DNA of 51,297 nt from Nevskiaceae bacterium (GTDB lineage Bacteria > Pseudomonadota > Gammaproteobacteria > Nevskiales > Nevskiaceae): assembly GCA_021731445.1 (NCBI GenBank), contig JAKFXK010000024.1, forward strand, positions 1 to 51,297. The letters are read 5' to 3'. Below are positions 1-51,297 of this stretch, piece by piece. The first letter of the stretch is position 1. Every line of letters starts with the position of its first letter. The notes below the pieces were generated by a model. The model ran no database searches and was not told the origin of the DNA. It was given only the letters and a program-made list of their open reading frames with translations. Both the position numbers and the translations under genes were made by a program.

Positions 1-1
1 C

Positions 2-1276
2 GCGCTCAGCACTTCGGTGCCCTATGCTGGCGTGCTGGAAACCAGCCTGGCAGGCTCCGGCGGCCCCGATGCCAGCGGCATCAGCCGACAGTATTCAGTC
101 GCGTTCGCCAACGTTTACGACCGTTTCGGCTACCGCCTCAGCTATCGCCATTTCACCGCCGGCTTCATACTGCCGACTTTCGAGGATGGCGCCCGCAAGC
201 GCGACCAGTTGCAGGCCTCGGTTTCCACCCGTGCACCGGGTGGTTCGCTGTTCGTCGGCTACAGCCAGTCGCGCACCTACCCGGGTGCCGACAGCCTGCG
301 CAATCCAGCCAGCAATTTCCTGTTTGCAGGCTATTCGGCCAGCCTGTTGCGGCGCATCTCGCTCAGCGTGTTCGTCGGCCGCTCGCTCACCACCCCGCGC
401 GATACCAATGTCAGCGCCGCCATCAGCATCCCCTTCACGCTGTTCGAGTCGCTCGGCGAGCGCGGCGAGTACGCCACGCAAGCCCAGCTCGCCATCAACC
501 AGGATGACCGCCGCCAGACCCGCGCCGATGTGCAGCTGGGCCGTGCCTTCGTGCGCGGCGACAGCACTTACAACCTCGATCTCGCGCAGAGCATTGCGGG
601 CAGCGATTTCAGTGCGCTGTATGGCAGCTGGCTGCATCCCAGATTCTCAGCCAGTGCGCAGCTCGCACGCGGCGCGGGGGGCGAGGCCTACAGCCTGGGG
701 GCAGCGGGTGCCGTCGCCTTCATCGGCGGCCGTGTGCTCGCCTCGCGGCCCATCGGCAGCAGCTTTGCGCTGGTACGACTTGGCGAGGATTACAGCGGCA
801 CGCATGTCAACGGCCTGCCCAGTGACAACAAAGGCGATGTGCTGATTCCTGATCTCGCGGCCTACGTCGACACGCCCTTGCAGCTCGACCCGCGTGAGTT
901 GCCGCTGTCGTTCCAGCCCGAATCGCTCAGCTTCACGGCACGCGCGCCGTTCCGCAGCGGCGTGATCGTCAGTCCCAAGCTGGCGCTCAAGCGTGATGCG
1001 CTGGTGCGGATGGTGATCCGTGAGGGCGGCGTAGATACGCCCGCACCCATCGGCAGCACTGCCACCATCGAGGGCCGCGAGGAGGAGTTCCCGGTCGGTG
1101 ACGGTGGCCTCGTGTATTTTTATGGCATTGGCGATGTCACCGAGTTCCGCTTCATCTCGCGCGACACCGGCTGTCTCGTCAAGCTGGTGCTGCCGCCACC
1201 GGCACGCGGCGGCATCGAGACACTGACCGCCATCCCCGAACTTGGGCCTTATGTGTGTCAAGGAGCAGCACCATGA
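2..1276 (+). CDS. Outer membrane usher protein, C-terminal part (5' end outside window)
   Basis: The usher is the outer-membrane pore that assembles and secretes chaperone-usher pilus subunits. The reading frame is open from base 2, so this is the C-terminal ~424 residues; the GTG at 17 is only an internal in-frame codon. Family marks seen: beta-strand-rich alternating residues, the run SFALVRLGEDYSGTHV followed by GLPSDNKGDVLIPDLAAY (plug/C-terminal transition), FRSGVIV, then a C-terminal domain with a GREEEFPVGDGGLVYFYGI segment and a lone cysteine (DTGCLVK), typical of ushers linked to spore-coat-protein-U (Csu-like) pili. The stop overlaps the start of the next gene (ATGA), so the two are translationally coupled. 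The chaperone and main subunits are presumably upstream, outside the window. Confidence 0.88.
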   Translation, partial: ALSTSVPYAGVLETSLAGSGGPDASGISRQYSVAFANVYDRFGYRLSYRHFTAGFILPTFEDGARKRDQLQASVSTRAPGGSLFVGYSQSRTYPGADSLRNPASNFLFAGYSASLLRRISLSVFVGRSLTTPRDTNVSAAISIPFTLFESLGERGEYATQAQLAINQDDRRQTRADVQLGRAFVRGDSTYNLDLAQSIAGSDFSALYGSWLHPRFSASAQLARGAGGEAYSLGAAGAVAFIGGRVLASRPIGSSFALVRLGEDYSGTHVNGLPSDNKGDVLIPDLAAYVDTPLQLDPRELPLSFQPESLSFTARAPFRSGVIVSPKLALKRDALVRMVIREGGVDTPAPIGSTATIEGREEEFPVGDGGLVYFYGIGDVTEFRFISRDTGCLVKLVLPPPARGGIETLTAIPELGPYVCQGAAP

Positions 1277-1758
1277 ACCATCCCCACCTTCGCCCGCACC
1301 ACGCGGCACTCGCCATCCTGCTCGGCCTTTCCGTCATGCCGCGTGCGGCCTGGGCCGGGACGTGCAGCTTTTCATCCAGCGGCGGCACGCTGGTGGACTT
1401 CGGCACCTACTTCGCCCTGAGTGGCGATCTGGATCGGCAGGGCAACATCAGTTTCACCTGCCTGCCCAGCGGGCTGGAGCTGTTCGTCAGCTACACCCTG
1501 CAGATCGGCAGCGGGCTGTCCACCGACCAACTGAACCGGCGGATGTACATGGGTGCCAGTTCGCTGCGCTACAACCTGTTCAAGGATGCGGCACGCACCC
1601 CCACGCAGATCTTCGGCGACGGCAACTCCGGCACCGCCACCGTCGCCGGCACTTGCCTGACGCTGTGTACGGTGCCGGTCTACGGCCGGCTCTACGGTGC
1701 GCAATCCGGCACTGCCGGGCCGTATGCCGATGCGGTGACGGTGAGCATCAACTTCTAG
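1273..1758 (+). CDS. Spore coat protein U (SCPU) domain fimbrial subunit, secreted
   Basis: A 161-residue pilus subunit of the SCPU/Csu family. Residues 1-28 form a Sec signal peptide ending AWA, and the mature part starts GTCSF. The SCPU pattern is visible: an early Cys, LVDFGTYFALSGDLDRQG (beta strands after the first Cys), ISFTCLPSG, YNLFKDAARTPTQIFGDG, and a C-terminal VTVSINF strand ending in Phe, as expected for donor-strand exchange. The ATG at 1273 was chosen over the GTG at 1255 because AAGGAG lies 7 bases upstream and the ATG overlaps the usher stop. Its place after the usher matches the tip-subunit (CsuE) position of Csu operons, but it has one SCPU domain whereas CsuE has two. Tip versus minor-subunit role is inferred. 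Confidence 0.9.
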   Translation: MNHPHLRPHHAALAILLGLSVMPRAAWAGTCSFSSSGGTLVDFGTYFALSGDLDRQGNISFTCLPSGLELFVSYTLQIGSGLSTDQLNRRMYMGASSLRYNLFKDAARTPTQIFGDGNSGTATVAGTCLTLCTVPVYGRLYGAQSGTAGPYADAVTVSINF

Positions 1759-1795
1759 CGCATTTTCGGTTCAAGTCAGACATCTATCTCATTCC

Positions 1796-1879
1796 GTCAT
1801 TCCGGCGAAAGCCGGAATCCAGTTTCTGTAACATTTTCTTGACTTGAAGGACTGGATACCGGCCTTCGCCGGTATGACG
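1796..1879. repeat. REP-like inverted pair (copy A)
   Basis: Two 27-base palindromic units in opposite orientation: GTCATTCCGGCGAAAGCCGG + AATCCAG at 1796-1822, and its inverted relative ACTGGATACCGG...GGTATGAC at 1850-1879. The pair fills most of the 153-base gap between the SCPU gene (plus) and the end of thrS (minus), so it could act as a bidirectional transcript end. The same family recurs near 24.65, 33.3, 35.2 and 42.1 kb. Confidence 0.9.
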
Positions 1880-1911
1880 ATTTTTGTGCCGCCACTTAAA
1901 TCAGACTTGCT

Positions 1912-3816
1912 CTAGTTTTTCAGCTGCTGGATTGCCTCATCCAGAGAGAGTGACTCTTGCGCCTCGCTGCCGAGACGGCGCAGGGTGACGGTTTTCTCCT
2001 CGGCCTCCTTGCGTCCCACCACCGCAATCACCGGCACTTTTTGCAGGCTGTGCTCACGCACCTTGTAGTTGATCTTTTCGTTGCTGGTATCGGCTTCGGC
2101 GCGCACACCGGCCTTGCGCAGAGCATCGCGCACCTCGAGTGCGTAGCCATCCGCATCCGACACGATGGGCGCAACCATCACCTGCACAGGCGAGAGCCAG
2201 TACGGCAAGGTGCCGGCGAAGTTCTCGATCAGGATGCCGGTGAAGCGTTCCAGCGAGCCAAAAATCGCACGGTGCAGCATCAGCGGCGTGTGACGCTGGC
2301 CGTCTTCACCGATGTATTCAGCACCGAGGCGCGTGGGCAGGTTGGGATCCACCTGCAAGGTGCCGCACTGCCAGTCGCGCCCAATGGCATCGCGCAGCAC
2401 AAACTCCAGCTTCGGCCCGTAGAACGCGCCTTCGCCCTCGAAGATGGTGAACTCGATGCCCTGTGATTTCAGCGCATCGGCGAGCGCGCCCTCGGCGGCA
2501 TCCCAGTCGGCATCGCTGCCGATGCGTTTTTCAGGCCGCGTGCTGAGCTTGATACGCACGTCCTCGAAGCCCAGGTCCTTGTAGATAGCGAGGATCAGCT
2601 GGGTACAGGCAACGGCCTCGACCTGCAGCTGCGAGGGTGCAATGAAGATGTGGGCGTCGTCCTGGGTGAAGCTGCGCACGCGCAACAGGCCGTGCAGCGC
2701 ACCCGAAGGCTCGAAGCGATGCACCTTGCCGAACTCGGCGATGCGCAGCGGCAGCTCGCGGTAAGAGCGCAGCCCCTGATTGAATACCTGCACGTGACCG
2801 GGGCAGTTCATGGGCTTGAAGGCCAGCACGCGCTCTTCGTCGCGAGCGGTAGTGAACATGTTCGCGCCGTAGTTTTCCCAGTGGCCGCTTTTCTCCCAGA
2901 GTTTGCGATCCATCATGTCGGGCGTGTTCACCTCGACATAGCCTGCTTCGCCCTGCTTCTTGCGCATGTAGGCGATGAGCGTCTGAAACACTGCCCAGCC
3001 CTTGGGATGCCAGAACACCGAGCCCGGCGCGTCTTCCTGGAAGTGGAACAGATCAAGCGCGCGGCCGAGCTTGCGGTGGTCGCGCTTCTCGGCTTCTTCC
3101 TGCTGCTTGATGTAGTTCTTCAGGTCTTCGTCATTGGCGAAGCAGATGCCGTAGATGCGCTGCAACTGTGCGTTGTTCTTGTCGCCGCGCCAGTAGGCGC
3201 CGCTGACTTTGGTGAGCTTGAAGGCCGTGCCGAGCTTGCCGGTTGAGGGCAGATGCGGGCCCATGCACATGTCCAGCCATTGCTCGCCCTGCTTGTAGAT
3301 GCTGATCTCGGCATCGGCGGCAATGCCCTCCCTGATCCACTCGGCCTTGAAGCTCTCGCCGGCTTTCTCGAAGTGGGCAATGGCCTTCTCATGCGGCCAG
3401 ATTTCGCGGGTGATCGGCAAGTCCAGCTTCACGATGTGGCGCATGCGCTGCTCGATCTTTTCGAGATCGGCATCGGTGAAAGATTCCGCACGCGCGAAGT
3501 CGTAATAAAAGCCGGAGTCTGTTGAAGGCCCGAAGGTGATCTGGGTGCCCGGGAACAGCTCCTGCACGGCCTGCGCCATCACGTGCGCGCCGTCGTGGCG
3601 GATGACTTCGAGCGCTTCCGGCTTGTCGCGGGTCACCAGTTCCAGCTTGGCGTCGGCGGTGATCGGACGGCTCAGGTCCCAGAGTTGGCCGTTGACCCTG
3701 GCGACCGCGCATTTCTTGGCGAGGCCGGGGGAGATGCCCTGGGCGATGGCGAGGGCGGTGATGCCGCTGTCAAACGGTTTGACGGCGCCATCGGGGAAAG
3801 TAATTTGAATCGACAT
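1912..3816 (-). CDS. thrS: Threonyl-tRNA synthetase
   Basis: Charges tRNA(Thr) with threonine in the cytoplasm; 634 residues, close to the usual bacterial length (~640). Domain order: N-terminal TGS domain (1-62), editing domain with HDGAH (His74, His78) and CMGPH near 183-187, then the class II catalytic core with the zinc Cys in MNCPGH, motif 2 RVRSFTQDDAHIF, the late zinc His in LMLHRAIFGSLERF (motif 3), and the C-terminal anticodon-binding domain. All editing and zinc residues are present, so the enzyme looks complete. The start is an ATG with only weak ribosome-binding sequence. It lies 35 bases downstream of gltX on the same strand, so the two are probably co-transcribed. The common thrS-infC-rpmI-rplT arrangement is absent: downstream is a REP pair and the convergent pilus gene. 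Confidence 0.98.
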   Translation of the reverse strand: MSIQITFPDGAVKPFDSGITALAIAQGISPGLAKKCAVARVNGQLWDLSRPITADAKLELVTRDKPEALEVIRHDGAHVMAQAVQELFPGTQITFGPSTDSGFYYDFARAESFTDADLEKIEQRMRHIVKLDLPITREIWPHEKAIAHFEKAGESFKAEWIREGIAADAEISIYKQGEQWLDMCMGPHLPSTGKLGTAFKLTKVSGAYWRGDKNNAQLQRIYGICFANDEDLKNYIKQQEEAEKRDHRKLGRALDLFHFQEDAPGSVFWHPKGWAVFQTLIAYMRKKQGEAGYVEVNTPDMMDRKLWEKSGHWENYGANMFTTARDEERVLAFKPMNCPGHVQVFNQGLRSYRELPLRIAEFGKVHRFEPSGALHGLLRVRSFTQDDAHIFIAPSQLQVEAVACTQLILAIYKDLGFEDVRIKLSTRPEKRIGSDADWDAAEGALADALKSQGIEFTIFEGEGAFYGPKLEFVLRDAIGRDWQCGTLQVDPNLPTRLGAEYIGEDGQRHTPLMLHRAIFGSLERFTGILIENFAGTLPYWLSPVQVMVAPIVSDADGYALEVRDALRKAGVRAEADTSNEKINYKVREHSLQKVPVIAVVGRKEAEEKTVTLRRLGSEAQESLSLDEAIQQLKN

Positions 3817-3851
3817 GTTGAATCTCGGTGTTCTTGAGGTATTGCGTCCGC

Positions 3852-5279
3852 TCAGGCGGCGGGCGCGGATTGAGCAGCGTATGCAGCGGCGGCGGCAAGC
3901 CGCGCCAAAGTGGCCGTACGGCCCAGCAGCATCAGGGTCTGGTCGATCGGTGGCGACACTGCGGCACCGGAAACGGCAACGCGGATGGGCTGTGCGACAT
4001 CGCCCAGTTTCAGGCCCAGCTTTTCAGCCACCGCATGCACGACTGCATGGATCGCCTCGGCCTGCCAGTCGCTCAGTTCCGTCAGCCCTTCGATGAGCGC
4101 AGACAGCACCGGCACCGCCTTGGCAGTGAGGTGCTTGGCTGCGTCCTTCTCGTTGTAGCTCTCGACGCTGGCGTAGAAGAACTTCGACTTCTCGGCCATC
4201 TCCAGCAGCGTGCGGCAACGCTCACGCTGCTGCACGATCACGTCTGCCAGCGCCGGGCCATTGGCCGGATCGACGCCCTGCTGGCGCAGATGCCAATCGA
4301 ACTCCGGCACCACCGCCGCGAGATCAGCCGTCTTCAAGTACTTGTGGCTCACCCAGTACGCCTTCTCCATGTCGAAGCGGGCCGGCGATGCTGAAACATG
4401 CTCGAAATCGAACTTGGCAATCATCTCCTCGCGCGTGAACAGTTCCTGGTCGCCGTGGCTCCAGCCCAGGCGCACGAGGTAGTTGAGGATGGCATCGGGC
4501 GTGAAGCCCATCGCGCGGTACTCCATGACGCCCAGCGCGCCGTGACGCTTGCTCAGCTTGGCGCCATCGCTGCCGAGAATCATCGACACATGGGCGTACT
4601 GCGGCGGCGTTGCGCCCAGCGCCTTGAGGATATTGATCTGGCGCGGCGTGTTGTTGACATGGTCGTCGCCACGGATGACGTGGGTGATGCCCATATCCAT
4701 GTCGTCGACCACCACACAGAAGTTGTAAGTGGGCACGCCGTCGCCACGGGCGATGATGAGGTCATCCAGCTCATCGGAGGAGAAAACAATTTTTCCCTTG
4801 ATCAGGTCGTCCAGCACCACTTCGCCTTCCTGCGGGTTCTTGAAACGCACCACCGGCTTCACGCCTTCGGGTGGGGTCGGCAGCAGCTTGCCCTGCTCAG
4901 GCCGCCAGCGGCCGTCGTAGCGGGGTTTTTCCTTGCGGGCCTGCTGTTCGGCGCGCATGGCATCGAGTTCTTCGCGGCTGGCATAGCAGTGGTAGGCCGT
5001 GCCGGCAGCCAGCATCTGCGCAATCACTTCCGCATAGCGGTCGAAGCGCTGGGTCTGGTAGATCTCCGGGAAATCGCTGGTCAGCCCCAGCCATTTCATA
5101 CCCTCAAAGATCGCATCCACCGCCACCTGCGTGCTGCGCTCGCGGTCGGTGTCTTCGATGCGCAGCAGATACTTGCCGCCGAAGCGCTTGGCATACAGAT
5201 ACGAAAACAGCGCCGTGCGCGCACCGCCGATGTGCAGAAAACCGGTGGGCGAAGGGGCAAAGCGGGTGACGACGGACAT
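3852..5279 (-). CDS. gltX: Glutamyl-tRNA synthetase
   Basis: Class I synthetase that attaches glutamate to tRNA(Glu); 475 residues from the chosen start. Visible motifs: N-terminal VVTRFAPSPTGFLHIGGA (HIGH-type motif at residues 16-19), RIEDTD, the GVPTYNFCVVVDDMDMGITHVIRGDDH active-site block, and LSKRHG (KMSKS equivalent). The helical anticodon-binding part follows and the extreme C terminus is Ala-rich. The reading frame extends upstream to a TTG at 5291, but the ATG at 5279 fits the conserved N terminus and has AAGG upstream. It precedes thrS, making a likely two-gene tRNA-synthetase operon. A stable stem-loop (5299-5325) lies immediately upstream. Confidence 0.97.
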   Translation of the reverse strand: MSVVTRFAPSPTGFLHIGGARTALFSYLYAKRFGGKYLLRIEDTDRERSTQVAVDAIFEGMKWLGLTSDFPEIYQTQRFDRYAEVIAQMLAAGTAYHCYASREELDAMRAEQQARKEKPRYDGRWRPEQGKLLPTPPEGVKPVVRFKNPQEGEVVLDDLIKGKIVFSSDELDDLIIARGDGVPTYNFCVVVDDMDMGITHVIRGDDHVNNTPRQINILKALGATPPQYAHVSMILGSDGAKLSKRHGALGVMEYRAMGFTPDAILNYLVRLGWSHGDQELFTREEMIAKFDFEHVSASPARFDMEKAYWVSHKYLKTADLAAVVPEFDWHLRQQGVDPANGPALADVIVQQRERCRTLLEMAEKSKFFYASVESYNEKDAAKHLTAKAVPVLSALIEGLTELSDWQAEAIHAVVHAVAEKLGLKLGDVAQPIRVAVSGAAVSPPIDQTLMLLGRTATLARLAAAAAYAAQSAPAA

Positions 5280-5298
5280 GGGTGCGGCCAAACCTTAA

Positions 5299-5325
5299 GG
5301 GGCGCGCAGTTTAGCAGCGCGCCCC
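5299..5325 (-). terminator. GC-rich stem-loop between M14 peptidase gene and gltX
   Basis: A perfect 9-bp stem, GGGGCGCGC (5299-5307) with GCGCGCCCC (5317-5325), and a 9-base loop. It lies in the 53-base gap between the stop of the peptidase gene and the gltX start. On the minus strand no clean U-run follows (CTTAAGGTTT), so it may be a weak terminator, an attenuating hairpin in the gltX leader or an RNA-stability element. Confidence 0.5.
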
Positions 5326-5332
5326 TGCCCGA

Positions 5333-7096
5333 TCAGAGCTTGAAGGAATCCGCCCGATACACCGGCACCAGGAAATACTGCTCGTCCCAGGAGGCATGGC
5401 GGCGATAGAAGAAATCCAGCCGCGCCTTGGGGCTGGCGGCAAAGGCCTTGTCGCCGGCGAGCTTCGCCTTGAACTCGGCGGCGAGCGCAGCGTCCTTCGC
5501 CAGCATCTCGCTGGCAATCTGTTCGGCGACGTAGGGCTCGGCATATTCCTTCTGCTCGAAGGCCGCGTTGAAGAAGCCCCAGCTGAGGAAGCTGTCCGGT
5601 GCCTGCGGCTCCATCAGCGCCACCACGACACGTGCGAGCGGCTGGACGATGGGGATGAACAGGCTGCCGGCAGGAACAGCGCGACTCTCATCCTGCCACT
5701 CGCCCTTGACCGTCAGCATGGTGCGGCCTTCGAAGGTGCTGGGTGTGAGCGTGGCCTCGCTGGCGCGGAAGGTTTGCAGGGCTTGCTTCGCGCGTGCTGC
5801 CACCAGCCGCTCGAAGCGGATGCCGTGCGCGGCGAGGCGCTCGGCAATGGCTGCCGCGTAGCCTGCGGGCACCACATAGCCGGCCTTCGGCGCGACCACC
5901 GTGAGCGTGGCGACGATGGTGTCCTTGTAGGGCACCTGCCAGATCTGCGGCGTGCTGGGGTCGTAGCGGGTGACCAGCCCGCCGCTGATGGCCGAGGGCT
6001 CGCGCGTGTAGGCGAAACCCTTGAAGTCGATCATCGAGACGTGCTCGCCCGCATCGTGGTCGAGTTCGATCCACTGGCCCCCGAGCTTGGTCGCTTCAAC
6101 ATCAGCGGCCTCTGCCAGCTTCAGCCATTCATCACCTGCGGCGGCGGTCTGCTGCACCAAGGCGCGCAGGGTGTTTGCGGTGACGCGCACGCGGGTCTTG
6201 TAGTCCTTCCACGAGTGGGTTTCGAGCAGCAGGGCGTAGCGGTTGCGCAACGCACCGTAGCCGGTGGAGAAGCGCGGCAGATAGGCATCCTCGCTGAAGC
6301 CCGATGCCGGGTTGTCCTCCTCCACCAGGTTTGGGTAGAACGGCAGCGGCAGCGAGCCTTGTGCAGCGAGGTCGGCCAGCACCGCATCGCGCATCGCCAC
6401 ACCGGCGGCGCGCAGGCTCTCGGCCCCCTGATGAATCGGCTCGACCTGCACCGAGACATCGTGCTGGAAGTCCGCGCCATCGGTGACATGCAGATCGGCG
6501 TAGAGGATCGGATCCCACTCGGTCAACAGGCGCAGCACGGCCTGCATTTCCGGCGCGTCGGCCTTCATGTAGTCACGGTTGAGGTTGAGGTTTTGCGCAT
6601 TGGTGCGCCAGCCCATCTCCTCCGGCCCGACCTGGTTCGGACGGTTCCATTTACCGAAGCGTTCGTGGCCATCGACGTTGAAGACGGGGATGAACAGGAT
6701 GGCGATCTTCCTCAGCGGATCATCTTGCGCTGGCGCGGCGAGCAATTCGCGCAGCACCATGAAGCCCGCATCCTTGCCATCGCTCTCGCCCGGGTGGATG
6801 CCGCCCTGCCAGGCCAGCACCGGCACTTTTTGCGCGTGCAGCGCCTTCGCATCCAAAACTCCGGTGCGGCTGACGATCAGCGCGCGCAGCGGCCGGCCTT
6901 CGGGTGTGGTGCCAAAGTCGAAGCTACGCACCGCATCGGGCCAGCGGGCGGCGTAAGCCTCGCTCAGGCGCAGTGCCTCGGCATAGCGGGCGGTGTGGAT
7001 AAATGCACTGCGCTCGGCAGTGGTCAGCAGAGTGTCGTCGGTGGCTTGGGCGGTCATGGTGGCGAGACAGAACAGGAGGAAGCAAAGGGATCGCAT
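5333..7096 (-). CDS. Secreted M14-family zinc carboxypeptidase
   Basis: A predicted periplasmic or exported metallopeptidase of 587 residues. The ATG at 7096 (MRSLCFLLFCLATMTAQA) gives a clean signal peptide; the frame opens at an upstream ATG (7120) that lacks a ribosome site. The M14 zinc signature HxxE is seen in GGIHPGESDGKDAGF (about residue 100), with a downstream block NVDGHERFGKWNRPNQ and a later candidate zinc His in LYADLHVTDGADFQHD. The C-terminal ~250 residues are less characteristic. M14 enzymes remove C-terminal residues from peptides, or trim peptidoglycan peptides in some subfamilies; the substrate cannot be read here. It is divergent from the pterin-synthase-like gene, 41 bases away. 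Confidence 0.85.
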   Translation of the reverse strand: MRSLCFLLFCLATMTAQATDDTLLTTAERSAFIHTARYAEALRLSEAYAARWPDAVRSFDFGTTPEGRPLRALIVSRTGVLDAKALHAQKVPVLAWQGGIHPGESDGKDAGFMVLRELLAAPAQDDPLRKIAILFIPVFNVDGHERFGKWNRPNQVGPEEMGWRTNAQNLNLNRDYMKADAPEMQAVLRLLTEWDPILYADLHVTDGADFQHDVSVQVEPIHQGAESLRAAGVAMRDAVLADLAAQGSLPLPFYPNLVEEDNPASGFSEDAYLPRFSTGYGALRNRYALLLETHSWKDYKTRVRVTANTLRALVQQTAAAGDEWLKLAEAADVEATKLGGQWIELDHDAGEHVSMIDFKGFAYTREPSAISGGLVTRYDPSTPQIWQVPYKDTIVATLTVVAPKAGYVVPAGYAAAIAERLAAHGIRFERLVAARAKQALQTFRASEATLTPSTFEGRTMLTVKGEWQDESRAVPAGSLFIPIVQPLARVVVALMEPQAPDSFLSWGFFNAAFEQKEYAEPYVAEQIASEMLAKDAALAAEFKAKLAGDKAFAASPKARLDFFYRRHASWDEQYFLVPVYRADSFKL

Positions 7097-7137
7097 GGGT
7101 GAAGCCTGACATGGCTGCATGCCGATTAAAATGCAGC

Positions 7138-7986
7138 ATGACCACGCTCTTCGTAGAACAACTCACCGTCATCGATTTCAGCTATCTCTGTCCGGTGCGT
7201 GGCCTGGTGGGTGAGAGCTGGATCGTCGATCTCGAACTCGACGGCGCGCTCGACGAGCAGTCGATGGTGCTCGATTTCGGCGCCGTGAAGAAGCAGCTCA
7301 AGCGCGCCATCGATGACGGCCCCGACCACACCCTGATCGTGCCGCTGCACTACCCGGCACAGCAGACCACCATGCTCGATGACGGCCGGGTGCGTACGCT
7401 GTTCATGTCGCAGGTAGGCAGCATCGAGCACATCGCACCGGCAGCGGCGCTGACCCTGCTCGATGCCCCTGCGGTCACGCCCGAGGCGCTCGTTGCCCAC
7501 CTCATCCCGCAGCTCGCCGCCATCGTGCCGGCGAATGTCGCGCGCATCGGCATCACGCTGAGGCACGAGCGGATCGAAGGTGCCAGCTACCACTACACAC
7601 ACGGTCTGCAAAAACACCAGGGCAACTGCCAGCGCATCGCCCACGGGCATCGTTCGCGCATCGCCATCCTGCTGGACGGTCAGCGCGACGCGGCCCTGGA
7701 AACACGCTGGGCCGAGACGTTCCGCGATATCTATCTGGTCACCGGCGATCACGTCGTTGCTGATGATGGCGAGCGCCTCTCACTGGCCTACACCGCACCC
7801 GAAGGCCGCTTCGAACTCAGCCTGCCGAAAGCGCGCAGCTATCTGCTGGGTAGCAACACCGACAGCACCGTGGAGGAAATCTCCGAGCACCTAGCCAGCC
7901 AGATCGCTGCACAGTCCAATGGCCAGGCGGTCGAGGTGCGCGCCTACGAGGGCGTGATGAAGGGCGCGCTGGCACGCAGGCCCTGA
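7138..7986 (+). CDS. 6-pyruvoyl-tetrahydropterin synthase/QueD-like protein, duplicated domain
   Basis: A 282-residue member of the 6-pyruvoyl/6-carboxytetrahydropterin synthase superfamily, about twice the size of a single QueD domain. The first half has FVEQLTVIDFSYL...GESWIVDLELDG and VLDFGAVKKQLKRAIDD.DH (the metal/substrate block of the fold). The second half has YHYTHGLQKHQGNCQRIAHGHRSRI, with the His-rich CxxxxHGH zinc-site pattern, and a C-terminal RAYEGVMKGA. The ATG at 7138 is chosen because homology starts there; the frame runs open upstream, over the start of the divergent peptidase gene. The likely activity is in pterin or 7-deazaguanine chemistry, but the long family's exact reaction is unsettled. 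It converges on a terminator and a lipoprotein gene. Confidence 0.8.
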   Translation: MTTLFVEQLTVIDFSYLCPVRGLVGESWIVDLELDGALDEQSMVLDFGAVKKQLKRAIDDGPDHTLIVPLHYPAQQTTMLDDGRVRTLFMSQVGSIEHIAPAAALTLLDAPAVTPEALVAHLIPQLAAIVPANVARIGITLRHERIEGASYHYTHGLQKHQGNCQRIAHGHRSRIAILLDGQRDAALETRWAETFRDIYLVTGDHVVADDGERLSLAYTAPEGRFELSLPKARSYLLGSNTDSTVEEISEHLASQIAAQSNGQAVEVRAYEGVMKGALARRP

Positions 7987-7997
7987 TCGCTGCCCAC

Positions 7998-8031
7998 AAA
8001 AAGGCGGTGGCGGGTCACCCCGGCCACCGCC
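7998..8031 (-). terminator. Rho-independent terminator for the Ig-like lipoprotein gene
   Basis: On the minus strand the arm GGCGGTGGCCGGGG pairs with CCCGCCACCGCC and is followed by TTTTTG. It sits 25 bases past the stop of the minus-strand lipoprotein gene. No U-run follows on the plus strand. Confidence 0.8.
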
Positions 8032-8055
8032 GCTGTTGCTGCCAGAACCGAATGG

Positions 8056-9141
8056 TCAGGGCGCGTTGATGAAGAAACCATCCGTGCACAGCTCGTGCAC
8101 GTTCATCGCGTTGCCGACATTGGCCGAGATCAGCGTCGGGCTCAGGCTGATGGTGACGCCGTCATAGGGCTTGGTCACCTTCATGCCCACGAACCGTACC
8201 GTGCCACCCGTGGCGATCTGGCCCACCAGGTCGAGGGTGCTGGCGTCGATCAGCTGGGTTTCCTGCACCGTGGCGCCGTTGAAGGTGCGCACCGTGATCG
8301 ACTGGATCAGCGAGAGCTCCGCCGTCGCGATGGGAAAGGTGACACCGAACACGGCGTACTTTCTGATCGGGGCCGGGCTGTTGAGGCCGACGAACAGGTC
8401 GATGGAGCTGATCGCGCCGCCCAGGAGCCCGACCGACAGGTTGTATTGCGCTGCAGTGTCGAGACTGCCATCCACCACCAGCTCCTTGGCGGTGACGCTG
8501 TTCTGCAGCTGGGTGATAGTGCCGGCGCCGAGTGTGTTCAAAAGATCCGTCACCGCGCTGCCTACCAGTCCATTGACCCGCACCGCCGTGACCGGCGTGC
8601 TGCCATAGGCGCGGGCACTGGCCGTGCAGATGAAGTTGCCCGGCAGCTGAGTGCCGCCGTCGAACACCGTCGTCGGCGTGGTGCCGTCGTTGGGGATCAA
8701 GTCGCCCCCCGTGACATCACCCGGATTGCCGCCGCCCGTGCTGGTCACCAGCACCGTCACGGACTGTGCGGTCTGCTGGCCGCTGGCACCCGTGCAGGTG
8801 AGCGTGTAGGTGTAGCTGCCTGCGGTGGCGGGCACGGTAACGGTCATGTTGCCACTGGTATCCCTGGACCCAGTCCACGCGCCAGAGGCCACACAGCTGG
8901 TGGCATTAGTGGCCATGTAGGCAATGTTGGTGGTGCCGCCAGCAGGGACGCTGCTGGGAGTGGCGGTGAGCGTGATCACCGGCGCGGGGCCTGGCGGTGT
9001 CGGCACCGGCACGGGCACAGGCACTTGGGTAAAGCCGCTGGGGCCCTCATCCGCCGAGCAACCGACAAGCAGAACAGCGGTGAGAGCCGCACCGATCAGG
9101 TGGATTTTGTAACTTGTGGATTGTCTGGCATTCAATTGCAT
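8056..9141 (-). CDS. Lipoprotein with Ig-like/PKD-type domain, unknown function
   Basis: A 361-residue surface or periplasmic lipoprotein. The N terminus has a basic/hydrophobic signal ending in LLVGC (Cys28, lipobox), then a Pro/Val spacer (PVPVPVPTPPGP). An Ig-like domain follows (~52-135; PSSVPAGGTTNIAY, a Cys in NATSCVASG, YTYTLTCTGASG). The C-terminal ~200 residues are a separate, unrecognised domain with two Cys (FICTASA and HELCTDGFF near the end). AAGGAG lies 6 bases before the ATG. The gene starts 41 bases after the OmpA-family gene on the same strand, so the two probably form an operon and may both be anchored at the outer membrane. I do not recognise the specific function. Confidence 0.75.
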   Translation of the reverse strand: MQLNARQSTSYKIHLIGAALTAVLLVGCSADEGPSGFTQVPVPVPVPTPPGPAPVITLTATPSSVPAGGTTNIAYMATNATSCVASGAWTGSRDTSGNMTVTVPATAGSYTYTLTCTGASGQQTAQSVTVLVTSTGGGNPGDVTGGDLIPNDGTTPTTVFDGGTQLPGNFICTASARAYGSTPVTAVRVNGLVGSAVTDLLNTLGAGTITQLQNSVTAKELVVDGSLDTAAQYNLSVGLLGGAISSIDLFVGLNSPAPIRKYAVFGVTFPIATAELSLIQSITVRTFNGATVQETQLIDASTLDLVGQIATGGTVRFVGMKVTKPYDGVTISLSPTLISANVGNAMNVHELCTDGFFINAP

Positions 9142-9182
9142 GGGGTTCTCCTTCGCATCCTGCGAAGTGTGTGGTGAGCGAT

Positions 9183-10256
9183 CTACTTGCTGATCACGCG
9201 GAACACGACGCGGCGGTTGCGTTCCTTGTCGACTGCGGTGATTTCGGGCTTGACCAGGAGCTGGCTCTCGCCATAGCCCTTGGCAGTGAGCCGCGAGGCA
9301 CTGATGCCCTGCGCTACAAGGTAGGCGGTAACGGCTTCGGCACGCCGCTGCGAGAGCCTCTGGTTGTAGGCCTGGGAAGCCGAGGAGTCGGTATGGCCGG
9401 CAATCTCGACCATCATGGTCGGCTGGCCCTGCATCGCCTTGGTCACGTAGTCGAGTACCGTCTGCGCGTTGAGTTGCAGCAAAGCCTTATCAAGCGCAAA
9501 CGTCACGCCACGCAGTTCCAGTGCCTGGCCTTCGATTACGCAGCCCTCGGAATCCACCCTCAAACCTTCCGGCGTGTCCGGGCATTTGTCGCGGCTGTCC
9601 TCGATCGTGTCCTTGTCGGTGTCGATGAAAGGCATGGGGACGTAGATCTCCCGAATCTCGACCGCTGGCGGCACGAGCGGTTGCAGCGTGATGCTGCGCT
9701 TGCCGAAGGGAAACTCGAGACCCGCCAGCAGGCGATAGTCCTGGTAGCTATCCTGGAACTGGTCGTACTGGTAGCGGCCTTCGGCACGCAGCTTGAAGCC
9801 GAGGCGGGTGAGGGGCTGCGACACCACGCCAAGACCGGCGTTGACGATAAAGCTCACAGCATCTTCGGAATCCGGGATGACGTCGTTTTGCAGTGCACCG
9901 ACACCCAGCAGTGCAAAGGGTGTCCACGACAGGCCGCGATCCTTGAACCCGTAGACGAGATCGATGGTGCCGCCCTGCTGATAGAAATCCGTGCCCTCGT
10001 CGCTGCCGGTCTCGATGGTGCTGCCGGCCAAGTTCAGCTCCACGCCCCAGTGTGAGGACCAGCGATAGCCGTAGATGCCTGAGATGGTGACGCCACGCCG
10101 GGTGCCACCGCGGTCTTTGTCGGCCCCGAAATAGCCGGGCAAGATGGCAAAGTACTGATTGGCTTCATCCAGCTGGATGACTTCAGGCGCAGGCTCCTGC
10201 GCGAAAACCGACGGCAGAGCGGCACACAGCAGCAGCAGAACGGCTTTCTTACCCAT
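9183..10256 (-). CDS. OmpA-family outer membrane protein
   Basis: A 357-residue protein with signal peptide (1-19, ending VFA), an N-terminal ~170-residue beta-barrel-like part with alternating hydrophobic strands, one calcium-binding thrombospondin-type-3 motif (DTDKDTIEDSRDKCPDTPEG), and a C-terminal OmpA peptidoglycan-binding domain (VTFALDKALLQL, VEIAGHTDSSAS, NQRLSQRRAEAVTAYLV, AKGYGESQLLV, NRRVVFRV). The Asp and Arg of the last blocks match the diaminopimelate-binding site of the family. It links outer membrane and cell wall. AAGGAA lies 5 bases before the ATG. The first gene of a likely pair with the Ig-like lipoprotein. Confidence 0.93.
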   Translation of the reverse strand: MGKKAVLLLLCAALPSVFAQEPAPEVIQLDEANQYFAILPGYFGADKDRGGTRRGVTISGIYGYRWSSHWGVELNLAGSTIETGSDEGTDFYQQGGTIDLVYGFKDRGLSWTPFALLGVGALQNDVIPDSEDAVSFIVNAGLGVVSQPLTRLGFKLRAEGRYQYDQFQDSYQDYRLLAGLEFPFGKRSITLQPLVPPAVEIREIYVPMPFIDTDKDTIEDSRDKCPDTPEGLRVDSEGCVIEGQALELRGVTFALDKALLQLNAQTVLDYVTKAMQGQPTMMVEIAGHTDSSASQAYNQRLSQRRAEAVTAYLVAQGISASRLTAKGYGESQLLVKPEITAVDKERNRRVVFRVISK

Positions 10257-10570
10257 GTCATTTCCTTATGAAAATGCTGCATTGATGCGCATATGGGTCA
10301 TCTTGACCACACAAGACACTAAAGTGCGCCGCTCATCCCGCTGTCGTCAAGGTATAGGGGGCCGTTTTTGAGACTACGGACTCACTTATTCCCTTGTCTG
10401 GCCGCCGAGCATCGACTTTCTGATTGCAGGCGCAAAACATTTGCTGATTCTTGAAGGCAGAACGTCAGTGAATAGCGAAATCACGACCGCTGCCGAAAAC
10501 CGGACTGGATGATTACGGTGATATTCTTCGCGCCCATTTTTGGGCCGGCACTGCCAGTAGATTTGAAGCC
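10257..10570. other. 314-base divergent intergenic region, no gene seen
   Basis: Lies between the start of the OmpA-family gene (minus) and hisI (plus), so promoters for both are expected. I see no conserved operator, riboswitch or Zur-like palindrome, and no promoter hexamer pair good enough to assign. Confidence 0.6.
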
Positions 10571-11044
10571 ATGACTGACGACGTGAAGCTGTTCCAGCGC
10601 CTGACCATCGAGCAGGTGGAAGAAGGCCATGAGCTGGCGCCAAAGTTCGACGAGCATGGTCTGATTCCCTGCGTTACCACCGCAGCCGCTTCGGGTGAAG
10701 TGCTGATGCTCGGCTACATGAATCTCGAAGCCTTCAGCAAGACCATCACCACCGGCGAGGCGCACTACTACAGTCGCAGCCGCAAGATTCTCTGGCACAA
10801 GGGTGCCTCATCGGGCCTGGTGCAAAAGGTGATCGAGATGCGCATCGACGATGATCAGGATGCTGTCTGGTTGCGCGTTGCCATCCCTGGTGATGCGAGC
10901 TGTCACGTGGGTTATCGCTCGTGCTTCTACCGCAGCATCCCCACCGGCGATGGTGGGGTGCGCGACCTCAAGTTCGAAGAAAGCGAGAAGATGTTCGATC
11001 CGCTCAAAATCTACGGTGACGTGCCGAACCCCACCATTCTTTAG
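10571..11044 (+). CDS. hisI: Phosphoribosyl-AMP cyclohydrolase, stand-alone, variant metal site
   Basis: Opens the adenine ring of phosphoribosyl-AMP, the third step of histidine synthesis; 157 residues. Family blocks: SGEVLMLGYMNLEAFSKTI, GEAHYYSRSRK.LWHKG, SSGLVQKV, and the Cys motif CHVGYRSCFYRS (Cys111, Cys118). The usual DCDxD metal motif, whose Cys is the third zinc ligand, reads DDDQD here (93-97), so that Cys is Asp94. It is a single-domain protein without the HisE pyrophosphohydrolase of many gammaproteobacterial HisIE fusions, and no other his gene is in the window. This suggests either ordinary HisI in a dispersed pathway or a second, specialised copy. The stop overlaps the convergent small ORF by 4 bases. 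Confidence 0.93.
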   Translation: MTDDVKLFQRLTIEQVEEGHELAPKFDEHGLIPCVTTAAASGEVLMLGYMNLEAFSKTITTGEAHYYSRSRKILWHKGASSGLVQKVIEMRIDDDQDAVWLRVAIPGDASCHVGYRSCFYRSIPTGDGGVRDLKFEESEKMFDPLKIYGDVPNPTIL

Positions 11045-11280
11045 TGTTGCTTCGGTTTCGGCTTGTGCGGCTTGGCTGAGGGGTTGTCGTTTTTCATCGG
11101 CGTCGGTTCCTGCGCCGGGTCGGGGTCGTAGTCGGTATCGAGTTGCTGGCCTGCATCATCCGGTACGGCAGGGCGCTTTACGGCTGGGATCGTCGCGGGC
11201 TTCTGTTCGGCACTGATCGCGGCCATCAAAGCCAAATGCAGCGCGGTGCTGTTGGCATCGGTCAAAGGCAGGTTAAACAT
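11041..11280 (-). CDS. Small uncharacterised protein (79 aa)
   Basis: Starts at the ATG at 11280, with AAGGAG 7 bases upstream, which argues for translation; the longer frame to 11346 lacks this. The N-terminal third is a hydrophobic helix-like stretch (TALHLALMAAISAEQ). The rest is rich in Pro, Asp and Lys and ends KPHKPKPKQH, so it is probably disordered with a basic tail. Its stop overlaps the hisI stop by 4 bases on the opposite strand. No family recognised. It may be co-transcribed with the FAD oxidoreductase, whose gene lies downstream on the opposite side of its own terminus; this is not clear. Confidence 0.6.
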   Translation of the reverse strand: MFNLPLTDANSTALHLALMAAISAEQKPATIPAVKRPAVPDDAGQQLDTDYDPDPAQEPTPMKNDNPSAKPHKPKPKQH

Positions 11281-11342
11281 GATGGTGCTCCTTGGGTGTG
11301 GAGCCTGATGCTGCCGCAGACCAACTGAGCGGCGACTGAGCG

Positions 11343-12938
11343 TCACCAGGCCTTGAGTATCTCGCGCGCCGCATTGTGGCCCGGGATGCCTGTCACACCA
11401 CCGCCCGGATGTGTGCCGGCACCGCAGAGATACAGGCCCCTGATCGGCGTACGGTAGTCGCCCATGCCCAAGAGCGGCCGTGCGCTGAACAGCTGGTTGA
11501 GTGAGAGCTTGCCGTGAAAGATGTCGCCACCCACCAGGCCAAACTTGCGCTCCAGATCGAGCGGCGTGTGGATCTGCCGCGCGATCACGCTCGCCTTGAA
11601 ATTGGGTGCTGCGCGGTTCACCAGCTCGATCACCGCATCCGCCGCCGCCTCGCGCTCATCGTCCCAGCTGCGGCCATCTGGCAGCGCATAGCGAAAGTGC
11701 TGGCAGAACAGGCTCGCCACCTGCTGGCCCTTCGGCGCCAGTGAGTCATCGACGGTGGAGGGGATCAGCATTTCGACGATGGGGTTCTTCGTCCAGCCCT
11801 GCTCGCGCGCCTCGGCATACGCGCGCTCCATGTAGGCGAGCGAGGGCGCCAGGATGATGCCGCTCTGGTGATGCGCTTGCAGCTGCGTGCCCGGCGCGCA
11901 GCGGAAATCCGGCAGCTCGCTGAGTGCCACGTTCATGCGCAGCGTCGCGCTCTCGCACTGGTAGTTGTCGAAGCGCTGCGTGAGTTCGGGGTCGCGCTCG
12001 TTGGTGTCGAGCAGGCACGTGAACAGCAGCTTGGGGTTGAGATTGCTCACCACACGCGGCGCTGTCAGCACCTCGCCCGAACCATCCTCATGCTCCAGCT
12101 GCACTTCAATCAACTTGCCCAGCGGGCGCACACGCGACACCGCGCAATCGGTCGACAGCGTCACGCCCAGGGCCCGCGCCTCGGCGGCGATGGCCTGCGT
12201 GATTGCCCCCATGCCACCCAGCGCGTGGCCCCAGACGCCGGACTTGCCATTGACCTCGCCAAACACGTGATGCAGCAGCACATAGGCGCTGCCCGGGGCA
12301 TAGGGGCTGGCAAAGTTGCCGACGATGGAATCAAACCCGAAGCAGGCCTTGAGCGGTGCCGACTCGAACCAGCGGTCGAGCAGATCGCCCGCGCTTAAGC
12401 TGAAGAGGTCGAGCACATCGCGCTGGGTCGCGAGCTCAAGATTCTTGAACACCTTGGCACTCTTCCAAGCCTCCAGCAGCGCGCCGATGCCGCCGCCGAC
12501 ATTGGGCGGGGTCTGCAACAGCATCGCGCGCAGCACATTGGCAACCCGCTCCAGCAGCGCGTAGTAATCCGGCAGCCGCTCGGCATCGCGCTTGGAGTAG
12601 CGCGCCACCTCGGCCTGCGTCGCGGCCAACCCGCCGCCGATGCGGATGCCCTGTCCGGGCGCATCGCCCAGCGGCAGAAAATTGGAGAACGGCCGCTCGA
12701 CGATCTTCAAGCCGTGCGCGACCAGCTTCAGATCGCAAATCACTTTCGGGTGCAGCAGGCTTACCGTGTAGCTGGCGGTGGAATTGCGAAAGCCCGGCGC
12801 AAACTCCTCCGTCACCGCCGCACCACCCAGCACCGAGCGCCGCTCCAGCACACGCACCTTCAAACCCGCACGGGCGAGATAACAGGCGCAGACGAGGCCA
12901 TTGTGGCCGCCGCCCAATACCAGAGCGTCATAGGACAT
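11343..12938 (-). CDS. FAD-dependent phytoene-desaturase-like (CrtI/PYROXD2-type) oxidoreductase
   Basis: 531 residues from the ATG at 12938 (MSYDALVLGGGHNGLVCA), placing the dinucleotide-binding GGGHNG at the N terminus as in homologues; the frame runs open further upstream without a better start. An ERRSVLGGAAVTEE block completes the FAD-binding Rossmann fold. The C terminus has the second FAD motif GLYLCGAGTHPGGGVTGIPG. The pattern fits the phytoene-dehydrogenase-related family that includes PYROXD2; no carotenoid genes are nearby, so a carotenoid role is not supported. A terminator hairpin at 13015-13046 separates it from the DUF992 gene, so it likely has its own promoter in 12939-13014. 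The next gene downstream on the same strand is the 79-residue protein. Confidence 0.87.
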   Translation of the reverse strand: MSYDALVLGGGHNGLVCACYLARAGLKVRVLERRSVLGGAAVTEEFAPGFRNSTASYTVSLLHPKVICDLKLVAHGLKIVERPFSNFLPLGDAPGQGIRIGGGLAATQAEVARYSKRDAERLPDYYALLERVANVLRAMLLQTPPNVGGGIGALLEAWKSAKVFKNLELATQRDVLDLFSLSAGDLLDRWFESAPLKACFGFDSIVGNFASPYAPGSAYVLLHHVFGEVNGKSGVWGHALGGMGAITQAIAAEARALGVTLSTDCAVSRVRPLGKLIEVQLEHEDGSGEVLTAPRVVSNLNPKLLFTCLLDTNERDPELTQRFDNYQCESATLRMNVALSELPDFRCAPGTQLQAHHQSGIILAPSLAYMERAYAEAREQGWTKNPIVEMLIPSTVDDSLAPKGQQVASLFCQHFRYALPDGRSWDDEREAAADAVIELVNRAAPNFKASVIARQIHTPLDLERKFGLVGGDIFHGKLSLNQLFSARPLLGMGDYRTPIRGLYLCGAGTHPGGGVTGIPGHNAAREILKAW

Positions 12939-13014
12939 GAGGCAAGACTTCGCGATACGGATTGCTCGAACGATGACCTCTCTGGCGGGCACACGCAATC
13001 CCGCCGATCAACGC

Positions 13015-13046
13015 AAAAAAGCTGCCGTCCGGAGACGGCAGCTTTC
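13015..13046 (-). terminator. Rho-independent terminator after the DUF992 gene
   Basis: On the minus strand AAGCTGCCGTC / GACGGCAGCTT with a 4-base loop, followed by TTTTTTG. It lies 23 bases beyond the DUF992 stop codon. Confidence 0.9.
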
Positions 13047-13068
13047 CTGGTGGATGCCACTACTGACT

Positions 13069-13587
13069 TCAGCGTCCGGCGAGCTTGAGCGTGATGGTTT
13101 GCACGCCCGCTGCGGCATTGAGGCCCTTCTCGCCGGAAATGGCGATCGGCTGCAGGGTGATGGACTTGTCGAAGCCGCCGATCAGCGCACTCACGCCTGC
13201 ACCGACACCGATTGCGGCTTGGGCGGTCACGCCGGCATAAGTGCCTTCGAGGCTCTTGGCACCCTTGTCACTGGTGGCTGCCACCACCGTCCACAACAGC
13301 ACCGAAGAGCGGTGATAGCCAAGATCGACGCCGAACTGGCCGACCTTGCCGGTGTAGTTGTAGGAAACGCCCTTCTCGGGCTCCCACACGCATTTCAGGT
13401 TGCGTGAGGAGCCGATCACAAAGCCCCAACCGCTGGCGACATGGCAGCTCAGAAAGCCGGCCTGCACACCGGCAGAGCCGCTGGCAGCCGGCTGCGAGGT
13501 CTGACTTGATGCAACGCCAGGCACCGCGAGGAGAAGCGCGGCGGCACCCGACAGCATGGTTGTTCGAATGAAGTTTGTATTCGTCAT
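13069..13587 (-). CDS. DUF992 family secreted protein
   Basis: 172 residues starting at the ATG at 13587, with GGAG 6 bases upstream; the longer frame to 13680 is not needed. Signal peptide (1-28, ending VASS) then a complete DUF992-like domain: AGFLSCHVASGWGFVIGSSRNLKC, GVSYNYTGKVGQFGVDLGYHR, VLLWTVVAA, SLEGTYAGVTAQAAIGVGAGVSALIGG, ITLQPIAISGEKGLNAAAG. The two Cys could form a disulfide. The family is best known from alphaproteobacteria and has no established role; the Gly-rich repeats suggest a periplasmic beta-rich protein. A single-gene transcript with its own terminator. Confidence 0.85.
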   Translation of the reverse strand: MTNTNFIRTTMLSGAAALLLAVPGVASSQTSQPAASGSAGVQAGFLSCHVASGWGFVIGSSRNLKCVWEPEKGVSYNYTGKVGQFGVDLGYHRSSVLLWTVVAATSDKGAKSLEGTYAGVTAQAAIGVGAGVSALIGGFDKSITLQPIAISGEKGLNAAAGVQTITLKLAGR

Positions 13588-13727
13588 GGGGAACTCCGGT
13601 AATGAGTGAAGCAAGCTTTGGACTTGCCGGAGCACGATGAAACCCGGCGCGAAACCGGTGCTGAATTTCGCCGCTGCCATGTTCAGGACATGCTCATCGT
13701 CCTCGGTGCGCGATCCTATTCAGTGAC

Positions 13728-13810
13728 GGAGGGTGGGCAAACATCTTCTCTTTTGCCCACGCGGACGTGCCGAATACCCCGCATGGGCACGCTACGCTTT
13801 GCCCACCCTG
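13728..13810. repeat. GGGTGGGCAAA inverted repeat element
   Basis: An outer inverted repeat (GGAGGGTGGGCAAA at ~13728-13741 with TTTGCCCACCCT at ~13798-13809) flanks an inner TTTTGCCCACGCGG copy. Together with 13588-13727 it fills the gap between the DUF992 gene start and the comEC stop. A diverged relative (GGCAGGCAAACATCTTTCCG) starts near 41355. Confidence 0.65.
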
Positions 13811-13820
13811 ATCTGGCGAC

Positions 13821-16127
13821 CTATTCCGTACCCGGCACGGGCAGCATCTTTGCCCACCAGTAGCGCGGCCACCGCTGTCGCCAGGCCTGCACCTCGCCCA
13901 CGCCGGTCTCTGGGTCGATGTGCAATGTGAGCGTGCCTTCGTGGCCGGTCATGTGTAGCGCACTCCCTAAGCGCTGAAAGCGCGTCACCACTTCCGGCCG
14001 CGGGTGTCGGTAGCTGTTGGCATAACCGGCGCTGAAGATCACCCGCTCCGGGTTCACCGCATCGACGAACGCAGTTGTGGATGAGGTGCGGCTGCCGTGG
14101 TGGGCGGCGAGCAGTACATCCGCTTTCAGCGCGGCAGGGCTGTGCAGCAGCAGGCGCGCTTCGGCGTCTTTTTCGATGTCAGCCGGCAGCAGCGCAGCGT
14201 GGCTGCCGGTCTCGATGCGCAGCACGCAGCCGCCGTTGTTGTCGGGCGAGGGCTCGCCTGCGGCATCGGCGGGGCCGTTGAGCACGGTGAAGCGCACGGC
14301 GTCCCACTCCCAGCTCTGCCCAGCGACGCAGGGTGTGCCCGCCATCGCGCCGCGTTCTTGCAATGGATGCAGCGCGGCGCGCACGGCGGGCGCACCGCCA
14401 CGGTGGTCAAGGTCGCTGTGCGAAACCAACAGGGTGTCGAGCTGTCGCACGCCCTGCCCCAGCAGGTAGGGCACCACCACGGCGCGACCGGCGTCGAAGC
14501 CCTCTTCATACGCCGGGCCGGTGTCGAACAGCAGGCTGTGGTTTGCGGTGCGCACGACCACGGCGAGGCCCTGACCCACATCCAGCGCGGTGAGCGTGAA
14601 GCCGCGTGCGGGCGCGTGCTGCGGTGGAAAGGCGAGCGGCAGCAGGCAGAGCAGGCCCAAGCCGCGCAGGGGCATGCCGCGCGGCACGGTGAGCAGTGCG
14701 CCGCCCAGCAGGGCGAGTGCGAGCGCTGCGGGTGGCGGTGCGGCAGCGAGCCAGCCATCGGCATGGGTTTCGGCCAGCGCGCGCAGTGCGGTGTGGGTGG
14801 CGCTGAGAGCAGCATCGGCGCAGTGCAGCAGCGGCATGGCGAGTGGCGGGGCGATCCACAACAGCAGCACGGCAACGAGTGCAAAGGGCGTGAGCAGCGC
14901 AAACCAGGGCACGGCGACGAGATTGACGAAGGGCGCGATCCACGCCGTGCCCTGAAAGAAGAACAGCGTCAGCGGTGCCAGCAGCAGCGTGAGCAGCAGC
15001 TGCACGCGGATGGCGGTGCGCCAGCCGGGCTCTGCGCCCAGACGCCCGCTGCCCAGCCAGAGGATGGCGGCGACTGCGCCGAAGGAGAGCCATAGGCCAG
15101 CGCTGAGCACCGCGAAAGGATCCGCCAGCAGGATCGCCCCCCAGGCCAGCGCCAGCACGCGGAAGGGATGCGCGGTGCGATGCACGAACACGGCGGCGAG
15201 GCCGATGAGCAGCATCGCCAGCGCGCGCGTGACCGGCGGCTCGAAGCCAGCCAGCAGCGCATAGAACGTGGCGACGATGGCGGCACCCACGGCAGCGGCT
15301 TTCTGTGCCGGCAGGCGTCGCGTCAGCGCGGGCCATGCACCCCAGCACCAGCGCAGCAGAAAAAATGCAAAGCCCGCGACGATGGCAAGGTTGAAGCCGC
15401 TGATGGCAACGAGGTGCGAGGTGCCGGTGAGGCGGAAGGCATCCCAATCGGCATCGCGCAAACCGCTGGCATCACCGAGCACCAGGGCGGTGAGCACGGC
15501 GCGCGCGGGGCGGGGTAGCAGCGCGGCATCCAGCCGGTTGCGGATGCCCTGCCGCAGCCGCAACACCGGATAAAACCCAGCGACGTCGCAACGCTCGGCG
15601 GCGCGCACGGTGGCATTGGCGCCGATGCCCTGGCGGAACAACCAACCCTCGTAGTCAAAGCCGTTTGGGTTCTGCGAACCGCGCGGGGACTTGAGCTTGA
15701 GCGTCAGCCGCCAGCACTCGCCACCCTGCGGCGTTTCGGGGGTGCGATACCAGTTGCTGCGGATGCGCGAGGGCATGCCGGGCTGATTGGGCTCGAAGCT
15801 GAAGCGCCAGGTGTGCTGCGACGGGTCGTCATCGCTGCGACGGCGCGCCGCCCATTGCGTCTGTGCCTGTTCGGGCAGCGAGGCAATGTGGCCGGTGACG
15901 ATCACCTCCTCGCCCTGGCGCGCTTCAGGCCAGCGGTCGGCAAGGCGCGCCTCCGCCCGCCACGGCGTGAGGGCAAATCCCACGGCGAGGGCGAGTATCA
16001 GCGGGCGATACCGCCACGGCAGCAGTGCCGCGCCCAGCGCCAGCGCGCCGACCCACCAAGGCGGCAGCGCAGGCAGGGCCTGCGTGGCCAGCACGGCAAG
16101 GGTGTAGGCGAGGATCAATCGCAGCAT
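13821..16127 (-). CDS. comEC: ComEC/Rec2-family DNA internalisation channel
   Basis: Inner-membrane channel that moves single-stranded DNA into the cytoplasm in natural transformation; 768 residues, of normal length. From the N terminus: membrane segments, a soluble OB-like DUF4131 region (GEEVIVTGHIASLP... CDVAGFYPVL), the competence domain with many hydrophobic helices (LTGTSHLVAISGFNLAIVAGF, a hallmark block), and a C-terminal metallo-beta-lactamase-fold domain with SHSDLDHRGG and AAHHGSRTSST. A TTG at 16145 is also in frame; the ATG at 16127 is preferred. No comEA or pilin gene is adjacent, though a GspE/PilB-type ATPase and a TfpX/Z-like gene occur later in the window. Divergent from the sterol-desaturase operon. 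Confidence 0.95.
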   Translation of the reverse strand: MLRLILAYTLAVLATQALPALPPWWVGALALGAALLPWRYRPLILALAVGFALTPWRAEARLADRWPEARQGEEVIVTGHIASLPEQAQTQWAARRRSDDDPSQHTWRFSFEPNQPGMPSRIRSNWYRTPETPQGGECWRLTLKLKSPRGSQNPNGFDYEGWLFRQGIGANATVRAAERCDVAGFYPVLRLRQGIRNRLDAALLPRPARAVLTALVLGDASGLRDADWDAFRLTGTSHLVAISGFNLAIVAGFAFFLLRWCWGAWPALTRRLPAQKAAAVGAAIVATFYALLAGFEPPVTRALAMLLIGLAAVFVHRTAHPFRVLALAWGAILLADPFAVLSAGLWLSFGAVAAILWLGSGRLGAEPGWRTAIRVQLLLTLLLAPLTLFFFQGTAWIAPFVNLVAVPWFALLTPFALVAVLLLWIAPPLAMPLLHCADAALSATHTALRALAETHADGWLAAAPPPAALALALLGGALLTVPRGMPLRGLGLLCLLPLAFPPQHAPARGFTLTALDVGQGLAVVVRTANHSLLFDTGPAYEEGFDAGRAVVVPYLLGQGVRQLDTLLVSHSDLDHRGGAPAVRAALHPLQERGAMAGTPCVAGQSWEWDAVRFTVLNGPADAAGEPSPDNNGGCVLRIETGSHAALLPADIEKDAEARLLLHSPAALKADVLLAAHHGSRTSSTTAFVDAVNPERVIFSAGYANSYRHPRPEVVTRFQRLGSALHMTGHEGTLTLHIDPETGVGEVQAWRQRWPRYWWAKMLPVPGTE

Positions 16128-16185
16128 CGCCGTAGAATGCCGCAAGGTCGCGCAGAACAGCGGCCACGCACGGAGAGCGCTGCAA

Positions 16186-17040
16186 ATGGATCAACTGAAC
16201 TGGCTGACCGAGAACCTCTACTACCTCGCCATTCCGTATTTTCTGATCGCGATGGCCTACGAGATCCGGGTGCTGCGCACGGCCACGCATCTCAAGGGCT
16301 ACGAGTGGCGCGACAGTGCCACCAGCATCAGCCTTGGCGTATTCAACCTCGCCATGCGCGCGGTGTTTGCCGTGGTGACGATCACCGTGTCGTTCATGGT
16401 CTACGAGCACCGCCTGTTCGATCTCAGCCCGCTGCTGTGGTGGACCTGGCCGCTGCTGTGGGTGGCGGAGGACTTCACCTTCTACTGGTATCACCGCGCC
16501 AGCCACCGCATCCGCTTCATGTGGGCCGATCACGTCAATCACCATTCCAGCCAGCACTACAACCTCTCCACGGCGCTGCGCCAGCCAGTGATCGAGATGG
16601 CCTGGGCCTGGGTGCTGTGGTTGCCGCTGGTACTGATCGGCTTCCACCCGGTGGCGGTCGCACTCGCAGCCGGCCTGAACCTGCTCTACCAATTCTGGAT
16701 TCACACCGAGTCGGTGCGGCACATCGGCTTCTTCGAGCGCTTCATGAACACCCCGAGCCACCACCGCGTACACCACGGCAGCAACCCCGAATACATCGAC
16801 AAGAACTACGGCGGCTGGCTGATCGTCTGGGATAAATGGTTCGGCACCTTCACGCCGGAAACCGTGCCGGTGCGCTATGGGCTGGTGCACAACATCAGCA
16901 GCTTCAACCCGTTCAAGGTCATCACCCACGAGTGGGCTTTCATGCTCAGGCAGTCGTGGCGGGCGAAAAACCTCAGGCACAAGCTGGGCTGGGTGTTCGG
17001 GCCGCCGGAATGGATGCCCAAGGGTGCCGCCAAGCCATGA
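16186..17040 (+). CDS. Sterol desaturase/fatty acid hydroxylase family membrane di-iron protein
   Basis: 284 residues with about four hydrophobic segments. The eight-His di-iron signature is complete: HRASH (HX3H), HVNHHSSQHYN (HX2HH), a central His region (FWIHTESVRHIGF) and HHRVHHG (HX2HH). These enzymes hydroxylate or desaturate lipids with O2 at the inner face of the membrane. The ATG at 16186 begins MDQLNWLTENLYYLAI, a plausible first membrane helix. Its stop overlaps the start of the DUF2867 gene (ATGA), and that gene in turn overlaps the epoxide-hydrolase-like gene, so the three are translationally coupled. Substrate unknown; a hydroxylated lipid handled by the two partners is an inference. 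Confidence 0.92.
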   Translation: MDQLNWLTENLYYLAIPYFLIAMAYEIRVLRTATHLKGYEWRDSATSISLGVFNLAMRAVFAVVTITVSFMVYEHRLFDLSPLLWWTWPLLWVAEDFTFYWYHRASHRIRFMWADHVNHHSSQHYNLSTALRQPVIEMAWAWVLWLPLVLIGFHPVAVALAAGLNLLYQFWIHTESVRHIGFFERFMNTPSHHRVHHGSNPEYIDKNYGGWLIVWDKWFGTFTPETVPVRYGLVHNISSFNPFKVITHEWAFMLRQSWRAKNLRHKLGWVFGPPEWMPKGAAKP

Positions 17041-17519
17041 AGGTCATCCCCGTTGAACCAGATGCTATGGCAGCCGTAACGCTGCCTGGGCTGTCGTTCG
17101 CAGATGCCTATCGTGTCGTCACCCCCATCACCGGCTTCGATGCCCGCCATGCCGCGCAGGCGATATTCGACAGCCCGCCCGCGTGGGCCAACGCGCTGAT
17201 GGCCGTGCGCAATCGCGTGATGGGCCTGTTCGGTGTGAAGAACGCCCCCGAACACTTTGCGCACGCAACCATCGCGCGCGTCGGTATGTTCCCGGTGGTA
17301 TCTGAAACCGCTGAAGTGATCCTGCTCGGCTTCGATGACCTCCATCTGGACTTTCGCATCGCAGTCACACTAGGCGCACTCTCTAGCGGCGGCACGGCGG
17401 TGACCGTGACCACCGCCGTGCTCACCCACAACCTTCTAGGCCGCGTGTATCTCGCAGTGATCCTGCCGTTTCACCGGCTGCTTGCGCGCCACATGCTCAG
17501 TCGCGCCAAGTTCGACTGA
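17037..17519 (+). CDS. DUF2867 family protein
   Basis: 160 residues beginning at the ATG at 17037, which overlaps the preceding stop by 4 bases; the open frame further upstream is a shadow of that gene. Visible DUF2867-like blocks: TPITGFDARHAAQAIFDSPPAWANALMAVRNRVMGLFGV near 30-65, FPVVSETAEVILLGFDDLHLDFRIAV in the middle, and an amphipathic/hydrophobic C-terminal helix (VYLAVILPFHRLLARHML). DUF2867 proteins resemble small lipid-binding folds and are sometimes fused to NAD-dependent epimerase-like proteins; no activity is established. Position between a lipid oxygenase-like and an epoxide-hydrolase-like gene hints at handling a hydrophobic intermediate, which is inference. Confidence 0.8.
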   Translation: MKVIPVEPDAMAAVTLPGLSFADAYRVVTPITGFDARHAAQAIFDSPPAWANALMAVRNRVMGLFGVKNAPEHFAHATIARVGMFPVVSETAEVILLGFDDLHLDFRIAVTLGALSSGGTAVTVTTAVLTHNLLGRVYLAVILPFHRLLARHMLSRAKFD

Positions 17520-18394
17520 TGCAGCAGAAATCGCTGCACGCCAACAACCTCGACTTTGCTTATTTGCAAGCCGGGCCGAGCGACGGCCCGCTCGCCCTGT
17601 TCCTGCATGGCTACCCGGATAGCGCGACCACTTGGCAGCACCAGCTACCCGCCTTTGCCGCCGCCGGCTATCACGCCGTGGCCCCGTGGCTGCGCGGCTA
17701 TCCGCCCAGCGAGATTCCGCCGCCCGGCGCCTATTACGACCGCGCCACGCTCGCCACCGATGTCGCCGAGATCATCAAGGTTTTGAGCCCAGACAAACTC
17801 TGCGTGCTGATCGGCCAGGACTGGGGTGCGGCCATTGGCTACGGAGTGCTGGCGGCCTATCCGCAGTGCGTCTCGCGCGCGGCATTGCTGGCGGTGCCGC
17901 ATCCGGCGCAGGTGCGCGCCACCCTCAAGAGCTCGCCTAAGCACGCGCTGCGCTCCTTCCACTGGTTTCTGTTCCAGCTGCCTTGGCTGCCGGAGTGGCT
18001 GTGCGCGCGGCGCGATTACGCTTTTCTCGAAACGCTGTGGCGGCTCTGGTCGCCAGACTTCGACGACACACTGCACGTCACTGAGATCCGCCGCAGCATG
18101 GCTGCACCCGGCGCACTGCAGGCCAGCCTCGCCTACTACCGCGCGATGTTCGGCAAACGCAACGCCGACCCGGCATTGGCCGCCGTGCGGGCGCGGCTTG
18201 ATGCGCCCATTGCCGTACCCACGCGCGTGCTCATCGGTGGGCAGGACATGCGCCGCGAGATGCTGGAACCGGCGCGCCGCTACTTCACCGGCGAGTACGA
18301 GTGGACGACCGTGCCCGGCACCGGGCACTTCCTGCACCGTGAGGCGCCGGAGACGGTCAATGCGTTGTTGCTGGATTGGGTGAATCGGTTTTGA
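17519..18394 (+). CDS. Alpha/beta hydrolase, epoxide-hydrolase/haloalkane-dehalogenase type
   Basis: 291 residues. The nucleophile motif is GQDWGA with Asp101, which separates it from Ser-type esterases and points to epoxide hydrolase or dehalogenase chemistry. The oxyanion motif HGYPDS is at 30-35, and the catalytic His is in GTGHFLH (His270). The cap region lies around 130-215 with Tyr/Trp residues, including AYYRAMFGK. The ATG shares one base with the DUF2867 stop (TGATG), so translation is coupled. Cytoplasmic, no signal peptide. With the upstream di-iron enzyme it could open an epoxide formed on a lipid; this is inference from the operon. Confidence 0.87.
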   Translation: MQQKSLHANNLDFAYLQAGPSDGPLALFLHGYPDSATTWQHQLPAFAAAGYHAVAPWLRGYPPSEIPPPGAYYDRATLATDVAEIIKVLSPDKLCVLIGQDWGAAIGYGVLAAYPQCVSRAALLAVPHPAQVRATLKSSPKHALRSFHWFLFQLPWLPEWLCARRDYAFLETLWRLWSPDFDDTLHVTEIRRSMAAPGALQASLAYYRAMFGKRNADPALAAVRARLDAPIAVPTRVLIGGQDMRREMLEPARRYFTGEYEWTTVPGTGHFLHREAPETVNALLLDWVNRF

Positions 18395-18505
18395 TGTGGG
18401 CTGCTTTCAGCCCAAAGAGCGGACGGCCGATGCTCCACGTCGGCTTCTACCGCTATGGGATTTCCAGCTCGGTAGTTCCGCACATCCAGAAGAATCTATC
18501 GTGAA

Positions 18506-19975
18506 GTGGCTTCCATTCCGAAACGGCGGACAATCTATCTAGATACGATCGGCACCGTGGACAACCAAGCCTCAGACACCCGCTACTACAACGATTACAA
18601 GCCAATCCGGAATGCCCTGCGCAAATACGATCCGGTGAGTGTGATGTATGCCGTGCTGCAATATTTATACGGGCCCGTTCACGGAAAACTCGACCGCTTG
18701 GGGCGCCATCCGTGGATTGGAATGCTTCTGATCAAATGGGCGTTCATCGATGAGCAGGCGGGGCTTAAAGGTCGTCCCGCCATTACCCCACAGAAGTTCG
18801 GAGCTCTTTACAGAGCTGCGATCGATCTCGGCGGGTCTACCAATGGTCCGAACAGCTACCCAAACATTTCAATGTTTGTAAGGTCCGTCGCCTACCAACA
18901 ATTTCTGTATCAGCGAGATGAGAATATCGTTGGCATTGCGCGGCAGGAGCTTCTGTTCGCAAGCGCGGATAGCACTCTGTCCAAAAGCCGATTTTTGGCG
19001 GCGACGGGAGTTTCGATTCCGAATTTTCTCCGTCTGTTGCTCTGCACGATGTTGCAGATCATGCAGACGCGGGCGCCTGAGATGGATCAATCCTGGTTTC
19101 AGTTTCTTTATCAGGACTATCCTGCCGCCGAGGTTGAAGCGTTTCTGCACTCGATCTCGATCCGTGTCGAGGATTTGCCTGCAACTCTTCGAGCATCCGA
19201 CCGCCTCGGCCGCACCATTCCCGAATACAACGCGCCCACGCCGTTTATCTCTCATCCCCTGGTCCGGATTGGATCGAGGTATTTCTGCGTCTATCCAGAG
19301 ATCCTGCAGAAAGCCTGTGAGCACTTCGTCTACGACAAACTCAAGAAGCTCAACGATTCGAAGATCGATCGGGCGTTTGGAACTGCCTTCGAGAAATATG
19401 TCGGAGACCGGTTGCTGGAAACCGAGCTACCTCTGGCGGCTGAAGCAGACCTTGAGCGCCTCCTGAATGGCAGTGGAAAGCTGATTGATTTTCTGGTCAC
19501 CGACGCAGGCGCGAACGTCTTCGTAGAAGCCAAAGGCGTCGAAATGGCTGTGACTGGCATGGCCACGACCCGACAAGGCGACATCAAGAACGCCACCGAA
19601 AATTCACTCCGAAAGGCGATCAGACAAGCGTACGAGGTCAATGCTCGGCTGGCTGCGAATGGCGAAGCTCACCCAGTGATCCAGTATCGGCCCGACAGCT
19701 ATCTTTTGGTCATCACCTACAAGGAGCTGTACATCCATAACGGCGCCGCATTACGAGAAGCCATAGGAGTGCAGAGTTTCGACGCGTTGGGCGAGGGCAT
19801 TGCACCGCAGAACTTGATTCCACCAGAGAACATGTATTTTCTGACCATCGAAGAGTTGGAGCACTTTGTCGAGTTCGTGAAAGTGCGCAAGCCCGGTTTG
19901 GTGGACGGGATCGAGCGGGCGAAAGCCGATGACGCACAAGTTCGCGTTTCAACTGCACCTAGCGAATTGGGATAA
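18506..19975 (+). CDS. Orphan protein with C-terminal PD-(D/E)XK nuclease signature
   Basis: 489 residues if the GTG at 18506 is used; the frame is open further upstream without an ATG, so the start is uncertain. The N-terminal ~280 residues are helical and unrecognised (RNALRKYDPVSVMYAVLQYLYG, WIGMLLIKWAFIDEQAG). A PD-(D/E)XK arrangement follows: Glu296 (AFGTAFEKYVGDR), Asp328 (KLIDFLV) and Glu341-Ala-Lys343 (VFVEAKG). Such cores cut DNA and occur in restriction and anti-phage proteins. Codon texture and GC look lower than in flanking genes, and the gene is isolated between unrelated housekeeping genes, suggesting transfer. A defence role is inference. A 48-codon ORF overlaps its 3' end. It could also be a repair or uncharacterised nuclease. 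Confidence 0.75.
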   Translation: MASIPKRRTIYLDTIGTVDNQASDTRYYNDYKPIRNALRKYDPVSVMYAVLQYLYGPVHGKLDRLGRHPWIGMLLIKWAFIDEQAGLKGRPAITPQKFGALYRAAIDLGGSTNGPNSYPNISMFVRSVAYQQFLYQRDENIVGIARQELLFASADSTLSKSRFLAATGVSIPNFLRLLLCTMLQIMQTRAPEMDQSWFQFLYQDYPAAEVEAFLHSISIRVEDLPATLRASDRLGRTIPEYNAPTPFISHPLVRIGSRYFCVYPEILQKACEHFVYDKLKKLNDSKIDRAFGTAFEKYVGDRLLETELPLAAEADLERLLNGSGKLIDFLVTDAGANVFVEAKGVEMAVTGMATTRQGDIKNATENSLRKAIRQAYEVNARLAANGEAHPVIQYRPDSYLLVITYKELYIHNGAALREAIGVQSFDALGEGIAPQNLIPPENMYFLTIEELEHFVEFVKVRKPGLVDGIERAKADDAQVRVSTAPSELG

Positions 19976-20075
19976 GCCGATCGGCACGATCTCGACGACG
20001 TTACTGAGAGCGCAGGAGCGGCTTTTCGCAGATGTGGAACAGGCTCTCCGCCGTGGAAGGCCAGACGACCCCTGA
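19929..20075 (+). CDS. Possible small ORF (48 aa) overlapping the nuclease gene
   Basis: ATG at 19929, in another frame than the nuclease gene and overlapping its last 47 bases. The product would begin MTHKFAFQLHLANWDKPIG and contain a helix (TTLLRAQERLFADVEQALRR). Composition is plausible for a real protein, and overlapping starts are common in two-gene modules, but there is no strong ribosome site and no recognised family. It could be spurious or a remnant of a longer gene. Confidence 0.35.
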   Translation: MTHKFAFQLHLANWDKPIGTISTTLLRAQERLFADVEQALRRGRPDDP

Positions 20076-20201
20076 GTTCTAGGGCGTTGGCCACAATGCT
20101 TGGGCAGCCGGTATTTACGAGCGTCAGCTTCTGGCACGTAATTGCCGATCACCACCACCCATTCCACCCCGAAGCTAGCTTTTGCAGGCGCCGCGTGCGG
20201 G

Positions 20202-22532
20202 CTATCGAACCCTGGAGTTGCCCCGCTCGCGACAGCGCCGGAATCTCTGCAGTAGTGGCTGGTATGTCGCTTCTTCCATGGGGCCGGCAGCTACCCACTC
20301 GATCGCCAAGCTGTCCAGGTGCATCTCATCGCCCCTGACACCCTGGCCCAGGCTCTGCACCAGGCGTTGCAACTGGTATTCGCGACGCAAGGCTTGATCC
20401 TCTGGCGGCGTCGGCAGGTCGGTCAGTATTTCGGCCCGGATGCAGAGCCGCTTCAGTGCCAGCTCATTCGCTGCCAGATCTGCGGAGCATTCACGAGCGA
20501 GCCCCTGCTTGAGGGCATCGAGCCCGCCCTTGGGCCATCGCGGGACGGAGGCGATGTAGGTTTCGGCAGCTGCTTTCAAAGCGTCGCACTGCACCGTGTC
20601 CGCACTGCGTGCCACGGCGAGTTTGTAGGCGCGCACCTGGTTGGCGGCTTCGAACAGATCGTGCCAGGCCCGCTCGGCATCACGTGCATGCTGGCGCGCG
20701 ATGGACTCTTCGCAGCGATCCAGACCCCGATCGAATCGGCTGCGTAGCTCACGCGACTCCGCACGCGGAAACTCGCCGAGCGCGTCGAACGCACGCCGCA
20801 GTTCGGCCAGCGCAGCCGCGCGCTCCAGTAACTCGGGCCCTTCGAGAGCGGCGATCTGCTCGAGTTGCTCGCACAAGGCAAGGGCCTGTGTCTTGTTGTT
20901 CTCAAGCCCGGCCGTGTAGCTGGCAAACGCCTGCTGGCGCTTTTGGAACACAGCATCGCAGTGCTGGCGGAACTCCCCCCAGAGGCGTTGATCCACCTCG
21001 CGCGGCACCGGGCCCACGGCCTGCCACTGCTGCTGCAGCTCCTTGATGGCGTCGATGGCCTTGCGATCATCGTCGCTCGCAAGCAAGGCCTGGGCGCGCG
21101 CGATCAACGACTGCTTTTGCTCCAGGTTGCGGGCGTGCTCGGCATCCAGTCGCCCCTGCAGGCTGGCGGTGAGGGCCACGAACGTCTCCTGCTGCGGCTT
21201 GCTGGCGCGGCGGTCGACAGGCGAGTAGCTGCGCCACTCTTCTTTGGTCTCGCGCAGAACCCTGATGACGGCCCGCCAGTCGGCTTGCTCCCAGTGGGTT
21301 CCCGCCTCGAACGCGGTCAACTTGGCGAGCAAGGCATCGCGACGCCGCAGATTCTCCTGGAGGATCAGCGCCTGGGCAGCAAAATATTCGGCGCACGGCA
21401 GATACGCCTTCTCGGCGGCGTCCTTGAAGCGTTGCCCATCGGCTTCGAGAACAGGGTCAAGATTGGCGCCGGCGCCCTTGCCCAGCGTGCGCCACTCCTC
21501 TTGCAGACGCTTGATCCGCTCGGCGAGCGCCAGTGGCTCCAGCGTCGCGTCGACGAGCGACTCCATCTCCTCGATCAGCTCGGCGCGCTTCGGCGTCACG
21601 GAAAAACTCTTCCAGTCCTTCAACTCGTCGAGCTGTTTGTCGAGCTGTTGCAGCTGGCTGGCGAGGTTGGCCGGCAGCGGCGGGGCTCCCGCCAGCTTGT
21701 CATCGATGGCCCGTCGCACTGCGGCCGCGCGGGAGCTGCTGCCATCGCTCAGCGCGCCCCGTGCCTTGCGGATCAGTTCGCCGATCTGGCGAACCGCCTG
21801 CTGCTCGGTCTGCTGCTGTTCGGCCAGCGCTTTGTTCTGCTCCTCAAGCGCCTGTTCCTGCTCGGCTGCAATCGCGGCGGATGCCTGCGCCTGCTGCTCG
21901 CGCAGACGCTGCGCCTCTGCGGCCGCATTGGCGGCAGCCAGCGCATGTGCGGCCTGAGCCGCCGACTGGCGCAAGTGCTCTGCAAGGGTCTCGCGTGCAC
22001 GGTCGATCCACTGCTGCACTCTGCCTTGCAGCTCTGGGTCAGCCTGCGCGGACACCACCTCCCAGCGGCTCTCGAACTGAGTGAGTATCGGGCTGTACGA
22101 GGCGTCGTACGCGCCTTGGCTGTGGCGCTCGAGGGCGGCCGAAGCCGCATGGATCTCGGCTTGCAACTGCTTGCGCTTGCGGGCCTGCTCGAGCAACACA
22201 TCGCGCTTGGCGCTCAGGATCTTGTAGACCCCCTTGTCATTGCCACCGCGAAGATCGCGGATGAGTTGCCGCAGCAGCTCCGGATCTTCGATCACCTGAG
22301 CCGCTGACTGGCGGATCCTGGTCGATGTCCCCGCAACGACCAGCCGGGCCACCGCCTGGATGTCCTGGGCATCGATGGCCGCCTGCAAGGCTTGCTCCTC
22401 CGCAGCAGCGGCCAGCGCGCGATCCGCTGTGCCCGCCTTGGCAAGAGCAGGGTCGGCCTTGGCGGACGGTGCCCGTTGGGGAGCTGCAGAAAGCGCTGGC
22501 GCTTTGCGAAACAATCGCGAGAAGAACGACAT
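20202..22532 (-). CDS. DUF349 repeat, coiled-coil protein
   Basis: 776 residues from the ATG at 22532 (MSFFSRLFRKAP); the longer frame to 22616 is unlikely. After a short basic N terminus and Ala-rich linker comes a HEAT-like helical segment (~45-105), a long Ala/Gln/Glu coiled coil (~170-260), and several DUF349-type units marked by LQEEWRTLGKGAG, TKEEWRSYSPVDRRAS and LQQQWQAVGPVPREVDQRLWGEFR. The W-x-x-x-G/P pattern repeats at regular distance. The role of DUF349 proteins is not established; they are probably cytoplasmic scaffolds. It ends ~125 bases from the orphan-nuclease module and starts ~155 bases from the lolD stop; both neighbours seem unrelated. Confidence 0.85.
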   Translation of the reverse strand: MSFFSRLFRKAPALSAAPQRAPSAKADPALAKAGTADRALAAAAEEQALQAAIDAQDIQAVARLVVAGTSTRIRQSAAQVIEDPELLRQLIRDLRGGNDKGVYKILSAKRDVLLEQARKRKQLQAEIHAASAALERHSQGAYDASYSPILTQFESRWEVVSAQADPELQGRVQQWIDRARETLAEHLRQSAAQAAHALAAANAAAEAQRLREQQAQASAAIAAEQEQALEEQNKALAEQQQTEQQAVRQIGELIRKARGALSDGSSSRAAAVRRAIDDKLAGAPPLPANLASQLQQLDKQLDELKDWKSFSVTPKRAELIEEMESLVDATLEPLALAERIKRLQEEWRTLGKGAGANLDPVLEADGQRFKDAAEKAYLPCAEYFAAQALILQENLRRRDALLAKLTAFEAGTHWEQADWRAVIRVLRETKEEWRSYSPVDRRASKPQQETFVALTASLQGRLDAEHARNLEQKQSLIARAQALLASDDDRKAIDAIKELQQQWQAVGPVPREVDQRLWGEFRQHCDAVFQKRQQAFASYTAGLENNKTQALALCEQLEQIAALEGPELLERAAALAELRRAFDALGEFPRAESRELRSRFDRGLDRCEESIARQHARDAERAWHDLFEAANQVRAYKLAVARSADTVQCDALKAAAETYIASVPRWPKGGLDALKQGLARECSADLAANELALKRLCIRAEILTDLPTPPEDQALRREYQLQRLVQSLGQGVRGDEMHLDSLAIEWVAAGPMEEATYQPLLQRFRRCRERGNSRVR

Positions 22533-22686
22533 TGTTGACCTGCGCAGCGAAGGGTTTGAAGGGCCGCGGATTCTACCTGCGCGGGAGCCAGCGTTATGCA
22601 GGAGCAGGCGCATCAAGCCCCCACGGCCTTGAGCACCGCCTTTGATGCTTCAAATGCGCCGTGCGCCAATGACGCGTTCGCTGCGG

Positions 22687-23370
22687 TCAGAGCTCGGTCA
22701 AGCGGCCATCCACCAGCGTGTAGCGCCGCTCCATGCGCGCAGCCAGCTTCATGTCGTGCGTCACCACCACTAGGCTGGTGCCGAGTTCGCGGTTGAGTTC
22801 CAGCATCAGCTCAAAGACTTTTTCGGCAGTGGCTGCATCGAGGTTGCCGGTGGGTTCGTCGGCAAGCACCGCAGCAGGCCTTGTGACCAGCGCGCGCGCA
22901 ACCGCAGCACGCTGACGCTCGCCACCGGAGAGTTCGCCCGGCTTGTGCTCAAGGCGTTCGCCCAGGCCGACGCGGCTCAACAACTCGGCGGCCTGCGCCT
23001 TGGCCTGCCGGGCGGGCATGCGGCGGATCAACAGCGGCATCGCCACATTTTCCAGCGCGGTGAACTCCGGCAGCAGGTGGTGAAACTGGTAGACAAAGCC
23101 CAGCGACTTGTTGCGCAGCACGCCGCGCGCGGCATCGCTCAGGCCGCTGATCTTTTCGCCCGCCACCCACACCTCGCCCGCAGTAGGCGCGTCGAGGCCA
23201 CCCATCAGGTGCAGCAGGGTGGACTTGCCGCTGCCGGAGGCACCGACGATGGCAATGCGCTCGCCGCGCGCCACCTCGAGGTCCACACCTTTGAGCACCG
23301 TGAGATTGAGGCGGCCGTCGTCGAAGGTCCTGGTGACAGCCTGCGCCTTGAGGATGATGTCGCTCATCAT
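22687..23370 (-). CDS. lolD: Lipoprotein-releasing ABC transporter ATPase
   Basis: Powers release of mature lipoproteins from the inner membrane to LolA; 227 residues. Walker [11 protein letters not shown]-loop [19 protein letters not shown] (the LolD-type motif), signature LSGGERQR, Walker [12 protein letters not shown] and switch His (VVTHDMKLA) are all present. Two adjacent start codons (23370, 23367) follow GAGG. The start overlaps the stop of the permease gene (ATGA), so the two are translationally coupled, with the permease first. No separate second permease is seen. Confidence 0.95.
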
Positions 23371-24614
23371 TCGTACCTCAGGGCTTCGGCAGGTTGCGTG
23401 CGCGAGGCACGCCAGGCGGGATACAGCGTCGAGAGCAGGCCCAGCGAAAGCGACAGCAGGCCGATGCGCAGCACGTCGTTGATCTTCAGATCGGACGGCA
23501 GGTCGGAGATGTAATAGACATCGGGCGAGAGGAACTGCTGGTTGGTGAGGCTCTCCAGCAGCGGCACCAGCACCGGCACGTTGAGTGCCAGGGCGACGCC
23601 ACCCGCCACACCGAGCGCGGTGCCGACGATGCCGATGATCGAGCCCTGCACCATGAAGATGGCCATGATGCTGCGGGGCGTGGCGCCCAGCGTGCGCAGG
23701 ATGGCGATGTCGGCCTGCTTGTCCTGCACCACCATCACCAGGGTGCTGACAATATTGAAGGCGGCGACCCCGACGATGAGCGAGAGGATGATGAACATCA
23801 CCATCTTCTCGGTGCGTACCGCCCGGAAGAAGTTGGCGTGCTGGCGCGTCCAGTCGTTGACGTAGTAGATGCCCGGCAACTCGCCCGCCAGCGCGCGCGC
23901 GGTCTGCGGCGCCTTGAACAGGTCGTGCAGCTTGAGGCGCACGCCAGTCACCTCGCTGCCCATGCGGTAGAGCGCCTGCGCGTCGGCCATGTGGATGAGT
24001 ACGAGGCCGCGATCAAACTCGTACATGCCGACCTGGAACACGCCGCTCACCGTGAAGCGGCGGAAGCGCGGCAGCACACCGGCTGGCGTGACGCTGGCCT
24101 GCGGGATCATCAGATCGACCTTGTCGCCCACGTCCACACCCAGGGTGGTCGCCAGCTCCTTGCCGAGCACGATGCGGTACTCGCCGGCGACGAGGTCGCT
24201 CAACTGGCCCACTTTCATCTTCTGCGCGATTTCGCTGACCTTGGCTTCTTCCTCCGGCAGCACGCCACGCAGCAGCGTGCCGGTGAGATCGCTGCCGGCC
24301 TTGAGCATGCCCTCGCCCTCGATGTAGGGGGCGAGCGATTCGATGTCGGGATTGGCTGCTGCCATCTTCGCCACGCCCTGCCAGTCCTCCAGCCCACCGC
24401 GCAGCGCCGAGATGGTGGCGTGCGAGGCCATTCCGAGAATGCGCACGCGCAGTTCCTTCTCGAAGCCGTTCATCACCGACAGCACGGTGATGAGCGCGGT
24501 CACGCCGATGGCGATGCCGAGCATGGAGGCAAGCGAGATGAAGGAGATGAAGTGGTTGCGACGCTTGGCGCGCGTGTAGCGCAGGCCTGCGTAGAGTTCG
24601 TAGGGGTTTCGCAT
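23367..24614 (-). CDS. lolC: Lipoprotein-releasing ABC transporter permease (LolC/E/F type)
   Basis: Inner-membrane permease of the lipoprotein-sorting complex; 415 residues. The N terminus [19 protein letters not shown] precedes TM1 ([31 protein letters not shown]), which is typical of LolC/E. A periplasmic domain (~50-265) follows, then three C-terminal TM segments ([22 protein letters not shown], the [17 protein letters not shown] block, [21 protein letters not shown]). TTG at 24623 is in frame, but the ATG at 24614 gives the conserved start. Only one permease gene accompanies lolD here, so it may act as a homodimer (LolF type) or the partner may be elsewhere; the symbol is therefore provisional. 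Confidence 0.9.
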
Positions 24615-24643
24615 AAGCCACAATTAGAGCACGAGCCACCACC

Positions 24644-24739
24644 GTCATACCGGCGAAAGCCGGTATCCAGCCCCAGATGCCTTTGCACACGCCGCCGGTA
24701 CTGGATTCCGGCTTACGGGAACCCTTTCGCCGGAATGAC
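24644..24739. repeat. REP-like inverted pair (copy B), overlapping a gene start
   Basis: A 27-base unit GTCATACCGGCG...GGTATCCAG (24644-24670) and, inverted, a 39-base extended unit (24701-24739), whose complement reads GTCATTCCGGCGAAAGGGTT then CCCGTAAGCCGGAATCCAG. The extra ~12 bases resemble those in the second unit of copy C. The downstream half encodes the first residues of the GT39 protein. Confidence 0.9.
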
Positions 24740-26209
24740 GGCCTGGCTTGGCTGCTGTCTATCCTCGTCATCGGCACCCTCTACCGCGCGCTGGCGCTGC
24801 ACTGGTCCGGCCTCAACCTCTACGTCGATGAGGCGCAGTACTGGTATTGGGCGCAGGCGCTCGACTGGGGCTATTACTCAAAGCCGCCGGTGATCGCGGC
24901 CCTCATCGCGGCGACCACAAGTTTGTTCGGCGACAGCGAACTGGCGATCAAATCCGGCGCGCTTCTCGTCTATCCGCTCACCACGCTCGTCCTCTACGCC
25001 CTGGCGCGGCGTTTGTTTGATGCACGCATCGCGTTCTGGACGGGCTTGAGCTTTTTCACGCTGCCGGGCGTGGCTTTCAGCTCGCTCATCATCTCAACCG
25101 ATGTACCGCTGTTCCTGTGCTGGACATGCGCGCTCTACGCCCTGCATCGCGCGGTGACGGAACAGGGCCTGCTGTGGTGGCTGCTGCTGGGCATCGCTTG
25201 CGGCATCGGCCTGCTGACCAAGTACACGATGGGGATTTTTGCGGTCTCGACATTGCTCTGGTTCGCATCCACACCCAGCCTGCGCAAGCAGTTCACCCAG
25301 CCCGGCCCCTACCTGACGGCAGCCGCCGCAGCGCTGATCTTCGCTCCCAACCTCTGGTGGAACCACACTCACGGCTGGCCGACGTTTCAGCACACGGCCG
25401 ACATCAGCAACCTCGAAACCGGGCCGGCTTTGCACTGGGACGAATTGCAGGAGTTTCTGAGCGGCCAGGCGGCGATCATGGGGCCGGTGCTGTTCATCGC
25501 CCTTGTCGTGCTCATCGCCCGCGTCAGGCATTGGTGGCACAACGACACCGGCCGCTTCCTCGCCTTTTTCACCCTGCCTTTCCTGATGCTGATCAGTGCG
25601 CAGGCCCTGCTCGGCCGCGCCAACGCCAACTGGGCGGCAATGACCTATGCGGCAGGCACGCTGTGGGTCGTGAGCTGGCTGGTGCAGGCCAATCGTCGCG
25701 GGGTGCTGATCGCAGGCCTTGTGGTCAATCTCGTGGCGATGGTCGTGGCCTACCACTACCACGCCCTCGCCCACGCCACCGGCCGTGAACTCACCCGCAA
25801 GACCGACCACTACAAGCGCGTGCAGGGCTGGGATGTGCTGGGCGCGAAAGTCGCCGATCTTCTGGCGCGGCACCCGGGCGCGCTGCTGCTAAGCCACGAG
25901 CGCGACACCATCAGCGAGTTGCTCTATTACGCCCGACCCTGGAGCGCCGATGCGGTGTGGTGGAACCCGCAGGGCCTCGTCAACAGCCATTACGCGCTGG
26001 TGACGAAGATGCAGGGCAAGGGCAACCGAGACTTCATCTTCATCAGCCGCGACAGCGCCCTGCCCTCCGGCATGGCCGATAGCTTTCTGAGCCAGCAGCG
26101 ACTGTCTGATCTCAAGGTGCCCGTGGTACCGGGCTGGTCGCTGGACTATCGCGTCTGGCACATGAGCGGCTTTATCGGCTACCCGGCGGCGGCTGTGCCT
26201 GCACGTTGA
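24677..26209 (+). CDS. GT39-family membrane glycosyltransferase (ArnT/PMT-like)
   Basis: 510 residues with about 9-11 membrane segments. The GT-C signature is the acidic motif in the first outer loop, LNLYVDEAQYWYWAQALDWGYYSKPP, followed by an SSLIISTDVPLFLCW block and GLLTKYTMGIF, typical of the dolichyl-phosphate-mannose/ArnT-like group. These proteins move a sugar from a polyprenyl-phosphate carrier to lipid A, protein or glycan outside the inner membrane; the acceptor is unknown. The C-terminal ~120 residues form a soluble domain. The only ATG before TM1 (24677) lies within REP copy B, so residues ~9-22 (LDSGLREPFRRNDG) are repeat-encoded. Divergent from the lolCD operon. Confidence 0.85.
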   Translation: MPLHTPPVLDSGLREPFRRNDGLAWLLSILVIGTLYRALALHWSGLNLYVDEAQYWYWAQALDWGYYSKPPVIAALIAATTSLFGDSELAIKSGALLVYPLTTLVLYALARRLFDARIAFWTGLSFFTLPGVAFSSLIISTDVPLFLCWTCALYALHRAVTEQGLLWWLLLGIACGIGLLTKYTMGIFAVSTLLWFASTPSLRKQFTQPGPYLTAAAAALIFAPNLWWNHTHGWPTFQHTADISNLETGPALHWDELQEFLSGQAAIMGPVLFIALVVLIARVRHWWHNDTGRFLAFFTLPFLMLISAQALLGRANANWAAMTYAAGTLWVVSWLVQANRRGVLIAGLVVNLVAMVVAYHYHALAHATGRELTRKTDHYKRVQGWDVLGAKVADLLARHPGALLLSHERDTISELLYYARPWSADAVWWNPQGLVNSHYALVTKMQGKGNRDFIFISRDSALPSGMADSFLSQQRLSDLKVPVVPGWSLDYRVWHMSGFIGYPAAAVPAR

Positions 26210-26303
26210 ATCAGGGGCGATTCCGCGCCGACTTGCGGCTACCATGACGCATCGAGCCTGAGCAGCCCATGGCTGCCGTCATGCCATATCACTAGAGGAG
26301 CCC

Positions 26304-27575
26304 ATGAAAACGCAACCCCTGAGCCTGCACATCCCGGAGCCGAAGACGCGCCCTGGGGACATCGTCGATTTCAGCGACATCAAGATTCCGCCCGCCGGCA
26401 AGGTTGCGCGCCCCGCCACCGATGTCGCCGCCAGCGAACTGCGCGAGCACGCCTATTCGCTGATCCGCGTGCTGGGCGACGACCACAAGGCTGTCGGCCC
26501 CTGGAACCCCAAGCTCGACGCACAGACCCTGCGCACCGGCCTGCGTCACATGGTGCTGACGCGCGAGTTCGACGAGCGCATGGTGAAGCTGCAACGCCAG
26601 GGCAAGACCAGTTTCTATATCAAGTGCACGGGCGAGGAGGCGATTGGCGTCGCGCAGGCGATGGCGCTGGACGACAAGGACATGCTGTTTCCCAGCTATC
26701 GCCAGCAGGGCCTGCTCGTCGCGCGCGGCTGCTCGCTGGTGCGGCTGATGAACCAGATCTTTTCCAACACCAAAGACAACCTCAAGGGCCGCCAGCTGCC
26801 GATCATGTACTCGGAGCCGGACTATGGATTTTTCAGCATCAGCGGCAATCTCGGTACGCAGTATCCGCAGGCGGTGGGTTGGGCAATGGCCTCGGCCTAT
26901 TCGGGCGATACGCGCATCGCTGCGGGCTGGGTCGGCGATGGCTCCACGGCCGAAGGCGACTTTCACTACGCGCTCACCTTCGCCTCGGTGTATCGCGCAC
27001 CGGTGGTGCTCAACGTCGTCAACAACCAGTGGGCGATCAGCACTTTTCAAGGCATGGCCGGTGGCGAGCAGACCACGTTTGCAGCGCGCGCGGTGGGCTA
27101 TGGCCTGCCCGCGCTGCGCGTCGACGGCAATGATTTCCTCGCCGTCTATGCCGCAACGAAGTGGGCTGCAGAGCGCGCGCGCAGCAACCACGGCGCGACG
27201 CTCATCGAGCTCTACACCTATCGCGCAGCACCCCACTCGACCAGCGATGACCCGAGCGGCTATCGCCCCGGCGACGAGGCCAGGAACTGGCCGCTGGGTG
27301 ACCCCATCGAGCGGCTTAAAGCCCACCTGATCGCGCTCGGCGAGTGGGACGAAGCGCGCCACACCCAGCTCATCGTGGACATGCAGGCGCAGGTGATGAC
27401 CGACCTCAAGGAAGCCAGCAGCTACGGCACGCTCGGCGATCCGCCACCGGACGATCCGGGCTCGATGTTCGAGGATGTGCTGGTCGAGGTGCCGGGCCGG
27501 CTCGTGATGCAGCGCGAAGAGATGCTGCAGCTGCGGCAGGAAATGGTCGCGCGACGCGCGAGCGGGGAGCACTGA
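26304..27575 (+). CDS. bkdA1: Branched-chain 2-oxoacid dehydrogenase E1 alpha subunit
   Basis: Decarboxylates 2-oxoisovalerate and related acids with thiamine diphosphate; 423 residues. The N-terminal ~100-residue extension (DIVDFSDIKIPPAGKVARP...) and the KLQRQGKTSFYIKCTGEEAIGVA block mark the branched-chain (Bkd) rather than the pyruvate enzyme. The ThDP motif is GDGSTAEGDFHYALTFA...VVNNQWAIST. A phosphorylation-loop equivalent YRAAPHSTSDDPSGYR is seen. GAGGAG lies 3 bases before the ATG. First gene of the operon; E1 beta starts one base after its stop. No Bkd regulator or lpdV-type E3 gene is present in the window. Confidence 0.95.
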   Translation: MKTQPLSLHIPEPKTRPGDIVDFSDIKIPPAGKVARPATDVAASELREHAYSLIRVLGDDHKAVGPWNPKLDAQTLRTGLRHMVLTREFDERMVKLQRQGKTSFYIKCTGEEAIGVAQAMALDDKDMLFPSYRQQGLLVARGCSLVRLMNQIFSNTKDNLKGRQLPIMYSEPDYGFFSISGNLGTQYPQAVGWAMASAYSGDTRIAAGWVGDGSTAEGDFHYALTFASVYRAPVVLNVVNNQWAISTFQGMAGGEQTTFAARAVGYGLPALRVDGNDFLAVYAATKWAAERARSNHGATLIELYTYRAAPHSTSDDPSGYRPGDEARNWPLGDPIERLKAHLIALGEWDEARHTQLIVDMQAQVMTDLKEASSYGTLGDPPPDDPGSMFEDVLVEVPGRLVMQREEMLQLRQEMVARRASGEH

Positions 27576-27576
27576 C

Positions 27577-28590
27577 ATGGCCCGCATGAACATGATCCAG
27601 GCGATCAACTCCGCGATGGACATCGCCATGGGCCGCGACGAGAAGGTCGTGGTGTTCGGCGAAGACGTCGGCTACTTCGGTGGCGTGTTTCGTTGCACCG
27701 CCGGTTTGCAGAAGAAGTACGGCAAGCGCCGCTGCTTCGATGCGCCGATCTCCGAGGGCGGCATCGTCGGTGCTGCGGTCGGCATGGGCGTGTATGGCCT
27801 GCGGCCCGTCGTCGAAATCCAGTTTTCGGACTACATCTACCCGGCCTTCGACCAGCTCGTGTCGGAAGCCGCGCGCCTGCGCTATCGCTCGGCCGGTGGC
27901 TTCACCTCGCCGCTCACGGTGCGCACGCCGGTCGGCGGCGGCATCTTCGGCGGGCAGACGCATAGCCAGAGCCCCGAGGCGATCTTCACCCACGTCTGCG
28001 GCCTGACCTCGATCATGCCGAGCAACCCCTACGACGCCAAAGGCCTGCTGCTGTCGGCCATCGAGGATGACGACCCGGTGGTCTTCTTCGAGCCCAAGCG
28101 CATCTACAACGGCCCTTTCGACGGTCATCATGACCGGCCGTTGACGCCCTGGACCAAGCATGACCTGGGCGAGGTGCCGGAGGACTACTACAAGATCGAA
28201 CTCGGCAAGGCCAAGATCGTGCGTCCCGGCGAGAAGGTGACGGTGATCTGCTACGGCACGATGGTGCATGTCTGTCTCGCCGCTGCCGAAGAGAGCGGCA
28301 TCGACGCCGAGGTGATCGACCTGCGCAGCCTGCTGCCGCTCGATCTCGACTGCCTGGTGACTTCGGTGAAGAAAACCGGTCGCTGCATCATCGTCCACGA
28401 AGCGACCAAGACCTGCGGCTACGGCGCGGAACTGATGTCGCTGATCCAGGAGCATTGCTTCTATCACCTCGAAGCGCCAATCCAGCGCGTCACTGGCTGG
28501 GACACACCCTACCCGCACGCCTACGAGTGGGACTACTTCCCCGGCCCCTATCGCGTCAGCCGCGCGATCAAGAAAGTGATGGAGGACTAA
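27577..28590 (+). CDS. bkdA2: Branched-chain 2-oxoacid dehydrogenase E1 beta subunit
   Basis: Partner of E1 alpha; 337 residues. Blocks typical of E1 beta: AMDIAMGRDEKVVVFGEDVGYFGGVFR, RCFDAPISEGGIVGAAVGMGVYGLRPVVEIQF, GGIFGGQTHSQSPEAIFTHVCGL, and the C-terminal transketolase domain with DLRSLLPLDLD and GRCIIVHEATKTCGYGAEL. The HSQSPE motif is usual for branched-chain rather than pyruvate E1 beta. It is coupled to E1 alpha (1-base gap). It is separated from E2 by a 173-base palindromic element, unusual inside an operon whose products must be made in fixed ratio. Confidence 0.95.
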   Translation: MARMNMIQAINSAMDIAMGRDEKVVVFGEDVGYFGGVFRCTAGLQKKYGKRRCFDAPISEGGIVGAAVGMGVYGLRPVVEIQFSDYIYPAFDQLVSEAARLRYRSAGGFTSPLTVRTPVGGGIFGGQTHSQSPEAIFTHVCGLTSIMPSNPYDAKGLLLSAIEDDDPVVFFEPKRIYNGPFDGHHDRPLTPWTKHDLGEVPEDYYKIELGKAKIVRPGEKVTVICYGTMVHVCLAAAEESGIDAEVIDLRSLLPLDLDCLVTSVKKTGRCIIVHEATKTCGYGAELMSLIQEHCFYHLEAPIQRVTGWDTPYPHAYEWDYFPGPYRVSRAIKKVMED

Positions 28591-28594
28591 GGCC

Positions 28595-28767
28595 GTGCTC
28601 CGACCACAGTCATCGCCGCGTTGCCTGCGGCAACCCTTCGGGGCGGGGCCGGCACGCTGCGCTGCGGCGTCATTTCGGATTGCCAAGGCGACCAGCCTTG
28701 GCTGCCCTCATTTCTTGCAACGCAGCGCGCCGGCCTTCCGCCGCGACGATGCCTGCGGTCGGAGCAC
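28595..28767. repeat. Nested palindromic element inside the bkd operon
   Basis: Outer arms 28595-28620 (GTGCTCCGACCACAGTCATC...) and 28741-28767 (...GATGCCTGCGGTCGGAGCAC) are near-perfect inverted repeats. Middle arms 28647-28661 (GGCCGGCACGCTGCG) and 28721-28735 pair with one mismatch. A central hairpin GCCAAGGC-GACCA-GCCTTGGC is at 28682-28702. The element fills the gap between E1 beta and E2 almost exactly and looks MITE-like; no coding potential is evident. Confidence 0.85.
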
Positions 28768-28773
28768 GACCTC

Positions 28774-30396
28774 ATGACTCTCTTCACATTCAAGCTGCCG
28801 GACATCGGCGAAGGCATTGCCGAATGCGAGATCGCCACCTGGCGCGTCGCAGTAGGTGACACCGTGCAGGAAGACCAGCCGCTGGTCGACATGCTCACCG
28901 ACAAGGCGGCGGTGGAAATCCCCTCGCCCGTCGCTGGCGTGGTAAAGGAATTGCGCGGCGCCGCCGGTGACAAGGTTGCGGTCGGCGCGGTGCTGATGGT
29001 GATCGAGACGGCGGCCAGCGCCGCTGCAAAGCCTGTCGCAGCTCCATCCATTCCATCGCAGGCGTCTGCTCCCGAGGTACGCGCCGCCCATGTGCCGGAT
29101 CCGATGGTCGGTGACGAGAATCTCGTTTCGCCAGTCGCCGATTCGCCTTCGCGGGTTCTCGGCAGCAAGGGCAGCGGCAGTTTTGCCTTCAAGCTGCCGG
29201 ACATCGGCGAGGGCATCGCCGAGTGCGAGATCGCCACCTGGCGCGTCGCGGTGGGTGACACCGTGCAGGAAGACCAGCCCCTGGTCGACATGCTCACGGA
29301 CAAGGCTGCGGTCGAGATCCCCTCGCCGGTCGCCGGCGTGGTGAAAGAGCTGCGCGGCAAGGCCGGCGACAAGATCGCGGTCGGGGCTGTGCTGATGGTG
29401 ATCGAGACGGCCGCAGGTGCCGCAGCTTCGTCTTCGTCTTCGACTTTCGAAGCGCCGTCTGTATCGAAACCTGCGTCATCCCCGAAACCGGCGGCGGCGG
29501 CGATGCCGCTGCGCGCCAGCGGCGAAAAGCCGCTCGCTGCCCCCAGCGTGCGCAAGCGCGCGCGCGAGATGGGCATCGACCTTGCGGCCGTCGCCGGCAG
29601 CAAAAAAGGTGGCCGCATCGGCCACGAGGATCTCGACGCCCACCGGCAGCGCCCCGCAAGCCCTGCGGCCGCACCGCACCCGGCACTGGCAAAGGCCACC
29701 GGCATCGAGCCGATCAAGATCATCGGCATGCGCCGCAAGATCGCCGAGAGCATGCAGCGCAGCAAGCGCAATATTCCCCACTTCGCCTACGTCGAGGAAG
29801 TGGACGTCACCGAGCTCGAAGCGCTGCGCGTGCATCTGAATGCCACCAAACAGCCGCATCAGGCCAAGCTCACGCTGCTGCCTTTCCTGATGCGGGCAAT
29901 GGTCAAGGCCGTGCCGCAGTTCCCCAACGTCAATGGCATGTACGACGACGAGGCCGGTATCTTCCATCGCCACAGCGCCTTGCACATCGGCGTCGCCGCA
30001 CAGACCCCGCAGGGCCTGATGGTGCCGGTAGCGAAGCACGCCGAGAGCATGGACATCTGGGCAAGTGCTGCCGAACTCAAACGCGTCGCCGAGGCGGCCA
30101 AGAGCGGCAAGGCCAAACGCGAGGAGCTGAGCGGCTCCACCATCACCATCTCGAGCCTCGGCACCATGGGCGGCATCGTCAGCACGCCGATCATCAACGC
30201 GCCGGAAGTCGCCATCGTCGGTGTCAACAAGATGGTCGAGCGGCCGATGGTGCGCAATGGACAGGTGGTGATCCGCACGATGATGAATCTCTCATCGTCC
30301 TTCGATCACCGCATCGTCGATGGCCACGATGCCGCGAGCTTCATCCAGAAGCTCAAGCAGTATCTGGAGCACCCGGCGACGATTTTCATGCCCTGA
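28774..30396 (+). CDS. bkdB: Branched-chain 2-oxoacid dehydrogenase E2 (dihydrolipoyl acyltransferase), two lipoyl domains
   Basis: 540 residues from the ATG at 28774; the open frame upstream runs through the palindromic element. Domain order: lipoyl domain 1 (~4-80, lipoyl Lys44 in MLTDKAAVEI), Ala/Pro/Ser linker, lipoyl domain 2 (~137-213, Lys177), Ala/Ser/Pro linker, peripheral subunit-binding domain (APSVRKRAREMGIDLAAVAG), second linker, and the acyltransferase core (KIIGMRRKIAESMQRSKRNIPHF ... SSSFDHRIVDGHDAA, catalytic HxxxDG). The two lipoyl domains differ at only a few residues, and the DNA is also closely similar. Most branched-chain E2 proteins have one lipoyl domain, so a recent internal duplication is likely. 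Confidence 0.95.
   Translation: MTLFTFKLPDIGEGIAECEIATWRVAVGDTVQEDQPLVDMLTDKAAVEIPSPVAGVVKELRGAAGDKVAVGAVLMVIETAASAAAKPVAAPSIPSQASAPEVRAAHVPDPMVGDENLVSPVADSPSRVLGSKGSGSFAFKLPDIGEGIAECEIATWRVAVGDTVQEDQPLVDMLTDKAAVEIPSPVAGVVKELRGKAGDKIAVGAVLMVIETAAGAAASSSSSTFEAPSVSKPASSPKPAAAAMPLRASGEKPLAAPSVRKRAREMGIDLAAVAGSKKGGRIGHEDLDAHRQRPASPAAAPHPALAKATGIEPIKIIGMRRKIAESMQRSKRNIPHFAYVEEVDVTELEALRVHLNATKQPHQAKLTLLPFLMRAMVKAVPQFPNVNGMYDDEAGIFHRHSALHIGVAAQTPQGLMVPVAKHAESMDIWASAAELKRVAEAAKSGKAKREELSGSTITISSLGTMGGIVSTPIINAPEVAIVGVNKMVERPMVRNGQVVIRTMMNLSSSFDHRIVDGHDAASFIQKLKQYLEHPATIFMP
28783..29415 (+). repeat. Direct repeat encoding the two lipoyl domains
   Basis: 28783-29016 and 29182-29415 are direct repeats with a 399-base offset (133 codons). 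They differ mainly at synonymous positions plus about four amino-acid changes (e.g. FTFK/FAFK, GAAGDKVAV/GKAGDKIAV). A region prone to slippage or gene conversion. Confidence 0.88.
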
Positions 30397-30438
30397 GCAT
30401 CGTGGCTTGGATACAATCTGGAAGCCGAACGATCCCAG

Positions 30439-30454
30439 ATTGCATCCGGGCTAC
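30439..30454. repeat. ATTGCATCCGGGCTAC repeat
   Basis: A 16-base sequence between E2 and the small ORF at 30474. It recurs inverted at 41407-41422 (GTAGCCCGGATGCAAT) beside the large palindrome. A short dispersed repeat seen twice here. Confidence 0.6.
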
Positions 30455-30473
30455 TGTTGCACCATGCTGAGTC

Positions 30474-30683
30474 ATGGAATCCGCGCCGAACACTGACCAG
30501 TCCATCGCACGCCAAGCCCGCAAGTTCCGACTGGGTGAAGAGCCAAAGGAGTATGCGTATTGGCTGACACGCCCCCTGGCTGAGCGTGTGGCGGCCGTTA
30601 CGCAAATCATCCATAGCCATCACGGGTGGACCGATGCAACTGAGCCGAGACTTGCGCGAGTTTCTCGCGTGCTTAAACGCTGA
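30474..30683 (+). CDS. Small protein (69 aa) overlapping the nucleotidyltransferase gene
   Basis: ATG at 30474. The product is charged and helical: IARQARKFRLGEEPKEYAYWLTRPLAERVAAVTQIIHSHHGW, with a basic C terminus (RLARVSRVLKR). No named family recognised, but small ORFs of this kind directly upstream of a nucleotidyltransferase, overlapping its start, are a recurring arrangement. Here the overlap is 50 bases. By context it may be the antitoxin or regulatory partner of the next gene; that is inference. Confidence 0.65.
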   Translation: MESAPNTDQSIARQARKFRLGEEPKEYAYWLTRPLAERVAAVTQIIHSHHGWTDATEPRLARVSRVLKR

Positions 30684-31080
30684 GGGCGTGCGGTACCTGG
30701 TGGTGGGCGGCTACGCCGTTGCCGTCCACGGTCACCCTCGCTACACCAAGGATTTGGATGTCTGGGTTGAGGCCTCGTCCATCAATGCGCAGCGCGTGAT
30801 GCAGGCCTTGGAGTCATTCGGGTTCGGCGGACTCGACATCACAGCTAACGACTTCATCGCCCCCGGCATGGTCGTACAGCTGGGTCAGCCACCGCAGCGT
30901 ATTGATCTACTGACGCAGGCTGATGGTGTGGAGTTTTCCGACTGCTATGCGAGTCGCATCAAACTTGATATGGACGGCGAGACAATCACCTTTATCGATC
31001 TCGCCAACCTGCGCAAGAACAAGCGAGCCAGCGGCAGGCCCCGCGATCTAGCAGACTTGGACGACCTGCCCGAGGCCTGA
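30634..31080 (+). CDS. Nucleotidyltransferase-fold protein (possible toxin of a two-gene module)
   Basis: 148 residues from the ATG at 30634, in frame with a longer open stretch. The Pol-beta/MNT-type signature is intact: VVGGYAVAVHGHPRYTKDLDVWV (Gly25-Gly26, Asp40-x-Asp42) and a third acidic residue in QRIDLLTQ (Asp91). C-terminal helices follow (FIDLANLRKNKRASGRPRDLADLDDL), as in AbiEii-like/DUF6036-type proteins, which transfer nucleotides to RNA or protein in some toxin-antitoxin systems. It overlaps the 69-residue upstream gene and is followed 34 bases later by a GNAT gene. No HEPN partner is present. The toxin role is inference. Confidence 0.75.
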   Translation: MQLSRDLREFLACLNAEGVRYLVVGGYAVAVHGHPRYTKDLDVWVEASSINAQRVMQALESFGFGGLDITANDFIAPGMVVQLGQPPQRIDLLTQADGVEFSDCYASRIKLDMDGETITFIDLANLRKNKRASGRPRDLADLDDLPEA

Positions 31081-31114
31081 GTACAGGCCTGTCGTGATCA
31101 CTCGTTCCGACACC

Positions 31115-31576
31115 ATGCAAATCCGCATCGACGATCTCAAAGGCCCAGAAATCGCGGCGCTGTTGCAGGAGCACCTCGCCGACATGCACGCGACTTCGCC
31201 GCGCGAGAGCGTGCATGCGCTGGACCTCGATGGCCTGCGCAAGCCGGAGATCACTTTCTGGACGGTCTGGGACGAAACGACTCTGGCAGGCTGCGGCGCA
31301 CTCAAGCAGATCGATGCGGGCCACGCCGAGATCAAGTCCATGCGCGTTGCGCAGGCTTTTCGTCGGCGTGGGGTGGCCGCGCTGCTGCTTGAGCATGTTC
31401 TCGGCATTGCCGCCGCGCGCGGCTACCAGCGCCTCAGTCTGGAAACCGGCTCGCAGACGTTTTTCGAGCCGGCGAGACAGCTCTACGCCAAGTACGGCTT
31501 TGTCGGGTGCGATCCCTTCGCCGGCTACCGGCCTGACCCCAACAGCGTGTTCATGACGCGTCGGATCGAGAGCTAA
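31115..31576 (+). CDS. GNAT-family N-acetyltransferase
   Basis: 153 residues from the ATG at 31115 (MQIRIDDLKGPEIAALL). The acetyl-CoA binding motif A is seen as IKSMRVAQAFRRRGVAALLLEHVLG (RxxGxA type), with motif B near LETGSQTFFEPARQLYAKYGFVGCDPFAGY. Such small GNATs acetylate amines of proteins, amino acids or antibiotics; FEPARQLYAKYGF is typical of the PhnO/ElaA-like uncharacterised group. It ends 10 bases from the convergent acylase gene. It could be transcribed with the nucleotidyltransferase pair, but shares no obvious function with it. Confidence 0.85.
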   Translation: MQIRIDDLKGPEIAALLQEHLADMHATSPRESVHALDLDGLRKPEITFWTVWDETTLAGCGALKQIDAGHAEIKSMRVAQAFRRRGVAALLLEHVLGIAAARGYQRLSLETGSQTFFEPARQLYAKYGFVGCDPFAGYRPDPNSVFMTRRIES

Positions 31577-31586
31577 GCCTGAACTT

Positions 31587-34577
31587 TCAGGGCTTCTCGT
31601 ACCCCACCCGATGCACCCAGCTGCCGCGATCCTGATACGGCATGGTCACGCAGCTGCCTTGCGGCGCGCTGGGCGGGAAACTCAAGGGCGGCGGGGCCAG
31701 CGGTGGCAGGGTGTCTGAACCCGGCCCGATCACGCCCGTGAGCGAGCAGATGCGGCTGCGTGGATGCACCCGTGTCGCCTTGGCGAGATCGGCAGGCGTC
31801 ATCGCAGTGCCGCCGTTGTAAGCGGTGGCGAGGCGGCCCAGCGCGGTGTTGAGTGCCAGGAGCATCACGGCATCGCGGCTCTTGCCGCCGGCCCAGTCGT
31901 GGCGGTTGCGGATGCCGCTGCTGCCCGGATCAAGCACCCGCACGGTCACGTTGTCCATCACGCTCTGGTCGAACACATGGCTGCCCACACCACTGACGCG
32001 GCCATAGCTGGTGAGACCCGCAGCGGGGGTGGGATTGTTGGGATCGGAGTCCGGCACGCCGCTGTCGAGCACATCGTCCTTGAGCGCGCCGAACAGTTCA
32101 TCGCGCAGGGCGGTGACGTAGACCCCGAAGATCGTCGCAGCGGGACCATCCTTTGCGGCCGCGTCGGCGATATCGATGTTGGGGCCGTAGTGCTTCGCGT
32201 CCCAAGCCAGGGTCAGATCGAGTGCGGCCTTCTGGGTGTCGCTGAGTTGTGCGGCCGCGCTGCTGCGGAATGCGGCAATCACCGGCCGGTACTGCCGCGC
32301 ACGCGGGTCGGTGGTGCCGGTGTGCTCATCAAGCGCTAGCAAGTCGGCAAAGGCCCAGTCGCTGCGGCTGGCGAGCCGGTCGAGAATGGCCGTGACGCGC
32401 TGACCCGGCCCACCGGGGCGCGAGGTGTTGCCGAGGCCCTCGCCATCCAGCCAGCCGATGGCCGGCTTGTTGTTCCAGTTGGCAAGAAACCCCAGTGCGG
32501 GGTCGCGCACCTGCGGCGTGGCCTCAAAAGGCATGAGGCCTGCGTGATCGAACGCGCCGGTGCCGGGGATGGGCAGGCGCTGGTCGGTGTTGGGGTTGCG
32601 GCTGAAATGCAGGCCCGGATGGTAGAAGGCGATGTGGCCATCGCGCGTCGCCACCGTGGTGTTCTCGTTCCAGGTCACCTTCTTCATCGCGGCATCGAAC
32701 TCGGCAAAGCTCTTGGCCTTGTTCCACTCGCGGATACCTTCGATGGTTTCGATCTCGCGCATCCACATCGCGTAACTCAGCGAGCGCCCCATGCCCAAGG
32801 TGTCGTCGCGCGTCACCAGCGGGCCATGCACGGTGCGGCAGATCTTTTTGCTCTGGGTGAGGTTGGGTGGCCCGAACGGCACACCGTTATTGGAGGCGCG
32901 GAAGCGCAGCGTCTCACTGCGGCAGCTCATGTCCTTCCATATGCCTTGGTGGAAGAACTGGTCGGCCTTGCAGGTGCTGGCGGCAATCTGCGCGGTGGAG
33001 CAGATCGTCTCGATGAAGCTGTCGATGGTCTTCGAATAGCCTGTGGTCAGTCCCCAAGCCGTGTTCTCGGTGTAGCCGATGCCGACGACCGGGAGAATCG
33101 GCACCGAGGAACCGCGCGCGTCGTAGCCCGCACCGTGGATTTCATACTCGACCAGCAGCAGCGGGTAGCTATAGCCCAGCTGAGGACCGCTGACCATGAG
33201 CGTGCCTTTGTCGCGCGTGCGCTTGGGTGCGAGTGCGAAGGCGTAGCTGCCGCCGTGCAGATAGGCGCGCAGTTCGTTGAGAGCGGTGACGATTTTTTCC
33301 TGGGCGTTGTTCTTTTGCTTGTCATTCCCGCGCAGGCGGGAATCCAGGCTTCTTTTCGTTTCTATCTGGGCAACGGCACGCCGCGCTGCGCGCGTCGCCT
33401 GGGCTCCCGCAACTGCGGGAGCGTTCGCCGGAACGACGGGATCCTTAGAGTTCATCAAGGCAATCTCACGCCGCGCAGATCCCGCCAGCCCCGCCGAGGA
33501 ATTACCCGCCGCCGCCAGCGAAGGCTGCGAACAGGGTGCAGGCGCAGCGGAACTGCCAGTGCCATCGCCACGACGGATGCTCTCCGGCAGCGTCAGTGCC
33601 CAATCGGCCATCGATTCGAACACCGCATCACGCCCTTGCGCTGGCATGGGGTGATTGCTGAAGGTGCCTTCGCTCGCTGGCACGCTCACTGCGGCCTTGC
33701 TGTCGTCGAGCCAGGTGAGATCGAGAAAGGCATCCTTGCCCGCACGCGCCGAACCGTAGCGGGCGGTCAGCGTCTTCAGCATGGCGATGTTCTGCCATTC
33801 ACTGCCGCCTTCGGCCGCGACAAAGCGGGTGATGTAGACGCCGGAGGCAAGCACATCCTGCACGGTGAACGGCTGGGGCTGGCTGGTGAGCAAACCGTAT
33901 TCGGCCGGCAGCGCGTTGGGGTTGCTGGCGAGGGTGGCAACGTAGGCGTTGGCCCCGGCGACGTAGCCGGTGACGGCATCCTTGGCATCCGCAGTGAGCT
34001 TGTCGAAAAGCGCCTGGTATTCGGCGGCGGTGTAGTTGCCCACGCGCTGCTGCAAGTCGGCCGGCACCGCACCGCAGCCAGTGAGTTCTGCCAGCGTGCC
34101 CTGTGCGGTGCGGCGCACGGCATCCATCAGGAACAGGCGATCCTGCGCGATGGAATAACCGACGCCATACCAGAGGTCGGCCACCGTGCTGGCGTAGACG
34201 ATGGGCACGCCAAAGCTGTCGCGGTACACCTGCACGCCAGTCTTGGGCGCAAAGGGGATGCCAGGCTTGGTGCCGAGCACGGCGGGCTTGGCCTTGAAGC
34301 TCCAGTAGAGCTCGCGCTGGTCGTCCAGATGCGGACCGTAGTCGGCGGGCTTGCCACTGGCTTGGCCGCGCGCCTGCCCGGCGGCGTTGACGAAACCGCT
34401 CTGTCCCGGTGGCAGCGCAGTCTCGGCTTTTGTGACGAGTGTCGCGGGATCGGCAGGCGTCACATTGCCGTGGCCACCTCCAGGGAAGCCAGCTGCAGGG
34501 TCTGAAGAATCACCACAGGCAGTGAGGATTGCAGCGACAGCGATCAACACCATGACACGCAAGGCGTTCTTGGACAT
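31587..34577 (-). CDS. Penicillin-acylase-family lipoprotein (N-terminal nucleophile amidase) with repeat-encoded insert
   Basis: 996 residues, longer than the usual 750-850. Signal with lipobox LTAC (Cys21), so predicted lipid-anchored. Alpha-chain blocks: VYRDSFGVPIVYASTVADLWYGVGYSIAQDRLFLMD and GTLAELTG. The predicted autocatalytic nucleophile is Ser444 in LHGGSYAFALAP, followed by GTLMVSGPQLGYSYP and NTAWGLTTGYSK. Family members hydrolyse amide side chains of beta-lactams or acyl-homoserine lactones; the substrate is unknown. Residues ~381-420, in the linker just before Ser444, are encoded by a REP pair (SLDSRLRGNDK is repeat translation), in frame and without a stop. Because the linker is excised in maturation in this family, the insertion may be neutral. 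Confidence 0.88.
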   Translation of the reverse strand: MSKNALRVMVLIAVAAILTACGDSSDPAAGFPGGGHGNVTPADPATLVTKAETALPPGQSGFVNAAGQARGQASGKPADYGPHLDDQRELYWSFKAKPAVLGTKPGIPFAPKTGVQVYRDSFGVPIVYASTVADLWYGVGYSIAQDRLFLMDAVRRTAQGTLAELTGCGAVPADLQQRVGNYTAAEYQALFDKLTADAKDAVTGYVAGANAYVATLASNPNALPAEYGLLTSQPQPFTVQDVLASGVYITRFVAAEGGSEWQNIAMLKTLTARYGSARAGKDAFLDLTWLDDSKAAVSVPASEGTFSNHPMPAQGRDAVFESMADWALTLPESIRRGDGTGSSAAPAPCSQPSLAAAGNSSAGLAGSARREIALMNSKDPVVPANAPAVAGAQATRAARRAVAQIETKRSLDSRLRGNDKQKNNAQEKIVTALNELRAYLHGGSYAFALAPKRTRDKGTLMVSGPQLGYSYPLLLVEYEIHGAGYDARGSSVPILPVVGIGYTENTAWGLTTGYSKTIDSFIETICSTAQIAASTCKADQFFHQGIWKDMSCRSETLRFRASNNGVPFGPPNLTQSKKICRTVHGPLVTRDDTLGMGRSLSYAMWMREIETIEGIREWNKAKSFAEFDAAMKKVTWNENTTVATRDGHIAFYHPGLHFSRNPNTDQRLPIPGTGAFDHAGLMPFEATPQVRDPALGFLANWNNKPAIGWLDGEGLGNTSRPGGPGQRVTAILDRLASRSDWAFADLLALDEHTGTTDPRARQYRPVIAAFRSSAAAQLSDTQKAALDLTLAWDAKHYGPNIDIADAAAKDGPAATIFGVYVTALRDELFGALKDDVLDSGVPDSDPNNPTPAAGLTSYGRVSGVGSHVFDQSVMDNVTVRVLDPGSSGIRNRHDWAGGKSRDAVMLLALNTALGRLATAYNGGTAMTPADLAKATRVHPRSRICSLTGVIGPGSDTLPPLAPPPLSFPPSAPQGSCVTMPYQDRGSWVHRVGYEKP
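33321..33437. repeat. REP-like inverted pair (copy C), inside the acylase gene
   Basis: 27-base unit GTCATTCCCGCGCAGGCGGG + AATCCAG at 33321-33347, and inverted extended unit 33399-33437 (CTGGGCTCCCGCAACTGCGG...CCGGAACGAC). The coding frame of the acylase passes through both units and the spacer without interruption. Confidence 0.92.
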
Positions 34578-34692
34578 TCGATTTCTTCCTTAAGCGGCGA
34601 CAGCTCTTGTGCGCCTACTGTAGCCGCGCTTGCGACGCTGGCGTCATCAAGGGGATGATCTTCCTACCCACTTTCCCAATCGGAGTTTCCCC

Positions 34693-35169
34693 ATGTCCAA
34701 ACCCAGTCCCGTGCTCAAGCTCTGGAACACGCTAAGCCGCCAGCCCGGCGGCAAATGGCTGTTCTCGCAGGCCATCAGCCGCAAGGCCCCGTACTTCGGC
34801 ACCGTGCGGCCGCGCTTCACGCAAGTGGAATGGGGTCGCACCGAACTGGTCGCCAGCAAGCGTCGCGCGGTGCACAACCACATCGGCACTTTTCATGCGA
34901 TTGCGATCTGTAACATGGCCGAGGCGGCGATGGGCATCGCGGCGGAGGTCACTCTGCCCGCCAGCCACCGCTGGCTGCCCAAGAGCATGACCGTGCGCTA
35001 TCTCAAGAAGGCCGAAACCGATTTGCGCGCAGTGGCGACCATCGCGCCCGAGACGGTTTACGGTGCAACGGGCTTCGAGCTGCCGGTGAACGTGGATGTG
35101 TTCGACACGCGCGGCGAAAAAGTCTTTGATGCGGTCATCACGATCTGGGTGACGGCGAAGAAGACCTAG
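34693..35169 (+). CDS. DUF4442 hotdog-fold thioesterase-like protein
   Basis: 158 residues from the ATG at 34693, with GGAG 7 bases upstream; the open frame to 34630 is not needed. DUF4442-like features: an N-terminal helix region (LKLWNTLSRQPGGKWLFSQAISRKAPYFGTV), then the hotdog core VHNHIGTFHAIAICNMAEAAMGIAAEVTLP (the H-N-H-x-G and helix carrying the acidic residue of hotdog thioesterases), MTVRYLKKAETDL, and the terminal strands NVDVFDTRGEKVFDAVITIWVT. Likely hydrolyses or binds an acyl-CoA; the substrate is unknown. Divergent from the acylase gene; a REP pair lies between it and the next, convergent gene. Confidence 0.85.
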   Translation: MSKPSPVLKLWNTLSRQPGGKWLFSQAISRKAPYFGTVRPRFTQVEWGRTELVASKRRAVHNHIGTFHAIAICNMAEAAMGIAAEVTLPASHRWLPKSMTVRYLKKAETDLRAVATIAPETVYGATGFELPVNVDVFDTRGEKVFDAVITIWVTAKKT

Positions 35170-35186
35170 GGAACCCTGCATAGGTC

Positions 35187-35269
35187 GTCATTCCGACGAA
35201 AGTCGGAATCCAGTCCCCGATCACTTGTTGATCTTGCAAAGACTGGATACCGGCTTTCGCCGGTATGAC
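35187..35269. repeat. REP-like inverted pair (copy D)
   Basis: GTCATTCCGACGAAAGTCGG + AATCCAG at 35187-35213 and inverted ACTGGATACCGGCTTTCGCC + GGTATGAC at 35242-35269. It lies between two convergent genes, the same setting as copy A. Confidence 0.92.
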
Positions 35270-35294
35270 AGTGCGTTTGGTACCTTTACAGGCC

Positions 35295-36068
35295 CTAAAG
35301 CTTCGGCAGCTCGCCCCTGAAGCCGCCACGCCAGCGGCCTTCGCCGTCAAGCACCAGCACCGCCCGGCCGTAATAGCCTTCGATGCGATAGAAGCGCGCA
35401 GCATCGGCGGCAACATCGCTGTGCTTGCCGAGCCAGGCACTGGCGGCTGCGGCAACCTCAGGGTGCGCGGCCTGCAGGGCGCCAAGCGACCAGCCCTGTG
35501 TCCGCACCTGCGGCAGGGCCGCATCGAGCGGCTGGTAGAGAAATTGCAGCTGATAGGGTTCAAGCCCGGCCGTAAAACCAAACGCCATTACACCCGCCGC
35601 CTCGTCGCCATCAGCCGGTTCGCGTACGTTGACAAGGTGGGGGGCGCCATCGCCCAGTGCCTCCCAACTACCCGGTGCAATAGTCTGCTGCTTAAAGTCT
35701 GGTGCCGTCACTGCATGGAACACCCCCTGATGGAAGGCCACCGCCTTCACCCGCACGCTGTGGATGTTCCACAGTCCGTAGCTGTAGCCCAGCAGTTGCA
35801 GCACCGCGATCACACCCAGGTCGAGCGCCATCAGGCGTCGTGCCTTGGCCGGGTTGAACACCACGAAAGTCAGCAGCGGCCCCAATACGAGATCGACCAG
35901 CAGCAGAAGCTTGAGGCCGACACCGCCACCATCGGTGGTGAACAACGGCGGCGGAAACCATTGCAGCAGCATCAGCGCGAGCGCAATCCCCACCAACACG
36001 ATGCTGATCGCAAGATGCGCGGTGATTGCCTTGAGCTTGGCGGCCAGCAGGGGCTTGTTCCAGGTCAT
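35295..36068 (-). CDS. TfpX/TfpZ-like type IV pilin accessory protein
   Basis: 257 residues from the ATG at 36068 (MTWNKPLLAAKLKAITAHLAISIV); the open frame to 36242 is antisense to nothing useful and lacks a ribosome site. Membrane segments: ~17-37, ~55-75 (LLLLVDLVLGPLLTFVVFNPAKARR, the most typical block of the family) and ~85-105 (LDLGVIAVLQLLGYSYGLWNIHSVRV), then a soluble C-terminal ~150 residues. TfpX/Z proteins assist assembly of particular type IV pilins and are usually next to a pilin gene; no pilin is seen nearby, so this is an orphan member or distant relative. Follows the acyltransferase gene by 55 bases, same strand. Confidence 0.7.
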   Translation of the reverse strand: MTWNKPLLAAKLKAITAHLAISIVLVGIALALMLLQWFPPPLFTTDGGGVGLKLLLLVDLVLGPLLTFVVFNPAKARRLMALDLGVIAVLQLLGYSYGLWNIHSVRVKAVAFHQGVFHAVTAPDFKQQTIAPGSWEALGDGAPHLVNVREPADGDEAAGVMAFGFTAGLEPYQLQFLYQPLDAALPQVRTQGWSLGALQAAHPEVAAAASAWLGKHSDVAADAARFYRIEGYYGRAVLVLDGEGRWRGGFRGELPKL

Positions 36069-36123
36069 GGGGATGACTCTCGTCGGGGCGTCTGCCGGCA
36101 ATGTAATCAGGCCGCGTCTGACG

Positions 36124-37020
36124 TCAAGAGCCTTGCCTGCCCTCGCCCAGCAACTGCGCAATGCGGGCGTCCTTCTCGACCCAGAGCGCGGCGACGAAAT
36201 CCTGCACGGTCTTGCGAAAGGCCGCGTCGGCTTCGTAATCACCCTGGGAAAAAGCAGGCGGGATCGCCAGCTGGCGCACCTCGACGATGACGTTCTTCAC
36301 CTCGCCGCAGAGGAACTGCCCGAAGGTTTTTGCACCTTCCGGATAGACGATGGTGACATCCAGCAAGGAGTGCAGGCGCCCGCCCATCGCCGACAGCGTG
36401 AAGGCGAAGCCACCAGCCTTGGGCTTGAGCAGATGCCGGTAGGGTGATTGCTGCCGGGCGTGCTTGGCGGGCGTGAAGCGGGTGCCTTCGAGGAAATTGA
36501 AGATCGCCACCGGCACACCTTCGTATTTCTCGCAGGTCTTGCGGGTGGTCTCGATGTCCTTGCCTTTCAGTGCCGGATTTTTTGCGATCTGCTCTGCCGT
36601 GGAGCGACGCATGAAGGGGAAATCCAGCCCCCACCAGGCCAGCCCCAGCACCGGCACCCAGATCAGCTCCTGCTTCAGGAAGAACTTGAAGAAAGGGGCC
36701 TTGCCGTAGAAGGTCTGCTGCAACACATGGATGTCGTTCCAGGTCTGGTGGTTGCTGCAGATGAAGTACTGCGCTTTTCTGTCGAGTTCTTCAACACCCC
36801 GGATGTGGTATCGCGTCGGCAGCAGGGCGTGCGCCAGCTGCTTGTTGCAGCCCACCCAGTTTTGCGCGCAGGCGTCGTTGGCACGTGCCACGGTGCGTTC
36901 CAGCGCGCGTGTCGGCATGGCCCGCTTGATGAGCGAGAGGATGATGATGGGGATGAACCAGAACACCGTGTTGAGCGCGAACAGCACGGCCACCAGTGCA
37001 CCCCGCAATACCGCGAACAC
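36124..37020 (-). CDS. PlsC-family acyltransferase (YihG-like)
   Basis: 298 residues. N-terminal membrane anchor (~10-32), then the acyltransferase motifs: block I NHQTWND (His91-x4-Asp96), block II around MRRSTAEQIAKNP, block III FLEGTRFTPAKH (Glu and Gly binding the phosphate), and block IV VTIVYPEG. The arrangement matches the lysophospholipid acyltransferase YihG group, which transfers acyl chains to lysophosphatidic acid and tunes membrane lipids. Starts 2 bases after the stop of the PrcB-C lipoprotein gene; part of a four-gene minus-strand run (GMC oxidoreductase, lipoprotein, acyltransferase, TfpX/Z-like). Confidence 0.88.
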   Translation of the reverse strand: MFAVLRGALVAVLFALNTVFWFIPIIILSLIKRAMPTRALERTVARANDACAQNWVGCNKQLAHALLPTRYHIRGVEELDRKAQYFICSNHQTWNDIHVLQQTFYGKAPFFKFFLKQELIWVPVLGLAWWGLDFPFMRRSTAEQIAKNPALKGKDIETTRKTCEKYEGVPVAIFNFLEGTRFTPAKHARQQSPYRHLLKPKAGGFAFTLSAMGGRLHSLLDVTIVYPEGAKTFGQFLCGEVKNVIVEVRQLAIPPAFSQGDYEADAAFRKTVQDFVAALWVEKDARIAQLLGEGRQGS

Positions 37021-37022
37021 CG

Positions 37023-37598
37023 CTAGCCTCCCGGCGCCGGAACGGCCGCGCTGGCCCGCACCTTATTGGCCTGATCCACCAGCAGCACCCGGCTATAGCT
37101 GCGGCTGGGCAACAGCACCAGCGAGCAGGGACTGGTGATGGCCTGCGTCACCATGCTGACATTGCCGGGCACGAGGAAACTGGCTTTCACATACAACACA
37201 CCGTCCTTGATGCCGGCCTGACGGCTGATGGCCAGGCTGTAACCGCCGGTGTTGCGCTGGCCCATCTCGGCAATCACATAGGTGCCGGGCGGCAGCTCGC
37301 CAGCGACCGGCGAGAGCTTGAGGCCACGAGCCTCTTCCCAGGCCTTGACGGCGGCGGGGTCGACGAACACCTCCAACGTCGGCTCCCGGCCCGTGGAATG
37401 GCATTGCACCAGCCGACCGATCTCGATGGCCTCCACCGAGTACTCCGGCTGCGTGAAGATGAACTCGAAGATCCCGGCGGTACCCTCCACTGCCTTGCGT
37501 GGCAATTGCGCGGCCGTCTCGGCACCGGTCGTCAGCTGTGCGCAGGCGCTCAAGGCCATTGCCGCCAGCACCACCGTCATCCCTGCAAACTTTGACAT
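37023..37598 (-). CDS. Lipoprotein with PrcB-C-like domain
   Basis: 191 residues. Lipobox LSAC (Cys19) after a hydrophobic signal, then an Ala/Gln linker. The C-terminal half resembles the PrcB C-terminal domain: TYVIAEMGQRNTGGYSLAISR, a hydrophobic strand pair, and MVTQAITSPCSLVLLPS, the family's GGY...TQ.xTSP pattern. Such domains are seen in secreted proteins including the PrcA/PrcB protease complex; there is no protease next door here. One internal Cys (LVQCHSTG) and one in ITSPC could pair. It is 2 bases upstream of the acyltransferase gene and 12 bases downstream of the GMC gene, so an operon is likely. Function unknown. Confidence 0.75.
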   Translation of the reverse strand: MSKFAGMTVVLAAMALSACAQLTTGAETAAQLPRKAVEGTAGIFEFIFTQPEYSVEAIEIGRLVQCHSTGREPTLEVFVDPAAVKAWEEARGLKLSPVAGELPPGTYVIAEMGQRNTGGYSLAISRQAGIKDGVLYVKASFLVPGNVSMVTQAITSPCSLVLLPSRSYSRVLLVDQANKVRASAAVPAPGG

Positions 37599-37610
37599 CA
37601 GTACTCCTTG

Positions 37611-39215
37611 TTATCTGTAGTCGGTGAGGATCATCTCCGCACCACGCTCCGCAATCATCGTCGTCGGCGCATTGGTGTTGCCGCCAATCAGCGTTGGCAT
37701 CACCGAGGCATCCACCACCCGCAAGCCTTCGACCCCGCGCACTTTCAGCTGCAAGTCCAGCACTGCGGCGTCGTCAACACCCATTTTACAAGTGCCGACC
37801 GGGTGGTAGATGGTCTCGGCCTTCTGGCGGATCCATTCGCGCAGCTCCTCGTCGCTCCTGATCTCCGCGCCCGGCAGCACCTCCTCGCCGCGATGCGGCT
37901 TGAACGCGGGCTGCGCCAGGATCTCGCGCGCCTTCATCACCGCCGTCAGCAGCCTCTGCATCTCGCTCTCGTGCTGCAGATAGCGTGCCTCGATTTTCGG
38001 ATGCACCAGCGCATCGGTGGAGGCCAGGCTGATGCGTCCGCGTGACTTGGGGCGCAAGTCGCAAGCCATCAGCGTGTAGCCCCAGCCGGTGAGAGGCTTC
38101 AAATCCTGGCCGTGATTGGTGTAGGCAAAGGGGACGAAGTGGAGCTGGATGTCGGGGATCGGCTCGCGCGGATTGCTTTTGATGAAGCCTCCCGCCTGTG
38201 CGAGATTGCTGGTCATCTCGCCTTCTTTCTTGGTCGCGTACTGCCACAGAGCTTTCAGCGAGCGCGGCAATCCCACTGGATTGAGCGATACCGCGTGGCG
38301 GCTGCGCTCCTTGACGGTGACGGTGACATCAAGATGGTCTTGCAGGTTTTCGCCCACGCCGGCCGAGTCGCACACCACCGGCACCCCCAGCTCGCCAAGA
38401 TGCGCCGCCGAACCGATGCCGCTCAGCATCAGCAATTGTGGTGAGCCGATGGCACCCGCAGACAGGATCACCTCGCGCCGCGCCCTGATCTCGCCCGGTG
38501 CGCCCTTCAGCGTCACGCCCACGGCACGCTTGCCCTCAAAGCGCACGCCCTGCACATGGGCATCGGTAAGGATGGTGAGGTTGTCGCGCGCCTTCACCTG
38601 CTCATCCAGATAGGCCTTGGCATTGCTGCAGCGCTGGCCATCCTTCTGCATCACATCGTAGTAGCCGATGCCCTCCTGGGTACCACCGTTGAAGTCCGGC
38701 GTGAGCGGATAACCCGCCTGCTGGGCCGCGTCGACAAAAGCCTTCATCAACGGATTGAGGTAGCGGTGCGCAGCCACATTCAGCGGTCCGCCAACGCCGT
38801 GATATTCATCAGGCGCGCCCTTGGCAGGCTCGAAGTTTTCCATGCGGCGGAACACCGGCAGCACATCGGCGTAGCCCCAGCCCTTGCAGCCCAGCTCGGC
38901 CCAGTGGTCGTAGTCCCAGGCATGGCCTCGGATGTAGCACATGGCGTTGATCGAGCTTGAGCCGCCCAGCGTGCGGCCGCGTGGCCAGTGCATGGGGCGG
39001 TTGCCCATTTGCGGCTCAGGCGCGGTCCAGTACTTCCAGTTGTAGGTGTCACTGCGGATCACCGGAATGATGCCCGCCGGCATGTGGATGAACGGACTCT
39101 TGTCCGGTGGGCCGGCCTCGATCAGCACCACCACATGGCGGCCGTCGGCACTCAGCCGGTTGGCCAGCACGCAGCCTGCCGAGCCGCCACCCACGATCAC
39201 GAAATCCGCTTCCAT
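37611..39215 (-). CDS. GMC-family FAD oxidoreductase (choline-dehydrogenase-like)
   Basis: 534 residues from the ATG at 39215 (MEADFVIVGGGSAGCVLANRL), with GGAGGA 6 bases upstream; the much longer frame to 39455 overlaps the next, divergent gene and is unlikely. GMC marks: N-terminal FAD motif GGGSAG (8-13), GRTLGGSSSINAMCYIRG (signature 1), LSAGAIGSPQLLMLSGIG (signature 2), and the C-terminal catalytic IYHPVGTCKMG...VVDASVMPTLIGGNTNAPT. These flavoenzymes oxidise alcohols such as choline, alkanols or polyethylene glycol; the precise substrate is open. It shares a ~80-base divergent region with the GspE/PilB gene. Confidence 0.92.
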   Translation of the reverse strand: MEADFVIVGGGSAGCVLANRLSADGRHVVVLIEAGPPDKSPFIHMPAGIIPVIRSDTYNWKYWTAPEPQMGNRPMHWPRGRTLGGSSSINAMCYIRGHAWDYDHWAELGCKGWGYADVLPVFRRMENFEPAKGAPDEYHGVGGPLNVAAHRYLNPLMKAFVDAAQQAGYPLTPDFNGGTQEGIGYYDVMQKDGQRCSNAKAYLDEQVKARDNLTILTDAHVQGVRFEGKRAVGVTLKGAPGEIRARREVILSAGAIGSPQLLMLSGIGSAAHLGELGVPVVCDSAGVGENLQDHLDVTVTVKERSRHAVSLNPVGLPRSLKALWQYATKKEGEMTSNLAQAGGFIKSNPREPIPDIQLHFVPFAYTNHGQDLKPLTGWGYTLMACDLRPKSRGRISLASTDALVHPKIEARYLQHESEMQRLLTAVMKAREILAQPAFKPHRGEEVLPGAEIRSDEELREWIRQKAETIYHPVGTCKMGVDDAAVLDLQLKVRGVEGLRVVDASVMPTLIGGNTNAPTTMIAERGAEMILTDYR

Positions 39216-39293
39216 CGGGTCTCCTCCGCTTGCGCGCATTGTTTGCTGCCGCAGCTTATCCGGCTTGCGCTGCGCGGTGCTAAGGTTTCGGCC

Positions 39294-41057
39294 ATGAACG
39301 AACTGCCAAGCCGCCTGACCCTGCGCCATGTGCTCGATGCACTGAAAGCCGACGGCCTGCTGACCCCGGATCAGATCGCCGCCCTGCTGATGCGCGTGCG
39401 GGAGGACACCGCGCTGCATCCCCTGGTGGTGGTGGCAGAGATGGATTTCCCCCACGCTCGCGAACCCAACCGCAAGCTGACGCTGGAGGCGCTCACCACC
39501 TGGCTTGCCGGCAAGACCGGCCTGCCCTACCTGCGCATCGACCCGCTCAGCATCGAGGTCGGCAAGGTCACGGCCCTCATCCCCTACGCCTACGCCGCGC
39601 GGCTGAAGATATTGCCGGTGAAAGTGACGAGCGCGGAGGCGGTGATCGCCGTCTCAGACCCCTATGCACTGGAATGGGAAAAAGAGCTTAGCCCCCGCAT
39701 CAAGCAGCAGCTCAAGCTGGTGCTCGCCAACCCCAGGGACATCGAGCGCTACTCGGTCGAGTTCTACGCACTCGCCCGTTCGGTCAAGGCCAGCCAGACC
39801 ACCCAGGGCCGTGCACCCAGCGCCTTGCAGAACTTCGAGCAGCTCACCCAGCTCGGCAAGGCGGGCAATCTCAGCGCTGACGACTCGCATGTCATCGGCA
39901 TCGTCGATTGGCTCTTGCAATTCGCTTTCGATCAGCGCGCCAGCGACATCCACATCGAGCCGCGGCGCGAGCAGGGCACGGTGCGCTTCCGCATCGACGG
40001 CACGCTGCACGAGGTCTATCAACTGCCCGTGTCGCTGGTGCCACCCGTGACCAGCCGCATCAAGATGCTGGCGCGCATGGACCTCGCCGAAAAACGCCGC
40101 CCCCAGGATGGCCGCGTGAAAACCCGCAGCCCCGAAGGCCGCGAGGTGGAGTTGCGCGTATCAAGCCTGCCGACGGCATTTGGCGAGAAGCTGGTCTTGC
40201 GCATCTTCGACCCCGACGTGCTGGTCAAGGACTTTGCCGCCCTCGGCTTCGGCCCCGAGGACGAGGCGCGCTGGCGCGCACTGATCGAACAGCCGCACGG
40301 CATCATCCTGGTCACCGGCCCCACCGGCAGCGGCAAGACCACGACGCTGTACTCGACGCTCAAGTTGCTCGCCACCAGCGAAGTCAACGTCTGCACCATT
40401 GAAGACCCGATCGAGCTGGTGGAGCCGAGCTTCAATCAGATGCAGGTGCAGGCCAACATCAATCTCGGCTTCGCCGATGGCGTGCGCGCGCTGCTGCGAC
40501 AAGACCCCGACATCATCATGGTCGGCGAAATCCGCGATCTCGAAACCGCCGAGAACGCGGTGCAGGCGGCACTCACCGGGCATCTGGTGCTGAGCACGCT
40601 GCACACCAACGATGCGCCGAGCGCGATCATCCGCCTGCTGGACTTGGGCGTGCCCAGCTATCTCATCAAGGCCAGCGTGCTGGGTGTGATGGCACAGCGG
40701 CTGGTGCGGCAGCTGTGCCCGCATTGCAAGCGGCCTGCGGTGGTCGATCCTGCGCTCTGGACGCGGCTCACGGCGGGGCAGTTGCCGCAGCCCTTACCGG
40801 GTGAGGTGTATGAGCCGGTGGGTTGTCTGGAGTGCCGCGAGACGGGTTATCTGGGGCGCGTAGGGGCCTACGAGATTCTCACTACCGATGAGGCTCTGCG
40901 GGCGGCGATGGATGGGCAGTCAGATCGCACGGTGTTGCACAAGATTGGGCGAGCTGGGGGGATGACGCCCTTGCGACTGGCGGCGGCGCGGTCGGCCTTG
41001 CAGGGGAAGACTTCCTTGGCGGATGTGGCGGCGTTGACGCCGGATTTGGAGGCCTAG
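39294..41057 (+). CDS. GspE/PilB-family secretion or pilus assembly ATPase
   Basis: Hexameric cytoplasmic ATPase that drives type II secretion or type IV pilus extension; 587 residues. Contains an N-terminal GspE_N/MshEN-type domain (~10-160), the N2 domain with ASDIHIEPRREQGTVRFRIDGTL, Walker A GPTGSGKTTT (342-351), Asp box, Walker B RQDPDIIMVGEIRD, His box LVLSTLHTND, arginine-rich QRLVRQLC, and a tetracysteine zinc region (CPHC, then CLEC). All catalytic motifs are intact. The neighbouring assembly genes (inner-membrane platform, pilin, peptidase) are absent, so it cannot be assigned to pilus or T2SS; TfpX/Z-like and ComEC genes in the window make a pilus/competence link plausible. Confidence 0.93.
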   Translation: MNELPSRLTLRHVLDALKADGLLTPDQIAALLMRVREDTALHPLVVVAEMDFPHAREPNRKLTLEALTTWLAGKTGLPYLRIDPLSIEVGKVTALIPYAYAARLKILPVKVTSAEAVIAVSDPYALEWEKELSPRIKQQLKLVLANPRDIERYSVEFYALARSVKASQTTQGRAPSALQNFEQLTQLGKAGNLSADDSHVIGIVDWLLQFAFDQRASDIHIEPRREQGTVRFRIDGTLHEVYQLPVSLVPPVTSRIKMLARMDLAEKRRPQDGRVKTRSPEGREVELRVSSLPTAFGEKLVLRIFDPDVLVKDFAALGFGPEDEARWRALIEQPHGIILVTGPTGSGKTTTLYSTLKLLATSEVNVCTIEDPIELVEPSFNQMQVQANINLGFADGVRALLRQDPDIIMVGEIRDLETAENAVQAALTGHLVLSTLHTNDAPSAIIRLLDLGVPSYLIKASVLGVMAQRLVRQLCPHCKRPAVVDPALWTRLTAGQLPQPLPGEVYEPVGCLECRETGYLGRVGAYEILTTDEALRAAMDGQSDRTVLHKIGRAGGMTPLRLAAARSALQGKTSLADVAALTPDLEA

Positions 41058-41069
41058 TTGGCGTTGACC

Positions 41070-41351
41070 ATGAGCACGTTGCCGCCTGAAGTCATCACTC
41101 GTGACGAGTCGCGGCTTTTTCGCATCGGCCGTTGGCTAAGTGTTATCTGCTTTGCTGGCGTCTTAGCTGCAATGCTATTTCAAAGCTCGCTTGTTGTCTG
41201 GGCATTCGCTATGTTGGCCTGCGTTTACCTACCAGTCGCCTTCTGGTCGTGTCCCCGTTGTCACCATAGCTATGGGGCAAAGTTTGGGTTAATCAGCATT
41301 GTGCTTCCGTATACAAACAAGTGCCTCCACTGCGGCGCACGTTTGGAGTGA
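41070..41351 (+). CDS. Small membrane protein with zinc-ribbon-like Cys pairs
   Basis: 93 residues from the ATG at 41070, 12 bases after the ATPase stop; the in-frame TTG at 41058 would touch that stop. Two hydrophobic segments (~22-37 and ~40-58) are followed by CPRC (61-64) and CLHC (85-88), an arrangement typical of a zinc ribbon on the cytoplasmic side. GC is visibly lower than upstream. No family recognised; probable co-transcription with the ATPase gene suggests, but does not show, an accessory role. Confidence 0.65.
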   Translation: MSTLPPEVITRDESRLFRIGRWLSVICFAGVLAAMLFQSSLVVWAFAMLACVYLPVAFWSCPRCHHSYGAKFGLISIVLPYTNKCLHCGARLE

Positions 41352-41436
41352 CGTAGGGCAGGCAAACATCTTTCCGTTTGTCCACATGGGCCATGCGCAA
41401 CAGCAAGTAGCCCGGATGCAATCCGGATTTCTGCAC

Positions 41437-42079
41437 TTCGCGCTAACGCGCTCTGCTGACTTCGCATTGACATAGAGCTTATTCCGCCTTTTAGGCGTCT
41501 CACTTTTCTTTGCTTGTGCAAAGAAAAGTAAGCAAAAGAAACACCCCCTGCCTCGCACCGGCTAAAGCCGGTTCCTTCGATTCTCGCGTGCTCAGGGTCG
41601 GTCTGACGGCACGTCCTGTGCCGGCAGCCCTCGTTTGGGCATCCATGCCCAAACGACCCCTCCGCGCGCTGCGAGTCTCAGTGCTGCGGAAGGGGCCCGA
41701 CATCACAAGCCAAATCAAAGCAGCTGCAGCTCGTTGCTTCGCAACATCGCACTCAACGACGCGCCAGCACAGTGAAGCGCCCGCTGTGGCTGGTCTGTTG
41801 TTGGTGATGTGCTGTTGGGCCCCTTAGAAGGCGTCGAGAGGCGCAGCTCGCGGAGGGGTGTGCGGCATGAATGCCGCACAAGGGCTGCCGGCACTTAGGA
41901 TGTGCCGTCAGCCCGACCTGAGCACGCGAGCATCGCAGGGCAGTGCGAAGCACCGCCGGATCAGGGTGTGTTTTCTTTTGCCTACTTTTCTTTGCACAAG
42001 CAAAGAAAAGTATGGTCGCCGCCAGGCGAAATCACACTCAAAGCCAGTGCGCAGCTAGCCGAGCGCGTCAGCGCGAAAC
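41437..42079. repeat. ~640-bp imperfect palindrome with CTTTTCTTTGCTTGTGCAAA core
   Basis: Left arm 41437-~41745 and right arm ~41770-42079 align as inverted repeats over their length: the outer GCGCTAACGCGCTC / GCGCTGACGCGCTC blocks, CTTTTCTTTGCTTGTGCAAA plus GAAAAGTAAGCAAAAGAAA (41502-41540) against its complement at ~41972-42009, GCTCAGGGTCGG.CTGACGGCAC, and CCCCTCCGCG...GGGGCCC. The centre is near 41758. The core motif is itself palindromic. No transposase or conserved protein is encoded. Confidence 0.85.
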
Positions 42080-42093
42080 ACGAGCTAAAGACC

Positions 42094-42121
42094 ACTGGAT
42101 TCCCGCCTGCGCGGGAATGAC
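42094..42121. repeat. REP-like single unit (copy E)
   Basis: ACTGGATTCCCGCCTGCGCG + GGAATGAC, inverted orientation relative to unit 1 of copy C. Single, not paired; it abuts the right edge of the large palindrome. Confidence 0.88.
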
Positions 42122-42128
42122 GAGCAAC

Positions 42129-42155
42129 AAAAAAGCCCCGCACGGCGGGGCTTTT
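42129..42155 (-). terminator. Rho-independent terminator (bidirectional form)
   Basis: AAAAAAGCCCCGC-ACG-GCGGGGCTTTT: a 7-bp GC stem flanked by A- and T-runs, 19 bases beyond the stop of the Bax-inhibitor-like gene on the minus strand. It could also stop plus-strand transcripts. Confidence 0.92.
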
Positions 42156-42173
42156 CGAGTAGCAGCCGCTCAA

Positions 42174-42875
42174 TCAATCATCGCTGCTGGCAAAACCCAG
42201 CAAGTGCAGCAGGCTGGTGAAGATGTTGTAGACATCTAGATAAAGCGCAATCGTCGCCATGATGTAGTTGGTCTCGCCACCATTGATGATGCGGCTGGTG
42301 TCGAACAGGATCAGCGCCGAGAACAACAGCACCGACACTGCCGAAAGCGCGATGAAAGCCATGCTCACATCCACCCCGAAAAAGCTCGCGCCCACGGCTG
42401 CCAGCGAAGCGAAGAACAGCACCATCACGCCCACCATCAGGAAGCCGCCCATGAATGAAAAATCCTTCTTGGTCGTCAGCACATAGGCCGAGAGAGAGCC
42501 GAAGATCAGCGCCGTGCCACCGAGGGCGGTCATCACCAGCTCGCCGCCGTTGGGCAGCTTGAGATAGTGGTTGAGCATGGGACCTAAGCCAAAGCCGAGC
42601 AGGCCGGTGATGCCGAACACCACATACAAACCCTTTTCACTGTTGGCAGTGCGCGGCAGCGCGAACCAGATCAGCGCCATCGCCGCCAGCGAGCAGACCA
42701 GCCCCGTGAAACGCGGTGCGCCAACGGCCATCGACAGTGCGGCCGTTACGGCCGAGAACAGCAGCGTCGCGGCCAGCAGCATGTAGGTGTTGCGCAAGAC
42801 CTTGTGCGTTGCCAGCAAGGAACTGGCGTTGCCGAAAGTGCCTTGGGTCGAAACGGTGCGAAGAGGTTGCTGCAT
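42174..42875 (-). CDS. Bax inhibitor-1/YccA family membrane protein
   Basis: 233 residues with seven hydrophobic segments. Family blocks: THKVLRNTYMLLAATLLFSAVTA, a GLYVVFGITGLLGFGLGPMLNHYL middle region, FGSLSAYVLTTKKDFSFMGGFLMVG, and the C-terminal LFDTSRIINGGETNYIMATIALYLDVYNIFTSLLHLLG, which carries the acidic di-Asp/pH-sensor positions of the TMBIM/YccA group. Bacterial relatives include YccA, which modulates FtsH, and BsYetJ, a calcium leak channel; the role here is not specified. GGAG lies 6 bases before the ATG. Independent transcription unit ending at the terminator. Confidence 0.93.
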   Translation of the reverse strand: MQQPLRTVSTQGTFGNASSLLATHKVLRNTYMLLAATLLFSAVTAALSMAVGAPRFTGLVCSLAAMALIWFALPRTANSEKGLYVVFGITGLLGFGLGPMLNHYLKLPNGGELVMTALGGTALIFGSLSAYVLTTKKDFSFMGGFLMVGVMVLFFASLAAVGASFFGVDVSMAFIALSAVSVLLFSALILFDTSRIINGGETNYIMATIALYLDVYNIFTSLLHLLGFASSDD

Positions 42876-42937
42876 GATTGTCTCCGTGAATGTGCAATGA
42901 ATCTGGGGTCGATTGAATCTAGCGCAAGGCCGTGATT

Positions 42938-45900
42938 TTAGAGTGAACGCAGCTTGCGGAGTTCCCGCACCGCGACGACCAGCCGCTCGAAGTCGATAGC
43001 CCCGGTGGTGCCGAGATCGGCGATGCGGTGTTCCGCAAAGCCGATCTTGTCAGCTTCTGCCGCCACCCAGGCATTCAGCCGCTCTGCGGTGCTGCCCGGA
43101 TGCCTGAGGATGCGACCCGCCAGCAGGTGATGGATGTGGTACAGGTCGTCGCGCAGGTTCTGCCGCGCCAGCGCATGCCACTTGCCCTGCACTTGCAAAC
43201 CGTTAATGGCGGCGTAGAGCCACAGCAGGCGGAAACGCTCGGCGGTTGCGAAGTAGACGGCGGCGGCCTCGGTCAACGTGACATTGGCTGCCAGCGCCAG
43301 TTCGGTGATATCCATCGCCGCACCCAGCACGCGGGTGGCTGCAAGGCGTCTGGCAAGGGCTTCCGGCACCTTTTCGGCGATGAGCTGGGCGACGGTTCGG
43401 TTCCAGTCTTCGAGATAGCTCGGCGGCAGCGCGGCCGGCAGCATCGCCTCCAGTTCGCGGATGGCGGCGGCGAAGCGATCCACCGAGGCCAGCACCGGCT
43501 TTCTCGCATAGCCCGCCATCACCAGCCAGCCAGTGGCGTGCTTGAGCAGGCCCGCTGCCATGCCCATGAGGCGGTATTGCGTCGCTGCAGGCAGCGCACC
43601 ATCGAGTGCCTCGATCTCGCGCCAGTAGCGGTCGCCACCGAATACTTCGTGGGCCGTGGCATAGGCCTTGAGCACCTCGCCCCGGTCGTGACCATGATCC
43701 TCGGCCAGGCGGTGCGCAAAGCTCACGCCCATGCGGTTGGCGACGGCGTTGGAAAGCACGGTGGCGATGATCTCGCGCTTGAGCTGGTGGCTTTTCAGCT
43801 CGTTGGGATAGTGCTCGACCAGGGCTTTGGGAAAGTTCGCCAGGAGGTCGCGGACGAAGAAAGGATCGTCCGGCATGTCACTCTTCAGCGTCGCCTCGAA
43901 CAGGCTCATCTTGGCGTAGGCCAGCAGCACCGAAAGCTCGGGCCGGGTCAGGCCGCGGCCTTGGCGCTGGCGCTCCTTGATAGCCTCTTCATCGGGCAGA
44001 AACTCCACGCTGCGGTTGAGCAGACCTTCGCGCTCCAGCGTGCGGATCAACTCCGCATGCTCGTCGAGACGCTGGCTTGCGGTGGCCTCCAGGAGTGACA
44101 CCGCCATCGACTGCACAAAGCTGTCGCGCAGCACGAAGTTGGCGATGTCGTCCGTCATGCTCGCCAGCAGCGGGTCACGCACCTCGCGGGTGAGCTTGCC
44201 CTCGCGCATCAGTGCGTTGAGCGGGATCTTGATATTCACCTCGCGGTCGCTGCTGTGCACGCCGCCGGCGTTGTCGATGGCATCGGTGTTGAGCCTGACA
44301 CCGCCAAGTGCGGCCTCGATGCGGCCGAGTTGCGTCGCGCCCAGATTGCCACCCTCGCCGATCACCTTGCAGCGCAGATCACGCCCGTTGACGCGCAGGC
44401 CATCGTTGGCGCGGTCGCCGACTTCCGGGTGGCTCTGTGTCGAGGCCTTGATGTAGGTGCCGATGCCGCCGTTCCACAAGAGATCAACCGGGCTTTTGAG
44501 GATCGCATGCATCAGCTCGTTGGGCGTCAGGCGTTTGGCTTCGATGCCGAGGGCTTTGCGCGCCTCGTCCGACAGCTCGATGCTTTTCGCCGAGCGCGGC
44601 CAGATGCCGCCGCCCTTGGAGATCAGCGCTTTTTCGTAGTCCTCCCAGGACGAACGCGGCAGCGCGAACAGGCGCTCGCGCTCGGTGAAACTCGCCTCGG
44701 TGTTGGGCGTCGGATCAATGAAGATATGGCGGTGGTCAAACGCCGCCAGGAGCTTGATATGACGGCTCAGCAACATGCCGTTGCCGAACACGTCACCGCT
44801 CATGTCGCCGATGCCGACGACACTGAAGTCCTCGCTCTGGATGTCTTTCCGCGTCGGCAGCTCACGGAAGTGTCGCTTGACACTCTCCCACGCGCCCTTG
44901 GCGGTGATACCCATCTTCTTGTGGTCGTAGCCGACGCTGCCGCCGCTGGCAAAGGCATCGCCCAGCCAGTGGCCGTACTCGGCGGAGACACTGTTGGCAA
45001 TGTCGCTGAACGTCGCGGTGCCCTTGTCGGCGGCGACGACGAGGTAAGGATCATCGCCGTCGTAGCGCACCACACTCTTGGGTGCCGTGATGGCAGTGCC
45101 AATGCGGTTGTCGGTGATATCGAGCAGGCCGCGCAGAAAGGTCTTGTAGCACTCGATGCCGAGCCGGCTCCAGGCGTCGCGGTCTGTCGGATTGCCCTTC
45201 TTGACCACGAAGCCGCCCTTGGCTCCCACCGGAACAATCACGGTGTTCTTCACCTGCTGCGCCTTCATCAGGCCCAGCACTTCGGTGCGGAAATCCTGAC
45301 GGCGATCCGACCAGCGCAGGCCGCCGCGCGCAACCTTGCCGCCTCGTAGGTGCACACCTTCAACCTCCGGCGAATACACCCAGACCTCGAAGGCCGGACG
45401 CGGCAATGGCAGATCGGCGATCTTCGAGGGGTCGAGCTTGATGCTGACGTAGCTTTTTTGCTGGCCGTCGGCGTGGGATTGGTAGAAGTTGGTGCGCAGG
45501 GCCGCGCGCACGACACCGACCGCAGCACGCAGGATGCGATCAGCATCCAGGGAGGCAACCTTGTCCAGCGCGTCTTCGAGCGCCTGGTTGATGATGATGG
45601 CGGCGTCCTTGCGCTTGCCCTCGTCGAGAGCAGGGTCAAAGCGCGCCTCGAACAGCTCGACGATGCGCCTGGCAATCGCCGGATGGCCCGCGAACACGCC
45701 CTGCATGTAGACCGGCCCGAACGGCAGTGCCGTCTGCACCAGATAGGTTTGCAGGGTGCGCAGTGCCGTCACTTGCCGTGCGCTCATGCCCGCCGTGATG
45801 ACCAGACGGTTGAGGCTGTCGTTTTCCGCCTCGCCGCGCTGCACGGCAAGAAAGGCGCTTTCGAACGCCGCGCGCAGGGCATCCGGGTGAAAGCCAGCGA

Positions 45901-47692
45901 CCGACAGGGGCTGCAGCACGAAGTGCTGGATGAAAGCGGTCTCGCCCGTCGCCGCACGCACTTCCATCGGATCGTGGTTGGCAACCTTGAGACCAAAATT
46001 TTCGAGCAGCGGCAGCGCGTCGCTGAGCGGCATCGGCTGTTGCAGGCGATAGAGCTTGAGGCCCGTCACCGTGCCCGTCTCATCCAGCAGCAGGCGTGGC
46101 GACAGCGGCCAGCCGGGGGCGAGTGCAGCGAGGATGCGCGCATCGGTGGCCGCCTCGATGGGCGTGAGGCTCTCCTGCGCGGAGAGTGGGAAAGCCTCAC
46201 CGTACGCTGCCGTCAGCCCGGCATCGCCGAGTGCTTCGCGGAACTGTTCGCGCCAGCCACGGGTGGCTTGCGCCAGACGCGCTTCCAGTTCGCCGGCGGT
46301 GAATTCCACCACCGTGCCGGGTGGCGTGCGGACGATGAAATGCATGCGGGTGAAACCACCGCGCAGAAACTCGACATTGCGATCCACTGCCGTGCCTTCG
46401 AAGGCAGACATCAGCTCGCGCGCGACGATCTCGCGCAGCTCGCGCGAATAGCGCTCGCGCGGCACGAACACCAGGCAGGAATAGAAACGGCCATAGCGGT
46501 CGCGGCGCATCACCAGCTTGAGCTGATGGCGGTCGCGCAGGGCACGCACGCTTAAGGTCGCGGCGACAAGTTCGTCCTCACCGGTCTGGAACAGCTCGTC
46601 ACGTGGCCAGGTCTGCAAGATCTCGCGCAGGTTCTTGCCGCTGTGGCTGTCCTCCGAAAGTCCGGAACGGGCGATGACCTCGGCCACCTTGTGGCGAACG
46701 ATGGGGATCTCGGTGGGGCGCGCGTGATAGGCCTCGGCCGTGAACAGGCCGATGATCCGTACGGTGCCTTCGAGACGGCCGTCGGCAGCAAAACGCTTGA
46801 CAGAAATCACGTCGAGATACTCGAAGTGATGCACGGTCGAGCGCACATTGCCTTTGGTGATCACCAGGAGGCGCGCCGAACCGGCGTACTTGTCCAGCTC
46901 CTCCTGCGGCGCGATCAGCTCCTCGGCAGCAGCAAGGCGGCTGCCGGCGCGCAGTAGCCCCAGGCCACTCGCCGGGTGGGATTGCAGCGAGACCTTGCCG
47001 TCGGCCGTCTTGGCAAAGCTTTCGGTGAGACCCAGAAAAGTGAAATGCCGCTCTTCCAGCCAGACGAGAAAGGCCTGCGCCTCCGCAAACTCCTCAGGCC
47101 TGGCACCCTGCGGCACCAGCTTGAGAGCGGCTTGCAGGGCCTTGATCTGCTGACGCATGGCAGCGTAGTCGGCGACGGCCGTGCGCACCTCGGCCAGCGT
47201 CTCGCGCAGCGCGGTCTCCAGCCGGCCATAGGCGGCGGCATCGGCCAGCGGCTCGAACTCGAGATGGATCAGCGATTCCGCCGCACCGGTCGCTGCGGTG
47301 GCGGTGATGCGGCCCTCGGCATCGCGCAGCAGCCGCAGGATGGGATGCACCGACCAGTCGATGCCCGCACCGGTCTCGCGCACCCGCTGGCTCAGGCTGT
47401 CGACCAGAAACGGCATGTCCGGCACCACGGTTTGCAGCGAGGCCAGCGTCTGCCCTGAGGCCGGCGGCGTGATGGCCAGCAGCGCGGCATCGCCTGTACG
47501 CTGGGCAGCCAGCCGGTAATGTCGGGCGATGAGTGCGGCAACCTCCACCGGGCGGCGGGCGGCCAGCACTTCGTCAGACACGGCAGCAAGGTAGTGGCGG
47601 ACGAAATCAGCAGGTGGTGCGGCGGCTTGCGCAGCAGCCAGGCGCTGGATTTCGGCACGGGCCGCAGACAGTGCGGACACTGGAACAAGCAT
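42938..47692 (-). CDS. gdhB: NAD-specific glutamate dehydrogenase, large (180-kDa) type
   Basis: Oxidatively deaminates glutamate to 2-oxoglutarate with NAD; 1584 residues, the usual size of the L-GDH180 family. The long N-terminal regulatory region contains ACT-like segments (e.g. VPDMPFLVDSLSQRVRETG). The catalytic core is marked by GGLRWSDRRQDFRTEVLGLMKAQQVKNTVIVPVGAKGGFV and the dinucleotide-binding part by VVGIGDMSGDVFGNGML. GDGGxGTYIK-like WNGGIGTYIKAS and the C-terminal helical domain follow. The start is the ATG at 47692, with GAGGAG 6 bases upstream, rather than the GTG at 47710. Complete and uninterrupted. Divergent from the small membrane protein at 47796. Confidence 0.97.
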   Translation of the reverse strand: MLVPVSALSAARAEIQRLAAAQAAAPPADFVRHYLAAVSDEVLAARRPVEVAALIARHYRLAAQRTGDAALLAITPPASGQTLASLQTVVPDMPFLVDSLSQRVRETGAGIDWSVHPILRLLRDAEGRITATAATGAAESLIHLEFEPLADAAAYGRLETALRETLAEVRTAVADYAAMRQQIKALQAALKLVPQGARPEEFAEAQAFLVWLEERHFTFLGLTESFAKTADGKVSLQSHPASGLGLLRAGSRLAAAEELIAPQEELDKYAGSARLLVITKGNVRSTVHHFEYLDVISVKRFAADGRLEGTVRIIGLFTAEAYHARPTEIPIVRHKVAEVIARSGLSEDSHSGKNLREILQTWPRDELFQTGEDELVAATLSVRALRDRHQLKLVMRRDRYGRFYSCLVFVPRERYSRELREIVARELMSAFEGTAVDRNVEFLRGGFTRMHFIVRTPPGTVVEFTAGELEARLAQATRGWREQFREALGDAGLTAAYGEAFPLSAQESLTPIEAATDARILAALAPGWPLSPRLLLDETGTVTGLKLYRLQQPMPLSDALPLLENFGLKVANHDPMEVRAATGETAFIQHFVLQPLSVAGFHPDALRAAFESAFLAVQRGEAENDSLNRLVITAGMSARQVTALRTLQTYLVQTALPFGPVYMQGVFAGHPAIARRIVELFEARFDPALDEGKRKDAAIIINQALEDALDKVASLDADRILRAAVGVVRAALRTNFYQSHADGQQKSYVSIKLDPSKIADLPLPRPAFEVWVYSPEVEGVHLRGGKVARGGLRWSDRRQDFRTEVLGLMKAQQVKNTVIVPVGAKGGFVVKKGNPTDRDAWSRLGIECYKTFLRGLLDITDNRIGTAITAPKSVVRYDGDDPYLVVAADKGTATFSDIANSVSAEYGHWLGDAFASGGSVGYDHKKMGITAKGAWESVKRHFRELPTRKDIQSEDFSVVGIGDMSGDVFGNGMLLSRHIKLLAAFDHRHIFIDPTPNTEASFTERERLFALPRSSWEDYEKALISKGGGIWPRSAKSIELSDEARKALGIEAKRLTPNELMHAILKSPVDLLWNGGIGTYIKASTQSHPEVGDRANDGLRVNGRDLRCKVIGEGGNLGATQLGRIEAALGGVRLNTDAIDNAGGVHSSDREVNIKIPLNALMREGKLTREVRDPLLASMTDDIANFVLRDSFVQSMAVSLLEATASQRLDEHAELIRTLEREGLLNRSVEFLPDEEAIKERQRQGRGLTRPELSVLLAYAKMSLFEATLKSDMPDDPFFVRDLLANFPKALVEHYPNELKSHQLKREIIATVLSNAVANRMGVSFAHRLAEDHGHDRGEVLKAYATAHEVFGGDRYWREIEALDGALPAATQYRLMGMAAGLLKHATGWLVMAGYARKPVLASVDRFAAAIRELEAMLPAALPPSYLEDWNRTVAQLIAEKVPEALARRLAATRVLGAAMDITELALAANVTLTEAAAVYFATAERFRLLWLYAAINGLQVQGKWHALARQNLRDDLYHIHHLLAGRILRHPGSTAERLNAWVAAEADKIGFAEHRIADLGTTGAIDFERLVVAVRELRKLRSL

Positions 47693-47795
47693 TGACAACT
47701 CCTCGGCCACGCGGGATGGCTCTGTTCGGTTATTGCCTTAAGTATGCCAGCCATGTTGCAACTACAATCAGTGCAAACCTGCACCCCGGACTGCC

Positions 47796-48290
47796 ATGCA
47801 AGTCATCGTCACCAGCCGCAAAAAGCTCATCGCACGCCGCATTTACTGGGGCCTGGTACTGGTCTGGGGCGTGCTCGCCTTGGTACTTGCGGATCGCCTG
47901 TCGGATCACATGAAGTTCCGCATCAACGACCTTTCGGTGATTGCCGGCGCGGGCATGGTGATGCGCGACACCGAGGGCACCTTCTATCACGTCAATGCGA
48001 CCGGCAAAGCCCGCGCCATCTACCCCGAACTGGGCAGCGACTATCGCGAACAATGTCTCGACTGCGTGCTGGTGACGGGCGAACAGATGTCGCAGACCAA
48101 TGATTTTTGCGCCGCCGGCGTGCGCACCCTGCTGCCCAAGATCACCTTCGAGACCCCCTGCCAGTCCTGGGCTGTGATGGGGGATGGCACCAAAGTGGTG
48201 GCGGTGACGCTGTTTCTGGTACCGCTGTTGCTGTGGCCGATGCTGCGGGCCATTGCCCGCTCGATTGGCGGACTGAAGCCGATGCGCTGA
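47796..48290 (+). CDS. Unknown membrane protein (164 aa) with periplasmic cysteines
   Basis: Two membrane segments (~17-34 and ~134-153) flank a ~95-residue central domain, probably periplasmic. This contains four Cys: CLDC (87, 90), Cys105 and Cys122, which could form disulfides or bind a metal. Other visible text: KFRINDLSVIAGAGMVMRDTEGTFYHVNATGKARAIYPELGS. No family recognised. It converges on the receiver-GGDEF gene (12-base gap) and shares a divergent promoter region with gdhB. Confidence 0.7.
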   Translation: MQVIVTSRKKLIARRIYWGLVLVWGVLALVLADRLSDHMKFRINDLSVIAGAGMVMRDTEGTFYHVNATGKARAIYPELGSDYREQCLDCVLVTGEQMSQTNDFCAAGVRTLLPKITFETPCQSWAVMGDGTKVVAVTLFLVPLLLWPMLRAIARSIGGLKPMR

Positions 48291-48301
48291 ATGCGCACCG
48301 G

Positions 48302-49345
48302 CTAGCGATGCGACGCTTTGCCACCGTCACCCGCATTCCAGCCGATCTGCACGCCATCACCACCCTGGCGCAACACTTCCTGCGCCGATTGCTCGGCCAC
48401 AGAGAACAGGCTGAGCTGATCCTCGGCGTGACGGGGGTAAAGGGCCACGCCCACGCTCAGGGTCGGGATCAGCGTCACTGATTCGCCCTCGCTGGTGACG
48501 CACTCGAACGGCTCGCCCGCCACCGCCAGCACCTTGGCGAGTGCGGCCTGCGCGCCCTGCGGCTGGCTGACGCCATCGAGAATCAGCCCGAAGGTATCGC
48601 CCTCGATGCGCGCCAGTACATCGCTGACCCGCACCACCGACTCCAGCCGTCGTGCCACGGCCAGCAGCATTTGGTCACCGGCAGCGCGCTGGTAGCGGTC
48701 GTTGACCCGCTTGAGATGGTCGAGGTCGATCCAGACCAGTGCAAAGCTATTGCCAACACGCGCACCACGGCGCATCAGGCCCAACAGGTGCAGGTCGAAA
48801 AACATGCGGTTGGGCAGGCCCGTCAGCAGGTCGAGCAGGAGGTGCCGCTGCAGGCTTGGCCGCAAGGCCTGCATCAGCGCATTGTCAGCTGCCAGCCGGG
48901 CATGGTCGTCGAAAAACGCATGGATCTGCATTTGCAGGCCGTTGGCCCGCAGGTGCAGGGTGAGCAGCAGGCGGATCTGCTCTTCCAGCGCATCGAAATC
49001 GAGCTCCTGCCGGGACAGGAAACACACCGGCCCCTGCGACTGCCCCCGCTGCCTCTCGTGCAGGCCCAGGTGTCGCTCGACGATGATGATGACCGGCACA
49101 TGCGCGGTGCTTGGTGCGCCGCGCAGGCGACGCAGCGCCTCCAGTCCGTCCAGCATCGGCCGCTGCAAGTCGAGCAGGATCAGTGCGACATCCACCTGCA
49201 TGGCGCATTCGATCACCGCTGTGCAATCGGCCAGCACCTGCACCGGCACACCCAGGGGCTGTACATGCCGCTGCAACACGGCAAGCTGCTCCTCGCCGTC
49301 GCTGACGATGAGCACAGAGGGTGCGGTGAGTTCCAGTCCGTGCAT
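48302..49345 (-). CDS. Receiver-GGDEF domain protein with degenerate GGDEF motif
   Basis: 347 residues from the ATG at 49345 (GGGAG just upstream); the longer frame starts at a TTG. Residues ~8-130 resemble a CheY-like receiver with a phosphoacceptor candidate in LILLDLQRP. A helical linker leads to a GGDEF fold (LLDLLTGLPNRMFFDLHL, FALVWIDLDHLKRVNDRYQRAAGDQMLLAVARRL, SVGVALYP). The signature motif reads EGDTF at 248-252 instead of GGDEF: first Gly and the catalytic Glu are both changed. Diguanylate cyclase activity is therefore unlikely; it may bind GTP or act as a partner. No histidine kinase adjoins it. Confidence 0.88.
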   Translation of the reverse strand: MHGLELTAPSVLIVSDGEEQLAVLQRHVQPLGVPVQVLADCTAVIECAMQVDVALILLDLQRPMLDGLEALRRLRGAPSTAHVPVIIIVERHLGLHERQRGQSQGPVCFLSRQELDFDALEEQIRLLLTLHLRANGLQMQIHAFFDDHARLAADNALMQALRPSLQRHLLLDLLTGLPNRMFFDLHLLGLMRRGARVGNSFALVWIDLDHLKRVNDRYQRAAGDQMLLAVARRLESVVRVSDVLARIEGDTFGLILDGVSQPQGAQAALAKVLAVAGEPFECVTSEGESVTLIPTLSVGVALYPRHAEDQLSLFSVAEQSAQEVLRQGGDGVQIGWNAGDGGKASHR

Positions 49346-49395
49346 GTCGCTCCCGGTTTTATGCGTCGAAAATACCAGCAAGGCAGGACGCGGGT

Positions 49396-49863
49396 TCAGC
49401 CAAGCCTTTGCAGCAGGCCATCAAAGGCGGCCATCACCGCCTGCGCGCGCACGGCGGTGCGATCACCGGCGAAGTGGAATTGCCGGGCTTCTGAGCCGTA
49501 TGGACCGGCCCAGGCGATCCAGACGCTACCTACCGGCTTTTGGGCGGTGCCGCCGCCAGGCCCCGCGATGCCGGACACGGCAATGGCGTGCTGCACCGGC
49601 GCGCGACGAAGGAGCCCTTCGGCCATGGCAAGCACCACCGGCTCGCTGACGGCGCCATGCGCGTCCAGCAGGGCTTGCGGTACGCCCAACAGCGCCTGCT
49701 TGGCGCGGTTGGAGTAGCTGACCAGTCCGCATTCGAACCAGGCCGAGGAGCCGGGCAGATCGGTGCAGGCTGCTGCAATCAGCCCGCCGGTGCAGGACTC
49801 CGCCACCGCCAGCCACTCGCGCCGCTCGAGCAGTCGCGCAGCAACGGCGGCGGCTTGATTCAC
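49396..49863 (-). CDS. pncC: CinA C-terminal-type nicotinamide-nucleotide amidohydrolase
   Basis: Hydrolyses nicotinamide mononucleotide to nicotinate mononucleotide in NAD recycling; 155 residues, the normal size of the stand-alone domain. Visible: AESCTGGLIAAACTDLPGSSAWFECGLVSYSNRAKQALLGV (Ser of SCTGG as nucleophile and conserved Lys), GAVSEPVVLAMAEGLL, AVSGIAGPGGGTAQKPVGSVWIAW. The start is a GTG at 49863 overlapping the stop of the leucine dehydrogenase gene (GTGA), so translation is coupled; the open frame beyond this is a shadow. The N-terminal MoCF domain of full CinA is absent. Confidence 0.9.
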   Translation of the reverse strand: MNQAAAVAARLLERREWLAVAESCTGGLIAAACTDLPGSSAWFECGLVSYSNRAKQALLGVPQALLDAHGAVSEPVVLAMAEGLLRRAPVQHAIAVSGIAGPGGGTAQKPVGSVWIAWAGPYGSEARQFHFAGDRTAVRAQAVMAAFDGLLQRLG

Positions 49864-50909
49864 GGGCGAAAGCGCTCTTCCGCCATGCGGTCGGCGATCT
49901 CGTGGGTGGGCTTTTTCTCGGCCGTCGCGCGGTCGAAAATCTGCGTCAGCACGCTGCCGATGCTGTCGAGATGCGCTTTTGCCTTGCTCTCGTCGTAGCC
50001 ATGCGTCTCGTGGTAGATCTCGATGATGCCGCCGGCATTGATGGCGTAGTCCGGTGCATACAGGATGCCGCGCTCCATCAACATCTTGCCGTGGCGCGCC
50101 TCGGCCAGCTGATTGTTGGAGGCTCCCGCAACCACTGAGGCCTTCAGCATGGGCAGCGAGATGTCGTTCAGGACGGCCCCCAGTGCGCAAGGTGCGAACA
50201 CATCGACATCGAGCGCGAATATCTGCTCCATGCTCACCGCCCTGGCGCGGAAGTCCTGCACGGCACGGTCGACACTGGGGAAATGGATGTCGGTCACCCA
50301 CAGTTCCGCGCCTTCTTCGAACAGGTGTTGCGCCAGCCGGTAGCCGACATTGCCCACGCCCTGGATGGCGACTTTCAATCCCTTGAGAGTGTCGCGGCCC
50401 AGGCGGTGCTTCACGGCCGCCTTCAGGCCGACGAAGGTGCCATAGGCGGTGGCGGGAGAAGGATCACCATTGCGCCCTGCCGCCATCGAGGCCGCATCGG
50501 CCAGGCCACCGATGTGCCGGGTCACCTCTGCCATCTTGTGGATGTCAGCGACCGAGGTGCCGGAGTCTTCCGCCACCACATATTTACCGCCGAACTGGTC
50601 GACGAAGCGGCCCATGGCCAGCATCAGCTCCGGGGTTTTGTCTTTGCGGTGATCACCCAGGATCACGCTCTTGCCACCACCCTGCGGCAGACCCGCAAGG
50701 GCGGCCTTGTAGGTCATGCCACGCGACAGCCGCAGTACATCGTTGAGCGCCTCAGCATCGCTGGCATACGGCCACATGCGGCAGCCGCCCAGACCGCAAC
50801 CCAACCGGGTGTTGTGGACGGCGATGATCGCCTTCAAGCCGCTGGCGGCATCGTGGTGGAAGGCGACCTGTTCGTGGCCGTCGTATTCGGGATGGGAGAA
50901 AACAGACAT
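49860..50909 (-). CDS. Leucine dehydrogenase (Glu/Leu/Phe/Val family)
   Basis: NAD-dependent oxidative deamination of leucine, valine and isoleucine to 2-oxoacids; 349 residues from the ATG at 50909 (MSVFSHPEYDGHEQVAFHHD), which fits homologues; an ATG at 50945 is in frame without a ribosome site. Catalytic blocks: LGCGLGGCRMWPY, GMTYKAALAGLPQGGGKSVILGD (catalytic Lys), YVVAEDSGTSVADI, the Rossmann motif VAIQGVGNVGYRLAQHL, and the C-terminal YAINAGGIIEIYHE. The 2-oxoacids it makes are substrates of the bkd complex at 26.3-30.4 kb. First gene of a pair with pncC. Confidence 0.95.
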   Translation of the reverse strand: MSVFSHPEYDGHEQVAFHHDAASGLKAIIAVHNTRLGCGLGGCRMWPYASDAEALNDVLRLSRGMTYKAALAGLPQGGGKSVILGDHRKDKTPELMLAMGRFVDQFGGKYVVAEDSGTSVADIHKMAEVTRHIGGLADAASMAAGRNGDPSPATAYGTFVGLKAAVKHRLGRDTLKGLKVAIQGVGNVGYRLAQHLFEEGAELWVTDIHFPSVDRAVQDFRARAVSMEQIFALDVDVFAPCALGAVLNDISLPMLKASVVAGASNNQLAEARHGKMLMERGILYAPDYAINAGGIIEIYHETHGYDESKAKAHLDSIGSVLTQIFDRATAEKKPTHEIADRMAEERFRP

Positions 50910-50963
50910 GGCGTGCAGGCTCGCAAAGGACGATTTGACGCGCATTTTACGTGCCGCGCCGCT

Positions 50964-51297
50964 TCAACGCCCCTGCATCGACCATCTTTTGAGCCAGCGC
51001 AACTGCACCGCGATCAGCAGCACGGTGATGAAGAACATCGCCAACTGGATTGCCGCCGCATAGCCGAAGCGCAGGTATTCGAAGCCATTCTGGTAGGCAT
51101 ACAGCGGCATCAGCAGCGTGCCGTACTGCGGCCCGCCCTTGGTGATGATGAAAGCAGGCGTGAGACTGGTTTGGAAGCTCAAGGCCGCATCGCGGCAGGC
51201 CAGCAGCATCAGCACCGGCATCAGCAGCGGCAGCGTCACCCGGCGGAAGATATGCCAGGCCGATGCGCCCTCGATGCGCGCCGCCTCGTAGACCTCG
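50964..51297 (-). CDS. Sugar ABC transporter permease (MalF/UgpA type), C-terminal part
   Basis: The frame is open to the right edge, so the N terminus lies outside the window. Visible are the EAA loop EVYEAARIEGASAWHIFRRV followed by TLPLLMPVLMLLA (contact with the ATPase) and the last membrane helices (SLTPAFIITKGGPQYGTLLMPLYAYQNGFEYLRFGYAAAIQLAMFF), typical of MalF/UgpA-like permeases. The substrate cannot be read. The remaining transporter genes are presumably beyond base 51297. Confidence 0.9.
   Translation of the reverse strand, partial: EVYEAARIEGASAWHIFRRVTLPLLMPVLMLLACRDAALSFQTSLTPAFIITKGGPQYGTLLMPLYAYQNGFEYLRFGYAAAIQLAMFFITVLLIAVQLRWLKRWSMQGR

Follow-up and report, generated by a model that had tools for sequence, protein, structure and literature searches.

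Defence genes are common on prophages, plasmids and conjugative elements. Two described systems bear most directly on the locus analysed here: Upx (PDB 9wuf), which we take to be a single-gene anti-phage system and which is met below as a fold match, and GapS1, a known single-gene anti-phage nuclease. PMC12774648, which names Mahata et al. (2024, Nat Microbiol) as the source of the GAPS1 system, also reports that a coding sequence of the Klebsiella prophage ST437-OXA245phi4.1 resembles GAPS1 by structure, with a TM-score of 0.87. The gene from that prophage was recovered in our analysis as a homologue of the protein described here, with 28% identity.

The window, meaning the whole stretch of 51,297 nucleotides that we analysed (contig JAKFXK010000024.1, from a Nevskiaceae bacterium), contains a 489-codon ORF with a GTG start at 18506-19975 of the forward strand. 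An earlier note, made from the letters alone, had taken this gene and a small ORF overlapping its 3' end for a possible undescribed defence module. The gene is very probably a horizontally acquired gapS1 carrying a frameshifting deletion of about 14 nt near its 3' end. The features referred to below are as follows.

17024..22713, no strand assigned: accessory stretch with DUF2867, alpha/beta hydrolase, gapS1 and DUF349 genes (blastn/tblastn synteny with genomes G001, G003 and G004; Pfam names)
18506..19975, + strand: gapS1 homologue, frame as read, 489 aa (NF047931, 371.1 bits; alignment of 16 relatives)
18506..19300, + strand: N-terminal region (about residues 20-265), helical almost throughout, a candidate sensor or regulatory part (AlphaFold model)
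19301..19852, + strand: PD-(D/E)XK nuclease core (conservation, secondary structure of the model, individually weak Foldseek matches)
19925..19933, + strand: frameshift junction, about 14 nt shorter than the spacing that relatives keep (alignments and tail position)
19929..20075, + strand: the "48-codon overlapping ORF", in the +1 frame, read as the displaced GapS1 C-terminal tail MTHKFAFQLHLANWDKPIG... (C-terminal profile, BLOSUM62, codon fit)

Family identity and nuclease core

The NCBIfam model NF047931 (antiphage_GapS1) matched the window protein at 371.1 bits (E 8e-111), above its curated cut-off of 320 bits, over residues 34-480 and model positions 1-446 of 455. Because this one model covers residues 34-480, the N-terminal part of about 280 residues, which had been said to match nothing recognised, belongs to the same family; that family is already named GapS1, after GAPS1, and the description of the system as undescribed has to be dropped. 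When the same model was run on ten relatives nine scored above the cut-off, the remaining one, L089, reaching 289. The gene looks unknown because both a Pfam scan of the protein (nothing useful, best E 0.17) and a PADLOC 2023 scan (no match) are blank, and the absence of GapS1 from PADLOC 2023 may simply reflect its date. A PDB sequence search with the protein was also of no use. The GTG start is supported by the first residues, VASIPKR, opposite which a homologue from Pseudomonas has MAKPPKR in the alignment.

The nuclease triad proposed earlier (Glu296, Asp328, Glu341-x-Lys343) is conserved across 16 aligned relatives: D328 and K343 are invariant, E296 is nearly invariant, and most of them have E or D at position 341. 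Two further residues had been missed, E313 (invariant) and Q374 (nearly invariant), and the window protein has the whole conserved set (E296, E313, D328, E341, K343 and Q374), all of it before residue 375. Towards the N-terminus the same alignment has invariant columns at P69, R126, Q132, Q136, R146 and P251. The AlphaFold model of the window protein (mean pLDDT 83.1, confident to about residue 479) places E296 in helix 285-304, D328 just ahead of strand 329-333, E341 and K343 in strand 336-343 and Q374 in helix 362-385, which in the prediction is the usual PD-(D/E)XK arrangement of catalytic residues. In an intact GapS1 the helical N-terminal region would sense a phage-derived cue, gate on it or be released by it, and the core (E-E-D-(D/E)xK-Q) would cut nucleic acid, most likely DNA, and so stop the infection.

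Foldseek searches of the PDB with the models of the window protein and of the intact Pseudomonas homologue L085 returned a single significant match, Upx, at E values of 4.6e-6 and 4.0e-5 for the two models, with a probability of 1.00 and some 520 alignment columns; for the match at 4.6e-6 the TM-score was just 0.35 and the rmsd 10.7. Weaker matches, confined to the core, were to BstEII, Nt.BspD6I, Can2, Cdn1 and Hjc (E 0.005 or worse), and a search of a viral structure library gave nothing significant.

Composition, genomic context and distribution

The composition of gapS1 is foreign to the window. Its GC is 0.539, against 0.58-0.70 in 18 other window genes, its GC3 is 0.631, against 0.72-0.89, and its host codon fit, taking the codon use of those 18 genes as the reference, is the worst at 0.448, the other full-size genes tested lying between 0.50 and 0.74. 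Since GC, GC3 and codon fit all set the gene apart, the earlier remark that it had lower GC and a different codon texture from its neighbours was right, and the equality with flanking genes that would have told against the defence reading was not seen. Elsewhere in the window, at 30586-31576, a DUF6036 nucleotidyltransferase gene (GC 0.596, codon fit 0.503) is followed by a GNAT acetyltransferase gene, and these might form a toxin-antitoxin-like or other accessory pair. A second low-GC stretch (0.57-0.59), at 41000-42900, consists mostly of short ORFs upstream of a gene at 42174-42875.

The gene lies in a 5.7-kb stretch (about 17024-22713) between desaturase/comEC and lolD. This stretch is absent from the closest relative, G001, with which the window is collinear on both flanks and which has at the same site one esterase-like gene between desaturase and lolD. 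Neither G003 nor G004 has the stretch, and G004 carries there a 317-aa ORF whose similar esterase match is sub-threshold. As first described the gene is a singleton in place, but it sits inside an accessory stretch, with DUF2867, hydrolase and DUF349 genes. Relatives about 70% identical to the DUF349 gene occur elsewhere in same-genus genomes. No mobility gene, recombinase or attachment repeat was recognised beside the window gapS1, and the direct repeats sought as marks of an insertion site were just short low-identity pairs. Searches of the surrounding DNA for Rfam families, a consensus promoter and a credible terminator came back empty.

Among other genomes gapS1 is patchy. It was found in none of four same-genus genomes, in 2 of 58 genomes from the family (where the second copy has 25% identity and lies close to TraH and TraG_N genes), and, in samples of the class and the phylum, in 4 of 369 and 7 of 398 genomes respectively. 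Conservation in the same place in all relatives, which would mark a core gene, is thus not what the genus (0/4) and family (2/58) counts display. As a lone query the window protein drew no close relative from the genome and viral collections scanned first. The relatives we found share 41-42% identity in Pseudomonas, 41.5% on a faecal "phage" scaffold that is unverified as phage, and about 28-29% in Klebsiella P2-like prophages. They are single genes, often on mobile elements: directly after the integrase in P2-like prophages, on a lambda-like prophage that also carries an integrase and replication protein P, on a conjugative plasmid, and on an integrating conjugative element. In one Klebsiella P2-like prophage (L070:3928-6500) a few bases at the end of the integrase gene are shared with the GapS1 gene, which holds a cargo position there and is likely to be co-transcribed. 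In Pseudomonas laurylsulfativorans (L085:4081-5202) a TniQ-domain gene stands shortly upstream of gapS1 (L085:5950-7488), which suggests carriage by a Tn7-like element.

Membership of NF047931, the patchy distribution, the relatives on mobile elements and the foreign composition together argue that the window gene is a horizontally acquired single-gene PD-(D/E)XK nuclease with a probable anti-phage function. The earlier proposal of a single-gene defence nuclease thus survives, stripped of its novelty and of the small ORF as a module partner. A cellular nuclease of DNA repair or recombination, resembling a Holliday-junction resolvase and having no part in defence, might be read from the weak matches that Foldseek gave between the core and archaeal Hjc. 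These matches however span just 50-180 columns or so at E > 0.3, the fold search, in which Upx alone was significant, matched no housekeeping repair enzyme over its full length, and the patchy presence and mobile-element contexts take the place of the genus-wide conserved position and vertical inheritance that such an enzyme would have, neither of which was observed. We consider this reading very improbable.

The 3' end of the gene and the small overlapping ORF

The gapS1 reading frame is native to about residue 476, after which come 13 out-of-frame residues and a stop; homologues, among them those of Pseudomonas and of the faecal "phage" scaffold, continue for about 40 residues or more past the point of divergence. 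One homologue has the C-terminus ...LEKAKQADSERMTQKFNFELHIHEWSKQLGREQPLREILKSMVDEMRVAF, and the window frame ends ...IERAKADDAQVRVSTAPSELG, then stop. All homologues examined keep the tail stretch in frame. The NF047931 match reaches model position 446 in the window protein, against 454-455 in ten relatives, and we read this incomplete end as damage to a GapS1 member, not as non-membership.

The 48-codon ORF that the earlier note saw inside the 3' end does exist, at 19929-20075, with an ATG start and a 47-base overlap with gapS1; what changes is its meaning. Its sequence MTHKFAFQLHLANWDKPIG aligns with the homologue tail MTQKFNFELHIHEWSKQLG at the expected place, with a BLOSUM62 score of 62 where the best of 500 shuffles reached 46, and against L084, L085 and L088 it outscored all 1000 shuffles each time. 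A C-terminal profile built from 17 homologues and run against 1016 six-frame segments of the window found the small ORF as its sole significant match (E 9e-5; runner-up E 2.6). The codon fit of the small ORF, 0.447, is that of gapS1, 0.448. By a hand count from the alignments, close relatives have nine residues (27 nt) from an AK pair to the KFxF motif and the window has 13 nt, 14 short of 27, and hence the frame change seen. From the profile match, the shuffle tests, the expected place, the codon fit and the spacing we identify the small ORF as the displaced tail of one gene and not a second gene, namely as gapS1's own C-terminus out of frame.

That the locus is instead an undescribed two-part module, a nuclease with a separate overlapping small protein, might be argued from the ATG of the small ORF and its 47-base overlap, but is scarcely credible for a gene whose family is named, whose small ORF aligns where expected with the C-terminus of single-chain homologues, and whose examined homologues have this stretch in frame; no separately expressed conserved small gene was seen at the same position in intact relatives. 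A programmed frameshift was rejected, given a gap of about 14 nt and a junction at which no slippery run was seen.

An error of assembly or binning is harder to dismiss. The frame would then be intact in the cell, where GapS1 would be complete, functional and about 520 aa long, and this would fit a draft in 114 contigs that is 87% complete, a tail that retains its coding character and codon fit, and the lack of any other disabling change in gapS1 in the 16-relative alignment. Sequencing error however typically slips by a single base in a homopolymer, and here about 14 nt are lost; we regard an error of assembly or binning as rather unlikely.

Taking the deletion as genuine, the last two helices, including KFxFxxHL, would be encoded out of frame, and for that reason the product would end in 13 unrelated residues. 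The KFxFxxHL motif is common to distant relatives. In the model of intact L085 (mean pLDDT 84.3, pTM 0.85) the two long helices at the end (471-482 and 489-502) fall in blocks with a pLDDT of about 83-88; in the window model they are missing and the pLDDT is below 50 from residue 480. Because a conserved and structured tail is lost, the copy is probably impaired or inactive, barring an assembly error at the gap. The 489-aa product could still be active if the lost helices were dispensable or served to tune activation, and the catalytic residues and core fold are indeed complete, the model is confident to about residue 479, and the tail varies more in sequence than the core. Against this stand the presence of the tail motif in distant relatives and its order in the intact homologue's model, and we judge continued activity to be unlikely.

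The window copy beside described systems

For both models Upx ranks first among the fold matches, and no other match is significant. It differs from GapS1 in having a chain of 1212 residues, with TM-scores of 0.34-0.35 by query length and an identity of 10-13%, and by sequence no membership was found, PADLOC giving no match and a profile search of solved chains coming back without Upx. We suggest tentatively, and with some doubt, that GapS1 and the larger Upx share both architecture and origin and that the KFxFxxHL tail, lost here, is needed for activation or assembly. If this is true, sensing and cutting by GapS1 could be understood from the structure already solved for Upx. The structural link itself would guide mutational tests.

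With the PD-(D/E)XK nucleases of restriction and CRISPR-ancillary systems GapS1 shares the nuclease core and the arrangement of catalytic residues. Unlike them, the window protein showed neither a methylase partner nor a match to a CARF domain model.

With GapS1 itself the window copy shares a full-length family match above the cut-off, a single-gene organisation, the layout of a helical N-terminal region and a C-terminal nuclease, and relatives on mobile elements. It departs from GapS1 in the frameshift near the 3' end, which removes the conserved tail, in having neither Gamma-Mobile-Trio nor any other recombinase adjoining it, and in that the closest relatives found are merely about 42% identical. 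The analysis adds to the known range of GapS1 one copy that is divergent and apparently damaged, sets right the mistaken reading of the locus as two genes, and yields as by-products a family-wide set of conserved residues and a C-terminal tail motif. The window gene is an apparently damaged new member of the known GapS1 family, not an undescribed system.
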